The notes under the pieces: generated by a model
The model's database searches: none
What the model saw: the letters and a program-made list of their open reading frames with translations, nothing else
Told to the model about the DNA's origin: nothing
In this document: positions 1-64,000 of the stretch, piece after piece
Layout: the number at the start of each line of letters is the position of its first letter
How positions within the stretch are numbered: the first letter of the stretch is position 1
Assembly: GCF_950295315.1 (NCBI RefSeq)
Contig: NC_080179.1
Location: 69,749,115-69,813,114, forward strand
Length of the DNA stretch: 64,000 bases
Reading direction: 5' to 3'
From: Erinaceus europaeus
Lineage: Eukaryota; Chordata; Mammalia; Eulipotyphla; Erinaceidae
Translations under genes and position numbers: made by a program

Positions 1-8
1 CCATTAGG

Positions 9-160
9 AGTGGGGCATTAGCACAGCAGGTTAAGCACAGGTGGTGCAAAGCACAAGCACTAGGGTAAGGATCCAGGTTCGAGTCCCCAACTCCCCACCT
101 GCAGGAGAGTTCCTTCACGGCGGTGAAGCAGGTCTGCATGTGTCTATCCTTCGGAAGCAG
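9..160 (+). mobile_element. SINE-A, 3'-truncated
   Basis: tRNA-derived head with an A-box region (GCACAGCAGGTTAAGC) and a B box (GGTTCGAGTCC), then the usual CCCCACCTGCAGG body. It stops before the CT-rich part and abuts LTR sequence, so its 3' part has been lost. Confidence 0.85.
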
Positions 161-169
161 GAGAGAAAA

Positions 170-400
170 AAGAGTGAAACCAAGCACAGAAGTGGGTTTT
201 ATGGGATAAAACCCGAAGTGGCAAGTTGGGAATGGAGATGGCTAGGAAAGGGGGTGGAGAAAAGAAAAAGGCATGCTGGGAACTTCCTTAGCTGCTATTG
301 CTATGGTTTTAGCTGGTGGGAATTAGCAACCCTGTGGGGATAACGAGGTGGGGAGGAGACCGTTAGTCATTTATAAGACAAAGCAGAAGACTGGTATGTA
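170..400 (-). mobile_element. LTR fragment, related to the copy at 60.3 kb
   Basis: Reverse-complement similarity to 60296-60543: both hold GAAGTGGCAAGTTGGGAA, a GCTAGGAAAG/GGTTAGGAAAG block and AGGCATGCTGGGAA in the same order. On the minus strand the motif TTTTATCCCATAAAA sits where the TATA region lies in the other copy. The ends are not resolved. Confidence 0.55.
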
Positions 401-429
401 GATAAAGGGACTGGCCATACTAGCAGAGG

Positions 430-640
430 GTGGTTTGTGGGCCCAGCCTAACTCAATCACATCTGCACAGTTTCCCAACATGGGTCTATACTCCCAGAGA
501 ATAACGAATAGGAAAGTTATCAGGGGATGGGAGAGGATACGGCGATCTGGTGGTGGGAATTGTGTAGAGTTGTACCCCTCTTGTCCTATGGTTTTGTTAA
601 TGTCTCCTTTTCTAAATAAAAAATAAAATAAAATAAAGAA
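430..640 (+). mobile_element. L1-B type 3' end, 5'-truncated
   Basis: Contains the conserved string of this 3' end: GGTCTATACTCCCAGAGA, then TATCAGGGGATGGGA, GGTGGTGGGAATTGTGT and TGTACCCCTCTTGTCCTATG, ending in an AAATAAAA-rich tail. The same order recurs at 15.8, 29.5, 34.4, 55.8 and 58.2 kb. Confidence 0.75.
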
Positions 641-1020
641 GAACTACTCTGTTATTAAAAATGGTGAATTCACCCTCTTCACTTCATCTTGGATGGAGCT
701 TGAAGGGATCATGTTAAGTGTGATAAGCCATAAAGAGAAGGGATGAATATGGGATGATCCCACTCATAGACAACAGTTGAAATATGAGGACAGAAGAGAA
801 AACACAAAGCAAATCTTAAAGTGGAGTTGGTGTATTGTACCAGAGTAAAAGACTCTGGGATGGGGATTGTGTTCAGGTCCTGGAACATGATGATGGAGGA
901 GGACCTAGGTGGCAGTTAGAGTGTGATGTGGAAAACTGAGAAATGTTACACATGTATAAACAACTATATTTTACTGTGACTGCAAACCATTAACCCCTCC
1001 CAAAAGAAGAAAAATGAAAA
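640..1020 (+). mobile_element. L1 3' end (last ORF2 codons plus 3' UTR, L1-A type)
   Basis: Begins in the ORF2 C-terminus (translation around YYSVIKNGEFTLFTSSWMEL, an L1 signature), followed by the stop and a 3' UTR with AAAAGACTCTGGGATGGGG and GGAGGACCTAGG. Ends at ACTGCAAACCATTAACCCC. 5'-truncated, non-autonomous. Confidence 0.85.
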
Positions 1021-1021
1021 G

Positions 1022-1365
1022 CGAGCCAGGCAGTGGCACAGCGGGTTAAGCACACCTGGCGCAAAGCGCAAGGACCCACATAAGGATTCCAGTTCGAGCT
1101 CCTGGATCCCCACCTGCAGTGAAGTCACTTCATAGGTGGTGAAGTAGGTCTGCAGGTGTCTGTCTTTCTCTCCCCCTCTCTGTCTCCCCCTCCTCTCTCC
1201 ATTTCTCTCTGTCCTATCCAACAACCAATCAATAACCAACGACATCAATAACAACAATAATAGCGACAACAACAATGACAAACAACAAGGGCAGCAAAAG
1301 GGTTGGAAATAAAAATAAAAAATAAATTAAAAAATAAAAATAAAAAATAAGAATAAATTTAAAAT
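1022..1365 (+). mobile_element. SINE-A, near full length
   Basis: Head GGCACAGCGGGTTAAGCAC, degenerate B box AGTTCGAGCTC, CT-rich block, CAACAA/ATAACAACAATAATA linker and an A-rich AATAAAAA tail. Confidence 0.9.
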
Positions 1366-2247
1366 GGAGCTAAAATCAGAAGAGCTGGGCTCTACCTTCT
1401 AAAGTTTGACAACAGAGTTTGTTTGAGTCCTTTCCTGTGTGCTTCACAGAGGAAAGTATCGAACATTCCATTGTAGGTACTTGTAATGGTTAAAATAGAT
1501 AGCATACTAGAAAGCATCTGTATTAGACATTTCATATTTATCTTACGAGGAAGAAATATGTGCAGGCCGTGAGATGTGCTGACAGAGCAATATGGAAAGA
1601 GCAATTTAAGAGGCACACAGGAGATGAAATATCGGGGCTATATCTGGTCTTGATATTTTTTCATTCACTGTTATGCAGAAACACAATATTTTTCATTTAA
1701 GTTTTTTATTAAGTTATAGGTTCTAAGTCAGAAATGCAATTGTTTCATGAATACATATTCTATTTCAGTAAGTTTCTGTGACTGATGCTACCCGGAGGTT
1801 CCAGAAATGTTTCACCTAAGTGATATTTATCTCTACTAATTGATTCACAAGTTATAGAAATACAAACTCTGATTTGTAATACAGCAGGTTTTTACATCTT
1901 AACACCCTATCTTATTTACTTGAACCTCTAATTTACCACATTTACCTGTAGATCTGGAAATAAAAGAGTTTCTGACATTTCTAGAAAATGCCAGGAAAAA
2001 TTTGTCAGTGCAACATTAATTTAAAAACTTGCAGTGTTGAAAAAGTTTTTAAGAAAATGCCTGAACCATGATTACGAAAGTATTGAATAAGAAAACACAA
2101 AATTTTGAAACTGAAATTTCCCTGAGTTTTTGTAAGAAAAGTAAGAAAGGGGGGGAGGGAGAGAGAAGCATTTGGTACAAATTTCATCTACAACAGCTGC
2201 CTTGCTAAGTCTTTGTTTCAAATCGCCTGTTAGCTGATCTGACTTAA

Positions 2248-2250
<3 letters not shown>
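1366..2250. other. No recognisable feature
   Basis: AT-rich unique-looking sequence. Short open frames exist here but none has a recognisable domain. Confidence 0.6.

Positions 2251-2280
<30 letters not shown>
2251..2280. repeat. (CT)n microsatellite
   Basis: Uninterrupted CT dinucleotides, about 15 units. Confidence 0.95.
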
Positions 2281-2281
<1 letters not shown>

Positions 2282-2283
<2 letters not shown>

Positions 2284-2970
2284 AAATAAAATCTGTGGGG
2301 TTTGCTAGTTCAATTCATTTGTACATTCCACACAGCTACATATGGCCGAACTGGGGGGATCAAGTTACTTCCAGGTTTATCATAAATCACATAGATTCTA
2401 ATGTGTCCTTCATAGCTTTAACTTTTCAAAACAATCACGACTAATGAAATATTTATTCTAAACTCTATGGCCACTTGCAAGGAGTCACGTTTCTTAAAAG
2501 GGAGGAGAGCCTTAAAAACAAAGAGCCCATGAAGAACACAGCTGCAGGCCCCCTGCCCTGCAGCTATGCTCCATTTTGGGCCTTCACATCTGCCACCTTT
2601 AGGTCACCAAATGGTGTCCCTCATAATCCCCAAGTTTAGGCACTTTGTTCAACTGTACAGCTTTCAGCTGCAAACTCATCAAATCTGAAGGATTCTGTTT
2701 AGGAACAGAACTTAGCATTCTTAATGTTTATTGTGTTGTAAAAGGTATTAGGTTTCAGATCAGCATCCTTTCAAAAGAGAACCTAGTTGCTTATACAACT
2801 TCCTCTGATAAGTGGAGTCACAGAATCATGACTAGAGAGCTTCTTTTGCAAACTGAACACTGAGTGCACATTGACAGAGAAGAATGTACCCATTTACTGT
2901 GAACGCTGTGTTGTCATGAATGACATGGGGTTTGGACTGAGATTGCAGTGCTGTCCTTGCCTGATGAAAT
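2282..2970. other. No recognisable feature
   Basis: Unique-looking, moderately AT-rich sequence. I see no repeat or domain-bearing frame. Confidence 0.55.
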
Positions 2971-2971
2971 A

Positions 2972-3098
2972 GTGAGTCGGAGGGCTGGGAAGATGGCATA
3001 ATGGCTCTGCAAAAGACTCTAATGCCTGAAGTACTTGACATCCCATGTTTAGTCACCAGCAGCACCATAAGTCAGAATTGAACAGTACTCTGGCACAG

Positions 3099-3100
<2 letters not shown>
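2972..3100 (+). mobile_element. SINE-B
   Basis: GGGCTGGGAAGATGGCATAATGG, then AATGCCTGAAGTACTTGACA, TTTAGTCACC and AAGTCAGAATTGAACAGT match the order of the short SINE-B family, diverged. Confidence 0.65.
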
Positions 3101-3135
<35 letters not shown>

Positions 3136-3202
3136 CTAAAACACAATATCAAAGAAGAAGAAGAAGAAGAGGAGGAGGAGGAGGAGGAGGAGGAGGAGGA
3201 GG
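3101..3202. repeat. (TG)n then (AAG)n/(AGG)n microsatellites
   Basis: TG repeat to about 3134, a short spacer, then AAG units passing into GGA units from about 3150. It lies between two SINE-B copies and probably grew from their A-rich tail. Confidence 0.9.
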
Positions 3203-3204
3203 AA

Positions 3205-3370
3205 GAGGAAGAGCTGGGGACACAGCTTCATGGTTACACAAAAGATACTTATGCCTGAGGCTGAGGTCCCTGGTTCAGTCCCCAACCCTACCTAAAGCCA
3301 GAGCTGAGAAGTGCTCTGGTCTCTGTCACACTATTAAAATAAGACAAATAAATTGTTTTTTTAAAAAGAA
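3205..3370 (+). mobile_element. SINE-B
   Basis: GGGGACACAGCTTCATGGTT, TATGCCTGAGGCTGAGGTC, B-box-like GGTTCAGTCCC, AAGCCAGAGCTGAGAAGTGCT, and a tail AATAAGACAAATAAATTG. Confidence 0.75.
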
Positions 3371-3544
3371 GAAGAAACAGAAAAGTAGGGGAATTTTTTG
3401 AGGAACCATCTTTGTGAGAGCATCCATAGTTATTTGTGGAGCTATTTTTTAAAAGTGCACATTACTTTTTTTTTTTTTTGCCAACAGGGTTTTTGCTATA
3501 GCTTTGTACTTAGATGATTCCATCATTCCTGGTGGTCATTTCTA

Positions 3545-3730
3545 TTTTTCTTGCTTTTGTTTGAAAGAGGATGAGAGACAGTGAATGATAAGGAGAAAGA
3601 GAGGAGGAGAGACACCTGCAGCAAAGCTACACCACTCATGAAGTTTCCCTCCTGCAGGTGGGGACCTGAGAATTTGAATGCAGGTCCTCATACTTGGTGA
3701 ACCCACCATCAAATCTCTACTAATGTTTTC
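3545..3730 (-). mobile_element. SINE-C, diverged
   Basis: Reverse complement of the SINE body: GACACCTGCAGCAAAGC, CCCTCCTGCAGGTGGGGACC, then a decayed B box and head (CTTGGTGAACCCACCATC). Heavily mutated, so older than SINE-A. Confidence 0.7.
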
Positions 3731-3984
3731 TCCCTTATTTTTTTGACAAGTTTGGACAACTAAAATAGGACTAGATCTTGCTGCCAGTTCTGAGTGTTGG
3801 TCTTATGAAGGTTTGTAACATTAGCTGTTTGTTTCTTGGAACAAACAGACACATCCCCCAAACCACACATGTTAAGTCCCCAAATTTTAGGGTACATTGA
3901 TTATCTATAATAGATAGCTTCATTGACTGCATTATAGTTTTTGTCTTGTCACTCATTTGTTGTGATATGTCGATAGATAAACTA

Positions 3985-4140
3985 CTTTATGTTTTGTTTT
4001 TGGAGAGAGGGATAGAGCTCGAGAATGAGAGTGATCACAGCGCCTAAGCTTCCTTCAGAGCAGTAAGAGCTATACCTGCACCTGGGTTTTGGTATGCGGA
4101 CAAGATACGTTACGCTAGATATTTCAGCTGTCTCACATCT
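3985..4140 (-). mobile_element. SINE-D, diverged
   Basis: AGCGCCTAAGCTTCCTTCAGAG and ACCTGGGTTTTGGTATG correspond to the reverse complement of SINE-D, ending near AGATATTTCAGCTGTCTC. Confidence 0.55.
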
Positions 4141-4321
4141 AAGATAAAGGACTGTGGAATGAGTAAAAGTTGGAGTCCTATTTTACTCTGACACTGTAAG
4201 AACTTCCACCTAAATCTATTCATCTGAATTTCTGATCTGGCAGAAAAACATAGCATTCCTCCTCAACCCTCTTAAAGTGGGCTAGGGAGCCAGCATAATG
4301 GTTATACAAAATAGACTTTAA

Positions 4322-4641
4322 CAGGGCTGGATGGTGGTGAGCTGGTTAAGCACACATAGTACTAAATGCAAGGGCCCACACAAGCACCTTGGTTTGAATC
4401 CCTGACTCCCCATCTGCAGGGGGGGGATGCTTCAAAGGGGTGAAGAAGGTCTATAGGTATCTTTCTCCCTCTCTTCTTCCCCTCCTTTCTTGATTTCTCT
4501 CCATCCTATCCAATAAATGGGGAGAAATGCTTCCAGGAACCATGAATTCATAGTGCTAGCACTGAGTCTCAGTGATAACCCTGGAGGAAAATAAAATAAA
4601 ATAAAATAAAATAAAATAAAATAAAATAAAATAAAATAAAA
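4322..4641 (+). mobile_element. SINE-A-long with expanded (AAAAT)n tail
   Basis: Head TGGTGGTGAGCTGGTTAAGC, CCCCATCTGCAGGGG body and CT-rich block. Then the extra 3' module (GAACCATGAATTCATAGTG, AACCCTGGAGG) and a tail of about ten AAAAT units. Confidence 0.85.
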
Positions 4642-4644
4642 AAT

Positions 4645-4835
4645 AAACTTCATGTTCCAAGACCTGAACACATCCCACTCTCTCACCCCAGAGTTATTTA
4701 ACTTTGGTGAGTACATTAAATCCAGTTCATGTTCTCCTTTGTGCTTCTCTTTCTGTTTTTATTTGTCAACTTCTGTCTATGAATGGGCTCACCCCACATT
4801 CACTGACTTCAGTGCCTGAGACTCTGTGGTCCCTC
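4645..4835 (-). mobile_element. L1-A type 3' end fragment
   Basis: Plus strand shows the reverse complement of the L1 3' UTR and ORF2 terminus: CCCCAGAGTTATTTAACTTT, CCAGTTCATGTTCTCC, CTTCTGTCTATGAATG. It matches the order at 51.2-51.5 kb. Confidence 0.75.
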
Positions 4836-5942
4836 AGAGTTCAGTCCTCATCCCCACCTTAAACCAGAACTGAGCAATGCTCTACCTTCCACCCTCTGAA
4901 CTCTCTCTCTCGGCATCTACCTCATTAAAATAAGTAAAATACCCCACATCTACAGACATATATATAACTTTTGACAAGGGAGCCCAAACTATTAAATGGA
5001 GAAAGGAGTATGGGGAAAATTTGGTGTAAACTTGCAGAAGAATGACACTGAACCACATTTCATCACACAAAACTAAACCCCAAGTGGATCAAGAACTTCA
5101 ATGTTAGACCAGAACCTATCAAATACCTAGAGGGAAATATTGGCAATACTCTTTTCCATCTAAATTGTAGAGCAATCTTCAATGATATAATTTCAATTAC
5201 AAGGAAGACAAAAACAAACAAAGAAACAAACAAAAAAAGGAGACCACGTCAAATCAGAAAAACTTCTGCACAACAAAAGAAACCAACGCCCAAGCAAAGA
5301 AACATTTTTTATGTTACTATGTTTTATTTTCATTAGTAAGCAAAGGAACTTCTTACAGAGAAAAGATCTTCACATGCCATATATCACACAAAAGGTTAAT
5401 CACCAAAATATGTAATATCTCCTCAAAGTCAGCAGCAGCAACAACAAAAATGACCACATCCAAAAAGTGGGGAAAGGATATGAATAGAAGATTCGTCAAA
5501 GAAGAGATCCAAAAAGCCAACAGACATGGGGAAAAAAAAAAACAAAAAAACTCTTAAGTCACTGACTGTCAGAGAAATGCAGATAAAGACAACAATGAAT
5601 ACCATTTCACTCTTATGAGAATGTCATACATCAGAAAAGGTAACAGCAACAAATGCTGGAGAAGTTGTGGGGACAAAGAGACCCTCCAGCACTGCTAATG
5701 GGAACGTAAACTGATCCGACCTCTTGTGGAGAGCAGTCTCTAGAACTCTCAGAAATGGACCTATCCTGTGACCTTGCATTTTGTCTCCCAGAGATATATC
5801 CTAAAGAACCAAAAATACCCGTTCAAAAAGATCTGTGTATACTTAGGTTTATAGAAGCACAATTTGTAATAACCAAAACCTGGAAGAATCCTAGGTGTTT
5901 AACAACAGATGAATGGCTAAGAAAGTTATGGTGGAAGGTAAA

Positions 5943-6166
5943 AGACTCTGGGGTTTGTGGGGTGGGGGGAGAATACAGGTCCAAAAAGGATGATAAAGAA
6001 CCTAGTGGGGGTTGAGAGGAACTGCAAATGCACGAACTTTCCCCCTGTAGGGTGAAAGCACTGGTGAATTAGGGCTGCAGGTCTCGCTCTGTCTATTTCC
6101 TTCGCTATCTCTCCTTCCTCTCTCAATTTGTCTCTATCCAATATTAAATAAATAAATATATTTTTA
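5943..6166 (+). mobile_element. Nested retro-insertion: L1 3' UTR piece joined to a SINE body
   Basis: Flanked by imperfect 11-bp duplications, AAAGTTATGGT (5932-5942) and AAAGTTGTGGT (6167-6177). The insert starts with L1 3' UTR-like AAAAGACTCTGGGG and ACCTAGTGGGGGTTG. It then passes into a SINE-C-like body (CCCCCTGTAGGG, CTGCAGGTCTCGCTC) and an AATAAATAAATA tail. It may be a chimeric transcript. Confidence 0.6.
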
Positions 6167-6504
6167 AAAGTTGTGGTATATATACACAATGAAATGCTAT
6201 TCAGCTACTAATCATGAATTTACCTTCATCAGCCCATCTTGGGTGGAGCTTAAAGGAGTTACATTAAGCGGGATATGTCAGATATAGAAAGATGAATATT
6301 TAATGACCTCACTCATAGACAGAAGTGGAGAAATAAGGACAGAAAGGGAAACACAAAGCAGAACTTGGACTGGGTTTGGAGTATTACACCAAAGTAAAGG
6401 ACTTCGGTGTGTGTGAGGAGGGTGTTCAGGTCCCATTTACAATGATGGAAGAGGACCTAGGTGGAAAACTGGTCATACAGAAAACTGAGAAATGTTACAC
6501 ATGT

Positions 6505-6678
6505 CCCAATAACTGTATTTACTGTTGACTGGAAATCGTCAATCCTCCCAATAACTGTATTTACTGTTGGCTGTGAATCGTCAATCTTCCCAATAACTGT
6601 ATTTACTGTTGACTGGAAATCGTCAATCCTCCCAATAACTGTATTTACTGTTGACTGGAAATCGTCAATCCTCCCAAT
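6505..6678. repeat. 42-bp tandem repeat, about 4 copies
   Basis: Starts of CCCAATAACTG at 6505, 6547, 6589 and 6631, with CCCAATAG at 6673, give an exact 42-bp period. The unit (CTGTATTTACTGTTGACTGG..., ATCGTCAATCCTCCC) is the terminal part of the L1 3' UTR. Because 42 is a multiple of three, both strands stay open. Confidence 0.95.
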
Positions 6679-6690
6679 AGAAAAGAAAGA

Positions 6691-6924
6691 AAAGAAAAAA
6701 TAATTCAATAGTAAAAAAATAACTAAAATATTTTAAAAATAAATATAATGAAATGCAGATGTCTTTATGTAAAAAGAAGAGATATGACCAAAAGGATAAA
6801 TATTACAGATAAATAAACAACATAATTTCCATGTAGCCAAACAGATACATCTCAAAAACATACACCTAAATGAAATAATTACTAAATGCTTCATTGATGC
6901 TTATGTTAGGAATACATTCCTTTT
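6691..6924. other. No recognisable feature
   Basis: A/T-rich sequence after the L1 tail. Confidence 0.5.
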
Positions 6925-7198
6925 TAAAAAATATTTTTATATTTATTTATTCCCTTTTGTTGCCCTCATTATTTTATTGTTCTAGTGGTTGTTGGATAGG
7001 ACAGAGAGAAATGGAGAGAGGAGGGGAAGACAGAGAGGGGGAGAGAAAGAAAGACACCTGCAGACCTGTGAAGATAGATCACCTGTGAAGGGACTCCCCT
7101 TCAGATGGGGAGCTGGGGCTCAAATCGGGATCCTTACTCAGGTCCCTGTGCTTTGCGCCACATGCACTTAACCCGCTGCGCTATCGCCCAACTGCCAG
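6925..7198 (-). mobile_element. SINE-A
   Basis: Reads TTATTTATTCCCTTTTGTTGCCC, GGATAGGACAGAGAGAAATG, GACACCTGCAGACC, then CTTAACCCGCTGCGCTATCG, the reverse complement of the head. Full length. Confidence 0.92.
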
Positions 7199-8262
7199 GA
7201 ATCCATTCTTTGGGGGGAAAATCAAGGGCTTGAGTCAAGTATGAGTGAGTCAGTTTTAACAATCATCACTTTCATTTGCTTTCCATCATTATGGTTAAAC
7301 AGCATTTTGCAAAAGATGGGCAGAAATGACTGTGGTAAGACTAACCGGCTATTATCATGTGTCCTAATCTGTTGAAAACTGTGCACATGGTTCCCATCAG
7401 TCAACTGTGAGGATCCAGAATGCGGCCATCTGCTGCCTTGAAAAACTGTATCCAGTTATTCATTTCAGCACTTTCCTGGGCTAGCTACATCATTCCTACA
7501 GACACTCAGCATAATGGGTGATTTCTGTTTGCCTGGCTGAAGTTCTTTCTTGATACTGGTTGTAATCATTGTCCGATGGGGATATTTCATTTTCTAGCAT
7601 GTGTAGTCATAATTATTTGAGATTCCTCCATAAAGGTAGTCAGTCCTGGAGCAGACTCCCTGGATGACCTGAAAAAGTAACACAGAACATCTTTACTATT
7701 TTACTTGGTCTGATCTTTGTTGAGTAAGTAATCATCTTTTGTTTACAAAACTAGACTTGTGAAATTGGACATATTATATGAAGCACAGTCTGTATCTCTG
7801 GCAGATATTTCACCTGGCTATCTATATGTGCAGAATATAATTATCAAAGAAACAGAGTTATTCTGAATGAAAGAAATACACAGGAGGCAAAGTATTTCAT
7901 TCCATTTAAATTGCTTTGGAAGGCTAAGTTGAATCAAGAAGTCTAAGCAACAGCTCCCTTATCTTTCCTACTACGCTCAGATTTGTCTTACCTGCCACGA
8001 TTGTTACCAAGTAATGTTGAGTGGGGAATCTGACATTTTCTATAATAAGACAATTTTGACACAGACATAGCATGTAGTCTCAAAGATATTTCTAGCCTCA
8101 AATGCCTGCTGCTATGGCAACTCCCAAGGAGTTTCCAACTCCAACTTTCAGAATACTTGGATATGCCAAAAGTTCTTTAAAATTTTGCTAACTTCCCCAG
8201 AATTCTCTGATTTGAATGAGGGCCTATTTTTAATCTACCTGTTAAAGGTCCTCTACTTCATT
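7199..8262. other. No recognisable feature
   Basis: Unique-looking sequence of mixed composition. The frames are short and carry no recognisable domain. Confidence 0.55.
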
Positions 8263-8556
8263 GTAATTTTTTTTTTAATTTTTTTAAATTTATTTTATTT
8301 ATTTATTCCCTTTTATTGCCCTTGTTGTTTTATTGTTGTAGTTATTATTGTTGTTGTTGGATAGGACAGAGATAAATGGAGAGAGGGAGGAGAAGACAGA
8401 GAGGAGGAGAGAAAGATAGACACCTGCAGACCTGCTTCACCGCCTGTGAAGCGACTCCCCTGCAGGTGGGGAGCCGGGGTTCGAACCGGGATCCTTATGC
8501 CGGTCCTTGTGCTTTGCGCCACCTGCGCTTAACCCGCTGCGCTACAGCCCGACTCC
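8263..8556 (-). mobile_element. SINE-A, full length
   Basis: T-rich tail, GGATAGGACAGAG, CACCTGCAGACCTGCTTCACC, GGGGTTCGAACCGGGATCC (B box) and TTAACCCGCTGCGCTAC (A box). Little divergence, so young. Confidence 0.95.
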
Positions 8557-8889
8557 CTCATTGTAATTTTTGTCAGCTTCTTTAGAAGCTACACTTTTGA
8601 GTATTAAATAAAAGTCAAGTATAGTAACATTTTGAGAAGTAAAATATGAAATATTTGAAAACATGACGTGAACATTGAGCTTGTGATGCAAAATCAAGAC
8701 CAGCACTTCTGTGGACTCTACATTATAAAACATGCCAAGTACATGCTGATAGAATTCTTAACTGATTAAAAAAAATAGTCTTATATACACGGAAGATTAA
8801 ATCCTGATCTATGAAATTATTTTCCTCTGAAAACACAGAAAATCTATGGAAAGTCAAGATAAATATAGCTAGAACTATGTCTGATGCAA

Positions 8890-8990
8890 CAGACTCATGT
8901 CTAAAGCTATGAGTTCTCAGGTTTAACCTCTAGCATCACCACAAGCCAGAGCTGAGTAGTGCTTTGGGAAAAACAAACAAGCAAACAAAT
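8890..8990 (+). mobile_element. SINE-B fragment
   Basis: GTTCTCAGGTTTAACCTCTAG, CACAAGCCAGAGCTGAGTAG and TGCTTTGG, with an A-rich AAACAAACAAGCAAAC tail. Confidence 0.65.
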
Positions 8991-9290
8991 TAATCAGGGA
9001 AAATCTGCCAGTTTTTCTACATTCCCAGGTTCTCCGGGTCTATCTTGCCATCAAATTTGAGTGCTTCTGGATGGCTCTTTGTTGGAACACACTGCTTTCT
9101 CTATAGTGGGAATGCTTTTTTTTTTTTTAAATCTCTTTGCAGAAAGCTGTGTAATACAGGAAGAAAGACAGTCTGTTCAATATCTTCATTGCTTCAATAT
9201 GGTTGTGTTGGCATCCAACATTCACAAATTATCAAGCCAAGAAGAAATATCCCAAAAAGGTATATTTGCTCCCTAGGTTTCTGAAGAAAA

Positions 9291-9293
<3 letters not shown>

Positions 9294-9338
<45 letters not shown>
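9294..9338. repeat. (GT)n microsatellite
   Basis: Perfect GT run, about 22 units. Confidence 0.97.
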
Positions 9339-9340
<2 letters not shown>

Positions 9341-10570
9341 CATTCCCACTGTAGATGAAACTCCTATCAATAGTATGTAAGTATGGTGGTCATACAAAAG
9401 AATTTAACCATGGAAAAATGTTGCCTACCTAGAAAAAATATAATGGCAAGCTTCTCTAAAAGCTATCTTGAGTTAACTTAATATTTAAAACCTACTTATA
9501 TATCTAGGCCAGATTATACTTTATATTGAAATTTAAAAAAAATTACTTGAATTGTATATAAAATAATTATGAAAAGGCATTAAGATTAATTGCTTCATAA
9601 AGTATCATTGGATTTTCTTTCAAAATTCAGACTCTACATTCATTATCTCTGACTTGTTACTGTCCTAGAATTAAAATCAAATTGAGTAGAAATAGAACTG
9701 AGAAGAGTCTTTGGGATGTTTCAATCAATATTGCTTAACTGAACTCAGTCTCATGGAAAGCTGATTCTCTCGTTTCTCTCTTGTTAAATGATAGTGTAGA
9801 CCCAAGAAAAAAGGCAAAAAGGTAAAATCCATAAGGGAGATCAAATCCAGAAAGCAGTTCTTAGTTTCAGCTCCTTACTCTTCAGTACTTGCTAATTCTA
9901 TGTAAGTCATGTTAGGAGGAAAGTAAGAAGTTGTCTACGCCAATTCCTTTACAGTATAAATCGAATTATTGAGACTGGGATGGTAAGAAACTTGCATTAA
10001 CACTGAACATTTACCTTGGAGTAATGTTAGAACTAGAAACTCAGTGTCCAGTGACTGTTTTTCTCATTCACAACACAAGAAGTAGATTGGATCTTCCTAG
10101 AGATCTAACCTTATTGCCTTATGTTATACTGACTTTGTATAGCTTATATATTAGAATAAGTCATAATGGGTAGTAACCCTACTCTGTCACAGGGATATTT
10201 CCATACAGGGGCTGAGGGGAAGGAAGAAAAAAATGTAAAATACATTTCATGTACTTGAAACTCCTTTTGTGGTCTACTACTGATATATTCTGTACCTACT
10301 AGGCTCTTTTTGATTATTCACAAAACACTAAATCATTAATATACAACCCCAGCTTTCCAGGATCAGTAGCCAGAAAAGTCCTTGTTGCAAGCAATTTTAA
10401 TTTCTGTTTATGAAAATGGTTGGGTTTGCTTCAAAATTTGATACCAAGCTGATACTGGTATGAGTTTGTATTATGGCTGCAGAATACGTCATGGAGAAGG
10501 GAATAATCTTCAGCTCTCAAACATTTTTGACTAATTGAGTTGGAAATCATCATCATCGTCGTCCCCGTCG
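9339..10570. other. No recognisable feature
   Basis: AT-rich unique-looking sequence. No repeats that I could identify. Confidence 0.5.
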
Positions 10571-10843
10571 TTGTTGTTGTTATTTTGCCACCAGGGTTGC
10601 CAGTAGGGCTCAGGGCAGGCACTACACATCTACCATTCCTGGTGATCTTTTTTTTTTTCTTTTCTAGTTTTTATTTGACAGGACAGAGAAAAATTGGGAA
10701 GGGAAGGGGGATAGAGAAAGAAAGACATCCTCAGACCTGCTCATGAAGCATTTCCCCTACATGTGGGGAGCACGGACTTGGACCCTGGTCCTTGGCATGG
10801 TGGTTTGTGCACTTAACCAGGTGTGCCACCACCTGACCCCACA
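10571..10843 (-). mobile_element. SINE-A-long, diverged
   Basis: Plus strand starts with the extra module in reverse complement (GCCACCAGGGTTGCCAGTAG, GGGCAGGCACTACA, CATTCCTGGTGATC). It then has GACAGGACAGAG, CCCCTACATGTGGGGAGC and a head remnant CACTTAACCAGGTGTGCC. Confidence 0.8.
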
Positions 10844-11644
10844 GAGTTGGATATTATAGAGGTGTATGTTACAACTAGTTGGACCCCACACACAGTTTAT
10901 CCCCCGATTGTCATCTTATCCCTGATAGATAATCTTGCTCCTCAGAACAAAGGCAGCAATGTACTATCTTCCCTGAAGCAAGATACAGCCTCCCAACCAA
11001 CTTCTAGCTACTTTGTGAGGGTCTCTCAATATTACCACTGTTGACAATTAAGACCATCTAATCCTGGGTTGTACATTTTGTATTCTGCAGTGTGCAATAG
11101 TTAGCAGCATCTTCCCTAACCCAGCTGTGACAAATCTTGGAAGTGGTCACATAAAATTTCCAGCAGACAAGAAGTTTAAGTGTTGTTTGACTTGCAGGAA
11201 GTATCATTAAATGGTCTTTTCTTTGTTCTTCCTATCTTATGGCTGGAGCTTGAGCAGCTTTTTTTTTTTTTACCAACATGAAGAAAAATATTAATAAAAA
11301 GAAGATAGGAGAAGAAAAATTCCTTAAGATAAATGAGTCCGCCGTATAACCACAAGTCTGCACACCTCTGAACATTTTACATGAGATCAATCAACACCCC
11401 CAGCTATCTCATTGTTTCCAACATAGCCACAATTCTCCCCCTACTTTTGCTATTATCTTTAACACACGAAAAGGGAAAATATTGTGGAGTAATCGAATTG
11501 CCATGAAAGAAACTAAATTTCAGGCTACCTCCTTACAAAAATGGAAAGTTTTGACAAGTCAATTTTAAGGTACACAGATATAGACCAGTGTGAATCTCAA
11601 GTTTAGCTAATCATCAGAGTAATCTAGAAATCATTTGTTGTTTT
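10844..11644. other. No recognisable feature
   Basis: Unique-looking sequence. A 73-residue frame at 10823-11044 has no recognisable domain and begins inside the SINE. Confidence 0.5.
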
Positions 11645-11810
11645 TGTTTTCTCTGAACCAACCCCAGGCTAAGTTTTTTAGATAGGAAGAAGGAATGACA
11701 TCACAGCACCAAAGCCTCCCCCAGTGTGGTGGGGATCAAGCTCAAACCTGGGTCATGTGCATGGCAAAGCAGGCACCCTCCCTAGTGAACTATCTAGAAG
11801 ATTCTTAAAA
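11645..11810 (-). mobile_element. SINE-D
   Basis: CATCACAGCACCAAAGCCTCC, CCAGTGTGGTGGGGATCAAG, AACCTGGGTCATGTGCATGG and CTAGTGAACTATCTAG read as the reverse complement of SINE-D. Confidence 0.7.
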
Positions 11811-11876
11811 AGTTGTTTTAATATTCTATTTTTTATTTTAAAAAAAGGGAAACTAGAGTACAGCTCAGTCCTTTTA

Positions 11877-12168
11877 AAAAATATTTTTATATTTTATTAT
11901 TTATTTATTTATTCCCTTTTGTTGCCCTTGATGTTTTATTGTTGTAGTTATTATTGTTGTCATTGTTGTTGGATAGGACAGAGAGAAATGGAGAGGGGAG
12001 GGGGAAGACAGAGAGAGGGAGAGAAAGACAGACACCTGCAGACCTGTTTCACCGCTTGTGAAGCGACACCCCTGCAGGTGGGGAGCCAGGGCTTGAACCA
12101 GGATCCTTATGCGGGTCCTTGTGCTTAGCATCACCTGCGCTTAACCCGCTGTGCTACAGCCGGACTCC
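11877..12168 (-). mobile_element. SINE-A
   Basis: TTATTTATTCCCTTTTGTTG, GGATAGGACAGAGAG, CACCTGCAGACCTG, B box GGGCTTGAACCAGG and CTTAACCCGCTGTGCTACAG. Complete. Confidence 0.93.
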
Positions 12169-13287
12169 CCTGAGTATTTTTTATAATAGCACACTGTTTT
12201 GATTTTTTTCATGCATAATGCACGTGAGCTGTCTACTACAGTGCCTGACTTATTTCAAGGAAACAATGCGGTTTTAGTTCCTTTTATTCTCACAACTTTG
12301 ACTTTGTGAAGAATCTAATTATATTAGAGCCCAGCTCAGTCCTCAGAGTGCACCCCAGATAACTTATAGCAGAACCTTAAAGAGACACTCCAAGACATTA
12401 ACATTTTTTAAAGCACTTTAAGTAATTCCAATGTGCAACCAAATTTAAGAATCATTCACACACAACATTTTTCTTCAAGATTTGCTTATAGGTATGTAAT
12501 CGTGGTTGCTCATCTTTGCCTTGAAAAGATAAGACATGCTATGCCTTGCAATAGAGACATTCTTCTTTGAAAATATTATGTGATCATTTCTGGATATTCT
12601 CACGTTTAGGTTACAAATGGCAAGGGTGAGTCACATACAGTCTTGTACTGGTCAACAAATTCTGGCAGGAGAAATATTTTGATATCTCATGTTGCTGAAA
12701 ATAATTGAGTTCATTAAAGTTACCTCTGTCTTCACTTTATCCTCTCCCCCCCCCCCAACACACACTTACTTCTAAATTAATCAGTAAAGGCTTAAAGTTA
12801 ATTTTGTTCTTCTATGATACAAAAATTTCCAGGATTCTTCACAAAGTCAAATTTGTGAGAATAAAAGGAAATAAAACGCCATTGTTTCCTTGAAATAAAT
12901 AAGTCAGGCACTGTAGTAGACAGCTCACTTGCATTATACTTGAAAAAAAAAAAATCAAAACAGTGTGCTATTATCAAAATGCCCACAAATAACATAGATT
13001 AGAGGTTAAGAAAAACTGAGGTACATTGATAGGTGAGAAAACCAGTGATTTCTTTAGCTTGTGTTGCTGCTTAGCACAGACAACTAAAAAAGGAAAGCAG
13101 ACAGAGAAAACAATAGATTATTTAATATATTTATCTTAACACCTGCTATTTGCTGGTGGAATAGAGCTTGAGAAATGCAAGGGTGGTGCATAGATTTACT
13201 ATTTGGTTGGACAAAACAACTTCCAAAGCTTCTTTAAAGCACAGAGACCTGTAAGATCTGCAATCAAAAAAAAAAAAAGGATGTGAT
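12169..13287. other. No recognisable feature
   Basis: Unique-looking sequence with a short poly-C stretch near 12748. No domain-bearing frame. Confidence 0.5.
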
Positions 13288-13575
13288 TGGGAGTTGGGCG
13301 GTAGCACAGCGGGTTCGCCAAGCGCAAGGACCATGGTAAGGATCCCAGTTTAAGCCCCCAGTTCCCCACCTGCAGAGGAGTCGATTCACAAGCGGTGAAG
13401 CAGGTCTGCAGGTATCTTTCTCTCCCCCTCTGTCTTCCCCTCCTCTCTCCATTTCTCTCTGTCCTGTCTAACAATGACGACATCAATAACAACAGTAATA
13501 ATAACTACAACAATAAAAAACAAAGGCAACAAAATGGAAAATAAATAAGTAAAAATTGAAAAAGAAAAAAAAATT
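13288..13575 (+). mobile_element. SINE-A with a head deletion
   Basis: GGCGGTAGCACAGCGGGTT runs straight into CGCCAAGCGCAAGG, so about 12-15 bp between the A box and the GCGCAAAGC motif are missing. The body, CT-rich block and A-rich tail are normal. Confidence 0.9.
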
Positions 13576-13584
13576 TAAAAAGAG

Positions 13585-13912
13585 GATGTGATTATATCAT
13601 TTGAAACAAAACTGGATAGAATTGGAGGTGCTTGTGCTAAGTGATATCACTAAAGAGGTAAAGACAATGACCAGATAATTTCACTCATAGGCAGGTTCTA
13701 GACAACTAAAGCAAAGGAATTTTCAGCAAAGGAATAATCAGACTATTTCTTGTGAAGTGTGATAATTAAGATGGTTGTGGGTTGGGTAGGAGGTTGCAAA
13801 GGGAGACAGAAACTTGATGGGAAATTATACTGACTTACATGCGTGCACCAAGTGTGGATAAGGAAATACTTCCCAACTCTTGTTAATTGTGTAAAACAAA
13901 GTTAAATCCCTA
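13585..13912 (+). mobile_element. Old L1 3' end
   Basis: ACTGGATAGAATTGGAGGTG, GTGCTAAGTGATATCACTAA, ATAATTTCACTCATAGGCAG and a 3' UTR-like remainder follow the L1 ORF2 terminus pattern with heavy divergence. Confidence 0.6.
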
Positions 13913-13914
13913 AT

Positions 13915-15119
13915 TTTTTTTAAAAAGGAGACTTAAGATAATGCAACAGATTCTGAGCCTGCACAACCAGAACAACAAAATGACCCCAAGATATTTTACA
14001 CGCAACAGCTAAGAGAGCAGAGTATATGTCTTTCTTAACCTTCTTGCCTCAGTGTCCTTTCACTACTTACTAGTCTGTTGACTATCAAAATTTATAGTGA
14101 AATGGAACAAGTAGTTCTAAACTTTGAATACTTCGGAACACTTTTCCTGAGCTTACTGCCTACTAATTTAACACGTTTCAAAAGTGCTAAATGAAATCCT
14201 ATTCCCAAATTATAAAACCAAATATTTTCCCTAGACATATCTCACATTGCTCTGTATTCCAGGAAAATTTCCCATGACCCTTGGCGTCACCTCCATTTAT
14301 TGGTTCCCAAACATACTTCTTCTGGGGAGTAAGACAATCTGGTTGAAAGCTAAAATGTGAGTATCCAGTGGCATGTCCAACAAAGCTCTTATTTTGTCGG
14401 AAGAAGTGAAAGCTAACTTCAGAAACTGAAGCTGCTTAGGAATGAAGCAAATGGTTTGCCAGACATGCCTCGAAGCCTGTCATAAAACTGCAGTATTGTT
14501 TAGGTGCAAGATAGATATTAACTAACGTTTCTGAGATGCACAAGTTAGGGCAAGAATTCTAGCAACTTGACGCACTCAAGATGGAGAGCCCAGTTAAAAA
14601 AAAATTGCCACCAACATAGTTTTTTTTTTTCTTCTCACTGTATAGTTTTTTTTTCCTTCTCACTGTCAGAACAAGAAGTGTGTTTAAGCTATTATATTAA
14701 CAGAGATTTGAAGATATACCCAGGAAGATTGCCTTTCAAGAAACTGACGCCCCCAAAGAGGTTAAATTTGGTTTAATTGTTGATTGCTTTTCAGAGTCAG
14801 AGAGAGAAAATTAATTAAAGTCAATACTCGGCAGACTGCGATGCATTTGAAATCTGATTTAATTCACAAAATGAGAGAAAGAACAACAGCCTAATTTTTT
14901 CAAATCAAGCAACATTTAGTATTTAACTCGCTGATAAACATTTAGATGTGATCAGCAAGGGAACACAAACAAATACAAGTGGCAAAACTAATTTAAGACC
15001 GAGGAAAACCCACAGTCATTAACAAAGCAAGTGGCAGTGGGGATGTCTCAGCAACACAACAGTCAAGGTTATTTTCCTGAGTGTACCCAGTGAAAATTGA
15101 CCCAGATGAAATCACTCCA
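13915..15119. other. No recognisable feature
   Basis: Unique-looking AT-rich sequence. Confidence 0.5.
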
Positions 15120-15230
15120 GTTTCCTCAAACTAGTGTCTCTGCCTCTCTCCTTTCTATCTTTCCCTCACATCTCAATTGCTTTGTCTCTAACAAATATTA
15201 AATAAATAAAATTTTAAAAACAGAAACACA
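15120..15230 (+). mobile_element. SINE remnant (CT-rich block and tail only)
   Basis: GTCTCTGCCTCTCTCCTTTC, CTCTAACAAATATTAAATAA and an A-rich end. The head is unrecognisable. Confidence 0.45.
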
Positions 15231-15794
15231 AAACTATGTCCACATGTAGAAATAAAATCTGATGTCCCAAGTTTTAAAATGACGTGAGAAACCATTGACC
15301 CTTCCCTACATTTCTCTCCAGAAGAAACCCAAAATTCTGGGCATGGAATATATTTTAATCTTCATTTGATTTCCATTGGTCTATGACATTCGTCCCAGAG
15401 GAATACTATGCCAACTGAAAGAACCCCTAATTTATAGCTATAAATATTGGTACATTTATATATAATGGAATCATTAATCTATATAAAAGAATGAATGGGA
15501 TCATTACAATGGCGACTTTATAGGCATTTTAAATTCAGAAGTTTTCAATTTTGTAATGATTTCTTTACTTAATGAGAGGGAAGGAGAGAGACAGACAAAC
15601 CAGAGCCCCAGTCACAGGCTATAGCAACTCGAAGTCCCCTGCAGCTCTGCGGATCCGGTCTAGGGCCTCCGACTTACGAATGCTGTTTTCTAGTGACTTT
15701 CTATGTCTATTAAAAGCATTTTTATTTAGCTTCTTCAAAAAAAAAATATTCTAGCTATTGTTATTGCACATATTCACTATTTCATTGTTCTATA
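15231..15794. other. No recognisable feature
   Basis: Mixed sequence. Part of 15560-15690 may be a decayed SINE (AGAGCCCCAGTCACAGGCTA) but I cannot place it. Confidence 0.4.
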
Positions 15795-16385
15795 CTGACT
15801 TTTTTATCCAGATATAAACAGACAGACAAATGGGGCAACAGAAAGACCACCAACCACAGCCTTTGAGCTGTCATTAGTGCCACTGTAGCCCTCCCTAACC
15901 CATAGGATAAGAGGGGCACAACTCCACACAGTTCCCACCCCCAGAACTCTGTATCCCATCCCCTCCCCTGATAGCTTTCCTAGTCTTTATCCCTCTGGGA
16001 GCATGGACCCAGGGGCATTATGGGATGCAGAAGGTGGAAGGTCTGGCTTCTGTAATTGCTTCCCCGCTGAACATGGGCGTTGACAGGTGGATCCATACTC
16101 CCAGCCTGTCTCTCTCTTTCCCTAGTGGGCCAGGGCTCTGGGGAATCAGAGCTCCAGGACACACTGGTGGGGTCGTCTGTCCAGGGAAGTCTGGTTGGCA
16201 TCATGCTGGCATCTGGAACCCGGTGGCTGAAAAGAGATTTAACATACAAAGCCAAACAAATAGTTGAACAATCATGGACCTAAAGGCTGGAATAGTGCAG
16301 ATGAAGAGTTGGGTGGGGGGCTCCATTTGGTAGATAGCTAGTAGACATATTTTAGTTATATTCCAAAGGGCCTGTGGCTATACTA
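15795..16385 (-). mobile_element. L1-B type 3' end
   Basis: Reverse complement of the L1-B terminal block: plus strand shows CCCATAGGATAAGAGGGGC, AGTTCCCACCCCCAGAACTC, CCCCTCCCCTGATAGC and CCCTCTGGGAGCATGGACCC. Upstream in element sense it matches 55.5-55.9 and 57.8-58.2 kb (GCTTCCCCGCTGAACATGGG, CCTGGACAG region). Confidence 0.8.
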
Positions 16386-16778
16386 GTTTTTTGTTTTTTT
16401 TTTTTTTTAGCCGCATTTTTTCTTTTTTCCTCCAAGGTTATTGCTGAGGCTTGGTGCCTACACTATGAATCCACTGCTCCTGGAGGCCTTTTTTTTTTTC
16501 ATTTTGTTGTTCTTGTTTTATCATTGTTGGATTATTATTGTTGTCATTATTGTTGTCTTCGTTGTTGGATAGGACAGAGAGAAGTAGAGAGAGGAAAGGA
16601 AGACAGAGAAGGGGAGAGAAAGACAGACACCTGCAGACTTCCTTCACTGCCTGTGAAGCGACTCCCCTGCAGGTGGGGAGCCGGGGGCTCAAACCAGGAT
16701 CCTTACGTTGGTCCTTGAGCTTTGAGTCATGTGCGCTTAACCTGCTGCGCCATCGCACAGCCCCTTCTTTTTCTTTTT
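16386..16778 (-). mobile_element. SINE-A-long
   Basis: Poly-T, CCAAGGTTATTGCTGAGGC, CCACTGCTCCTGGAGGCC (extra module), GGATAGGACAGAGAGAAG, CCCCTGCAGGTGGGGAGCC and CTTAACCTGCTGCGCCATCG. It sits exactly at the orientation switch between the L1-B end and the inverted segment to its right. Confidence 0.92.
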
Positions 16779-16794
16779 CCCCTGAGCCTGAAAT

Positions 16795-17074
16795 CTGATA
16801 TGCAGGATCCAAGTAATTGTCTGGGGAGATGATGTCATGGCTGGGAAAAGGACCAGAAAGCTGAATCTGGGAAGAGAGTAGCTCCTTAACATGGGAAAGG
16901 GGTATAAATATTGTTGACTGTAAACCCCATTGATTTGATTTGATCTGGGGCCCATATTCAGTTTAGGAGCCTATGTGACCTCTGCATCCCTCTAGATCTG
17001 AGCTCACATTCTGTGGTCATGAGTAGGAACATTCCAAGCTGCCCCAATATCAACACATCTTCCTCAGGTGTAAC
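16795..17074 (+). mobile_element. L1-B 3' UTR module, inverted relative to its neighbour
   Basis: TTGTCTGGGGAGATGATGTC, GGGAAGAGAGTAGCTCC and AACCCCATTGATTTGAT match 57640-57775. There the module has the same orientation as its 3' end; here it is opposite to 15795-16385. An inversion or 5'-inverted retro-insertion is implied. Confidence 0.7.
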
Positions 17075-17362
17075 ATAGAGTATGTTGTCCAGCCTCCCTT
17101 CGGAGGATGGAACATTCTCTACCATTGTTGATCCAAGTTGAAGGCAAGGTCCTACGGGAGCTCACAAAGGGGTCTGTTTTGTTGTTCCTAATAAAAATGA
17201 CCGGTAACAATGGAGAGAGGGGTTTATTCCCCACATGCTTCTCTCAATTCATACCAAATGATATTGCATCTGCCAACCCCAGCCTAATAAATGCAGTGAG
17301 TACCACATCAGCATGTTTTATGCAGACTGTGCCCAGAGAAGTCAGGCATGGAATGTCAACCC
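17075..17362 (+). repeat. Module pair A (154 bp) and B (134 bp), first copy
   Basis: A (17075-17228) holds GAGTATGTTGTCCAGCC to GGGGTTTATT. B (17229-17362) holds CCACATGCTTCTCTC to GAATGTCAACCC. Both recur, reverse-complemented but in the same left-to-right order, at 17787-18073. Confidence 0.9.
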
Positions 17363-17786
17363 TTCACCCTCATTACTCAGGTGAGACCTTTCATAGTATT
17401 TTCTAATTCCATTCCAGGCAGTTCACTTCCTAACAAAGTCCCAAAACCTAGATATAGGCCAGGTCTCATGAGATAGAGCATATGTTCACATGTATCTATA
17501 AATTAGGGCAAAATATACACCTGAAAGCAAAAATACACAATAGTCTGCAGTGAGTCAGTATAAAGTTCCTAATGAAATAGTGTCTACTTAGACTTACTCT
17601 CCTCACCTATTTCCTATTATAGTTCTCTCACTCACTCCAAAGCTAACCTTATCAAAACAAGGACTGCAAAAGCTGAATAAGGGCAAGAGACTTGCATACT
17701 TTAATGGTTACTCTTTAGTCACTCTCAGACCACCCCAGTAGGGGAGTCCAGAGATTCCCAAACAGATATGATGGGCCTAGACCTGG
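17363..17786 (-). mobile_element. Spacer between the A/B module copies, probable L1 3' UTR
   Basis: No similarity found elsewhere in the window. It lies between two copies of L1 3' UTR modules and is taken as part of the same long 3' UTR; orientation inferred from the ORF2 fragment to its right. Confidence 0.4.
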
Positions 17787-18073
17787 AATAAACCCCTCTC
17801 TCCATTGTTACCCGTCATTTTTATTAGGAACAACAAAACAGACCCCTTTGTGGGCCCCCGTAGGACCTTGGCCTCAACTTGGATCAACAATGGTAGAGAA
17901 TGTTCCATCCTCCGAAGGGAGGCTGGACAACATACTCTATGGGTTGACATTCCATGCCTGACTTCTCTGGGCACAGTCTGCATAAAACATGCTAAGGTGG
18001 TACTCACTGCATTGATTAGGTTGGGGTTGGCAAATGCAATATCATTTGGTATGAATTGAGAGAAGCATGTGGG
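17787..18073 (-). repeat. Module pair A and B, second copy, each inverted
   Basis: A' at 17787-17940 (AATAAACCCCTCTCTCC to CATACTCTAT) and B' at 17941-18073 (GGGTTGACATTCC to AAGCATGTGGG) abut without a gap, as in the first copy. Confidence 0.9.
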
Positions 18074-18249
18074 AAAGTGAGCCCCACCCTAGAGGTTCCA
18101 GGACTGGGGGAAATATAGGCTCTATAGAGGAAACGGGAGTTTCCTGTTGTCTTAGGGTTTAAGAAGACAATAGATAATTTTTGCTATAATCACATTATTT
18201 GGCAATTGGGTTAACTTTGGTGCCCTACTCCAGTTTAGTCAAATCCCAT

Positions 18250-18872
18250 TTTTAGTTTCCCTTTCTGTTATTGTTTCTCAGCTTCTGTTTATGAGTAGGA
18301 TCATCCCATACTCATCTTTATCATTCTGACTTAGCTCACTTAACATAATTCCTTCTAGCTCCATGCACGATGGGTCAGAGAAGGTAGGTTCATTGCTCTT
18401 AACAGCTGTATAGTATCCCTTTGTGTATATACACCACAACTTTCTCTCTCATCCACTCATCTGTTGTTGGGCACCTGGGTTGCTTCCAGGTTTTAGCTAT
18501 TATGAACTGTGCTGCTATGAACATAGGAGTACACATTTCTTTTTGGTTGGGTATTATGGAGTCCTTGGGGTATATCCCTAGGAGAGGAATTACTGGGTCA
18601 TATGGAAGGTCCATATCTAGCCTTGTGAGAGTTCTCCAGACTGTTCTCCACAGAGGATGGACCAATTTACATTCCCACCAGCAGTGCAGAAGGGTTCCTC
18701 TGTCCCCACAGCCTCTCCAGCACTTGTTGCTGCTGTCCTTATTGATGTATGCCATTATCACAGGGGTGAGGTGGTATCTCAGTGCTGTCTCTATTTGCAT
18801 TTCTCTGACAATCAGTGACCTGGAACAATTTTTCATGTGTTTGTTAGCCTTGATACTGGGCCCTGTGTACAA
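18250..18872 (-). pseudogene. L1 ORF2 C-terminal fragment
   Basis: A 157-residue open stretch (18399-18872) contains [18 protein letters not shown], the CCHC-like motif of the L1 ORF2 C-terminus, then [15 protein letters not shown] and [18 protein letters not shown]. The usual 'TMEYYSA.KNGDFT' end is frame-broken. 5'-truncated and diverged from the young copies at 47 and 61 kb. Confidence 0.9.
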
Positions 18873-19311
18873 TAAGGCAGATGCCCTACCAGTGAGTTAT
18901 TCCTCTGGCTCCATATTGAAGCCACTTAAAGAAGTTGAAAACAGTATTCTCTTCCAGAGTCTAAATGCAAGTGGCAACAATACCTCATTTCTCATGAATA
19001 ATTATTAATTTTGAATAATTGTAGTATTATATATCATCTATCAATATATAGATCATTATATCATATGTCATTTTAACTTGAATACCATTGTGAAGAAAAC
19101 TATAACTGACAACAGAAAGGTTAAAATATATTACTCCATATTGCATAAGATAGGACATATATTATGTATTATATGACGGGATAATTCCATAGTTCCCAGG
19201 TGGTACTAAGGTGCCCCAGTGTAGTAAAAGGAACATACAGAGACTACATGGGTGATGCTGTTGATCATTACTAAATCACTAATAAAATAAAAATTTTAAA
19301 AAAGAAGTCAG
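18873..19311. other. Mostly unrecognised; SINE-D-like tail near 18850-18910
   Basis: GCAGATGCCCTACCAGTGAG resembles a tRNA-like SINE head in reverse complement. The rest is AT-rich. Confidence 0.35.
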
Positions 19312-19610
19312 TATAGGGGACCAGATGGTAGCACATCTGGTTAAGAGGACTTAAAAAATAGTCATATTACTAAACACATGGACCCAGGTTCAAGTCAGTT
19401 TCTTACCCAGGGTGCTTCACAAGTGGGAAAGCAGGTTTTCAGGTGTCTATCTTTCACTATACTTCTCTATCTTATTGTTCTCTCTGTTTCTTCCTATCCT
19501 ATTAATACAAATTAGAAAGAAAAAATAATAATAAGGCAGCCGGTAGTGGTGGCTTCATAGTACTAGCACCAAGCCCCTGCAGTAACCCTAGTGGTAATAA
19601 GAAATTAAAA
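19312..19610 (+). mobile_element. SINE-A-long, old
   Basis: GGTAGCACATCTGGTTAAG, B box GGTTCAAGTC, AGGTGTCTATCTTTC, then the extra module (AGTACTAGCACCAAGCCCC, AGTAACCCTAGTGG). Many substitutions and a 5' insertion. Confidence 0.7.
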
Positions 19611-19654
19611 ATAAAAAGTCAATATACAGAATTTAGATATAATAAGTGAGGAAC

Positions 19655-20033
19655 TGCCAGACTAGCTAGCTTCACGGGCGGGAGACAGACGACCAGGGAC
19701 TCATGGCTGAGCTGTACACAGTATCTCTTTATTCATGTGGAACGCAACACAATCTAAGCCATCTCTAATCACAATCCTGTCCTTATATATACTCACCAAG
19801 TAGGGTGGAAACAGGATGTGACATAGAGAAGGTGGAGAGAAAAGACAGTGGTGGAAATCAGGGTGACTATGAGAGGAGGCGGAGCAAAAAGACATCATGA
19901 ACCAGTGGGGATTAAACCAATGCCCTGCAAGCAGGGCGGTGCTTAGTTAACAGTGGTTATGTAAATAGAATACAGTGTTAAGCAGGGGGGATTAAACCAA
20001 TGAAACATAAGGGGTCTTAGAAGCATACCAACA
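19655..20033 (-). mobile_element. Solo LTR, 379 bp, with perfect 6-bp target duplication
   Basis: Bounded by TG...CA, with AGGAAC at 19649-19654 and again at 20034-20039. In element sense there is a TATA-like GTATATATAAGG and, downstream, AATAAAG, as expected for U3 and R. A 6-bp duplication fits class II (ERVK-like) elements. No internal viral genes are present; recombination between the two LTRs of a provirus is the usual origin. Confidence 0.85.
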
Positions 20034-20039
20034 AGGAAC

Positions 20040-20854
20040 AGAGTGGCTGTTACATTTGCAAGTATTAGCCACCACTTACAAGGCAAATCTTAATTTAGGA
20101 TGGTTTGGTTTGCCCATGCTGCTGTTCCATAAATCAAGTGCAAATTACATGAGCCTGGGGAGCTGTGTATTAGAGTCCCTAAGTCAGAAAACCTACTTTA
20201 CTCATTACATATTTTCCCATTTCATGTGGGAGGAGACATGCCAGAAATACTTTGGAAAAGTTTCAACTGGTGTTGAATGTTCTCTCGGTCACAATTTCAG
20301 AAAAGGTAAAGGAACTTCATGCCCCATGTGAGCGATCAGGCAATGTTTATGTGTCCCCTTTGCTTTGCAAACAGCTGGAACAACTTTAGACCCTGACGCG
20401 AGAATGGCAGAGTGAGAATATCTACTGATCATTCCTTGGAGAAAACAGACTTTTAAATAATTACCTCTTCTCTTACTAAAAACTTCACACTGGCTTTTTT
20501 CTCTTTATATCTCCAAATGCTCTCACAACTACAGACTGGAAATACTACAGCTCTTGACTTGCCTTGTGTTTAGTCTCAATTTCCCATGTAATTATTCATT
20601 TCTAAAGAAAAGGAGGCATTTTTTTTTTAGTTCCCTTAAAGTTTTCTCCCTAACAATTCCTGCGTATCCATTGTTTTGAAAGCAACACCATGGAATTTAG
20701 GCAAAAAAAAAAAAAATTAAACATTATGCTAAGTTATAAAGGTATACTCTAACAAAAATATCGATTTTTGGTACTTCATATCATTACATATCACAATTTT
20801 AAGGATTATTCATATAATTGTATGTCAGTAAGTTCATTCATTCATTCATTTTTG
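20040..20854. other. No recognisable feature
   Basis: Unique-looking. The 91-residue frame at 20056-20331 has no recognisable domain. A short ATTC repeat lies near 20838. Confidence 0.5.
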
Positions 20855-20975
20855 TGACTTGGATTTTACTGCTTCAGGCTGAGTTTTATTTGTTTTCAGA
20901 TAGAAAAACACCACATCACCAATGCTTCCTTTAGTGTGATAGGTACTGGGGCTGAACCTGGTTTGTGTACAAGCT
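20855..20975 (-). mobile_element. SINE-D, diverged
   Basis: CACCAATGCTTCCTTTAGTG, ATAGGTACTGGGGCTGAACC and TGGTTTGTGTACAAGC fit the SINE-D reverse complement. Confidence 0.6.
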
Positions 20976-21228
20976 AAAGGAAGTGAATGTCCAAGTGAGC
21001 TGTCTTGCCTGCCCAAGGCAAAAAAGAGCAGAGCACTGCTTCATCACTTACAGTGCTAGAAATCAAGACTGGTTTCAAGCGTGGTGTATGTAATTCTCTA
21101 CTTATTGAGCTCAGTGTATGCAGAATTCCACCATTCTCAGGGCAAGTTTTTTTTTTATTCCCTGTTGAGTAGAACCCCCCCCCCCCAAACACATACACAG
21201 ATACATATAGAAGCAGAGGCACCACAGG

Positions 21229-21990
21229 GGGCTGGGCGGTAGCACCCCGGATTATGCTCACAAAGCCGGAAGCACAAGGACCCGCATAAGCATCCCTGTT
21301 CTTCTTCTGGCGTTTGCCCTTCTTCCATAGCCAGTCAACAGTGTCAGGTTGAGCCCGATGTAAAGTTTCGAGACCTCCTTTGAATCTGGAGAGGTGGCAG
21401 TCATTGACTATGTGGGTCATAGTCTGTCTGCAGCCGCAGGGGCAGTTCGGGTCGTCTCTGGCTCCCCAGCGATGGAACATAGCGGCGCACCGGCCATGGC
21501 CTGTTCCATAGCGATTGAGGAGGGCCCGATCATAACGTGCTAGGTCAAAGCCGGGTTGACGCTCGCAGGGGTCTGTGATGAGGTGTTTGTTCTTGACCTC
21601 AGCTGACTGCCAACTCTGTTTCCAAGAGTCTGGAACAGAGAAGTTCAGTGTAGGCGTAGGGGACCAGATTGGGTGAGGAGACATCAAGCGTTGGACAGGG
21701 TGGGCGAAGATATCCGCTTAGATTGGCAGGTCCGGTCGGGCGTAGACGTGGGAAATGAACTTAGATGATGCCGCATCCCTGTTAAAGCCCCCAGCTCCCG
21801 AACTGCAGGGGGGGTCACTTCACAGGTGGTGAAGCAGGTCAGCAGGTGTCTATCTTTCTCTCTTCCTTTCTGTCTTCAATTCCTCTCTAGATTTCTCTCT
21901 GTCCTATCCAGCAACAACAACTGTAATGGCAACAGTAAAAAAAAAAAAAAAAAAAGTAAATGATGGCAACAACAAGGGCAACAAAATGGG
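21229..21990 (+). mobile_element. SINE-A interrupted by a JL insertion
   Basis: Left part 21229-21300 (GGGGCTGGGCGGTAGCACC to GCATCCCTGTT). The right part resumes at 21773 (GCATCCCTGTTAAAGCCCCC) through the CT-rich block and poly-A at about 21938-21954. Removing 21301-21772 and one duplicate restores SINE continuity, so JL is younger than this SINE. Confidence 0.92.
21301..21772 (-). mobile_element. JL non-LTR retrotransposon, 5'-truncated 3' end
   Basis: On the minus strand an open frame runs through the end of the ORF: PIWSPTPTLNFSVPDSWKQS, then QPGFDLARYDRALLNRYG, HRWGARDDPNCPCG and RQTMTHIVNDCHLSRFKGG. The cysteine/histidine pattern (CPCG...H...C) is typical of the C-termini of jockey/CR1/I-type LINEs. 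Flanks duplicate GCATCCCTGTT (21290-21300 and 21773-21783). The 5' junction has about 7 bp of microhomology (GCATCCC) with the intact element at 52.34 kb. The normal TAG stop is CAG here, so the frame reads on into the SINE. Confidence 0.88.
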
Positions 21991-21999
21991 GGGGGGGGA

Positions 22000-22168
22000 T
22001 AAAGAAGCAGAGACACCACACCACTCATGAAGTGTCATGAATTCTACCATTCATGAAGACTTTCCTGTGTAGGCACTCCCATGCAGTAGCCTAGGGCTCT
22101 AATCTAGGTCCTGATACATGGCAACACTGTAGCATCTACTGGGTAAGCCACCTGCCAGCCCCGTATTA
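22000..22168 (-). mobile_element. SINE-C, diverged
   Basis: GCAGAGACACCACACCACTC, CCATGCAGTAGCCTAGGGC, TCTAATCTAGGTCCTGATAC and GGGTAAGCCACCTGCCAGC resemble a decayed SINE head in reverse complement. Confidence 0.55.
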
Positions 22169-23984
22169 TTCCTAGTTTGATCATTCAAGTAATATTTTCT
22201 TGAGAATTTGCTCTAAACAAAGCAACACCTTTATTGGTTTATGGATGTACAAAAGAAGAAAGAAGAACATGTTTTGCCCTTTAGAAACTTAATATCTAAT
22301 AGGAAAGACATTTTCATTGTGTAATTAAAGAAGGTTTAGAATCATATTGAGGAAATCAAATAAGCATGCTGATTTATTAAAATTAATTTTCGTAATACAC
22401 AACATATGTACAATGAGAATTTGATAGCTTCAGAAGTTCATCATGTATGCTCAAGTGCTTGTGTTTGACTAAAATATGAATTATATAAATATGAATTATA
22501 GAAACATATGTGCTTCAAAACTCTCAGGATGCTGTGTAGCAAAACAGAATCAATAAATCCATTTAGAAACTAGACATTTGTATATTTATTCTCATATGAA
22601 ACGTTACCCAGGACTAATCCTTTTATTGTGTTTGGATATTGTAGCATGAAAGCAATAAAATTAATGCCATGTGAATGATAAGACATCATGAATTCATACT
22701 ATTGCCAATTCATACTATTGTCCCAAGAGATGATAGATTATAATAATCTTAGAAAAATTTAATAACCATTTATTTGGCTACTTAGAAATTGTATATAGTA
22801 ACACTAAACTTGTAATATTAGTTACACACTTTAATTATTTATAAAGTTGTGGAGCTTTTGTTGGTACCTGGAATACCATGAAATTTCAAAACAATAATTA
22901 AATGTGAGTTGATATGACAGGGACATTGTGCAGTGTGTGCTTACAAATGATAATAGCAATTAATATTACATATAATTAACTATAGTAAATTCAATTAAAT
23001 TATAATTATCATTTAAAAATTCTTCAGTATAGGGAATTATTTAAAAAGATCTAATGCCATAAATAGGGAATAACATAAATACTGCTGTGACACAGATGAG
23101 GGAGAGGAAGATTAGTTATATAAGGAGTTCAGAAAACACATCCAATAGCAAGGGTAATAAACAAGGCAATAAGAATTCTTCCAAATATGATCTTAAATGA
23201 ATAATATTTCATAAATATATATATACAATTATAGATTTTTCTAAAGAGAACTTTTAAGTACTGGTTATAGCAATCAGATAAAATGAATTCATACTTATAA
23301 TTTATTAGGCAATATTCAAATATTAGGATAACTTTAAAGACTTAGCCAGCAAGCATCTGTATTTTCAACATTTAGACTCTGTCAGACTCTATCAAGTCAT
23401 ATGATTGTGTACCTGGATGAAGCATAAAAAGACATGAGAGAGAATACAATTAATCACTCAAGATTACATATATAATTCAAATAAATAATAAAATTAGAAT
23501 ATGGATGTTTTTGAATTATTATTATTCGTAGTAGTATTAGTAATGATAATCCAGTGGACAGTGAGAACAGACAGAGATCACTGCAAGGTATAGGAGGCTT
23601 AACAGAGGGTGAGGGTTCTCAATTCTATCTTTTTGCAAAAACTAAAATTTTTTTAAAAATATATATCTAATGGAGGTTAAGTAGAATGATGATATAAAAA
23701 TACACAAAGAAAAATGAAATAGGGAAATAAATGAGAGAGAATGGAGCAGTCAGAAATATATTCACAGAGAAATAGAGATTGTCTATCAAAATGTACTTTC
23801 AGAATAGTTGAGAAGAGATGCACGGTTTAAACCTAGTTGATTTGGACACAAAACTATTTGAACAAAATATAATTAAATTAAATTAAGTTAAAAGTTTAAG
23901 ACATGTTTTAAACCTATGAAATACCTGAGGGAAAATGACAATCTTAAACAAATAAAAGTTGCAATACCTATGATCTAGAAAATC
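22169..23984. other. AT-rich stretch without SINEs
   Basis: About 1.8 kb of strongly AT-rich, unique-looking DNA with no SINE-A, microsatellite or domain-bearing frame. It may include unrecognisable old L1. Confidence 0.5.
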
Positions 23985-24500
23985 ACTCCTAAGTATATAG
24001 TCAAAAGGATATGAAAACAGTAATTTCAAAGAATATACACACCTCTGTGTTCATAGCTGCACCATTCATAATAGACAACATATGAAAGCATATGAAAATA
24101 TTTAACACAAAGATTCATGGGATATAGAATATTATTCTATGTTTAAAAATATGAGATTGTGTCACGTGGAACAAAATCTATAGAAGTAAAAGTGATTCTG
24201 CTGAGTGGAATAAGTAAAGAAGTGGAAGTCAACTACCAGATGTTTTGCTCATTTGTGGAATATAGCTGAAACAAACACACGATAACAAAGTTGTCTCTTA
24301 GACTTTGTGACAACTACTGTGGTTGGGGGCTAATGTGAAAAATAAGAATTTTAAGAAGAATGATACTGTGGTTGGGGACTAAGGAGGCACAGGGCTTTGA
24401 TGGATGGTGGTCATACACATACCAGGTGTGGATGTGAATTTATACTCCCCAAATCTTATAATTTTTAAGACCACTATTAACTCACTAACGACAAAAAAAT
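23985..24500 (+). mobile_element. Old L1 3' end (ORF2 terminus and 3' UTR)
   Basis: Pattern of the ORF2 terminus survives: CTGTGTTCATAGCTGCACC, TTCATAATAGACAACATATG, AATATTATTCTATG and GATTCTGCTGAGTGGAATAA. Stops in every frame. Confidence 0.65.
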
Positions 24501-24600
24501 TATAAAATATTAGGAGAATCTCAGTTTACTGATGTGGAAAGATACTCAACATATATTGCTAAGGGGAAAAGTGAGACATGGAAACACATGGAATTGAGAT

Positions 24601-24603
<3 letters not shown>

Positions 24604-24644
<41 letters not shown>
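24604..24644. repeat. (TA)n microsatellite
   Basis: About 20 TA units, self-complementary, so it can form a cruciform. Confidence 0.95.
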
Positions 24645-24646
<2 letters not shown>

Positions 24647-24679
24647 ATTAATAGGCATTCTTTAGAAAAATTATTTGTT

Positions 24680-24800
24680 TAGGAGACAGGGAAATGGAGG
24701 AAGACAACCAGAGTGGCCCTCTGGCACATGTGATGCTGAGTATAGAAACCTCGTGCTTTAGACTTCAAGGCTTTATCCATTGTGACACCTCCCAGGCTAA
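24680..24800 (-). mobile_element. SINE-D remnant
   Basis: GACAGGGAAATGGAGGAAG, GCACATGTGATGCTGAGTAT and CTTTATCCATTGTGACACC are consistent with a decayed SINE in reverse complement. Confidence 0.45.
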
Positions 24801-25034
24801 TCATATGTATGTTTAGATGAAAAGTCAATATGTGTAAGCGGATTCACCAAACACTTCATTGTATTTACTTCTTTGGAGTGAGATAATAAAGAATGGGGGA
24901 AATGTTCACAGAAAATCATGTATTTCCTATTGAATCTTTAAATTTAGCCTTTCATTATTTTAAAAATAATTGTTGATATTTGAACATTTTTCACAACAAA
25001 CATTGTTTTAGAATGCAAGCACTCTTGGGGTCAA
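24801..25034. other. No recognisable feature
   Basis: AT-rich, unique-looking. Confidence 0.5.
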
Positions 25035-25225
25035 CATCCTGCAGATCAAATATGTTACCAGTCACAGGAACCAAGTTCAAGCCCCAGTCCCTACCTGAAG
25101 GGGGGAGGTTTTACAAGCGGTAAAGCAGGGCTGCATATGTCTCTTTTTCCCTCTCCTTCTTTATATCCTCCTCCCCTCTCAGTTTCTCTCTGTCTCTAGC
25201 TAATAAATAAGTAAATATACAAGCA
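25035..25225 (+). mobile_element. SINE-C
   Basis: AACCAAGTTCAAGCCCCAG (B box), CCTACCTGAAGGGGGGAGG, GCGGTAAAGCAGGGCTGCA, a CT-rich block and a TAATAAATAAGTAAATA tail. Confidence 0.75.
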
Positions 25226-26029
25226 CTTGCAAAAATAAACATGCATTCCAAGTTAAAGGAAAAAGATAATGAAGTAACACAGTAGCATATTCTTTATAAT
25301 AATAAACAATGATATCATTGAAAAGCGCCAATCATCGATAATAAAGGGATACACATAGTTATTTATTAACAACACAAGTGTATTTCTCATATGATCACAT
25401 ATCAAAAATTATTAACGGTCAAATGTTAACCCCAGTTGGAACAATGAAGCCACTTGTACAACTTCTGTAGTGAGGAGAAATGAAACTAACAGCTCTTTGT
25501 CATAGCTTCTCGTTTACTGTTGTCTTCATACACCTGAACTAACTTTGTGATCCTCTGTGTATTATGTTCATCCCATCGGGTGGGCCAGTCATTTCCAGCT
25601 AATGGTTGTGTTATCTTCAGGCAGCCCTCCATTATAGAAGCAGACTAGGCATGATTAAAGATAGGAATCTGGAGAAAGAGAACTCCACCTGCCAATTGGG
25701 ACCGAGGGACAGTTGCTCAAGAGTTGCTGAGGAGAGGAGTCCTCAATAGCAGGGTCCTGTCACCAGTCCTCTGAGAGTGGAAGGCCTAATCTATGTCTTC
25801 ACCTTACAGTCCGAGTTCCAGCTGACCTTCCTAACTCCTTGTTGAGTATGTACTATATGTCAGATTTTGTTCTAAAGGGTTTCTAGCATTTATTAATTTG
25901 AATCTAATGAACCACCCCAACAAGTTACTGTGTTTTTAAAAATATTTTCAGTGCATAGATTAGGAAACTAAAATTGAGTTTCCCTTGAGGCCATATTTGA
26001 AGCGATGGGCCAAATCTAGGTCTTCCTAA
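25226..26029. other. No recognisable feature
   Basis: Unique-looking sequence. No repeat or domain recognised. Confidence 0.5.
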
Positions 26030-26771
26030 GACTCTCTCTGTCTCTCTCACCCTCTCCCTCTCCCTCTCCCTCTCCCTCTTCCCTCTCCCTCTCCCTCTTC
26101 CCTCTCCCTCTCCCTCTCCCTCTTCCCTCTCCCTCTCCCTCTCCCTCTCCCTCTCCCTCTCCCTCTCCCTCCTCCTCTCCCCTCTCCCTCTCCCCTCTAC
26201 CTCTTCTTCTCCCTCTTCCTCTCCTCTCTCCCTCTTCCCTCTCCCCTCTCCCCTCTCCCTCTTCTCTCTCCCTCTCCCTCTCCCTCTCCCTCTCCTTCTC
26301 CCTCTCCCTCCTCCTCTCCCCTCTCCCTCTCCCCTCTCCCTCTTCTCTCTCCCTCTCCCCTCTCCCTCTCCCTTTCCCTCTCCCCTCTCCTTCTCCCTCT
26401 CCCCTCTCCCTCTCCCTTTCCCTCTCCCCTCTCCTTCTCCCTTTCCCCTCTCTCTCTCCCTCTCCCCTCTCCCCTCTCCCTCTTCCTCTCCCCTCTTCCT
26501 CTTCCTCTCCCCTCTCCCCTCTCCCCTCTCCCTCTCCCTCTCCCTCTCCCTCTCCCTTCTCCTTCTCCTTCTCCCTCTCCCTCTCCCCTCTCCCTCTCCC
26601 TTTTCCTCTCCCCTCTCCTTCTCCCTCTCCCCTCTCCCCTCTCCCCTCTTCCTCTCCCCTCTCTCCTCTCCCTCTCCCTCTCCCTCTCCCTCTCCCTCTC
26701 CCTCTCCCTCTCCCTCTCCCTCTCCCTCTCCCTCTCCCTCTCCCCTCTCCCTCTCCCCTCTCCCTCCCTCT
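26030..26771. repeat. (CCCTCT)n polypyrimidine minisatellite
   Basis: Imperfect hexamer array. By eye, the plus strand from 26200 to 26771 contains only C and T (572 nt); earlier purines occur at 26049 and 26199. The minus-strand 298-residue open frame across it (25925-26821) is low-complexity Gly/Glu/Arg and not a gene. It abuts the CT-rich end of a SINE-D, its likely seed. Confidence 0.97.
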
Positions 26772-26925
26772 GTCACAGAAACAGGGAAGCAGAGAGGCTG
26801 AGAGAGGGTAAAAGGGAACACAGCATCAAAGCTTCCTTCAATGTGATGGGGCCTGACTAGAACCTGGGTTGCCTACATGGCAAAGCAGCACAATTTCCAA
26901 GTCAGCTAATTTGCCAGCCAAGGAC
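26772..26925 (-). mobile_element. SINE-D
   Basis: CACAGCATCAAAGCTTCC, TTCAATGTGATGGGGCC, AACCTGGGTTGCCTACATGG, CAGCACAATTTCCAAG and TCAGCTAATTTGCCAGCC. Confidence 0.75.
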
Positions 26926-27094
26926 TTCCTAAATCTAACGCCCATAAGGTGCTCTACTTAAGGTAGTGCTACACCGAGTAACAGGGACTTTCTTCCTTTC
27001 AGAATATCCTGATATATGTTCTTTTGCTTCTTTGTTTTTGCTGTCAGAGTTCCTTGTAGAGGTCTGTGACTGTACAATCACAGTGCTCATAACT
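26926..27094. other. No recognisable feature
   Basis: Short unique-looking gap between SINEs. Confidence 0.5.
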
Positions 27095-27240
27095 TATTTA
27101 CTTATTTATTCATTTCAGATAGAACGCGAGAGAGATGTAGAGAGAGGAGATGCATCACACCACTGCTCCACTCATTGTTTGTAAAATCCCCACTTTGTAG
27201 TGGCTGTGGGCTCAAACCTGGGTCCTTGGGCATGGTAAAG
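27095..27240 (-). mobile_element. SINE-C, diverged
   Basis: TTATTTATTCATTTCAGATAG, GAGAGATGTAGAGAGAGG, CACACCACTGCTCC and GGGCTCAAACCTGGGTCC (B box). Its head is split off by the following SINE-A insertion. Confidence 0.65.
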
Positions 27241-27248
27241 TATATATT

Positions 27249-27527
27249 ATATTTTTTAATTTTTAAAAAATATTTATTCCCTTTTGTTGTTTTACTGTTG
27301 TAGTTATTATTGTTGTTGTTATTGATGTCATCATTGTCTGATAGGACAAAGAGAAATGGAGAGAGGAGGGGAAGACAGTGAGGAGGAGAGAAAGATAGAC
27401 ACCTGCAGACCTGCTTCACCACCTGTGAAGCGACTCCCCTGCAGGTGGGGAGTGGGGGGTCTCAAACTGGGATCATTATGCTTTGCGCCACCTGTGCTTA
27501 ACCCGCTACACTACCACCTGACTCCCA
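27249..27527 (-). mobile_element. SINE-A inserted at the end of an older SINE
   Basis: Full SINE-A, flanked by GTAAAGTATATATT on the left and GTAAAGTGTATATT on the right, a 14-bp duplication with one mismatch. Confidence 0.9.
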
Positions 27528-27561
27528 GTAAAGTGTATATTCTAACTGATAAATTATCTCC

Positions 27562-27562
<1 letters not shown>

Positions 27563-27601
<39 letters not shown>
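27563..27601. repeat. (CA)n microsatellite
   Basis: About 19 CA units. Confidence 0.97.
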
Positions 27602-27602
<1 letters not shown>

Positions 27603-27634
27603 AGATATGATGGGATTTTTTTTTCTCATTCTTT

Positions 27635-27786
27635 AAAAAATATTTATTTATTTTATTATGGAGAAATAGAAAGAGATCAGAACACTGGTCAGCTCTGGCT
27701 TATGGTTTGGCTGGGGATTGAACCTGGGGCTTTGGAACCTCATGCATGAGAGTCTTTTTGCATAATCATTATGTCATGTCCCCAGC
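27635..27786 (-). mobile_element. SINE-B
   Basis: AGAACACTGGTCAGCTCTGG, TTATGGTTTGGCTGGGGATTG, CTCATGCATGAGAGTCTTTT and TGCATAATCATTATG read as reverse-complement SINE-B. Confidence 0.8.
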
Positions 27787-27983
27787 CTTTCTTTTATTTG
27801 ACAGGACAAAGAAAAACTGAGATGAAAAGTGGGAAATAGAGAAGGGGAGAGAAAGAAAGAAACCTTCAGCCCTGCCTCAACACCCATGGATCTTGCTCTC
27901 TGCAGATGGAGAGCAAGAGCTTGAACCCTGATCCTTGTGTATGGTGATTATGTACTCAACTATATGTGCTACCACCCAGCCCC
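27787..27983 (-). mobile_element. SINE-C
   Basis: TTGACAGGACAAAGAAAAAC, AACCTTCAGCCCTGCC, GAGCTTGAACCCTGATCC and ATGTGCTACCACCCAGCCCC. Directly abuts SINE-B on its left. Confidence 0.75.
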
Positions 27984-28043
27984 ATCGTGGATTTCTTTTT
28001 CTTAGCTTTTACTCATTTATTAATTAGAATCAGAGGAGGAGAG

Positions 28044-28118
28044 TCTGATGTAAAGTACCTCAGGCTCAACCTGACGCTGTTGACTGGCTACGGAAGAAGG
28101 GCAAACGCTAGAAGAAGA
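28044..28118 (+). mobile_element. JL, very short 5'-inverted copy
   Basis: Contains the JL 3' end (CTCAACCTGACGCTGTTGAC, GGAAGAAGGGCAAACGC, TAG plus AAG tail). The first dozen bases (CTGATGTAAAGT, 28046-28057) are the reverse complement of ACTTTACATCAG, which normally lies just upstream, so the 5' end is inverted. Flanked by AGAGGAGGAGAG at 28032-28043 and 28119-28130. Confidence 0.8.
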
Positions 28119-28130
28119 AGAAGAGGAGGA

Positions 28131-28319
28131 GAGAAAGAGAACCAGAGTATCACTTTGATAGGTGTGCTGAAGGGCTTTATACTGGGTATCTTGGGATTTA
28201 AAGTCCAGTGTTTTATATACTGCACCACATCTGTAACTACTTGTGATGGAATTCTTGAAGGCACAAAACTTGCCACAGGTTGGGACTTGCTCATCCAATT
28301 TAATTAATTAATTAATTAA
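28131..28319. other. No recognisable feature
   Basis: Short unique-looking sequence ending in an AATT repeat near 28303-28320. Confidence 0.5.
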
Positions 28320-28620
28320 TTTTTTTTTTCTCCAGGGTTATCACTGGGGCTGAGTACCAGCACTAATCCACTGCTCCTAGCGGCCTTCTTCTTTTTTTTT
28401 TTTTTTTTTCATTTTATTAGATAGGACAGAGAGAAATTGAGAGAGGACAGGGAGATAAAGAGGGAGAGTGAAAGATAGACACCTTACTTCACACTTGCTT
28501 CACTACTTGTGAGGCCTCCTCCCTGCAGGTGGTGAGCCAGGGATTCAAACTGGGATCCTTGTGCAGGTCCTTGCAACTAGTACTATGTCAACTTAACCTG
28601 GTGCACCATGCCCAACTCCC
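28320..28620 (-). mobile_element. SINE-A-long
   Basis: CTCCAGGGTTATCACTGGGGC, CCACTGCTCCTAGCGGCC, poly-T, GATAGGACAGAGAG, CCCTGCAGGTGGTGAGCC and CAACTTAACCTGGTGCACC. Confidence 0.88.
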
Positions 28621-29044
28621 CTTATCTAATTTTAAACAAGATAAATGGAATGTGAAGGTCAGGAATTTAATCCCCAAAGAATAAAAGAGAGTGACTGACA
28701 AAGTTCCAGAAAACTTATTGCAATCAAAACATCACACACTAGCAAACCTAGGTGAGCTTTAACCCAAGTCATAGAGACATTAGCTTGTAAAAAATATATA
28801 TATAAGGGCATCTGGCATCTAGTCTTTAAGATGGCTTACTAGGATTATGGTAAATTGATAAGTAATAGAAACTTATGTATAGCAATTACATAGGAATGTC
28901 CCCATGAGAAAGAGATTTTCTGGACAGTTGACAACTTCAAGTCTAACTACCTCTTTCACTAAATGATAAACTGATCTATTTATTCCACAGAGTTCTTGAT
29001 CTCATCTATCCACAATCTGTAAATGTTATGAGGTGATCTTTGAC
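28621..29044. other. No recognisable feature
   Basis: AT-rich, unique-looking; may be the 5' extension of the L1-B that follows. Confidence 0.4.
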
Positions 29045-29622
29045 TCCAAGTCTTTGCAGAAAAATCACTAAAAGCAAACTTCCACAAGCTGGAGGTATGG
29101 CTCAACTTGCCAACAGCCATGTCCAGCGGAGTAGCAATTACAGGTTCTAGATCTCCCATCTTCTATACCCCAAAAGGAATGTTGGTCTATACATTCAGAG
29201 GGATAAATAAGGGAAATAAACCAGAGGGTTCTGTCCATTCCACCAGGACAAGAATTTTGTTGCCAAGAATCTTGTTTTTATACCATCAATGAAAGGGAAG
29301 TACATCTGGAAAACACAGGAGAAATCCAGGCACTCTTTTTATTTATCTTAAAAGAGGAAAAAAGGAAAGACATTTGGAAGTACTAATAGGTATAGGGGTG
29401 AACTAGAAAGGACATTAAGGCAGGACCATTGAGGAAATGGAGGTACATATAGATATAGGTATAAATAGAATGTTACAGAAACAGACCATGTCAGTGACCT
29501 TGGGAGAACTACGGCAGTTTCCATTGGAGGGGATGGATCACAGAACTCTGGTGGTGGGAACTCTATGGAATTATACCATTATTACACTACAATTTTGTAA
29601 ATAAATATTAAATCATTAAGAA
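29045..29622 (+). mobile_element. L1-B 3' UTR and tail
   Basis: CAACTTGCCAACAGCCATGTC, GCAATTACAGGTTCTAGATC, ACCAGAGGGTTCTGTCC, then TGGTGGTGGGAACTCTATGG, ACACTACAATTTTGTAAA and a TAAATATTAAATCATTAAG terminus. Confidence 0.75.
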
Positions 29623-31446
29623 AAAAAGAAAAAAAGCGAACTTTCCGGGACCAGAGTAAACAAAGAGAACACAGCCTCCAAAGACACTGCCTTCTTATGT
29701 TAGGATTGAATCTGTCCCCTCACCATTGTGAGCACTTGCTATTGGTGTAACGTGCCGTGCCCCACACCTTCACAAGCTAGAGGAAAAAGGCTAGTTTATT
29801 ATATCATTATTATTATTATTATATAGAAGAGACTTCCTAGCTCAATTCATTTCCTGTTAGTACCAGGCAATTGCTCTGGATCCTTATTTCCAGCAGTGGG
29901 TCCCTACTGTTGCTTTCCACCCCTTCACTTTCTTCAGCCTTTTTTTCTTAACAGGATGCAATATGGCTCTGCTGTATGCTGAACACCTCTTTTTGTGGTA
30001 AGGGCAAGGATAGATAAACACATCCCACGGATGTGCTCCATTGTGAAAATTAGGTGACACATGGTGTATCCATGCCATAAATACAAAGGTTATCTGGCCG
30101 TTGTTTGTTTTGACAACACTGTTTATTTTCCTTATATAAGTCATAAATACTTGACTGTCTTCTGCCTTCTCTTCCCTCCCAGCAGTGTCACATTCAGGAA
30201 ACATCCCCACAAACTGCAATTATCAAGTACCACTTTGCCTCATGATTGTCAGGGTTACCAAGCACTAGGCTCAAGGCAACCTTATTAAACGTTCTCATCT
30301 TTCATTTTTCAGCACTCCCATCCTCGCCCTTGTATCTTCTACCCCAGAGCATTCCCTTTTCCTGTAAGCCATCTTGAGTTCCTCTGTCCCCCTGAGAGCC
30401 TAAAACTTGCAGTGTATAGAAGTCCAAATACCCAGATTCCTGCTCCAAGCAGTCGCCACAGGAAAGTTGGCTTCTCATTTATTCTTTTCTCATGAAAAAT
30501 TTGCCGGTTGTCTTTTCTTACTGGAAGGACAAGAGGTGGGAGGAAGAGTTTATCTGATTCAGGTGTGTGGTTGTTATCCTAAAACATTCACTTGGGATCT
30601 TAAATGTTATTTTGTGGTTGATGTGGTTGATCTTTTGGCAATTTGGGTTTGGGCGACGCTGTTAAAGTCAGATTCAACAGTCATCCGTGTGCAGGTTCAC
30701 TCAGATTATTCGCCTGTTTTATCAGCTTACTCTAATCAATCTTTTGGGTCACACCAGGCTGCAGAAGTCCATGATTTTACATTAGTTTATTCTATATAAA
30801 TGTTTCTCACCAGTTTTGCCTCTGGCTTGTTTGGGCTTAGAAAGAAGGAGAGGAATGTTGTCTTTTTTGGGAATATCTCTTCCAAATTTTTTTTTTTTTT
30901 CACTTTGCTGGAACCCTTACCTCCAAATGAAACCAATGCTTAGACATAATGCAAATCATTCCCTTAAAGTTTATAGATTTCACATGGAAAACTCAGACAT
31001 ATGTTTCCCATTTTTCTCCCTTTTATGCTGCATTCTTGTACTGAGTCGTTTTATTGGTAAAGGGGGAGCTGCCAGGGTACTCACAGGAGCACAGTCATGG
31101 GAGTATGCTGCTATGCGGACTATGCCTACTGCATGCCAACATAATCAATCAAAACGGAAACATTTGGTCAAATAAGCATTTTCTAAATGATTAATAGAAT
31201 GTTTATGGCTTTGAATATTTAACCAATCTTACAGTCTTCTCAACGTGATAGAAAAGCAAGCCTAGCAGAGTACCTTGTGGCAGAGTACCTTCTGAGAAAT
31301 GAACAGATTCAGTTGGAATGGAATATGGAGTTACAGCTGCCTTCAGGGAAATGGGCTGAGTTTCATTCCACCATTTCTGTTTTACTAAGTGGGCCACAGT
31401 CTAGTTGCCTAGCCTTACCTAGACTCAACTTCCTCCTTTAGGAAAC
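29623..31446. other. Unique-looking stretch, about 1.8 kb
   Basis: No SINE or L1 recognised except an ATT run near 29800. Frames of 111-130 residues (29884-30219 minus, 30407-30799 plus, 30816-31175 plus) have no recognisable domain or splice-supported structure, so I do not call them genes. This is the longest repeat-poor, GC-moderate stretch and the best place to look for host exons or conserved non-coding DNA. Confidence 0.5.
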
Positions 31447-31636
31447 AAAATTTTTAAAAAATATTTATTTATTCCCTTTTGTTGCCCTTGTTGTTTTTAT
31501 TGTTATCGTTGTTGGATAGGACAGAGAGAAATGGAGAGAGGAGGGGAAGACAGAGAGGGGAAGAGAATTGAGACACCTGCAGACCTCTTCCACGGCTTGT
31601 GAAGCAACTCCCCTGCAGGTGGGGAGCCGGGGCTCG
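31447..31636 (-). mobile_element. SINE-A, head deleted
   Basis: TTATTTATTCCCTTTTGTTGC, GGATAGGACAGAGAG and CCCCTGCAGGTGGGGAGCC, then GGGGCTCG breaks into GAAAACATTAAATTTCG. The B box and A box are missing. Confidence 0.88.
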
Positions 31637-31658
31637 AAAACATTAAATTTCGTAACTG

Positions 31659-31839
31659 CCTCCCCTAATAGTTCTTAACAATCCCCTAGAAGATGTGGGG
31701 TTATTTTTTTGAGTTTGAAATCATTAGACAGTTTCAAAGTTTGAAAAACTCACATGCATATTTGTTAAGGGGGGGGGAGTTTGAATTTTTATTTAATTCT
31801 CCAAAGTGTCCCAAAATAAATATGATTAAGAAATGTTTG
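31659..31839. other. No recognisable feature
   Basis: Short unique-looking gap with a poly-G run near 31770. Confidence 0.5.
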
Positions 31840-31905
31840 TTTGGGAGTTGGGTGGTAGCGCAGCAGGTTAAGAGCAGGTGGCTCAAAGCTCAAGGACTGA
31901 CCACT
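31840..31905 (+). mobile_element. SINE-A head only
   Basis: GGGAGTTGGGTGGTAGCGCAG, CAGGTTAAGAGCAGGTGG and AAAGCTCAAGGACTG, then an abrupt end. Confidence 0.8.
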
Positions 31906-32544
31906 CTTTCAGAAAATTTTATTGCACGTTAGTTGAGCATATGTTGACATCTTGCATCTTGATATGCAAGTCAGGCCCTCTTTCAGTGAAGGGGACCACT
32001 TTAGGAACGCCTTTTTCTTCCCCCTTCCATCCATCCCCACAACCATCCTGATGTGACTGACAAGCGCCACCTTCTGGAAGAAACGTGTAGTAAATGTCAC
32101 AGTTGAGCCCTGACACAGGCATCCAGGGTCAAATCTCTCCTCCCCTCCCCACCTCACTCTTAGTTCTCATTTCTAAGACAAATTTATTCTAACCAAGGAT
32201 GGCCCTATCTTTGGTCTCTGGGAGCCTTGAGAATAGTCTAATTCTGAATTCAGCTAATAGAAAGAGTTCTGCTTTTCTTTAAAAAATGAAAACAGCTTTC
32301 ATATTATTGGGATTCACTGGGCTGTCTAGTTTATGCTAGAAGTTGTAGTTTATATTAGAAGCTTATATAAGAATTGATTTTAAAATGACTTGCCACTAGA
32401 ATGTGGTTGAAATAGCTGAAAAGTTTACTTAGAGAATGGAAAGGATGTTAAGAAAGTACTGAATGATATTGATGAACTGATTGAAATAATGCTCCATGCT
32501 AACCTTATGCATAGTAAAGCATAAAAAATATACTGGGTTTGAGA
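31906..32544. other. No recognisable feature
   Basis: Unique-looking. The 82- and 67-residue frames on the minus strand (31909-32157) overlap each other and have no recognisable domain. Confidence 0.5.
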
Positions 32545-32665
32545 GAATTATTTTATTTTTTATTGATAAAGACAGATATAAGCACCATTCTACTGTTTTA
32601 TGTGTTTGTAAGGACTGAACCCAGAGCCTTTACTGCTGAGCCATTATCCCTATCACATAAAATAT
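32545..32665 (-). mobile_element. SINE-B remnant
   Basis: ATAAGCACCATTCTACTG, TATGTGTTTGTAAGGACTGAA and CCTTTACTGCTGAGCCATTA fit a decayed reverse-complement SINE. Confidence 0.5.
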
Positions 32666-32949
32666 TTTTTATGTGCAAAGATTTTTGGTAAATAACAAAT
32701 CCTGCATTTCCATATGGTATAAGTTTTTATATGGGTGTTGAATGTAACTATAAATACAAAATGTACAAGTTAAAGAGTTTAGAACATTTTAAAGAGTTGA
32801 TTCTTCATTTAAGCTATCATATCAAAAGACCAGGTGACTTCCCTGGGAGATTAATTCATTTATTATAATGAATACAATTTATTATAATGAGTTACAGAAA
32901 TAGAGCACTGAAGATAACCTTACTGAATACACACTAAATTCCTCCAGTT
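32666..32949. other. No recognisable feature
   Basis: AT-rich, unique-looking. Confidence 0.5.
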
Positions 32950-33125
32950 ATTTTTTGTTGCTGTCAGGTCTTTACCACAGACCTTCTCATATCTATCTAT
33001 CTATCTATCTATCTATATCTATCTATCTGTCTAGTAAACATATATATTCACAACACAAAGCTTCCTTCAGTGGAATGGAGGCTGGTCTCAAACTTGGATC
33101 AAAGTAGTGCACTAACAAGGTAAAC
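32950..33125 (-). mobile_element. SINE-D with internal (CTAT)n
   Basis: Tetranucleotide CTAT repeat at about 32990-33025, followed by CAAAGCTTCCTTCAGTGG, GGCTGGTCTCAAACTTGG and AGTGCACTAACAAGG. Confidence 0.65.
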
Positions 33126-33489
33126 TGTTTTGTCTGTGTTTTGCTAGTATTTTTAATGAAACGTGGGCGTTGATGGTTTACTATTAGACAACAAGTCTAT
33201 GTCCTAGGCCTAAAAATTCTCAGTTCCCTAAAGGCTTCGTTAGGACCTCATACTCACTATGAACTAGCACTAATATGGGCTGCCCCACTGTCTGAAAAGA
33301 GGCTGGATAATCCTACTCCGCCATTCTAGATAAACGGGTCCTGAAATGTGTGTAGCCTACAATGTCCCAAGTTGTGATCTTCGACTGTAAACATAGACTT
33401 ACAAGGACTTGGAGATTATTATACAGGCTCCTGTGCTAAATATGAATATGTATAGGCCCTGGGTCAGATAGACGTGGCAAACAGTTAAT
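33126..33489. other. No recognisable feature
   Basis: Unique-looking. Confidence 0.5.
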
Positions 33490-33640
33490 TGTATTTATGT
33501 ATTTTCTTCAAGTTTTGTTTATTTTCTTTTGAGAGAAAGAACAGAGCACCATGCCACCATTTTATGTGGTGGAAAGAATTGAACCCAGAGTCTTTACCGA
33601 TGAACCAGCACAGAACAAAGTGTCTGACACATGGAAAGTA
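33490..33640 (-). mobile_element. SINE-B remnant
   Basis: GAGCACCATGCCACCATTTT, ATGTGGTGGAAAGAATTG and AACCCAGAGTCTTTACCGATG, a decayed relative of the copy at 32.6 kb. Confidence 0.5.
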
Positions 33641-33668
33641 CTGAAAAATATGTGTTGTCGATTGAGTA

Positions 33669-33680
33669 AAAAAAAAAAAA

Positions 33681-33720
<40 letters not shown>

Positions 33721-33722
33721 AA
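33669..33722. repeat. (AAAG)n microsatellite
   Basis: Poly-A passing into about ten AAAG units. Confidence 0.95.
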
Positions 33723-33741
33723 ACATTAAATTTCGTAACTG

Positions 33742-34084
33742 TGTCCTCTTAAATAACTCTTGTAGCCACAAGCAGATCTAGGCAAGTATAATCAAGGGAT
33801 TGAATAGGTATGAGGGAAAGACCTTCCAAGATTTAAGAAATTGTGCTCAGCAACTTCCAGAGGCATGGCTATGAAGTAGGAACCATTTCATATCACAGTC
33901 CTTATAAACTAGAAAAGAAAAAAAAAATACACCTGAAAACTCAGCAAAATACAACCAGGATCTCTCCAGAAACTCACTAAGCCACAGACACTAAGTTGTA
34001 AATACTACTGCAATTTCATCCTGAACTCCCTGAGCAGATGATGTCACTAATGTGTCTGAGAACCTCACCTTTGTAGAGACCTAC
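33742..34084. other. Unrecognised, probably the 5' part of the L1-B copy that follows
   Basis: CCTGAACTCCCTGAGCAGATG and AGACCTACCCCACTAGGG resemble the region upstream of the L1-B end at 55.6 and 58.0 kb. Confidence 0.4.
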
Positions 34085-34862
34085 CCCACTAGGGAAAGAT
34101 AGAAACAGGCTGGGGTTATGGATTGACCTTCCAATGCCCATGCCCAGTGGAGAAGCAATTACAGAAGCCAGACATTCCCCCTTATGTACACCATAAAAAA
34201 TTTTGGCCCATACTCCCAGAGGGGTAAATGTTAGGGGAAGATGACCAGAGGGTTCTGAACTCCAATCTCATCAGGACACAGAGAGAGAAAAGGAGAAAAA
34301 GGAGAATGAGGATGATGATGATGAGGAGGATGTATAATTTAGAAAGGAAGAGAAGGCAGAACCATAGGAAAAAAGGTCAAATGTATGTAAATATAGAAAG
34401 GTAGTTATATAAATACTAGTCAACCCATATCTGCTACTTTGGGAGAACTACTGTAGCTTCCAGTGGATGGAATGGGGATAAAAAAAAACTTTGGTGGGTC
34501 GGGCGGTAGCGCAGTGGGTTAAGCGCACGTGGCGCAAAGCTCAAGGATCACCATAAGGATCCCGGTTCCAGCCCCCGGCTCCCCACCTGCAGGAGAGTCA
34601 CTTCACAGGTGGTAAAGCAGGTCTGCAGGTGTCTATATCTTTCTCTCCCCCTCTCTGTCTTCCCCTCCTCTTTCCATTTCTCTCTGTCCTATCCAACAAT
34701 GACAACATCAATGACTACAACAATAAAAAAACAACAAGGGCAACAAAACGGAATAAAGAAAGAAAAATTAAAAAAAGAACTTTGGTGGTAGAAATAGTGA
34801 AAATTATACCCCTATTATCTTATAATTTTTGCAAATCAATATTAAGACACTAATAAAATTTT
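34085..34862 (+). mobile_element. L1-B 3' UTR, interrupted by a SINE-A
   Basis: ATGCCCATGCCCAGTGGAG, GCAATTACAGAAGCCAGAC, CATACTCCCAGAGGGG, AGTCAACCCATATCTGC and GTAGCTTCCAGTGGATGG. After the SINE it resumes with ATTATACCCCTATTATC and a poly-A-like end. Confidence 0.8.
34498..34777 (+). mobile_element. SINE-A with 11-bp target duplication
   Basis: GTCGGGCGGTAGCGCAGTGG to an AAAAATTAAAAAAAG tail. AACTTTGGTGG is at 34487-34497 and again at 34778-34788. Young. Confidence 0.95.
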
Positions 34863-34890
34863 TAAAAAAAGGCAGGATCATAGGAAAAGT

Positions 34891-34971
<81 letters not shown>

Positions 34972-35125
34972 ATAGTCAACCCATATCTGTGATCCTGGGA
35001 GAATTAATGCATTTTCCAATGGAGGGAATGGGGACACAGAACTCTGGTGGTGGGAAAGGTATACCCCTGTTATCTTATAATTTTGTAATTCAGTATTAAA
35101 TCACTAATAAAAAATTACAGCCATA
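34863..35125 (+). mobile_element. Second, tandem copy of the L1-B tail with (AT)n(GA)n
   Basis: Repeats the block just upstream: GGCAGGATCATAGGAAAA, then (AT)n at about 34893-34930 and (GA)n to about 34960, AGTCAACCCATATCTGTG, TTCCAATGGAGGGAATGGGG and TACCCCTGTTATC. A tandem duplication of the L1 3' terminus. Confidence 0.8.
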
Positions 35126-35200
35126 TGTCAACATTTGTATTTTAAGCCATTAACACTTGAATTGGAGTCTCTACAGCTAATGTTTCAGGCTTACACAGTT

Positions 35201-35252
35201 CTTCTTCTAGCGTTTGCCCTTCTTCCATAGCCAGTCAACAGTGTCAGGTTGA
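35201..35252 (-). mobile_element. JL, minimal 52-bp insertion
   Basis: Only the last part of JL: minus strand TCAACCTGACACTGTTGAC, GGAAGAAGGGCAAACGC, TAG, then AAGAAG. Exact 12-bp duplication GCTTACACAGTT at 35189-35200 and 35253-35264. It defines the 3' terminus of the element. Confidence 0.9.
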
Positions 35253-35264
35253 GCTTACACAGTT

Positions 35265-35499
35265 ATACAGATTCTCTCTCTTACTCTCTTTAATTTTTTC
35301 CCATCAGGATTATCACTGAGAGTCAGTGTCTGAACAGCCCTACAGCTTCTCATAGATAGACTTTTTCCCCCTTATTGATAGAGTGAGAAATAGGGAGGGA
35401 GAGATAGAGAGAGAGAAGGCAAGACATGTGTAGCCCTGCTCCACTGATTATGAATCTTCCCTCCTGTTGGGTAGTATGCCAGCTCCCCCCCCCCTCCTG
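35265..35499 (-). mobile_element. SINE-A-long, left part
   Basis: CCATCAGGATTATCACTGAG and TGAACAGCCCTACAGCTTCTC (extra module), then GAGAAATAGGGAGGGAG, GTGTAGCCCTGCTCCAC and TCTTCCCTCCTGTTGGG. The remaining head lies at 35962-36055 beyond an LTR insertion. Confidence 0.7.
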
Positions 35500-35961
35500 T
35501 CTCTAATCCTGCTTATGCACAGGTATGCCTGTATGGGATTGGTTTGATCCCACTCAAAGCTGTGGTCTATTTACATAAATCACTTTTACATTTACATAAA
35601 GCACCACCCTCCCTCCAGGGCATTGGTGGTTCAGTGGTAGAATTCTCGTCTGCTCCGCCCCCTCTGCTTGTCACACCCTGATTTTGCACCACTCCCTTTT
35701 CGCTCCACCCTCTCTAGGTCACATCCTGTTTCCACCCTACTTGGGGAATATAAATACAGCTGCTCTTCTGATTAAAGACACTTGGAAATTGCTTTCCAGT
35801 TCCAAGAGTTCCAGAGTGTATCTCCTGAGAAGTTAGTGTGGCTAGCACTGCTCGAGTTCCTGATCCCTCTCCCATGCAGCAGCCTAGATCGGCTCCAGTT
35901 GAGTTCTCTCCAACCCAGAGAGCACTAGCTCGGGAAGAAGCACCCTCAGGCTATCCCCGCA
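35500..35961 (+). mobile_element. LTR inserted in a SINE
   Basis: Shares GTCTATTTACATAA, GGGCATTGGT, TGCTCCGCC and GTCACATCCTGTTTCCACCC with the solo LTR at 19.7-20.0 kb, in the same order. TATA-like GAATATAAATACAG and ATTAAAG follow. TG...CA ends with a 5-bp CCTCC repeat are possible but the flank is low-complexity, so the boundaries are tentative. The part after about 35830 has no match in the other LTRs. Confidence 0.65.
35620..35653 (+). other. tRNA-Gly(GCC) 5'-half-like sequence inside the LTR
   Basis: By comparison with the tRNA-Gly-GCC sequence known to me, 33 of 34 bases match from the first base to the anticodon loop (one C-to-T at 35649). The segment holds a complete pol III A box (TGGTTCAGTGG). 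The sister LTR at 19.7 kb shares only the first eight bases here. It is not a tRNA gene: the 3' half is absent. Confidence 0.75.
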
Positions 35962-36055
35962 CCTCCCTTAAGTGTTTCCATGTGGTGGCCCGGGAGTCTA
36001 ACCTGGGTCCTCACACATAGTAAGTGTGGGTGCTGGATCTGTACCCCTTCAGCCC
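35962..36055 (-). mobile_element. SINE-A-long, right part (head)
   Basis: TTCCATGTGGTGGCCCGGG, GTCTAACCTGGGTCC and TACCCCTTCAGCCCC complete the SINE split by the LTR. Confidence 0.6.
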
Positions 36056-36356
36056 CACCCTGTGATGTTTTTCTTATACCTGCTAACTGGTAAGTGAAGA
36101 ATTGTTAAATTTGACATAATTTCTCCCTAGACAACATTTTGTCTTTAAATAATGCACCTTGTTGGTAGATGATAACTATCACTACTACTTATCAACTATT
36201 TCAGAAGAAGCAGTTTCCAGCTTAAAAAAAATAATCACAGGCACATCCACACAGCAAGAGATCACCCATCATATTTAGGAATCCAACAACTCCATATTTT
36301 TTAAAATGACAGTTACCTCCAAAGAATGACAAGTACAGTACAGACAATGAAAGGAA
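36056..36356. other. No recognisable feature
   Basis: Short AT-rich gap. Confidence 0.5.
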
Positions 36357-36362
36357 CAAGAC

Positions 36363-36732
36363 TGTTGTTTTCTCTGGGCTGGCTTCACGGGCAGGAGACA
36401 GAGAAGACCAGAAACTCATGGCTGAGCTGAGAACACAGTTTAATCTTTATTCACGAGCAGGCAAGCAGTCCAACAACCTAATCATAACACAATGGGCTCC
36501 TCCATCTCTCTCCTCCGGCCACCGCATCCGGAACCAAGGAAGTACGTAGGATAGGGGGCCAGGAAAAGCAAGAAGCGTGAAAAGGCAAAGACTAAACCAA
36601 ACTCTCCCGGAGGCAGGGGGAGTGAGACCAAACCAGTGTAACAGAATGACCATGTAAATAGACCACAACGTAATGTAATTGAAGCAATGTAACAGAAGGG
36701 CTCCCAGAAGCAGAACCAGAAGCATCCCACCA
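36363..36732 (-). mobile_element. Solo LTR, 370 bp, with perfect 6-bp target duplication
   Basis: TG...CA ends, CAAGAC at 36357-36362 and 36733-36738. Same family as 19655-20033: shared CTTCACGGGC, GACTCATGGCTGAGCTG-like block and, in element sense, AATAAAGATTAAAC. The middle differs strongly, so it is another subfamily. Both have 6-bp duplications. Confidence 0.88.
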
Positions 36733-36738
36733 CAAGAC

Positions 36739-37737
36739 AAAGACTGATACATCAGCCTATGTAAACAACTGATTCAAGGCAATGAAAACAACAGTGAGGG
36801 AGATTTTAAACCAATTTCAGAGAATGGAGAGAAAAAAAAAATCCTTCTATATATTGGGAAACTCCAGCAAAAGGAAATCCCTACATTTCTGTGGCATGTA
36901 TCCTGGAGAAGTGTCAGTGATTACTTCAGGGGGATTGTGAATGAAGAGGATGATAAAATAGAAAAGGAAGTTCAAAGCTTTCCAACAACCAGGCTAGTCA
37001 TGTCCTTGAGAAGGAACAGACACAAACATTGACAATGATTTGAATTTGCCAGCAGAACCTACCAGCTCATTCATTCATCAGCCAAAGTTGGAAACTAAAC
37101 AGATATCTTTTTTTCTATAAACAAAGAAAAGGGAAGAAGTGATGGGAAACTCACACCCAGGTTTTAAGACTGCAGATGAAGGAGAGGGTGTGTTACACAC
37201 CGAAAAACAAAGACCCACATGTCAAAGTCCCAGTGTGTGATGTGTTACAGAGAAGGGCCGGTGCATGCCCCTTCTGGGGTGGGATTTGGGGTTGAGTCCA
37301 AGAAAACCTGAAGAGGAGGTCTTGGAGAATGAACATGCATCAGTGAAAGAATCATTCACACACTTCAGCATAGACAGAGAGATTTTACATCATGGCTGGT
37401 GCAACCTCAGCATATCAATCTCCAATGCAAGAAGACAGAATGCTTACAAACTAGAAACCAGATTGAGTCTTGTTGAGCTTGCTATTTCCCACTGTAACAT
37501 CTCACATTTGGGTTTTCAAGCTCACTAATGAAAGACTGTATTCTTTCCTCTGGGGTCTTTTGCTCTGGTTTAATCCACATACTTGGAATTGCCAGGATTC
37601 CAATAGAGCCTCAGTTAACTGAGACAGAAAGAAAAAAAAAATTACAACTTTTTTTTTTACACATTTAAAACTCAAAAGGAGAATTCTTTAATAAAGCTAA
37701 GAAGTAGTACAAAATAACATTTTAAGAAGATATAGAA
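36739..37737. other. No recognisable feature
   Basis: Unique-looking, about 1 kb. The 87-residue frame at 37265-37528 has no recognisable domain. Confidence 0.5.
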
Positions 37738-37875
37738 GTAAAGCCAGTGAAATAGCTCACTTGGATAGAGCATTACTTTGCTGTGCTGTGTACAAGAGCC
37801 AAGTGCAACTTGGCCTCCACTGCATTGAAGGGAGCAGCCTCTATGCCTCCATCTTAAAAAGCAAGCAAACAGACT
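37738..37875 (+). mobile_element. SINE-D
   Basis: GCCAGTGAAATAGCTCACTTG, GATAGAGCATTACTTTGCTG, CCACTGCATTGAAGGG and GCAGCCTCTATGCC. Confidence 0.75.
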
Positions 37876-38007
37876 AACAAAAATAAGAAGGCATAAAAAT
37901 CATTAATGAAATGGGTGCTTTGAAACCTAGCTCAAAATAGGGCCATACATAAAGGAGACATCCTAGAAGGGTAGTGAGTGATAATTTAAAATGCACTGAA
38001 GGTTGGC

Positions 38008-38125
38008 AAACAGATTGTCATGCCTGAGGCTTGGAAGTCCCAGGTTCAGTTGCCCGTACCACCATAAATCAGAGCTTATCAGTGCTCTGGTTAAAATAGT
38101 AATAATAATAAATAAAAATAAAATG
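38008..38125 (+). mobile_element. SINE-B
   Basis: TGTCATGCCTGAGGCTTGG, AAGTCCCAGGTTCAGTTGCC, CCATAAATCAGAGC and AGTGCTCTGGTTAAAATAG. Confidence 0.8.
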
Positions 38126-38129
38126 CAAT

Positions 38130-38285
38130 CAAGGGCAGACAAAATAGCTCACTCGGACAGTGTGCTGCTTTCCTTTGCGTGCAACTCAGGTCCCAGTATA
38201 GCCCTCACCACACTGCACAAAGCTGTGACTCTGTGTTCTCTTTCACTCCTTTGATGCCTCTCTGCCTCTGTTTAAAAAATAAAAT
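38130..38285 (+). mobile_element. SINE-D
   Basis: GCAGACAAAATAGCTCACTCG, GACAGTGTGCTGCTTTCC, AGCCCTCACCACACTGC and TCTTTCACTCC, then an AAAATAAAAT tail. It directly follows a SINE-B. Confidence 0.8.
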
Positions 38286-38834
38286 AGAGTGAAGTTTCAT
38301 TAAAGTGGCAGCAAAGACGTCTGCCATTTAGAATAAGTGAAGGTATCCCCTACATCCCCCTCTTCTCGCAAACCAGAGATCACATAGCAGAGCTGGTCCC
38401 TTAGAATATTCTCCACAGACACCCAAACCTTCTCTGCTTCAGCTGACTCATTGTCGTTTCTCCTTCCTTTAGTTCTCTCTCTCTGCCTACTTCATCTTGG
38501 TCCCTCAGGTAGATGTGGAACCAATAGCAACAGTCACTATCATGAAATAGTGTGTGCTTCATAGTCAAGCGAGATTAACTTGTCTTTTCAATTGTGCTCT
38601 TTCTGCACCTTTCAGACCAAATTAGAGGAGCAGAGAGCTCAGAACAAATGTGCACTCTTCCTTTGAAGGAAGAACGTTATGATATTCACTCATTAATGAT
38701 GTTTTACCTTTGTCCCAAAAAGAGGACATAAAGAGATTGAACCCTTGGAGAAATCTTGATGTTTCCAAATAAGTAAAAAAAAAAAAAAATTGCCAAACTA
38801 TTACTGAATTTATTACTTCTTCTTAATATTAAAT
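38286..38834. other. No recognisable feature
   Basis: Unique-looking sequence. Confidence 0.5.
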
Positions 38835-39235
38835 ATTTTGGATATGGAGCTCTGGGAGTGTGCATGGTGAGGAAATGTACCCCTCTGATCCTATAGTCTT
38901 GTGAATATTTCCATTTAAAAAAATATTTATTCCCTTTTGTTGCCGTCGTTGTAGTTACTATTGTTGTTATTGATGTCATTGTTGTTGATGTCGTTGTTGT
39001 TGGATAGCACAGAGAGAAATGGAGAGAGGAGGGAAGACAGAGAGGGAGAGAGAAAGACACCTGCAAACCTGCTTCACCGCCTGTGAAGCGACTCCCCTGC
39101 AGGTGGGGAGCCGGGGGCTCCAATTGGGATCCTTATACGTGTCCTTGCGCTTTGCGCCACGTGCTCGTGCTCTTAACCCACTGTGCTACCACCGGACTCC
39201 CAATATTTCCATTTTTTAAATAAAAATTTTTTTAA
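38835..39235 (+). mobile_element. L1-B tail split by a SINE-A
   Basis: GGATATGGAGCTCTGGGAG, TGTACCCCTCTGATCCTATAG and TCTTGTGAATATTTCCATTT. The poly-A-like end resumes after the SINE. Confidence 0.7.
38917..39201 (-). mobile_element. SINE-A with 13-bp target duplication
   Basis: Full SINE in reverse complement. AATATTTCCATTT at 38904-38916 and 39202-39214. Confidence 0.95.
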
Positions 39236-39314
39236 AAAGTCTTATACCTTCGTAAAGACAGATTAGATCAATAGAGATTAAATTTATGTTTTTAATGATA
39301 TAAAAGCTTTCTTT

Positions 39315-39588
39315 TTATTTTTTTATATTTATTCCCTTTTGTTGTCCTTGTTTTATTGTTGTAGTTATTATTGTTGTCATTATTGTTGTTGGATAGGAAA
39401 GAGAGAAATGGAGAGAGAAGGGAAGACAAAGAGAGAGGTAGAGAAAGACAGACACCTGCAGACCTGCTTCACCGCCTGTGAAGCAACTCCCCTGCAGGTG
39501 GGGAGCCGGGGGCTGGAACCAGGATCCTTACCGGTCCTTGTGCTTTGCACCACCTGTGCTTAACCCGCTGCGCTACCGCCCGACTCTC
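39315..39588 (-). mobile_element. SINE-A with 18-bp target duplication
   Basis: GATATAAAAGCTTTCTTT at 39297-39314 and GATATAAAACCTTTCTTT at 39589-39606, one mismatch. Head TTAACCCGCTGCGCTACCG intact. Confidence 0.95.
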
Positions 39589-39606
39589 GATATAAAACCT
39601 TTCTTT

Positions 39607-40654
39607 CTCATTGTGAGAAATCTAGACAAGATGGGAGGCTATGGAAGAGCTCCCAACAGAGTCAGCATGATTTAAATTTCTGTTTAAAACTGGTTGTACG
39701 TGAACCTGGCTAAGAAGAGGTCTTAGGGGCAGAAAGCATAAAATGTTAGCTATTAAATCAGGACTGAGTGCAAATGATGCATTTGCCTTTCCAGACTTAT
39801 TTTCACATGCTGTTATGTGACATGTCTCTTCTTTGTTCTGGGTCTACAGAGTTGCATTGCATAGGCTAGATTTTTTCAGGCCTGCTGGTTAACAGCCAAG
39901 GAAAGATGTTGGTGGAAGGAGAGAAAAACCACAACATGTTTCCTGATATGACTTATTCATTTCAGGCAACAAGTCATTCAATGGTCAAACTCGGCTAGAA
40001 TTAACAAAGGGCTATTCACCAACAATATTTGCTCCATGTTGAGTGAATCTAAGTAGATTTCCCTAAAATTGATTATGTGTTCTGTCCCTGATTCTCTGGG
40101 GGCTATGATATAATCTATGATATATACATCATATGACTGACTCTAAAATCTGGAATGGGTGGAGTGAGTTCCGAAATTTACCTGCCTGGAGAAGTTTCAG
40201 ATAATTGGCTACTGCAATATATGTTTGCAAATTTTGTGTGATCTTCAATCCACACACACACACACACACACAAAAAAAAACACATAGTAACACACAGAAT
40301 TTGCTTTTCCTTTTATCCTGGGTTTCCAGGGATTAAAATGCAACGGATGTTCCCAAGTTCTAAAGCAGATGTTATACTGCCTATGCAAGACATTCCTGGA
40401 GAATGTGATAATTTTTGTTCCAAGTTTAAGCCACCATCATCCACCTCCAGGTTAAAGAGGAGAGAGACAAAATGTCTCCAAAACATTCTTACTCCCAACT
40501 TAGAACTTGTTAGTTTTCTTCTGTTTTGTTTAAGGGGTTTTTGAGGGCCATCCACTTCTTCTTACCTCTAGAGGACCTCCTCTCACCTCAGTCTAAGTGA
40601 GTGTTGACTTAAGAAACTGAGAAACTGAGACATGAACATTGAAAAATATGTGAG
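39607..40654. other. No recognisable feature apart from (CA)n at about 40251-40272
   Basis: Unique-looking, about 1 kb. No domain-bearing frame. Confidence 0.5.
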
Positions 40655-40925
40655 CAGTTCCTCTCCTGGGGATATATCCTAAGGACCCAAACACACCCAA
40701 CCAAAAAGATTTGTGTACACCTATGTTCAGAGCAGCACAATTTGTAATAGCCAAAGCCTGGAAGCATCCCAGGTATTCAACAACAGATCAATAACTGAGC
40801 AAGTTGTGGTCTATATAGACACAATGGAATACTACTCAGAGATTAAAAATGGTGATTTCACTGTTTTCAGCCCATCTTGGATGGAGCTTGAAGGAATCAT
40901 ATTAAGTGAAATAAGTCAGAAACCT
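40655..40925 (+). pseudogene. L1 ORF2 C-terminal fragment
   Basis: CTCCTGGGGATATATCCTAAG, AGCACAATTTGTAATAGCC, AATGGAATACTACTCAGAG and CCATCTTGGATGGAGCTTG. Translation includes VVYIDTMEYYSEIKNGDFTV. Truncated on both sides. Confidence 0.85.
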
Positions 40926-41124
40926 CTATGTAAGGTACTTAAAGAGTTCACAGTCATGGAAATTAATAGTTGTTTCAATATTATTTTAATCCTTGAGTTG
41001 GAGCACAGTGGCTTAAAAGCCTCTTTACTTCTTTTTCTTCCCTGTAGGCTATGGGAGCCTGAGAGCTTTTAAATTATTATTGGCTTTTAGCTTACTCACT
41101 TACTCCTGACAAAGAGATAAAGCA
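40926..41124. other. No recognisable feature
   Basis: Short gap. Confidence 0.5.
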
Positions 41125-41270
41125 GGGTGGGGAGAGATAACACAGTGGTTAAGCAAAAAGAATCTCACACCCCAATGATCCAAAGCAACAGGCTCAATTC
41201 AGCTTCTCTGCCAAGTCGGGCAGCACTGCTGGGCCCTGTGAGTGTCTAAACAAGTCCTGTTTATAGTCTG
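41125..41270 (+). mobile_element. Possible SINE, unassigned family
   Basis: GGTGGGGAGAGATAACACAG, TGGTTAAGCAAAAAGAATC, TCTCACACCCCAATG and AGGCTCAATTCAGC have the layout of a tRNA-derived head. Confidence 0.45.
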
Positions 41271-41349
41271 TAGGTTCTAAGGCAATTATTCACCGTATTC
41301 TCATCGAAGGAACAATGTGGAAAGACTCCCACTATACAGCCCCACTGCT

Positions 41350-41765
41350 AGGCCACCAGGGTGTAGATCTTCTCCTGAGTTTCCTGGTCAGTTCTTTGTT
41401 CCCAGTTGTCAGCACAGGGCCTCCCGCCTGCTGCGCCAGCCTCTGAGGGCAGTAGCAATGGAGACTCACGGTTGCATTTGGTGAGTCTCAGGGGAGTCCT
41501 TTCCTCCATTCAGCCATCTTTTTGTTGGTAAAACAGACTGGAGGTGGTGCCTCAACTGGTAAACTGCCGGACTATTACCAGCCCCTCAATCTCTCCTTAG
41601 GCTCCTCTCTGTTCACATGTGCTTGCACTTCTTGGTGATTCGGTGGGTTTCTGAAGTCGTTCTAGTCGTATCTTGTCGCGGTCCCAGATGATCTCCTTTG
41701 GTATTCCTAGTTGACCCGGGGGGAGGAGAGGAGAGAAACACAGCTACTTTGTTTCCATAGCCCCA
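41350..41765 (-). promoter_or_regulatory. Possible L1 5' UTR fragment
   Basis: More CpG-rich than its surroundings. On the minus strand AAGATGGCTGAATGG (about 41506-41520) resembles the start of mammalian L1 5' UTRs, including a YY1-like AAGATGGC. It lies next to a minus-strand L1 ORF2 piece but the two are not contiguous in an intact L1. The assignment is by resemblance only. Confidence 0.35.
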
Positions 41766-41769
41766 CCTT

Positions 41770-42275
41770 CGGAAGTCTCTCCTTTTGTTTCTGTCTTATC
41801 TCACTTAATGTGTTTCCTTCAAGCTCTATCCAAGATGGGGTTAAGAAGGTGAATTCACCATTTTTAATACCTGGGAAATATTTCATTATGTATATATACC
41901 ATTACTTGCTCAGCCACTCATCTGTCATTGAATACATGGGTTGTTTCCAGGTCTTGCCTATTAAAACTTGTGCTGCTATGAACATAGGCATACACACATC
42001 TTTTCTGAAGGGTGTTTTTGGTTCCTTAAGATATAATCCCTGGAGAGAAATTGCAGGGTCATAGGGTAGGTTCACTTCTAGCCTTCTAAGAGGTCTCCAG
42101 ACTGTTTTCCATATGGGTTGCATCAATTTACATTCCCACCTTCAGTATGGGAGTGTTCCTTTGATAGGACAACCTCTCCAGCATTTGCTGCTGTTACCTT
42201 TTCTGAAGTATGACATTCTCACAGGAGTGAAGTGGTATCTCATAGTTGTCTTTATTTGCATTTCTCTGACAATCA
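41770..42275 (-). pseudogene. L1 ORF2 C-terminal fragment
   Basis: Open piece at 41902-42126 translates to LEVNLPYDPAISLQGLYLKE and AAQVLIGKTWKQP, the ORF2 terminus with substitutions. The CCHC region is frame-broken. Both ends truncated. Confidence 0.85.
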
Positions 42276-42654
42276 ATACATCTTCTATATTCTTACCTTT
42301 AAGTTCCTGATTATTAAACAGTTTATTCTGCTTTATATGTTAACAAATTTCATTAATTGATAAACTGATAATTTTCAATAGGGAGGTTGCCCATTTATTT
42401 TATTTTATTAGTGAATTACTAGTGATTGACACCATAATGGGATAAGAGGGGGTATAAACCTTGTCTTATTTTTCTTTACATAGTGTTTTTACCTGATGCA
42501 ATAGAAGTTCTCTATAGAATAAAGGCTCAGTAATCTAAGAATGGATTATGTTTAGGAAGGTGAGTGTACTGTATAATCAGACAAGTTGCTGTGATTGCAT
42601 AATTTTTGTGAATGTACTAAATTGTAATCATTCCCTTTAAGTGCTTATTTTTTT
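42276..42654. other. No recognisable feature
   Basis: AT-rich gap. Confidence 0.5.
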
Positions 42655-42858
42655 AAAAAAAATATATTTGTTGGCTAGAGACAGTTAAAAATTGAGAGGG
42701 GAGGAGGTGATAGAGAGGGAGAGGGACAGAGAAACACCTGCAGCACTGCTTCACCATTTGTGACGCTTTCCCCCTGCAGGTGGGGCCAGGGGCTCAAACC
42801 TGGGTCCTTTTGCACTGTAATATGTGCACTCAACCAGGTGTGTCACCATCTGGCCCCA
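42655..42858 (-). mobile_element. SINE-C
   Basis: TTGAGAGGGGAGGAGGTGATAG, ACACCTGCAGCACTGC, CCCCCTGCAGGTGGGG, GGCTCAAACCTGGGTCC and CACTCAACCAGGTGTGTC. Confidence 0.85.
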
Positions 42859-42914
42859 AGTGCTTAATTTTTCATTGTTAAAATTTACCTCAAAAATTGC
42901 TTTAAAGAATGAAT

Positions 42915-43060
42915 TATTGGGCAGGTGTGGGTAGCATAATCTTTATGCAAAGAGACTCATACCTGAGGCTCCAAAGTTTGAGGTTCAATCCCCTGTACTG
43001 CCATTAGCCAGAGTTGAGCAGTGCTCTGGTTAAAAAACAAACAAACAAAAAACATTTACA
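42915..43060 (+). mobile_element. SINE-B
   Basis: GGTAGCATAATCTTTATGC, CATACCTGAGGCTCC, TGAGGTTCAATCCCC, AGCCAGAGTTGAGCAG and TGCTCTGG, then an AACAAACAAACAAAA tail. Confidence 0.85.
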
Positions 43061-43396
43061 TTTTTTTAAAATAAGTTTAAAAAAAAGCATGAATTATTGA
43101 CTGATTGTATCTTTTTGCTATTAAGGTGGAAAACTGGAATCACTTTTTTCTCTCTGGTTTCTTCCAGTTTGGGAAAGAGGATGATATAAAAAGCAGTTAC
43201 GCTTTCATACAAGCAGCATGAATGTGCTCTATAACTCCTCCCCACGCCTCCATCTGTTAGTTTATCTTCGTAGACTTGTGACTCCAGTGACATCACAGTC
43301 TCTGATTTGCCTTCCAGTCAGACTACCTGAAAGTGCATCATCTAACATGAAAGCGGGAGAATCTGAAAAGAGATGAGAGTGTCTTAATATCTCTTT

Positions 43397-43399
<3 letters not shown>
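43061..43399. other. No recognisable feature
   Basis: Unique-looking. Confidence 0.5.

Positions 43400-43445
<46 letters not shown>
43400..43445. repeat. (CA)n microsatellite
   Basis: About 23 CA units. Confidence 0.97.
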
Positions 43446-43448
<3 letters not shown>

Positions 43449-44387
43449 CAAGAATTCATATGTAACCATCCCTTAGCTATAACTGCAAACCACTACCAAT
43501 TGCAAATCCACTTATATATAAATAATTCTGATACTTTTATTTGTTGTCATACAAGAAGACATTTAAAATGACATTTAGGCCACACAGTTAATGTAGTTCT
43601 AACAACGATTTTGAGCGGACTTATTTCACCTGCATTGACACCGTAGTCAGTATAAATGCTCCTCCTTTAAATGTTGATGGAATTGATAAATGCATGATTT
43701 CCACTTCCAGTTTCTCCCTTCCCCCAATACACTGGTAAATGTCATGAGATTTATCTTTCTCACACATTTTCATTTGGAGAAACATTGCCAGCTACTCATT
43801 AATCATCAAAAAAAAATCCCTAAATCTCTGGGTCAATTGTTATTAACCTTACCTACACAGTAGAATCACCATCTGGCGAATTGTTTAACCTTAATGGAAC
43901 CTGGACCATGTGAAGTAGAAATTCAAGGCAGCAAGTCCCAGCTCCAGATATTCTTTGTAAAATGTCTTCATTTATTCTGATGTACAGCCAGCAAAGAGAG
44001 CTTCCATCTTGAATAATAGATAGGAAAGGGCGGGAACAGAAGTGTCAGATATGGAATAATAATTTAAAAAGTGGGTCAGAGACAGAAATTAGACTGGTAA
44101 TAAACAAAAGAAATAATTCAGTAAATAGAGATATTGCTTGTGGATACTGTAGATTTGAGGATGATACAATTTTTACTTTCTGAAATGTTAATAAAAAGTG
44201 AGTCCTATAACCATCTCTCATCCTATCACCTCTTCACTAGACCTCCATCTTTCGTATCTGGCTTTGCCAGGTATGCCAACAATGAAGCCTTCTTCAAGTT
44301 CCTACTGTGTCTTACCAGGTCACTTTTCCAAGTCAGTGCTATATGTTCAACCCTGACCTTTTTTTTTTTTTAAGGGACAGAACCTTT
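43446..44387. other. No recognisable feature
   Basis: Unique-looking, about 0.9 kb. The 79-residue frame at 44134-44373 has no recognisable domain. Confidence 0.5.
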
Positions 44388-44402
44388 AAGAAGTATATCT
44401 GC

Positions 44403-44641
44403 CACAAAACCAGCACAGGGATCACAGTTCGAGGCCCTATCTCCCCACCTGCAGGTGAGTCGCTTCAAAGGCGGTAAAGCAGGTCTGCAGGTGTATATCT
44501 TTCTCTTCCCTTCTCTATCTTCCCCTCCTCTCTCCATTTCTCTCTGTCCTATCCAACAACAACAATAATTACTACAACAATAAAACAACAAGGGCAACCA
44601 AAGGGAATACATAAAAATGAAAAAAAAAGAAAAGAAAAAAA
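44403..44641 (+). mobile_element. SINE-A, 5'-truncated, with target duplication
   Basis: Begins before the B box (CAGTTCGAGGCCC) without the A-box head. AAGAAGTATATCTGC at 44388-44402 and AAGAAGTACATCTGC at 44642-44656. Confidence 0.92.
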
Positions 44642-44656
44642 AAGAAGTACATCTGC

Positions 44657-45564
44657 AAGAGAGACATTTTATTCGCACAAGATTTCCCCACTAAAGCATA
44701 AATATAAAGTGGGCAACAGTGTTCTGTCTTCTCTGGCCACTGGACAGGTTCTGTCCTCTCGAGGGCAGTAGGATTAAGTACAATTTGTGGCACACAGTCT
44801 ACCTTTCAGGATTTCTGTGCCAATGTGAAAGAAAGAACCTCAAAGGATAGACACGAGGTTTCTGTGAGTAGACAGAGATGCTGGCAGTGCCTTCTGTCTC
44901 CTTTTAGGCAGAATCCAAGTCTAGGCTTTGCTATGAGACCTAGGATGGTCTTTATTGACATAATTTATGACTGTGCATTTTAGGAAATTTCCCCTCTAGT
45001 CATCATTATGAGGAAATGTATTAGATAATGTCTTGAAAACTACCAGAGGGCTCAAGTGTCAGTTTAGAAGCTTACATACCTGAATATAACAATGTTGGTT
45101 TATTATTTCATACCACAATATCTTTGGAATGCCTCATAAAGTGAAATGAACGGTGACAACTCTGTCTCTGTCTTGCATTTAAATAAAACCCTACCAACAC
45201 ATAATGCTAAAAACAATTCAAGGCCACTGACTGAGTACTTTAGAGAACTCCTCTCTCTAGCACTACATCCAGGGTACATTCTAGACTCTTCATCACAGCT
45301 GTTAGAAACAACTTTATTTATAATGTTCACCAAGAGCCAGATAACCCTCCCATCATTTACCTATGTATTTTAAGAGTTCAACATGTTTACCATCTTATCT
45401 GTTACCAGAATCTCTATTAGAAGCAATCAATCTGTGACTAGATATACCTAACTCAGAAAAATAAGAAAACTGACTTGTAATGTGAAAATGTCAGCAAAGA
45501 AGTGACTGAATCATTTGAAAACCAGATACACATTTTAAATGGATTTCTTTCTTTTTCTTTCTTT
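44657..45564. other. No recognisable feature
   Basis: Unique-looking, about 0.9 kb. Small overlapping frames only. Confidence 0.5.
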
Positions 45565-45803
45565 CCTTTTTTTCCCCTCCAGCATTATTGCCGGGGCTCA
45601 GTGCCTGCACAACAAATACACTGCTCCTAGAGGCCATTTTCTCCCTTTAATTGCCCTTGTTGCTTACCTTTGTTGTTGCTATTATTATTGTTGTTACTTG
45701 TGTCATTGTTGTTGGACAGGACAGAGAGAAATAGAGAGAAGCGGGGAAGACATAGACTTCTGCAGACCTGCTTCGCCACTTGTGAAGCGATACCCCTGAA
45801 GAT
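45565..45803 (-). mobile_element. SINE-A-long, head missing
   Basis: CCAGCATTATTGCCGGGGCTC, ACACTGCTCCTAGAGGCC, GACAGGACAGAGAGAAATAG and TGCAGACCTGCTTCGCC; stops at GATACCCCTGAAG. Confidence 0.88.
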
Positions 45804-46142
45804 AAGGGACCATCTTCATGAATGTCTAATATTATGCTTGTATTCCTTTACTATAGCTAGTGTCTGTATCTAGTGTCTCATGGAAGTATTTAATTTACAT
45901 GGGGCAACTAGTATAACTTTGCTGTATACATGAAATTGGTATAGTATAAAATCGGGAAGAAATAAATAGGAAATATAGTATACTATTAACATCAGTACAG
46001 TTTTTAAGAGACATGACCATACTAAATCTGTCCAGTGATATTTCAATGCATTTGGTAACCTACAAAGCATAGAGGTGGGAACAGGCTGTTCAGCACTGCA
46101 ACTGAGTGTTTGCCATAGTAATTCCGTTTATTAAAATCTGAT
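45804..46142. other. No recognisable feature
   Basis: Short AT-rich gap. Confidence 0.5.
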
Positions 46143-46153
46143 AGACATACTTT

Positions 46154-46497
46154 ATTTTTTACCCCCAGGGTTATTGCCGGGGCTCAGTGCCTGCACCACA
46201 AATCTACTGCTCCTGGAGGCCATTTTTTCCCTTTTTGTTACCCTGGTTGTTTTACCATTGTTGTGGTTATTATTATCATTATTGTTGATGTTGTTGTTGG
46301 ATAGGACAGAGAGAAATGGAGAGAGGAGGGGAATATAGAGGGGGGGAAAGAAAGACAGACACCTGTAGACCTGTTTCACCACTTGTGAAGCGACTCCCCT
46401 GCAGGTAGGGAGCCGGGGGCTTGAACCGGGATCCTTCCACTGGTCCTTGCGCTTTATGCCAGGTGCGCTTCACCCACTGTGCTACTGCCAAACCCCC
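46154..46497 (-). mobile_element. SINE-A-long, full length, 11-bp target duplication
   Basis: CAGGGTTATTGCCGGGGCTC, CTGCTCCTGGAGGCC, GGATAGGACAGAGAG, GGGCTTGAACCGGGATCC and GTGCGCTTCACCCACTG. AGACATACTTT at 46143-46153 and 46498-46508. Confidence 0.95.
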
Positions 46498-46508
46498 AGA
46501 CATACTTT

Positions 46509-46743
46509 TTAAGAGCTTTTCCTATAAAGTAGGATTGACATTGATTTTTTTTAGGGAAGTCCTTAACAGACTAATAAAACATAATTTCCATCTAAATATG
46601 CATTTCTGTACTACATGCATAACAATGGACAGTGAACCATGCGAATACTATGATCTGGATTATTTATTCTCTGTTATTTATTCTGAACCCCAAAGAGTGA
46701 AAAGAAAAAGAGGCTTCATTACTTTTTTCTCAGCGTGGTCAAA
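46509..46743. other. No recognisable feature
   Basis: Short unique-looking gap before the L1. Confidence 0.5.
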
Positions 46744-46758
46744 GGCAAACATCATTTT

Positions 46759-48032
46759 TTTAAAAAATTTTTATTTTATTTAATTTATTTTTTTATAAAT
46801 AATTTATTTCTTTATTGGGGAATTAATGTTTTATATTCAACAGTAAATACAATAGTTTGTACATGCATAACATTCCCCAGATTCCCATTTAACAATACAA
46901 CCCCCACTATGTCATTCATCATCTTTCATGGACCTGTATTCTCCCCACCCACCCACCCCAGAGTCTTTTACTTTGGTGTAATACTCCAATTCCATTTCAG
47001 GTTTGACTTGTGTTTTGTTTTCTAATCTTGTTTTTCAACTTTGGCCTGAGAGTGAGATCATCCCATATTCATCCTTCTGTTTCTTACTTATTTCACTCAA
47101 CATGATTTTTTCAAGGTCCATCCAAGATCGGCTGAAAACGGTGAAGTCACCATTTTTTACAGCTGAGTAGTATTCCATTGTGTATATATACCACAACTTG
47201 CTCAGCCACTCATCTGTTGTTGGACACCTGGGTTGCTTCCAGGTTTTGGCTATTACAAATTGTGCTGCCAAGAACATATGTGTACACAGATCTTTTTGGA
47301 TGGATGTGTTGGGTTCCTTAGGATATATCCCCAGGAGGGGAATTGCAGGGTCATAGGGTAGGTCCATTTCTAGCCTTCTGAGAGTTCTCCAGACTTCTCC
47401 ACAGAGGTTGGACCAATTGACATTCCCACCAGCAGTGCAGGAGGGTTCCTTTGACCCCACAACCTCTCCAGCATTTGCTGCTGTTACCTTTTCTGATGTA
47501 TGACATTCTCACAGGAGTGAAGTGATATCTCATTGTTGTCTTGATTTGCATTTCTCTGACAATCAGAGACTTGGAGCATTTTTTCATGTGTTTCTCGACC
47601 TTTTGGATCTCTTCTGTGGTGAATATTCTGTCCAAGTCCTCCCCCCATTTTTGTATGGGGTTATTTGTTGTCTTGTTGTTGAGTCTGGCAAGCTCTTTAT
47701 ATATGTTGGTTATTAAACTCTTATCTGATGTATGGCATGTAAAGATCTTCTCCCATTCTGTGAGGGGTCTCTTGGTTTGGGTAGTGGTTTCTTTTGCTGT
47801 GAAGAAGCTTTTTAATTTGATGTAGTCCCATAGGTTTATATTTGCCTTAGTCTTCCTTGTAATTGGATTAATTTCATTGAAAATGTCTTTACAATTTATG
47901 CGGAAAAAAGTTCTGCCAATATTTTCCTCTAAGTATCTGATAGTTTCTGGTATAACATCCAAGTCCTTGATCCACTTGGAATTTACTTTTGTATTTGGTG
48001 AAATACAGTGATTCAGTTTCATTCTTCTGCAT
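46759..48032 (-). mobile_element. Young 5'-truncated L1 with perfect 15-bp target duplication
   Basis: GGCAAACATCATTTT stands at 46744-46758 and 48033-48047. The plus-strand left end is T-rich, followed by the 3' UTR including CTTTATTGGGG (AATAAAG in sense). The ORF2 C-terminus follows: a frame at 47351-48037 ([38 protein letters not shown]) and one at 47035-47460 ([31 protein letters not shown]). A 2-bp deletion near 47395 separates the two frames; the copy at 61 kb has GT there. Nearly identical to 60.6-61.7 kb over the shared part. Confidence 0.96.
47035..48032 (-). pseudogene. L1 ORF2 C-terminal part, frameshifted
   Basis: Codes for the region from just after the reverse transcriptase through the CCHC-like C-terminal domain. 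Broken by the 2-bp deletion near 47395 and lacking everything upstream, so no functional product. Confidence 0.92.
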
Positions 48033-48047
48033 GGCAAACATCATTTT

Positions 48048-49285
48048 AAAATTGGCACATTATGAGAATGGAATGTGCTCAAAAATTAACTGGGAGTTGA
48101 AAACACAAGAGCTGTGCAGCTGTGACTCTAGGCTTGGACTCAGCAAGGAAGACAGTCCCTTCCTGGCCACCCTGCAAATCCAGATGAGTTCCCTCAGGAG
48201 TCACAGACAATACTTTCTGTCCTAACAATGTCTCATGTGGACAATGAGCCAAACTGATGCAGGTGCACTGTCATAATAAGCTCTCCCATCCAAACACCAG
48301 CATAACATTTCTCATCAGGATCTTTTGAATTATTGAGAAAAGATTATTGTACCCAGGATATAAACAAGAATACTAAAGTTTTCTGAGGCTTAGAGGTGTG
48401 AGGTCATAGAAAATATATAATGGGCTCAGTCCCCACTTCCATTTTTGGCACAGGACTCCTGAAATACTTGTTATTTCCAAGTGGATAATAGTGCAGGGGA
48501 CATATTTAATTGTATTACCTGGACTTTGATCCTCATTCCTGAAACCAAGCTCTTAAATCACTTGGAATTCCGTAGATGAGAGGAATATCTTCTATTCTAC
48601 CAAATTGCTAAGGTAACTCTGGGTTAGCTCTGCATGCTCGTCATCAGAAAGAGGGAGCTATATTTAAAAGCCTAGGATTTTTCACCTCATTCCCCATTTT
48701 CCAGAAAGGGAGGAAGAGAGAGAGAGAGAGATGGAGTAATCACATCTATTTGATACAACTCTATAAAAGTCCCCCAGAGTATGCTGTTTGAAGAGCTTCC
48801 CGGTTCACAAAAAAAAAAGTAGAACTGATGATAGAACCAAGGCCAGAGTGGGCAGAGCTTTTCCACATACCTGATCCTGCACATCTCTTTTAACTCAATG
48901 TTCATCTGCATCCTCCATTTTTTAAATAATAAGTTGACAAAAGGTAAATAAATTGTTTTCCTGAGTTCTGTGCGCTGCTTTAGTAAATTTTCTGAGCCCT
49001 CTGGAGAGGTGATGGAAACCTCAGTTTTATAATCAGCTGGTCAAAAGCACAGGTAACATTTGTAATTGGCATCAGAAGTAGGAACGTTGTACAGTCTCAT
49101 TAGATTCTGCTTCTAAAGCTGTGAGAACTGTCTCCACGTAGATAGTGTCAGAGTTCAGTTCTAGTGTAGGGCATAGAGGGGCTGTCACAGAACTAACTTT
49201 CGTGGTGTCAGGGGAGTTATGAATGCAGTAGTTAGGTGAAAGTAAAAGAGAATCATGGAGAAAATACTGGCATTGGGCTACTCAC
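48048..49285. other. No recognisable feature
   Basis: Unique-looking, about 1.2 kb, with a short (GA)n near 48715. No domain-bearing frame. Confidence 0.5.
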
Positions 49286-49293
49286 GTGGTATA

Positions 49294-49712
49294 GTGGGAT
49301 GTATTGGATCGACCTTCCCATGGTGCATCCCGTGAGTACCCATTCATTGGGGAAACTGACGATCCTTCCTAGCCGACTGAATCCACATGGATCCCAGTCA
49401 CTTTCAAAGCCAGCAACAAGCAGCTCCTGACAGCTTTCAAGCTGTTGGTCCTGCTCTTCGAGTCCTCCAACTTAATGTTGAGGGGCTGTCCTTTGCCAAA
49501 CGCATTCTTATTGGTCAATTGGCGATACAGCATCAGGCAGATGTTATCTGCCTACAAGAAATACATATAGCAGTCGATGACAGACAGACTATGACCCACA
49601 TAGTCAACGACTGCCACCTCTCCAGATTCAAAGGAGGTCTCGAAACTTTACATCAGGCTCAACCTGACGCTGTTGACTGGCTATGGAAGAAGGGCAAATG
49701 CTAGAAGAAGAA
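49294..49712 (+). mobile_element. JL, internally deleted copy keeping both ends
   Basis: Flanked by GTGGTATA at 49286-49293 and 49713-49720. It holds about 93 bp of leader, the start of the ORF, then jumps near 49578 (GATGACAGACAG) straight to the C-terminal part. The 3' end is TAG plus AAGAAGAAG. Confidence 0.9.
49387..49704 (+). CDS. JL in-frame deletion ORF, 105 aa (N-terminus fused to C-terminus)
   Basis: Residues 1-60 include LRVLQLNVEGLSFAKR and ADVICLQEIHI, which match the first motifs of the exonuclease-endonuclease-phosphatase (EEP/AP-like) domain used for target nicking by LINEs. The rest is the terminal RQTMTHIVNDCHLSRFKGG and the WLWKKGK end. The endonuclease remainder and the whole reverse transcriptase are missing, so it cannot mobilise itself. 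The start shown is the first ATG after the leader and is shared with the copy at 51.3 kb. Confidence 0.7.
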   Translation: MDPSHFQSQQQAAPDSFQAVGPALRVLQLNVEGLSFAKRILIGQLAIQHQADVICLQEIHIAVDDRQTMTHIVNDCHLSRFKGGLETLHQAQPDAVDWLWKKGKC

Positions 49713-49833
49713 GTGGTATAAGTACCACAGCAGAAATGAGTAAAATTGGAACTTTAACTTATGGAGGTCAGAATGTTAACTTGGAAGCAATGCAGATGCA
49801 CAAAGGCAGATGACTGATTAAGAAAGTTGTGGT

Positions 49834-50109
49834 GGGAGTCGAGCGGGTTAAAGCGCAGGTGGCACAAAGAACAAAGACCAGCGTAAGGATCCCGGTTCTA
49901 GCCCCCAGCTCCCCACCTGCAGGGGAGTCCCTTCACAGGAGTTGAAGTAGGTCTGCAGGTGTCTTTCTCTCCCCCTCTCTGACTTCCCCTCCTCTCTCCA
50001 TTTCTCTCTGTCCTATCCAACAATGACAACAACAATAAAACAAGGGCAACAAAAGTGAATAAATAAATAAATATTTAAAAAATTTAAAAAAAAAGAATTT
50101 ATCTTGTCA
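49834..50109 (+). mobile_element. SINE-A with 11-bp target duplication
   Basis: AAAGTTGTGGT at 49823-49833 and 50110-50120. The head is shortened (GAGCGGGTTAAAGCGCAGG). The tail is followed by about 15 bp of extra sequence (GAATTTATCTTGTC) before the duplicate, possibly transduced. Confidence 0.92.
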
Positions 50110-50368
50110 AAAGTTGTGGTATATACACACAGTGAAATACCACTTGAAGAAATCATGCTTATTTAGTGTGATATTGGATGATCTCTCTCATACATGGAAC
50201 TTAAGCAACAAGGGCAGAAAGGGAAAACATAAAAGTGGAACTTGGACTAAGTGTGGTGTTTGTACCAAAGCAAAGAATTCTAGGGACAGAGGACATAGGA
50301 GGTCTCGGTGGAGAGGGCACTGTGGTCCTGGTGCATGATGGTGGAAAAGGTCCTAAATTGGGAGAATC

Positions 50369-50650
50369 TTTTTTTTTAATATTTATTTTATTTATTTATT
50401 CCCTTTGTTGTCCTTGTTTTATTGTTGTAGTTACTATTGTTGTTGTCGTTGTTGGATAGGACAGAGAGAAATGGAGAGAGGAGGGGAAGATGGAGGGGGG
50501 AGAGAAAGACAGACACCTGCAGACCTGCTTCATCGCCTGTGAAGCGACTCCCCTGCAGGTGGGGAGCCGAGGACTCAAACCAGGATCCTTAGGCTAGTCC
50601 TTGCACTTTGCGCCACCTGTGCTTAACCCACTGCGCCACCGCCCGACTCC
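50369..50650 (-). mobile_element. SINE-A with target duplication
   Basis: TGGGAGAATC at 50359-50368 and TGGGAAAATC at 50651-50660. Full length. Confidence 0.94.
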
Positions 50651-50765
50651 TGGGAAAATCAGTTGCAGACACCGTTCCCAAGGAGATGAGACATTGTATT
50701 CATATGACAACAAGTGTGCTATAAACCATTAGCCCCAGCCTCGAATAAAATAATGAAATGATAAA

Positions 50766-51034
50766 AATATTTTTAAAAGTGTCTATAGCTCTACCATTTC
50801 CTGACTATGTAGCCTTCTGCAAGTTTCTCCATTCACTAAGACATGGCTACATCATTAAACAAGAGAAAATGCCTCTGATATACTTCTTCTAAGGGTGGAA
50901 TCACATGTGAAGGCAGTTTGTCAACGTAACATTTTATTCTGTGTACATATTATATGTGTTCCTCATTTTCGGTTGAAGGATAGGTCTTCCCAAGATATTC
51001 AGATCTCCATGATCCGTCACTTTGGTAAATATAT
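50766..51034. other. No recognisable feature
   Basis: Short unique-looking gap. Confidence 0.5.
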
Positions 51035-51231
51035 AAGTTTTTAAGTTCTTTATTGGGGCATTAGTGGTTTACAGTTGGCAGTAAAATACAGTAGTTTCGA
51101 CATACATAACATTTCCCAGTTTTCCACATTAAAATTCAACCCCCTCTAGGACCTCCTTTGCCCATGTTCCGGGACCTGAATCCCCCCCAACTCACCCCAG
51201 AGTCTTTTACTTTGGTGCAATACACTAACTC

Positions 51232-51408
51232 GACCTTCTCGTGGTGCATCCCGTGAGTACCCATTCATTGGGGAAACTGACGATCCTTCCTAGCCGACTG
51301 AATCCACATGGATCCCAGTCACTTTCAAAGCCAGCAACAAGCAGCTCCTGACAGCTTTCAACCTGACGCTGTTGACTGGCTATGGAAGAAGGGCAAACGC
51401 TAGAAGAA
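51232..51408 (+). mobile_element. JL, 177-bp internally deleted copy inside an L1
   Basis: Leader (GGTGCATCCCGTGAGTACC, GATCCTTCCTAGCCGACTG), ORF start, then CAGCTTTCAA joined to CCTGACGCTG and the JL 3' end. Breakpoint microhomology TCAA. AACTC occurs at both borders (51227-51231 and 51409-51413), a short, less certain duplication. Confidence 0.88.
51308..51403 (+). CDS. JL micro-ORF, 31 aa, in-frame N/C fusion
   Basis: Eighteen N-terminal residues (MDPSHFQSQQQAAPDSFQ) are fused in frame to the thirteen C-terminal residues (PDAVDWLWKKGKR) and the normal TAG stop. No domain remains. Function unknown, possibly none; noted because the frame is preserved. Confidence 0.45.
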   Translation: MDPSHFQSQQQAAPDSFQPDAVDWLWKKGKR

Positions 51409-51943
51409 AACTCCAGTCCAAGTTCTACTTAGTGTTTTCCCCTCTGACCTTGTTTTTCAGCTTCTGTCTATGAGTGAGATCATCTCATATTCATCCTTTT
51501 GTTTCTGACTCATCTCACTTAACATGATTCTTTCAAGCTCCATCCAAGAAGTGAAGAAGGTGAATTCACTCACCATTTTAATAGCTGAGTAGTATTCCAC
51601 TGTGTATATATCCCACAACTTTCTCAGCAACTCATCTGTTGTTGGATACCTGGGTTGCTTCCAGATTTGGCAATTAAAAATTGTGCTGCTATAAACATAG
51701 GTATAGACCAATCTTTTAGGATGGATATGTTTGGTTCCTTAGGATATATCCCAAGGAGAGGAATTGCAGGGTTATAAGGTCGGTCCACTTCTAGCCTTCT
51801 AAGACTTCTCCAGACTGCTATCCACAAGGGTTTGATCAATGGTAAATAGATCATTTTGACCTGAGGTCACTTTAACTGCCTAGAAGAATGAGAATTGAGA
51901 TGTTCACCAAGACTTAGGATTTTGACCACAGATCAGCAACTTT

Positions 51944-52819
51944 AAGCTCAACTCGCGTGAGCTTAATGTTGTAGCTTGACGATACAAGAATCAGGCATGA
52001 AGCCCAGCCAGTCTATCTTGGCGTTACTCTCGATCGCACCCTGTCATTTCACGAACATCTCATAAAAACTGCAGCAAAGGTGGGCGCGAGGAATAACATC
52101 ATTGCAAGACTGGCCAGCTCCTCATGGGGCGTGAGCGCTTCCACACTACGATCATCATCTCTGGCATTATGCTATTCCACTGCAGAATAATGTGCCCCAG
52201 GATGGTTCCGTAGCCCCCATGTCCACTTGGTCGATTCCAAATTATACTCCTCCATGAGGATAATTTCTGGAACCATCCGTTCCACCCCGGTTCCATGGCT
52301 GCCAGTTCTTAGCAACATCGCCCCGCCAGATAATTCGTCGGGATGCGGCATCATCTAAGTTCATTTCCCACATCTACGCTCGACCGGACCTGCCAATATA
52401 CGCGGATATCTTCGCCCACCCTGTCCAACGCTTGATGTCTCGTCACCCAATCTGGTCCCCTACGCCTACACTGAACTTCTCTGTTCCAGACTCTTGGAAA
52501 CAGAGTTGGCAGTCAGCCGAGGTAAAGAACAAACACCTCATCACAGACCCCTGCAAGTGTCAACCCGGCTTTGACCTAGCACGTTATGATTGGGCCCTCC
52601 TCAATCGCTATCGAACAGGCCATGGCCGGTGCGCCGCTATATTCCATCGCTGGGGAGCCAGAGATGACCCGAACTGCCCCTGCGGCTCCAGACAGACTAT
52701 GACCCACATAGTCAACGACTGCCACCTCTCCAGTTTCAAAGGAGGTCTCGAAACTTTACATCAGGCTCAACCTGACGCTGTTGACTGGCTACGGAAGAAG
52801 GGCAAACGCTAGAAGAAGA
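51944..52819 (+). mobile_element. JL, longest copy in the window (876 bp, 5'-truncated)
   Basis: AGCAACTTT at 51935-51943 and 52820-52828. It covers the region after the reverse-transcriptase active site to the 3' end. Readable in pieces: PVYLGVTLDRTLSFHEHL, NNIIARLASSSWGVSAS, then an open frame at 52432-52812. Confidence 0.9.
51950..52812 (+). pseudogene. JL ORF, C-terminal half, frameshifted
   Basis: YLGVTLDRTLSFHEHLIKTA and the following helix-rich segment (TLRSSSLALCYSTAE) belong to the thumb and post-RT region of jockey/CR1-type polymerases. The last 126 residues (52432-52812) are open: PGFDLARYDWALLNRYRTGH, FHRWGARDDPNCPCGSRQTM, HIVNDCHLSSFKGG. About nine residues in ten match the copy at 21.3 kb. 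Small indels and a stop break the frame between about 51975 and 52430. The ORF ends at TAG only a few bases from the element end, so there is practically no 3' UTR. Confidence 0.85.
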
Positions 52820-52828
52820 AGCAACTTT

Positions 52829-53802
52829 CCATTGGAGAAACCTGTCTCTATGATGGTATAAATATCACCTTACATATCCTCTGAACTTAGTTAACCTCTT
52901 CTTACCCTATAAGTCTCCATTCTTTCTTCTTGGAGTCCCAGGACTCTGTTCCCATTCCCTAGGTCAGGATATATGCCCTTACTTCCCTCACTGGAATTAG
53001 AATTCAAAATCATGTAAGTCCACCATACAGATAAAACTAGGTTTGTTTGTTTCTTCCCCTACCAATTTTCCTTATGTTATTTGATTATTCCACTAAACAC
53101 ACACACACACACACACACACACACTCCCTGAAGTGCAAGGAGGATCTTTTCCCTCCTCCCCAACAACTGCCAACAGTAACTATGGCTTCCCTGAGACATC
53201 CATTTTTTAAAAGTAGATAGTCAATTCATTATTTCCTGCTCCCAAATCCCTAGGGTTCTAAAACCACAAGGATTTCTAATTCATTTAGCAGCAGAATCTT
53301 ACCTGAATTGACAGGCCTATTTATTATCTTGTTTTCCATTATTAAATGTGAATATTCATTAGTCACACAGCAGAAAGATCAACATAATTACAAGGTTATG
53401 AGTTGCTGCCACAAACCTGGTGGAGATGTCTGCACTAGTTGCCAACACTGCACAATATCTTTCCAAACCCAAACCCCCTGTATCTCAGTCACATATGGCC
53501 AAAGAACTCTGTTGGGGGTAACCATAGTACTTACCATTTGGACTAGGATCTAACCCTAACCACCCGAAGGCAGCATGTGACAAATATGGGTGAACAATGT
53601 ATTGATGTTGAAGGGTAGGTGGTTTTGGGGTCAGCCCCAGACTAGATCTGTTTCAAAACAGTTTTAGAGAAGCCTAGGAACTTTCACTTTCATCACCTTG
53701 GACTCTGGTCTTGAAATGCATATGGCTTTTTAAATAAGTCTTTTGAGAACAACTAATGTGAGTGCTAGAGTCAGAAGCCATGATAGAAAATGAATGAGCG
53801 GG
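52829..53802. other. No recognisable feature apart from (CA)n at about 53097-53126
   Basis: Unique-looking, about 1 kb. Confidence 0.5.
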
Positions 53803-54090
53803 GCCAGGCAGTAGTGCAGTAGGTTAAGCTAACGTGGTGCAAAGTTCGATACCCACCTGCAGGAGTGTTGATTCACAAGCAGTGAAGCAGGTCTGCAGGT
53901 ATCTATCTTTCTCTCCCCCTCTCTGCCTTCCCCTCCTCTCTCGACTTCTCTTTGTCCTATCCAGCAACAGCAGCAGCAATGATAAAAATAACAATCACAA
54001 GGACAACAAAAATGGAGGAAATGGTCTCCAGAAGCAGTGGATTCATAGTGCAGGCTCCAAGCCCCAGCAATAACCCTGGAAGCAAAAAAG
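53803..54090 (+). mobile_element. SINE-A-long with B-box deletion
   Basis: GGGCCAGGCAGTAGTGCAGTAG, then GTGGTGCAAAGTTCGATACCC: the spacer before the B box is deleted. The extra module CAGAAGCAGTGGATTCATAG and AACCCTGGAAGC is present. Confidence 0.9.
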
Positions 54091-54096
54091 AAAGAA

Positions 54097-54141
54097 AAAC
54101 AGAGAGAGAGAGAGAGAGAGAAAGGAATGAAGGAAGATAGG

Positions 54142-54223
<82 letters not shown>

Positions 54224-54229
54224 AAAAGG
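54097..54229. repeat. (GA)n/(AAAG)n compound microsatellite
   Basis: Purine-only on the plus strand apart from a few T; grows from the SINE tail. Confidence 0.95.
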
Positions 54230-54234
54230 AAATG

Positions 54235-54375
54235 GGAGAGCTATTAAGAATTATGAATTCACCTTCTTTACCTCACCCTGGACAGAGCTTGAAGGAATCA
54301 TGTCCCATGAGATAAACCAGAAAGAGAAGGATGAATATGGGATGATCTCACTCATGGGCAGAAATTGAAAAAAAA
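54235..54375 (+). mobile_element. L1 ORF2 terminus fragment
   Basis: ATGAATTCACCTTCTTTACC, CTGGACAGAGCTTGAAGG, GATGAATATGGGATGATC and a poly-A. Confidence 0.8.
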
Positions 54376-54571
54376 AAAAAAAGAAAGAAAAGAAAATGGA
54401 TGTGCAATGACTCTGAACAATATAGACCCAAGATTGAATCCTTGAATGCAGCTTTCACAAGTTTACTGTATGGCTTCCCCTTCCTCCTCCTCTTCTTTCC
54501 ATTCTTCTCTTCCTCTTCCTCCTCCGTCTCCTTCTTCATCTGCTCCTTCCTCCCACCTCCTTCTTTCTCTC
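54376..54571. repeat. Unique-looking sequence with a (TCC)-rich tract
   Basis: Pyrimidine-rich TCCTCC/TTC stretch at about 54478-54570, adjoining a SINE-D in reverse complement. Confidence 0.6.
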
Positions 54572-54722
54572 TCTGTTTTTAGCTAGAGACTAGAATGAGG
54601 GAGAGAGTGAAAGAAACCACAGCACCAAAGCTTCCTTCAGTGTGGTAGGGGCCAGACTCAAACCTGGGTTGCATATGTGGTGGAGGAACACATTATCCAA
54701 ACGAACTATTTCTGCAGCCCCA
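54572..54722 (-). mobile_element. SINE-D
   Basis: AGCACCAAAGCTTCCTTCAG, TGTGGTAGGGGCCAGACTC, AACCTGGGTTGCATATGTGG and ACATTATCCAAACGAAC. Confidence 0.85.
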
Positions 54723-55374
54723 GAGTTTTCGAATCTCAGCTTCTTGTCCGTCAAGTGAGGATGTCACTAATACCACTGAGAGCTGCCGCACATCACAAAA
54801 AGCATAGCATGTATGAAAGCGCGCTGACTGATGCTCACTTTCAGGAAAGGTTGTGCTTCATTCTCCGATCTTCTCACAGCTATGTTATTTCCATCAGCAG
54901 ATCTCCCTGCCATCGGGTATGTGGGAACTTTTGTCTTTCTAATTGCTGATTTGTGGTTACAGTGGTTGTTAATGAAAATAGCTGGAGGTTGCTGCTTTCC
55001 TCTCTGCATCTTGTCCTGAACCTGTGCAATTTTGAAGTCTAGAAAGTTGGATTTCTGGTTTCATTCCAATATTCTTCTGCCAAGGTTTTTTTTTTTTCCT
55101 TCCAGAAAACAAACTATTTTAATAATGCATGAGGCTTATAATTCATGTGTCTCACAATTTGCAGTAAACAGAACAAAACGTCCTTCAGTCATAAAGTGTG
55201 TTCATGGTAGGGCAACGAATTACACTTCTGCAACCCGGGAGAGAGGACATTTGATGGTGGGCTCCTTTGGGGGAGGAGTGGGGGGCCATGCACTATATCT
55301 TGGCTGTGATTCTTCCTGATGTTTCAAAGCTGGAGCTCATGACAACAACATGTGAGCTTTGACATCAATAAAAC
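54723..55374. other. No recognisable feature
   Basis: Unique-looking. Overlapping 60-95 residue frames on both strands have no recognisable domain. Confidence 0.5.
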
Positions 55375-55905
55375 TAGTTGGATCATTGACCCCTTGGAAG
55401 AGACCTCAGATAGAAACTATTAGCTTTCTCCAAAACGGAGACCCCAAATCTTCATCTGCAATATTCTTATCTTGAGGCTCATGACTAGTCAACAATTTGC
55501 TTTGCTTTATATCTTAACTTTTTCAGCCACCAGGTTCCAGACACTATCATGATGCCATCCTGACTTCCCTGGACAGATGACCCCACCCCCACACCATGTC
55601 CTGGAGTCCCACCAACCCAGATTCCTGCCCCACTAGAGAAAGAGAGAAAGACAGGCTGGGAGTACGGATCAAGCTGTCAATGCCCATGTTCAGCAGGGAA
55701 GCAATTACAGAAGCCAGACCTTCCACCTTCTGCACCCCATAATGACCCTGGGTCCATACTCCTAGAGGGATAAAGAATAGGAAAACTGTCAGGGGAGGGG
55801 ATGGGATAAGGAGTTCTGATGGTGGGAATTGTATGGAACTGTACCCCTCTTATTCTATGGTCTTGTAAATACTTCCATTTTATAAATAAAAAAAATTTTT
55901 TAAAA
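55375..55905 (+). mobile_element. L1-B 3' UTR and tail
   Basis: GGAGACCCCAAATCTTCATC, GCCACCAGGTTCCAGACAC, GGACAGATGACCCCACC, GCAATTACAGAAGCCAGACC, GTCAGGGGAGGGGATGGGA and GTACCCCTCTTATTCTATGG, then TTTATAAATAAAAA. Confidence 0.85.
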
Positions 55906-56464
55906 ATAACTCACTGATGTCTTTAAATGGGTCATGAGTCCAGAAGTTCTCTCCAAAATTTAACTAGCCCAGTCATGGCTGCAATGAAGGGTAGGAGTGG
56001 AGAATTCTTCCAATAAACAAGGTTCTTTCTACTACTGTGTCAGGGTGGCTCTAGAACTTACAGACCATGTAGAGCCCAACTAGAAATGCTAGAAACAGCT
56101 CTCTTCTCACATCTTGCCAAAGGCAGGCTTGTGTGTTTGTGAAGATGGCCTTTGGGTCAGTGGAAAAATGAGGGACGACTCAATAAATGGTGATGTTCTC
56201 CATCTATATATTTATCGCCATCCTTAAATGTCCATCTCACAAGAGTAGGAAGTTGTGTCTATGTTTATTCACTTCCATACACACAGAATCCCAAGCATGC
56301 TTTTCACTATTGCCTGTGTGTCCACTTTCCAGTTTGTGTTATTATTATAAACCTAAATGCGACACAGGAATTAAAATATGTGAACTGAGATTGTGTATTG
56401 TGTATAGCAATTTCCTCAAAAATAATGTGAAAAGTAAAAAAAAAAAAACGTCTAAAACAGTCTC
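55906..56464. other. No recognisable feature
   Basis: Unique-looking. The 121-residue frame at 56187-56552 ends in a SINE and shows no domain. Confidence 0.5.
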
Positions 56465-56640
56465 TCTCAGGCTGTCAAAACAGCTCACTTGGATAGTGTT
56501 TTGCTTTTCTGAGTTCATGATCCTGGTTTCAGTGTGGCCGCCACAGCACTGAAAAAAAGCTTCAGTGATTTCATTTCTTTCCTTCTCTCTCTCTTTCTAG
56601 CTCTCTCTGTCTTTATCTGAAAAAGTCAGGCTGGGAGCAG
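56465..56640 (+). mobile_element. SINE-D
   Basis: GCTGTCAAAACAGCTCACTTGG, ATAGTGTTTTGCTTTTCTG, CCTGGTTTCAGTG, GCCACAGCACTGAAAAAAGC, a CT-rich block and CTGAAAAAGTCAGGCTGGG. Confidence 0.88.
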
Positions 56641-56661
56641 TGAAGCCCTAGAGATAATAGA

Positions 56662-56662
56662 A

Positions 56663-56698
<36 letters not shown>

Positions 56699-56699
56699 A
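56662..56699. repeat. (AT)n(GT)n microsatellite
   Basis: About 8 AT units then 9 GT units, directly behind the SINE-D. Confidence 0.92.
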
Positions 56700-57164
56700 T
56701 CAAGTATAAAATATACAATAATACTATTTTATATAAAGTAAAAAAGCAAAATATACTTATAGATTTACATGTGAAATTTATGAACAATATTATGAAGCAT
56801 ACTAAGGAAAATACATGTCAAATACAGGCATTATCTTTGAGAAAATAACAGAGAAAAAAGAGAATGATACTCACTGGGTCTCCCTTAATGGTGGTGGAGA
56901 AATATTCTTTCTTTTTTTATCTCTCTCACATGTTCTCACTCGGTGTCTCATAGGAAAATTAAAAAATAAATAAATCATTGGGTCAGGGAGATGACTCAGT
57001 CATATAATGCACAAGTAAGACTCTGGATTTGAGCTCTAGGGCTGAATTCAAGGAAGAATAAATTTAAAAAGAAAAGGAAATTATAAGTTAAAACTTTTTA
57101 CAATATTTAACATTGTTCATATAGTTGAGCCACAAAATAGGAGACCAAATGCACACATCTCTTT
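56700..57164. other. Mostly unrecognised; SINE-D-like head at about 56980-57060
   Basis: GGGTCAGGGAGATGACTCAGTC and ATATAATGCACAAGTAAGAC resemble a decayed SINE head. Confidence 0.4.
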
Positions 57165-57318
57165 TTGCTTTTTTAATATTTTATTAGAGAGAGAGAGAGA
57201 GGCACCAGATCACTGTTCAACTTTTGCTTATGGTGGTGCTGGGGATTGAACCTGGACCTCAGAGTCTCAAACATCAGAGTCTTTTGCATAACCATTATGC
57301 TATCTTACCAGTCCTTTA
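57165..57318 (-). mobile_element. SINE-B
   Basis: GGCACCAGATCACTGTTCAAC, TTATGGTGGTGCTGGGGATTG, CATCAGAGTCTTTTGCATAAC and CATTATGCTATCTTACC. Confidence 0.85.
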
Positions 57319-57609
57319 TTACTGTTTTGAGAAAAAAAAATTATAAACTGAAAATGCCCCTTTGTAGGATAGTCCTATCTTTCTTTGTCTAGAAAATGTT
57401 CACTGCTGCCCTGTCATCCTCCCCCTCCACAGAAGTGGTGCAACAGGCTGAGTTATTTGTTTCTTTGTGACTCAACCTCTTTACTTAAGCTAAGTTGCTT
57501 CTCAGGCTTGTCATGGAATACCTTATGGCCAGGGGCCAAGATGGCCATGACACTGGCACTTCCCAGAGTGCCTGGGGAGGTGACAGCACTGATAATTAAA
57601 TACCTTTTA
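57319..57609. other. No recognisable feature
   Basis: Short unique-looking gap. Confidence 0.5.
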
Positions 57610-58310
57610 AAAGGCAATGCTAGCATGTAGGTGGGCCAAAGATATTGTCTGGGGAGATGGTGTCAGGTTTGAAAATAGAACTAGAAGGCTGGATCAGGGA
57701 AGAGAGTAGCTCCCAAATCTGGGAAAAGTATCTACATACCTTTAACTGTAAACCCCATCAATTTGATCTGGGGTGAATTAGTACAGTCATGGGCCCTCTG
57801 GAATATACCTAAAATAGACCTCCTAACTATTTTTCAAAATGGAGACCTCAAATCTCACCTGCTATATTCATGCCTTTAGGTTCCAGATTATTAAATAATT
57901 TGTTCTTCTTTATCTCTTAATGCTTTTTCAGACACCAACTTAAAGATGTTATCATGACACCAACCTGAGTTCCCAGGACAGAGGACCTCACCAATGTATC
58001 CTGGAACCCAGTCTCTCCAGAGACCTGTTCCACTAGGAAAAAATAAAAACAGGCTGGGAGTTTGAGTCAACCTGCCAATGTGAATGTTCAGTGGAGAAGC
58101 AATTACAAAAGCCAGACTTTCCTTCTTTTGCACCCAATGATGATTCTGGATCCATACTCCCAGAGGGATAAAGAAAAGGAAAGCTTCCAGTGGAAGGGAT
58201 GGGATATGGAAAACTAGTGGTGGGAAATGTGTGGAATTTTACCCCTCTTATTCTATGGCTTTATTGATACTTTGTGTTTTTTTATTTTATAAATAATTTT
58301 TTTAAAGGCA
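57610..58310 (+). mobile_element. L1-B 3' UTR, long uninterrupted copy
   Basis: Module GTCTGGGGAGATGGTGTC to AACCCCATCAATTTGATC, then GGGCCCTCTGGAATATACC, CCCAGGACAGAGGACC, GCAATTACAAAAGCCAG, CATACTCCCAGAGGG and TTTTACCCCTCTTATTC. All in one orientation, so it serves as the reference for the scrambled copy at 15.8-17 kb. Confidence 0.85.
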
Positions 58311-58439
58311 ATGCTGAAAGGCCTTCTCAAGCTCTGGGTCACATATCTGTAATAAGTTTGTAATTGGTATTGTTCCTTTTGCCTTAGAACCACATGCTGA
58401 AAGGATATTGAGGATGAATAATACAGTATGTGGATATAA

Positions 58440-58476
58440 GTGTGTGTGTGTGTGTATGTGTGTGTGTGCATGTGTG
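58440..58476. repeat. (TG)n microsatellite, imperfect
   Basis: TG units with TATG and CATG interruptions. Confidence 0.9.
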
Positions 58477-59873
58477 CATTTACACAGCTCTTTGAGCTCC
58501 AAAACTACTTAAATGACCCATGCTACAGACACATGACTATTTCAAAGAACTCCCATCCAAAGCTTATTGTAATGATGGTGGTTTCCAGATAGACTGCAAC
58601 TACCAATATTATACTTGTAATAATATATGTTGAAAAGTGAACTAACCCAAGAAAAATCCACTGGAGGTAGTAATTATGTTATTCTATAACTGTTTGCTTT
58701 GTGGTCACTGAGCCTACAGCCCAAAACAGGAAGTCACATGATTCAGGACCAGTCCTTCAACATTTTTGGGCTCCAATTTCACTTGAGAAAAAAAAGGGGG
58801 GAATTTGGGTTAAACAGCAAGAAAAACTAGTTTTGTACTTTACAGAGCACTCTCTCAAGTGCTAGCTTATTCTGTTCTTCAGTGATTTGAAGTAAGTCTT
58901 GTGTCACCACCACACTTAAATGCTTTTTGTAATGAAGCAACCAGCAGTGGATCCCATCCTATGATAGTGTAAAAATTGCAGGTCAAAGTGTGGTTCTTTT
59001 TAACAGAAGGATTGCAAAGCAATTGAATTTTTTACAATATATTTTGATTAGTTATTTAACTTTGTACACAAAATGTTAAGATTTCAGTATTTTTAAACCC
59101 ATACATAGCAGATATAAATCTCCAGACAATTGACCACAGAACTTTGGTAACTGAATATTTTAATGATTCAGACATTCTTTTTTTTTTTCAGCACCATATT
59201 TTCACTCCTTATTTTTTGTTCTGAGTACTCTCTTTTCAGATAACTAGCTTCAATTCGTTGTCATTTTTTGTTTTAAATTAAGAGAAGAGCCTGGTAGACA
59301 TAATGAAAAGATCTCAGGTTTCAGTGCACCAGTTCTAGCTGATCCAGTCTGGTTCTGATGATTCCAAAATGGCTAACAAGATGCTACAACAAGCATGGTT
59401 TCTTCTCCTCCACCAACTAAATGTGTGTGAAGGGTTTTACCTGTTTGAGAGCCTCTTTTTCTGGCAGCTCTAGCTGTTTTAATCCTGGTGAAATCTTTGT
59501 GGTGAGCTCAGACTCTGTCCTTTTTTTTTTTTTTCTTCAGACTTTCTGTCCAGAATAGATCTGTGTAGATGCATGGGTACAGTTTTAGGGATCACAGTTG
59601 TAGCTTTTGGAGTGACCATGTGTAATTTAGGGACAAGATTTACAGTATATTAAATTGAACAAGAACTGAGAAATGGGGGAATATGTAGGGGTTAGGAGAC
59701 ACACTCTGGTGAAGTCCTTCCTAGTTATTAAATGTTTTCTCTCAAGCATAAGTATAAATAATTAGGTGTGAATTTGTTCTTTCAATATTCTCAGCTGTTG
59801 GCATTTGTACCTGGGGTAGAGGTAAGGATACCTGTGCAGTTGGTATTGAATGACTGACATAAAATCTTCTTGA
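58477..59873. other. No recognisable feature
   Basis: Unique-looking, about 1.4 kb. No domain-bearing frame. Confidence 0.5.
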
Positions 59874-60035
59874 GCAGGGCCAGCAAGATAGCTCAATTGG
59901 GAAAGCTCTTGCCTTGTCTTCACTATGGTACAGGTATGAACTGCCACAGGCCCTGCACTGGGAAAACTTCAGTGCTATGATTCTTTCATTCTTTATCTCT
60001 GTTCTATGTGAAAGCCAGACTTGGGTGGTGAAACC
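59874..60035 (+). mobile_element. SINE-D
   Basis: GGGCCAGCAAGATAGCTCAATTG, GGAAAGCTCTTGCCTTG, CAGGCCCTGCACTGGG and AACTTCAGTGCTATG. Confidence 0.85.
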
Positions 60036-60295
60036 CAGATGATGACCAAAAATTAGACTTTTTTCTTAAACAAGGGTTACAAAAAATTGCCAAACTCTTT
60101 GCCCAGCAGCCAAGAATTTGATGTGGAAAGAAAGCAAGCTTAACCTCTAACTGACCCTGCCCCCCAAAACACTGTGCAGTCAAACAAGTCTTCTTACCAT
60201 AAACATTAGGGATTTCTAATTCTGGTGATTCAGAAATTATGTGTGAGTCTTAGTCATCAGATTTTTTTGGTGAGATACTAATCCCTAGATGTCTG
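60036..60295. other. No recognisable feature
   Basis: Short unique-looking gap. Confidence 0.5.
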
Positions 60296-60543
60296 GTAGC
60301 CCCCCTGCTCCATCCTCCATTGCTGACATTATGGTCTATTTACATAACCAGTGTTTTGCCTGAAAGATCCCCAGCACGTTATCCCCTCAGAGTATTGTTA
60401 ATTAATCCCACCAGTTAAAACCATCACAACATTTACTAAGGATGCTTCCACCTTCCCAGCATGCCTTTTGTCTCTCTCTACCCCCTTTCCTAACCATCTC
60501 TGTTCCCAACTTGCCACTTCCGATTTTACCCTATAAAGGACTT
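60296..60543 (+). mobile_element. LTR fragment cut by the L1
   Basis: GTCTATTTACATAACCAGTG as in the 19.7 and 35.5 kb LTRs, then AGCATGCCTTTTGTC, CAACTTGCCACTTCCG and a TATA-like CCCTATAAAGG. Sequence then breaks at the L1 poly-T, so the LTR 3' part lies beyond the L1, outside the window. Confidence 0.7.
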
Positions 60544-63500
60544 CTTTTTTTTTTTTTTTCCCATTTAACAATACAACCCCCACTATTTCATTCATCATTT
60601 TTCATGGACCTGTATTCTCCCCACCCACCCACCCACCCCAGAGTCTTTTACTTTGGTGTAATACTCCAATTCCATTTCAGGTTCAACTTGTGTCTTTTCT
60701 AATCTTGTTTTTCAACTTCGTCCTGAGAGTGAGATCATCCCGTATTCATCCTTCTGTTTCTGACTTATTTCACTCAACATGATTTTTTCAAGGTCCATCC
60801 AAGATCGGCTGAAAATGGTGAAGTCACCATTTTTTACAGCTGAGTAGTATTCCATTGTGTATATATACAACAACTTGCTCAGCCACTCATCTGTTGTTGG
60901 ACACCTGGGTTGCTTCCAGGTTTTGGCTATTACAAATTGTGCTGCCAAGAACATATGTGTACACAGATCTTTTTGGATGGATGTGTTGGGTTCCTTAGGA
61001 TATATCCCCAGGAGGGGAATTGCAGGGTCATAGGGTAGGTGCATTTCTAGCTTTCTGAGAGTTCTCCAGACTGTTCTCCACAGAGGTTGGACCAACTGAC
61101 ATTCCCACCAGCAGTGCAGGAGGGTTCCTTTGACCCCACAACCTCTAGAGCATTTGCTGCTGTTACCTTTTCTGATGTGTGACATTCTCACAGGAGTGAA
61201 GTGATATCTCATTGTTGTCTTGATTTGCATTTCTCTGACAATCAGAGACTTGGAGCATTTTTTCATGTGTTTCTCGACCTTTTGGATCTCTTCTGTGGTG
61301 AATATTCTGTCCAAGTCCTCCCCCCATTTTTGTATGGGGTTATTTGTTGTCTTGTTGTTGAGTCTGGCAAGCTCTTTATATATGTTGGTTATTAAACTCT
61401 TATCTGATGTATGGCATGTAAAGATCTTCTCCCATTCTGTGAGGGGTCTCTTGGTTTGGGTAGTGGTTTCTTTTGCTGTGAAGAAGCTTTTTAATTTGAT
61501 GTAGTCCCATAGGTTTATACTTGCCTTAGTCTTCCTTGTAATTGGATTCGTTTCATTGAAAATGTCTTTACAATTTATGTGGAAAAAAGTTCTTCCAATA
61601 TTTTCCTCTAAGTATCTGATAGTTTCTGGTCTAACATCCAAGTCCTTGATCCACTTGGAATTTACTTTTGTATTTGGTGAAATACAGTGATTCAGTTTCA
61701 TTCTTTTGCATGTTTCAACCCATTGTTTCCAACACCATTTGTTGAAGAGACTCTGCTTCCCCCATATAATAGTCTGGGCCCCTTTGTCAAAGATTAGATG
61801 TCCATACATGTGGGGCCTCATTTCTGGGCTCTCAATTCTATTCCACTGGTCAGTGTGTCTGTTCATGTTCCAGTACCAAGCAGTTTTGATGACAATGGCC
61901 CTATAATACAGTTTGAGATCTGGCAGTGTGATGCCTCCGGTTCTGTTCTTTTTTCTCAAGATTGTTTTGGCAATTCTAGGTCTTTTCTGGTTCCAGATAA
62001 ACATTTGTAGCATTTTTTCTATTCTCCTAAAAAATGTGCTTGGGATCTTGATGGGGATAGCATTAAATTTGTAGATGGCTCTGGGTAATATATTCATTTT
62101 GATGATGTTAATTCTTCCAATCCATGAACATGGAATATCTTTCCACTTCTTTGTGTCTTTTTCAATTTCTTTGAGTAGTGACTCATAATTTTCAGTATAC
62201 AAGTCTTTCACTTCTTTGGTTAGGTTTATTCCTAGATATTTTATTGTTTTAGTTGCTATAGAAAAAGGAACTGATTTCTGGATTTCAATTTCTTCTAACT
62301 TAGTGTTTGCATAGAGGAATGCCACTGACTTTTGAATGTTAATTTTATAGCCTGACACATTACTGTATTGCCTGATGATTTCCAAAAGCTTCTTGCTGGA
62401 TTCCTTAGGTTTTTCCATGTATACTATCATTTCATCTGCAAATAAGGAGAGTTTGACTTCTTCTCTTCCAATCTGTATGCCTTTAATTCCTTGCTCCTGC
62501 CTGATTGCTATGGCAAGAACTTCCAACACTATGGTGAATAGTAATGGTGATAGTGGGCAGCCCTGTCTAGTGCCTGATCTGAGTGGAAATGCTTCCAGTT
62601 TTTCACCATTGAGTATGATATTGGCTGTAGGTTTGCTATATATAGACTCCACTATCTTCAGGAATTTTCCATCTATTCCTATTTTTTGTAGTGTTTTGAT
62701 CATAAAGGGATGTTGTATTTTGTCAAAGGCTTTCTCTGCATCTATTGATATGACCATGTGGTTTTTGGTCTTGCTTTTGTTGATGTGGTGGATCACATTG
62801 ATTGATTTACGTATATTAAACCAACCTTGCATGCCTGGGATAAACCCCACTTGGTCATGATGAACATTTTTTTTGATATACTGCTGTATCCAGTTAGCTA
62901 GAATTTTGTTCAATATTTTCGCATCTATGTTCATCAGAGATATTGGTCTGTAGTTTTCTTTTTTGGTTGTGTCCCTGTCTGCTTTTGGTATCAGGGTGAT
63001 GTTGGCTTCATAGAAGCTGTCAGGGAGTATTCCAGTGTCTTCAATCTTCTGGAAGACTTTTAAAAGTAGAGGTATTAGTTCTTCTTTGAAAGTTTTGTAG
63101 AATTCATTTGTAAAACCATCTGGTCCAGGACTTTTATTTTTGGGAAGATTTTTGATAACTGTTTCAATTTCATTAGCTGTGATGAGCCTGTTCATGTTAT
63201 CCACTTCCTCTTTACTTAGTTTTGGAAGTTGGTAGGTATCTAGGAAATCATTCATTTCTTCCAGGTTCTCTAGCTTGGTGGCATATAGTTGTTCATAGAA
63301 GCCTCGCATGATATGTTGAATTTCTGCAGTGTCTGTTGTGATTTCTCCTCTTTCATTTACTATCCGATTTATTTGTGTCTTCTCCCTTTTTTGTTTTGTG
63401 AGTCTGGCTAAAAGGTTTGTCGATTCTGTTTACTCTTTCAAAGAACCAACATTTACTTTCATTGATCTTTTGTATGGTTTTCCTATTCTCAATGTTATTT

Positions 63501-64000
63501 ATTTCTGCCCTAACTTTAGTAATTTCTGTCCTTCTGGTTGCTTTAGGATTCCTTTGTTGTTCTTCTTCTAGGTCTTTGAGATGTGCAATCAGGCTGTTTA
63601 TTTGTGCCTTTTCTTGTTTCCTAATGTGTGCTTGTATAGCTATGAACTTCCCTCTTAGGACTGCTTTAGCTGTGTCCCAAATATTTTGATAGCTTGTGTC
63701 TTCATTTTCATTGAACTCTCGAAACATTTTGATTTCTTCCTTGATTTCCTCTTTGACCCAGAAGTTGTTAAGAAGTGTACTGTTGAGCTTCCACATTTTG
63801 GCACTGTTACTAATCTTTTGTTGATTGTTAAGTGTTAGTTTAATTACACTGTGGTCTGAGAAGATGCTTGGGATGATTTCAGTGCTCTTGAATAGGCTGA
63901 TGCTGTCTTTGTGGCCTAACATATGGTCTATCCTTGAGAATGATCCATGTGGATTTGAGTAAAATGTGTATTCCAGTTTCTTGGGATGAATGACTCTGAA
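60544..64000 (-). mobile_element. Long young L1, running off the right edge
   Basis: Plus-strand poly-T of about 16 at 60544-60559 is the poly-A tail. The 3' UTR is short, ending in sense at TTGTTAAATGGG, about 100 bp or more before the end used by the copy at 46.76 kb. ORF2 fills the rest to the edge; ORF1 and the 5' UTR would lie outside. Confidence 0.96.
60712..64000 (-). pseudogene. L1 ORF2 (endonuclease end, reverse transcriptase, C-terminal domain), one frameshift
   Basis: Non-LTR retrotransposon polyprotein. The upstream frame, open from the window edge to 63353, contains the end of the AP-like endonuclease ([12 protein letters not shown], then FSDHSVIKL). An extra A in the run 63410-63413 shifts the frame. 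The main frame (865 codons from 63309) has [38 protein letters not shown] and, at residues 290-293, FADE where L1 normally has FADD. The CCHC-like motif C720-C724-H732-C737 is intact, though the usual Trp after C720 is Ser. The frameshift and the active-site change both argue against autonomous activity. Frames at 61220-61504 and 62375-62860 on the other strand are shadows. Confidence 0.94.

Follow-up and report, generated by a model that had tools for sequence, protein, structure and literature searches.

The question raised by this 64-kb window of hedgehog DNA (the whole stretch analysed) is what kind of retrotransposon left six related copies in it, and what the 5' end of that element's RNA might do. 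The answer that we consider likely is that a single Vingi family, together with its short derivatives (Vingi-1_EE and Vingi-1N_EE type), gave rise to all six copies by recent insertion, and that the RNA of this family is headed by a putative HDV-like ribozyme.

Six copies and their insertion hallmarks

The coordinates given for the six copies in the first-pass annotation are correct to within a few bases, and blastn of the copies against the window (E <= 0.1) found no seventh. The only other blastn matches were two of 15-16 nt in a simple repeat near 3153-3171.

21298..21779, minus strand: copy c21, a 5'-truncated 3' end inside a tRNA-type SINE, with CAG at the stop position; target duplication AACAGGGATGC, 11 bp, exact
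28044..28120, plus strand: copy c28, about 65 nt of the 3' end, preceded by an inverted element piece; target duplication AGAGGAGGAGAG, 12 bp, exact
35199..35254, minus strand: copy c35, a 56-nt 3' end; target duplication AACTGTGTAAGC, 12 bp, exact
49296..49713, plus strand: copy c49, in which a C-terminal coding segment and AAG tail directly follow the 5' end and endonuclease start, without the middle
49286..49295, plus strand: 5' target duplication of c49, GTGGTATA, 8 bp exact or 10-11 bp allowing one A indel
51232..51410, plus strand: copy c51, of some 179 nt, in which the 5' region meets about 50 nt of the 3' end; inside an L1 3' region; target duplication AACTC only, 5 bp
51944..52821, plus strand: copy c52, from the RT thumb to the C-terminus, preceded by weak matches that may be endonuclease remnants; target duplication AGCAACTTT, 9 bp, exact

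None of the six copies is full-length, the RT core is absent from every copy in the window, and a complete 5' end is found in c49 alone. The longest copy, c52, opens with a short imperfect inverted repeat and has an internal deletion and a broken frame, while the inverted piece at the 5' side of c28 derives from its own 3' region (15 of 16 bases). The 3' end had been described as a TAG stop followed at once by AAG units in all copies, which is true of five of the six, c21 reading CAG at that position. The target duplications of 8-12 bp said to flank most copies were likewise found around five of the six, with exact matches in each, and only 5 bp are duplicated at c51; at c49, GTGGTATA can be extended by GT, as read from the sequence, if the 3' copy GTGGTATAAGT is allowed to differ by one A indel. 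Taken together, the copies are those of a LINE: they share one tailed 3' end and show 5' truncation and duplicated target sites. These features, along with the inverted 5' piece and the missing middle, are usual products of target-primed reverse transcription.

Divergence between copies is 1.6-4.2% over seven pairwise comparisons. Between c21 and c52, 478 sites show 20 differences; 13 of these 20 are at CpG, and outside CpG there are 7 differences in 414 sites. One copy had been said to interrupt a SINE, and this is borne out for c21, as 16 of the 25 window matches to its rejoined flanks (its own two flanks counted among the 25) cross the joint. The corresponding figures are 5 of 11 for c51 and 0 of 2-6 for each of the other four copies. 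The earlier claim of a LINE outside L1 that was active recently, and that is unusual for a placental mammal, is upheld.

Family assignment and protein relatives

Two stretches retain coding frames of some length:

49381..49704, plus strand: reading frame of c49, 107 aa, in which the endonuclease N-terminus reads in frame into the QTMTHIVNDCH region
52264..52812, plus strand: C-terminal frame of c52, 182 aa, with a CPCG-X6-H-X4-C motif; the query for the homology searches

The protein had been credited with an endonuclease start and a CPCG...H...C end, and both pieces are present, but no single intact protein contains them, the middle being gone. The endonuclease fragment of c49 matches Exo_endo_phos with an E of 6e-4, below the Pfam cut-off. 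The c52 frame has 11 homologous proteins, and P0001, a relative of it, has 886, of which the best 120 were inspected. A domain scan of seven relatives, which are not full-length proteins, found RVT_1 in four, RNase H in none and no domain at all in three; to our knowledge, Vingi lacks RNase H, in contrast to Ingi. Scans of viral contigs returned 4 stretches matching the pattern when protein-based and 18 and 21 stretches when alignment-based, and a scan of prokaryote genome contigs returned 97, but tblastn confirmed no relative in any of them; exact DNA patterns of the element had 0 matches in either collection.

The first-pass annotation had called the element Jockey-like and proposed horizontal transfer, perhaps from a parasite. 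A new Jockey-clade LINE acquired horizontally from a tick, flea or helminth would be in keeping with a non-L1 protein that has insect relatives and with the 'I-Jockey' label given to some hedgehog LINEs in a 2025 survey of an African hedgehog, which counts 4476 such copies and, in the part of its text available, never mentions Vingi (PMC12026660). We nevertheless regard this origin as highly improbable. Among the matches listed, ten relatives have a named host: an eel, a turtle and eight insects, none of which parasitises mammals. All share less than 50% identity with the element, and even the best are not close (turtle 46% aa, eel 45%, aphid 43%; the turtle protein, P0059, over 153 aa). If host and family name are right, the turtle match and the literature would both be in keeping with a Vingi element, a recent hedgehog LINE with reptile relatives. 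In addition, the element is similar at its 5' end to L1Tc, an Ingi element, and the literature already reports Vingi in hedgehogs and reptiles, with horizontal transfer suggested and non-autonomous Vingi-1N families in print. Among these, Vingi-1_EE and Vingi-1N3_EE are an Erinaceus europaeus LINE and its short derivative (Kojima, Kapitonov and Jurka 2011), and like the window copies they stand for a non-L1 LINE of recent age that has short derivatives in its hedgehog host, to which we infer that the present copies belong. The element is probably Vingi, an Ingi-related LINE, a filing drawn from the literature, rather than a new jockey; the Jockey label is probably wrong, and the survey's 'I-Jockey' copies may well be the same elements. 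Horizontal transfer remains a sensible part of the earlier proposal, albeit one already published, whereas a parasite donor is unsupported. As a LINE, then, the finding is already known.

A candidate ribozyme at the 5' end

The first 70 nt of the element RNA are a candidate HDV-like self-cleaving ribozyme, a reading that rests on predicted structure in c49:

49296..49365, plus strand: candidate HDV-like self-cleaving ribozyme at the element 5' end in c49, from Rfam RF00094 and our own descriptor
49296-49302 with 49325-49331: P1
49306-49310 with 49361-49365: P2
49312-49314 with 49322-49324: P3
49315-49321: L3
49339-49342 with 49348-49351: P4
49352-49360: J4/2

In this one copy, P1, P2, P3, P4, L3 and J4/2 can be arranged as the nested double pseudoknot of HDV-like ribozymes. 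The full RF00094 (HDV_ribozyme) model, positions 1-89, matches 49294-49363 with 20.3 bits and an E of 0.26, well short of the Rfam gathering cut-off of 50; it is the best of 4227 Rfam families on 49280-49380, and for the HDV family alone the E would be about 6e-5 in 202 nt (0.26 / 4227). At the gathering threshold, no Rfam family matches anywhere in the 64-kb window. The HDV match was missing from a 3.7-kb scan that allowed E values of up to 10, and Rfam found no such match in the truncated copy c51 or in two control stretches of 101 nt. Our own descriptor, composed after the sequence had been seen, gave three hits when both window strands were searched, one of them exactly at 49296; a variant that used our own L3 pattern had no hits, not even c49. 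When the 85-nt stretch was dinucleotide-shuffled 20,000 times, 6 shuffles contained a descriptor hit anywhere, and in none did a hit begin within 2 nt of the native start. The predicted cleavage site is at most 2 bases from the start of the element. P1 begins at 49296, and the last base of the target duplication is 49293 or 49295, the exact boundary hinging on the one-base indel in the c49 duplication. We know of no such ribozyme in Jockey. A tRNA-type head at the 5' end was also considered and discarded, as ARAGORN predicted 0 genes in 49000-53000.

The whole motif is found in c49 only. The 5' part of c51, which is without about the first 15 nt of the element, corresponds to the candidate ribozyme from just before P3 on, and the 5' strands of P1 and P2 are absent from it. 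At one L3 position, c49 has A and c51 has G; an inactive R2 ribozyme has two differences in L3, one of which is a G-to-A change, and because of this parallel the c49 ribozyme itself may be dead.

The closest comparison is with L1Tc/ingi and NARTc/RIME of trypanosomes, whose very 5' end has an HDV-like fold comparable to the one predicted here and which also have short truncated partners, although here the host is a mammal, and L1Tc encodes RNase H whereas none was found in the seven Vingi-like relatives scanned. In L1Tc, the same 77 nt (Pr77) serve as both a proven HDV-like ribozyme and a promoter, with CCACC at 16-20, four bases and CGTG at 25-28 (PMC4748587). The hedgehog element has GACC at 16-19, four bases and CGTG at 24-27 in the letters of c51 (CATG in c49), so that the two share an ACC-4nt-CGTG core whose position is equal within one nucleotide. 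The copies might also be plain Vingi insertions whose 5' region is a Pr77-like internal RNA polymerase II promoter with CGTG as its downstream element, the HDV-like fold being accidental or a relic without a role. The position of CGTG in c51 speaks for this, as do the weak Rfam score, the altered L3 base of c49 and the Rfam alignment, which places a G opposite the C of the model's GCuAA stretch and leaves the J4/2 cytosine, 49356, unplaced. We consider a promoter without a ribozyme improbable, given that four helices in the correct order begin at the element's end and that no shuffle reproduced this start. Promoter and ribozyme are in any case not exclusive, because in L1Tc the same nucleotides are both.

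Proposed mechanism and short forms

Under the ribozyme reading, the first 70 nt of the RNA would cut at the element's 5' boundary and so release Vingi RNA from longer host transcripts, and the family's reverse transcriptase would then recognise the 3' end and, at a nick able to pair with the AAG tail, begin copying. We lean, by a narrow measure, towards the wider proposal that hedgehogs harbour many mobile copies with a working HDV-like ribozyme, the first in a mammalian retrotransposon, inherited from a Vingi/trypanosome Ingi ancestor and freeing Vingi RNAs and short derivatives from host transcripts. Our literature search found no report of an HDV-like ribozyme in a mammalian mobile element, the papers naming Vingi together with ribozyme all being, by title, on alpha-synuclein, and a 2024 paper describes retrotransposon ribozymes as unseen in mammals except for its own LINE-1 case. 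The HDV-like CPEB3 ribozyme is mammalian but sits in a host-gene intron and not in a mobile element (PMC8256844). If the proposal is true, Vingi of animals and Ingi of trypanosomes would be connected by an RNA feature; the candidate ribozyme is amenable to a simple in vitro test, and the copies are a natural insertion set in which to seek ribozyme effects on host transcripts.

A shortened RNA with the ribozyme and the 3' end would, on this model, stay mobile, as do R2 SIDEs and the RIME/NARTc elements of the Ingi clade. Two copies (c49 and c51), and perhaps a third (c52, whose 5' scraps match weakly at E 0.036 and 0.89), keep 5' material and the 3' end with the middle absent, as do R2 SIDEs and RIME, and c49 retains both ends in the manner of a SIDE. 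The R2 SIDEs of Drosophila are non-autonomous, with a 5' HDV-like ribozyme and 3' end (PMC3414825); R2 is site-specific in 28S rDNA, in contrast to the hedgehog copies, which lie at different sites. It is possible, if rather doubtful, that c49 and c51 are instead separate one-off deletions during or after the insertion of longer copies and do not represent mobile short families. Their junctions differ, and the TCAA overlap at that of c51 is as expected of a deletion or template jump; on the other hand, two copies within 2 kb both retain the 5' region and 3' end, and Vingi-1N families have been published as non-autonomous. Splicing is disfavoured as the source of the missing middle in c51, as the parts of this copy share TCAA and by eye no GT is present at any possible boundary; for the same reasons, a template jump or deletion is favoured there. 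The duplications around c49 and c51 are compatible with one-off deletions and mobile short families alike.

Copies of the element and their anatomy

Six copies of the LINE had been reported in the first-pass annotation, and blastn with these copies as queries recovered six loci and no seventh in the 64-kb window. They are named here by position in kilobases:

c21, 21298-21779, minus strand, LINE copy
c28, 28044-28120, LINE copy
c35, 35199-35254, minus strand, LINE copy
c49, 49296-49713, LINE copy
c51, 51232-51410, LINE copy
c52, 51944-52821, LINE copy

The common 3' end described earlier holds insofar as all six are alike there, with AAG units after the stop, but the stop itself is TAG in five copies and CAG in c21. 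The 3' tail of c51 is AGAAGAAAA, continuing into the target. Duplications of 8-12 bp, likewise claimed for most copies, are exact at five of the six, that of c51 being 5 bp. Pairwise divergence was measured for seven of the 15 possible pairs. In the longest comparison, c21 and c52 differ at 20 of 478 sites, or at 7 of 414 without CpG sites; the remaining counts are 3/129 (c49 and c52), 5/129 (c21 and c49), 3/136 (c49 and c51), 1/61 (c28 and c52), 2/53 (c35 and c52), and 1/51 (c51 and c52).

A 136-nt 5' region, 97.8% identical by blastn, is common to c49 and c51 and has no blastn match in the other four copies. In c49, the 5' end is followed by an endonuclease start (Pfam Exo_endo_phos, E 6e-4, below the cut-off) and then by an in-frame jump into the C-terminal coding segment. 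In c51, about 179 nt long, the jump comes sooner, at a TCAA common to both parts. Remnants of the endonuclease start may precede the reverse transcriptase thumb in c52, as weak matches (E 0.036 for 22 columns at 86%, E 0.89 for 10 nt). Two of the six copies, c49 and c51, and perhaps three, carry 5' material without the middle, and the target duplications do not discriminate between movement as a short RNA and later deletion.

Lineage and previous reports

A protein homology search with the C-terminal 182 aa of c52 gave 11 homologues at E <= 0.001. The first of them by score has 52% identity with 87% of the query covered; shorter fragments reach 58% identity over 58% of the query and 64% over 29%. 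P0001, a protein relative of c52 used as a second query, retrieved 886 proteins, and the best 120 of these matches include ten relatives named by organism. Ranked by blastp against c52 among the matches listed, these are headed by eel (45%), turtle (46%), and the aphid Sipha (43%), followed at 31-40% by a gnat, a second aphid, beetles, and moths; the highest-scoring match of all, whatever its source, has 53% identity over 155 aa. A Pfam scan of seven relatives found RVT_1 in four, no domain in three, and RNase H in none. These homologues and domains indicate that the hedgehog element is a LINE of a lineage occurring in reptiles, fish, and insects, with no close relative among the matches listed.

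The Jockey clade proposed in the first-pass annotation is probably wrong, as the literature points to Vingi, an Ingi-related LINE of the hedgehog. This name comes from published work, and the element very probably belongs under it. The family is therefore already known, and the main points made earlier, horizontal transfer among them, are in print, as papers report the hedgehog Vingi and its likely transfer: Vingi-1N3_EE is described with 311 copies of divergence under 1%, and the hedgehog Vingi is judged to be a probable horizontal transfer of older date (PMC3183009). Elsewhere, a Vingi is reported to partner a SINE in Anolis (PMC3747384), and locust transcripts are reported to contain Vingi (PMC3391268). 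For the African hedgehog, a 2025 survey counts 4476 copies as I-Jockey, amounting to 0.084% of the genome, with the word Vingi absent from the available text (PMC12026660); we infer that these copies are Vingi. The nematode-to-shrew transfer of an RTE element, reported as not found in the hedgehog (PMC6542046), is a separate case.

A candidate HDV-like ribozyme at the 5' end

After its duplication, c49 starts with GGGATGT. The duplication puts the start of the element at 49294 if taken as 8 bp exact, or at 49296 if taken as 10-11 bp with a one-base indel. A fold of the first 70 nt can be drawn with its helices in the same order as in the HDV ribozyme:

P1 (helix), GGGATGT/GCATCCC, first 70 nt of c49
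P2 (helix), GGATC/GATCC, first 70 nt of c49
P3 (helix), ACC/GGT, first 70 nt of c49
L3 (loop), TTCCCAT in c49, TTCTCGT in c51
P4 (helix), CCCA/TGGG, first 70 nt of c49
J4/2 (joining segment), 49352-49360, GAAACTGAC

When 49280-49380 was scanned with cmscan, RF00094 (HDV_ribozyme) ranked first of 4227 families, matching 49294-49363 over model positions 1-89 at 20.3 bits (cut-off 50; E 0.26), and no HDV match was found in the control stretches 49381-49481 and 52500-52600. Several results count against the fold: nothing in the window reached an Rfam gathering score, truncated c51 gave no HDV match in the Rfam scan, and the c49 fold was not reported when 3.7 kb were scanned at E <= 10, where its E would scale to about 9.5 and the filters are stricter. 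A descriptor with L3 of 7-8 nt had two matches over both window strands and one with L3 of 6-9 nt had three, each set including a match at 49296; a version given an L3 pattern of our own had none in the window and missed c49 itself. When the 85-nt stretch was shuffled 20,000 times with dinucleotides preserved, 6 shuffles had any descriptor match and none had a match starting 2 nt or less from the native position. Because the descriptor was composed after inspection of the sequence, Rfam is the more independent test. Its alignment places a G, not the J4/2 cytosine at 49356, opposite the C of the model's GCuAA, which counts against the fold and slightly lowered our confidence in it and overall. 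We nevertheless consider the HDV-like fold likely to be real, and from sequence we would predict, by a modest balance, that the family's ribozyme is active.

A TGA also lies within J4/2. Of 19 R2 elements, 18 are described as having a stop codon in this segment (PMC3414825), and the resemblance may be chance.

A 5' ribozyme would fit the proposed clade. In L1Tc, an Ingi-clade element of Trypanosoma cruzi, the 5' Pr77 is described as both promoter and HDV-like ribozyme and as present also in its short partners (PMC4035085). Pr77 has CCACC at 16-20, four bases, and CGTG at 25-28 (PMC4748587); similarly, the hedgehog element, in the letters of c51 and numbered from 49296 in c49, has GACC at 16-19, four bases, and CGTG at 24-27. 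Drosophila R2 SIDEs are described as a 5' ribozyme joined to a 3' end, with TbRIME cited as a parallel (PMC3414825). A sow-bug R2 ribozyme, with C-to-A and G-to-A changes in L3, is reported to have no detectable activity (PMC3774820). As a G in L3 of c51 is replaced by A in c49, comparable to the G-to-A change, the c49 ribozyme itself may be inactive even if the family's is not.

We found no ribozyme reading of Vingi in the literature searched, mostly outside subscription papers. Papers joining Vingi and ribozyme concern alpha-synuclein subjects by title, Vingi is absent from the available text of the best-matching papers on HDV-like retrotransposon ribozymes among the matches listed, and the accessible portions of several papers on mammalian non-LTR HDV-like ribozymes report none in Vingi. 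Two reviews, in the text available, cite R2 together with L1Tc or further LINEs and give no mammalian case (PMC8256844; PMC7761336). The fold may have been noticed by the authors of the 2011 Vingi paper. Confirmation would place a known ribozyme type in a host group where it was not expected.

Insertion sites and neighboring repeats

At its 5' side (28041-28056), c28 carries part of the element in inverted orientation (15 of 16 bases, E 6e-4); a short inverted repeat, imperfect and weak (E 0.11), lies at the 5' end of c52 (51942-51968). In both, the cDNA end may have been primed within the element, and the inverted pieces suggest that the Vingi machinery engages in self-priming or twin priming.

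One copy had been said to interrupt a SINE, and this is borne out for c21: 16 of the 25 blastn matches of its joined flanks in the window, its own two flanks included, cross the junction, placing it in a repeated SINE. For c51, 5 of 11 matches span the joint; one of the four spanning matches inspected, 60624-60804, overlaps the 3' end of an L1 frame. No match in the window spanned the joint for c28, c35, c49, or c52. The L1 frame (60712-63429, minus strand) is open for 905 aa of ORF2, whose residues 6-903 align with 375-1272 of PDB chains of the LINE-1 ORF2 protein at ~1346 bits, and it is a young L1. This alignment marks the host as a mammal, and the Vingi literature together with the tRNA-type SINE points to a hedgehog. 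Further L1-like frames lie at 47035-48040, and 25925-26872 is a GA/CT-rich simple repeat of ~0.9 kb with several frames open on both strands.
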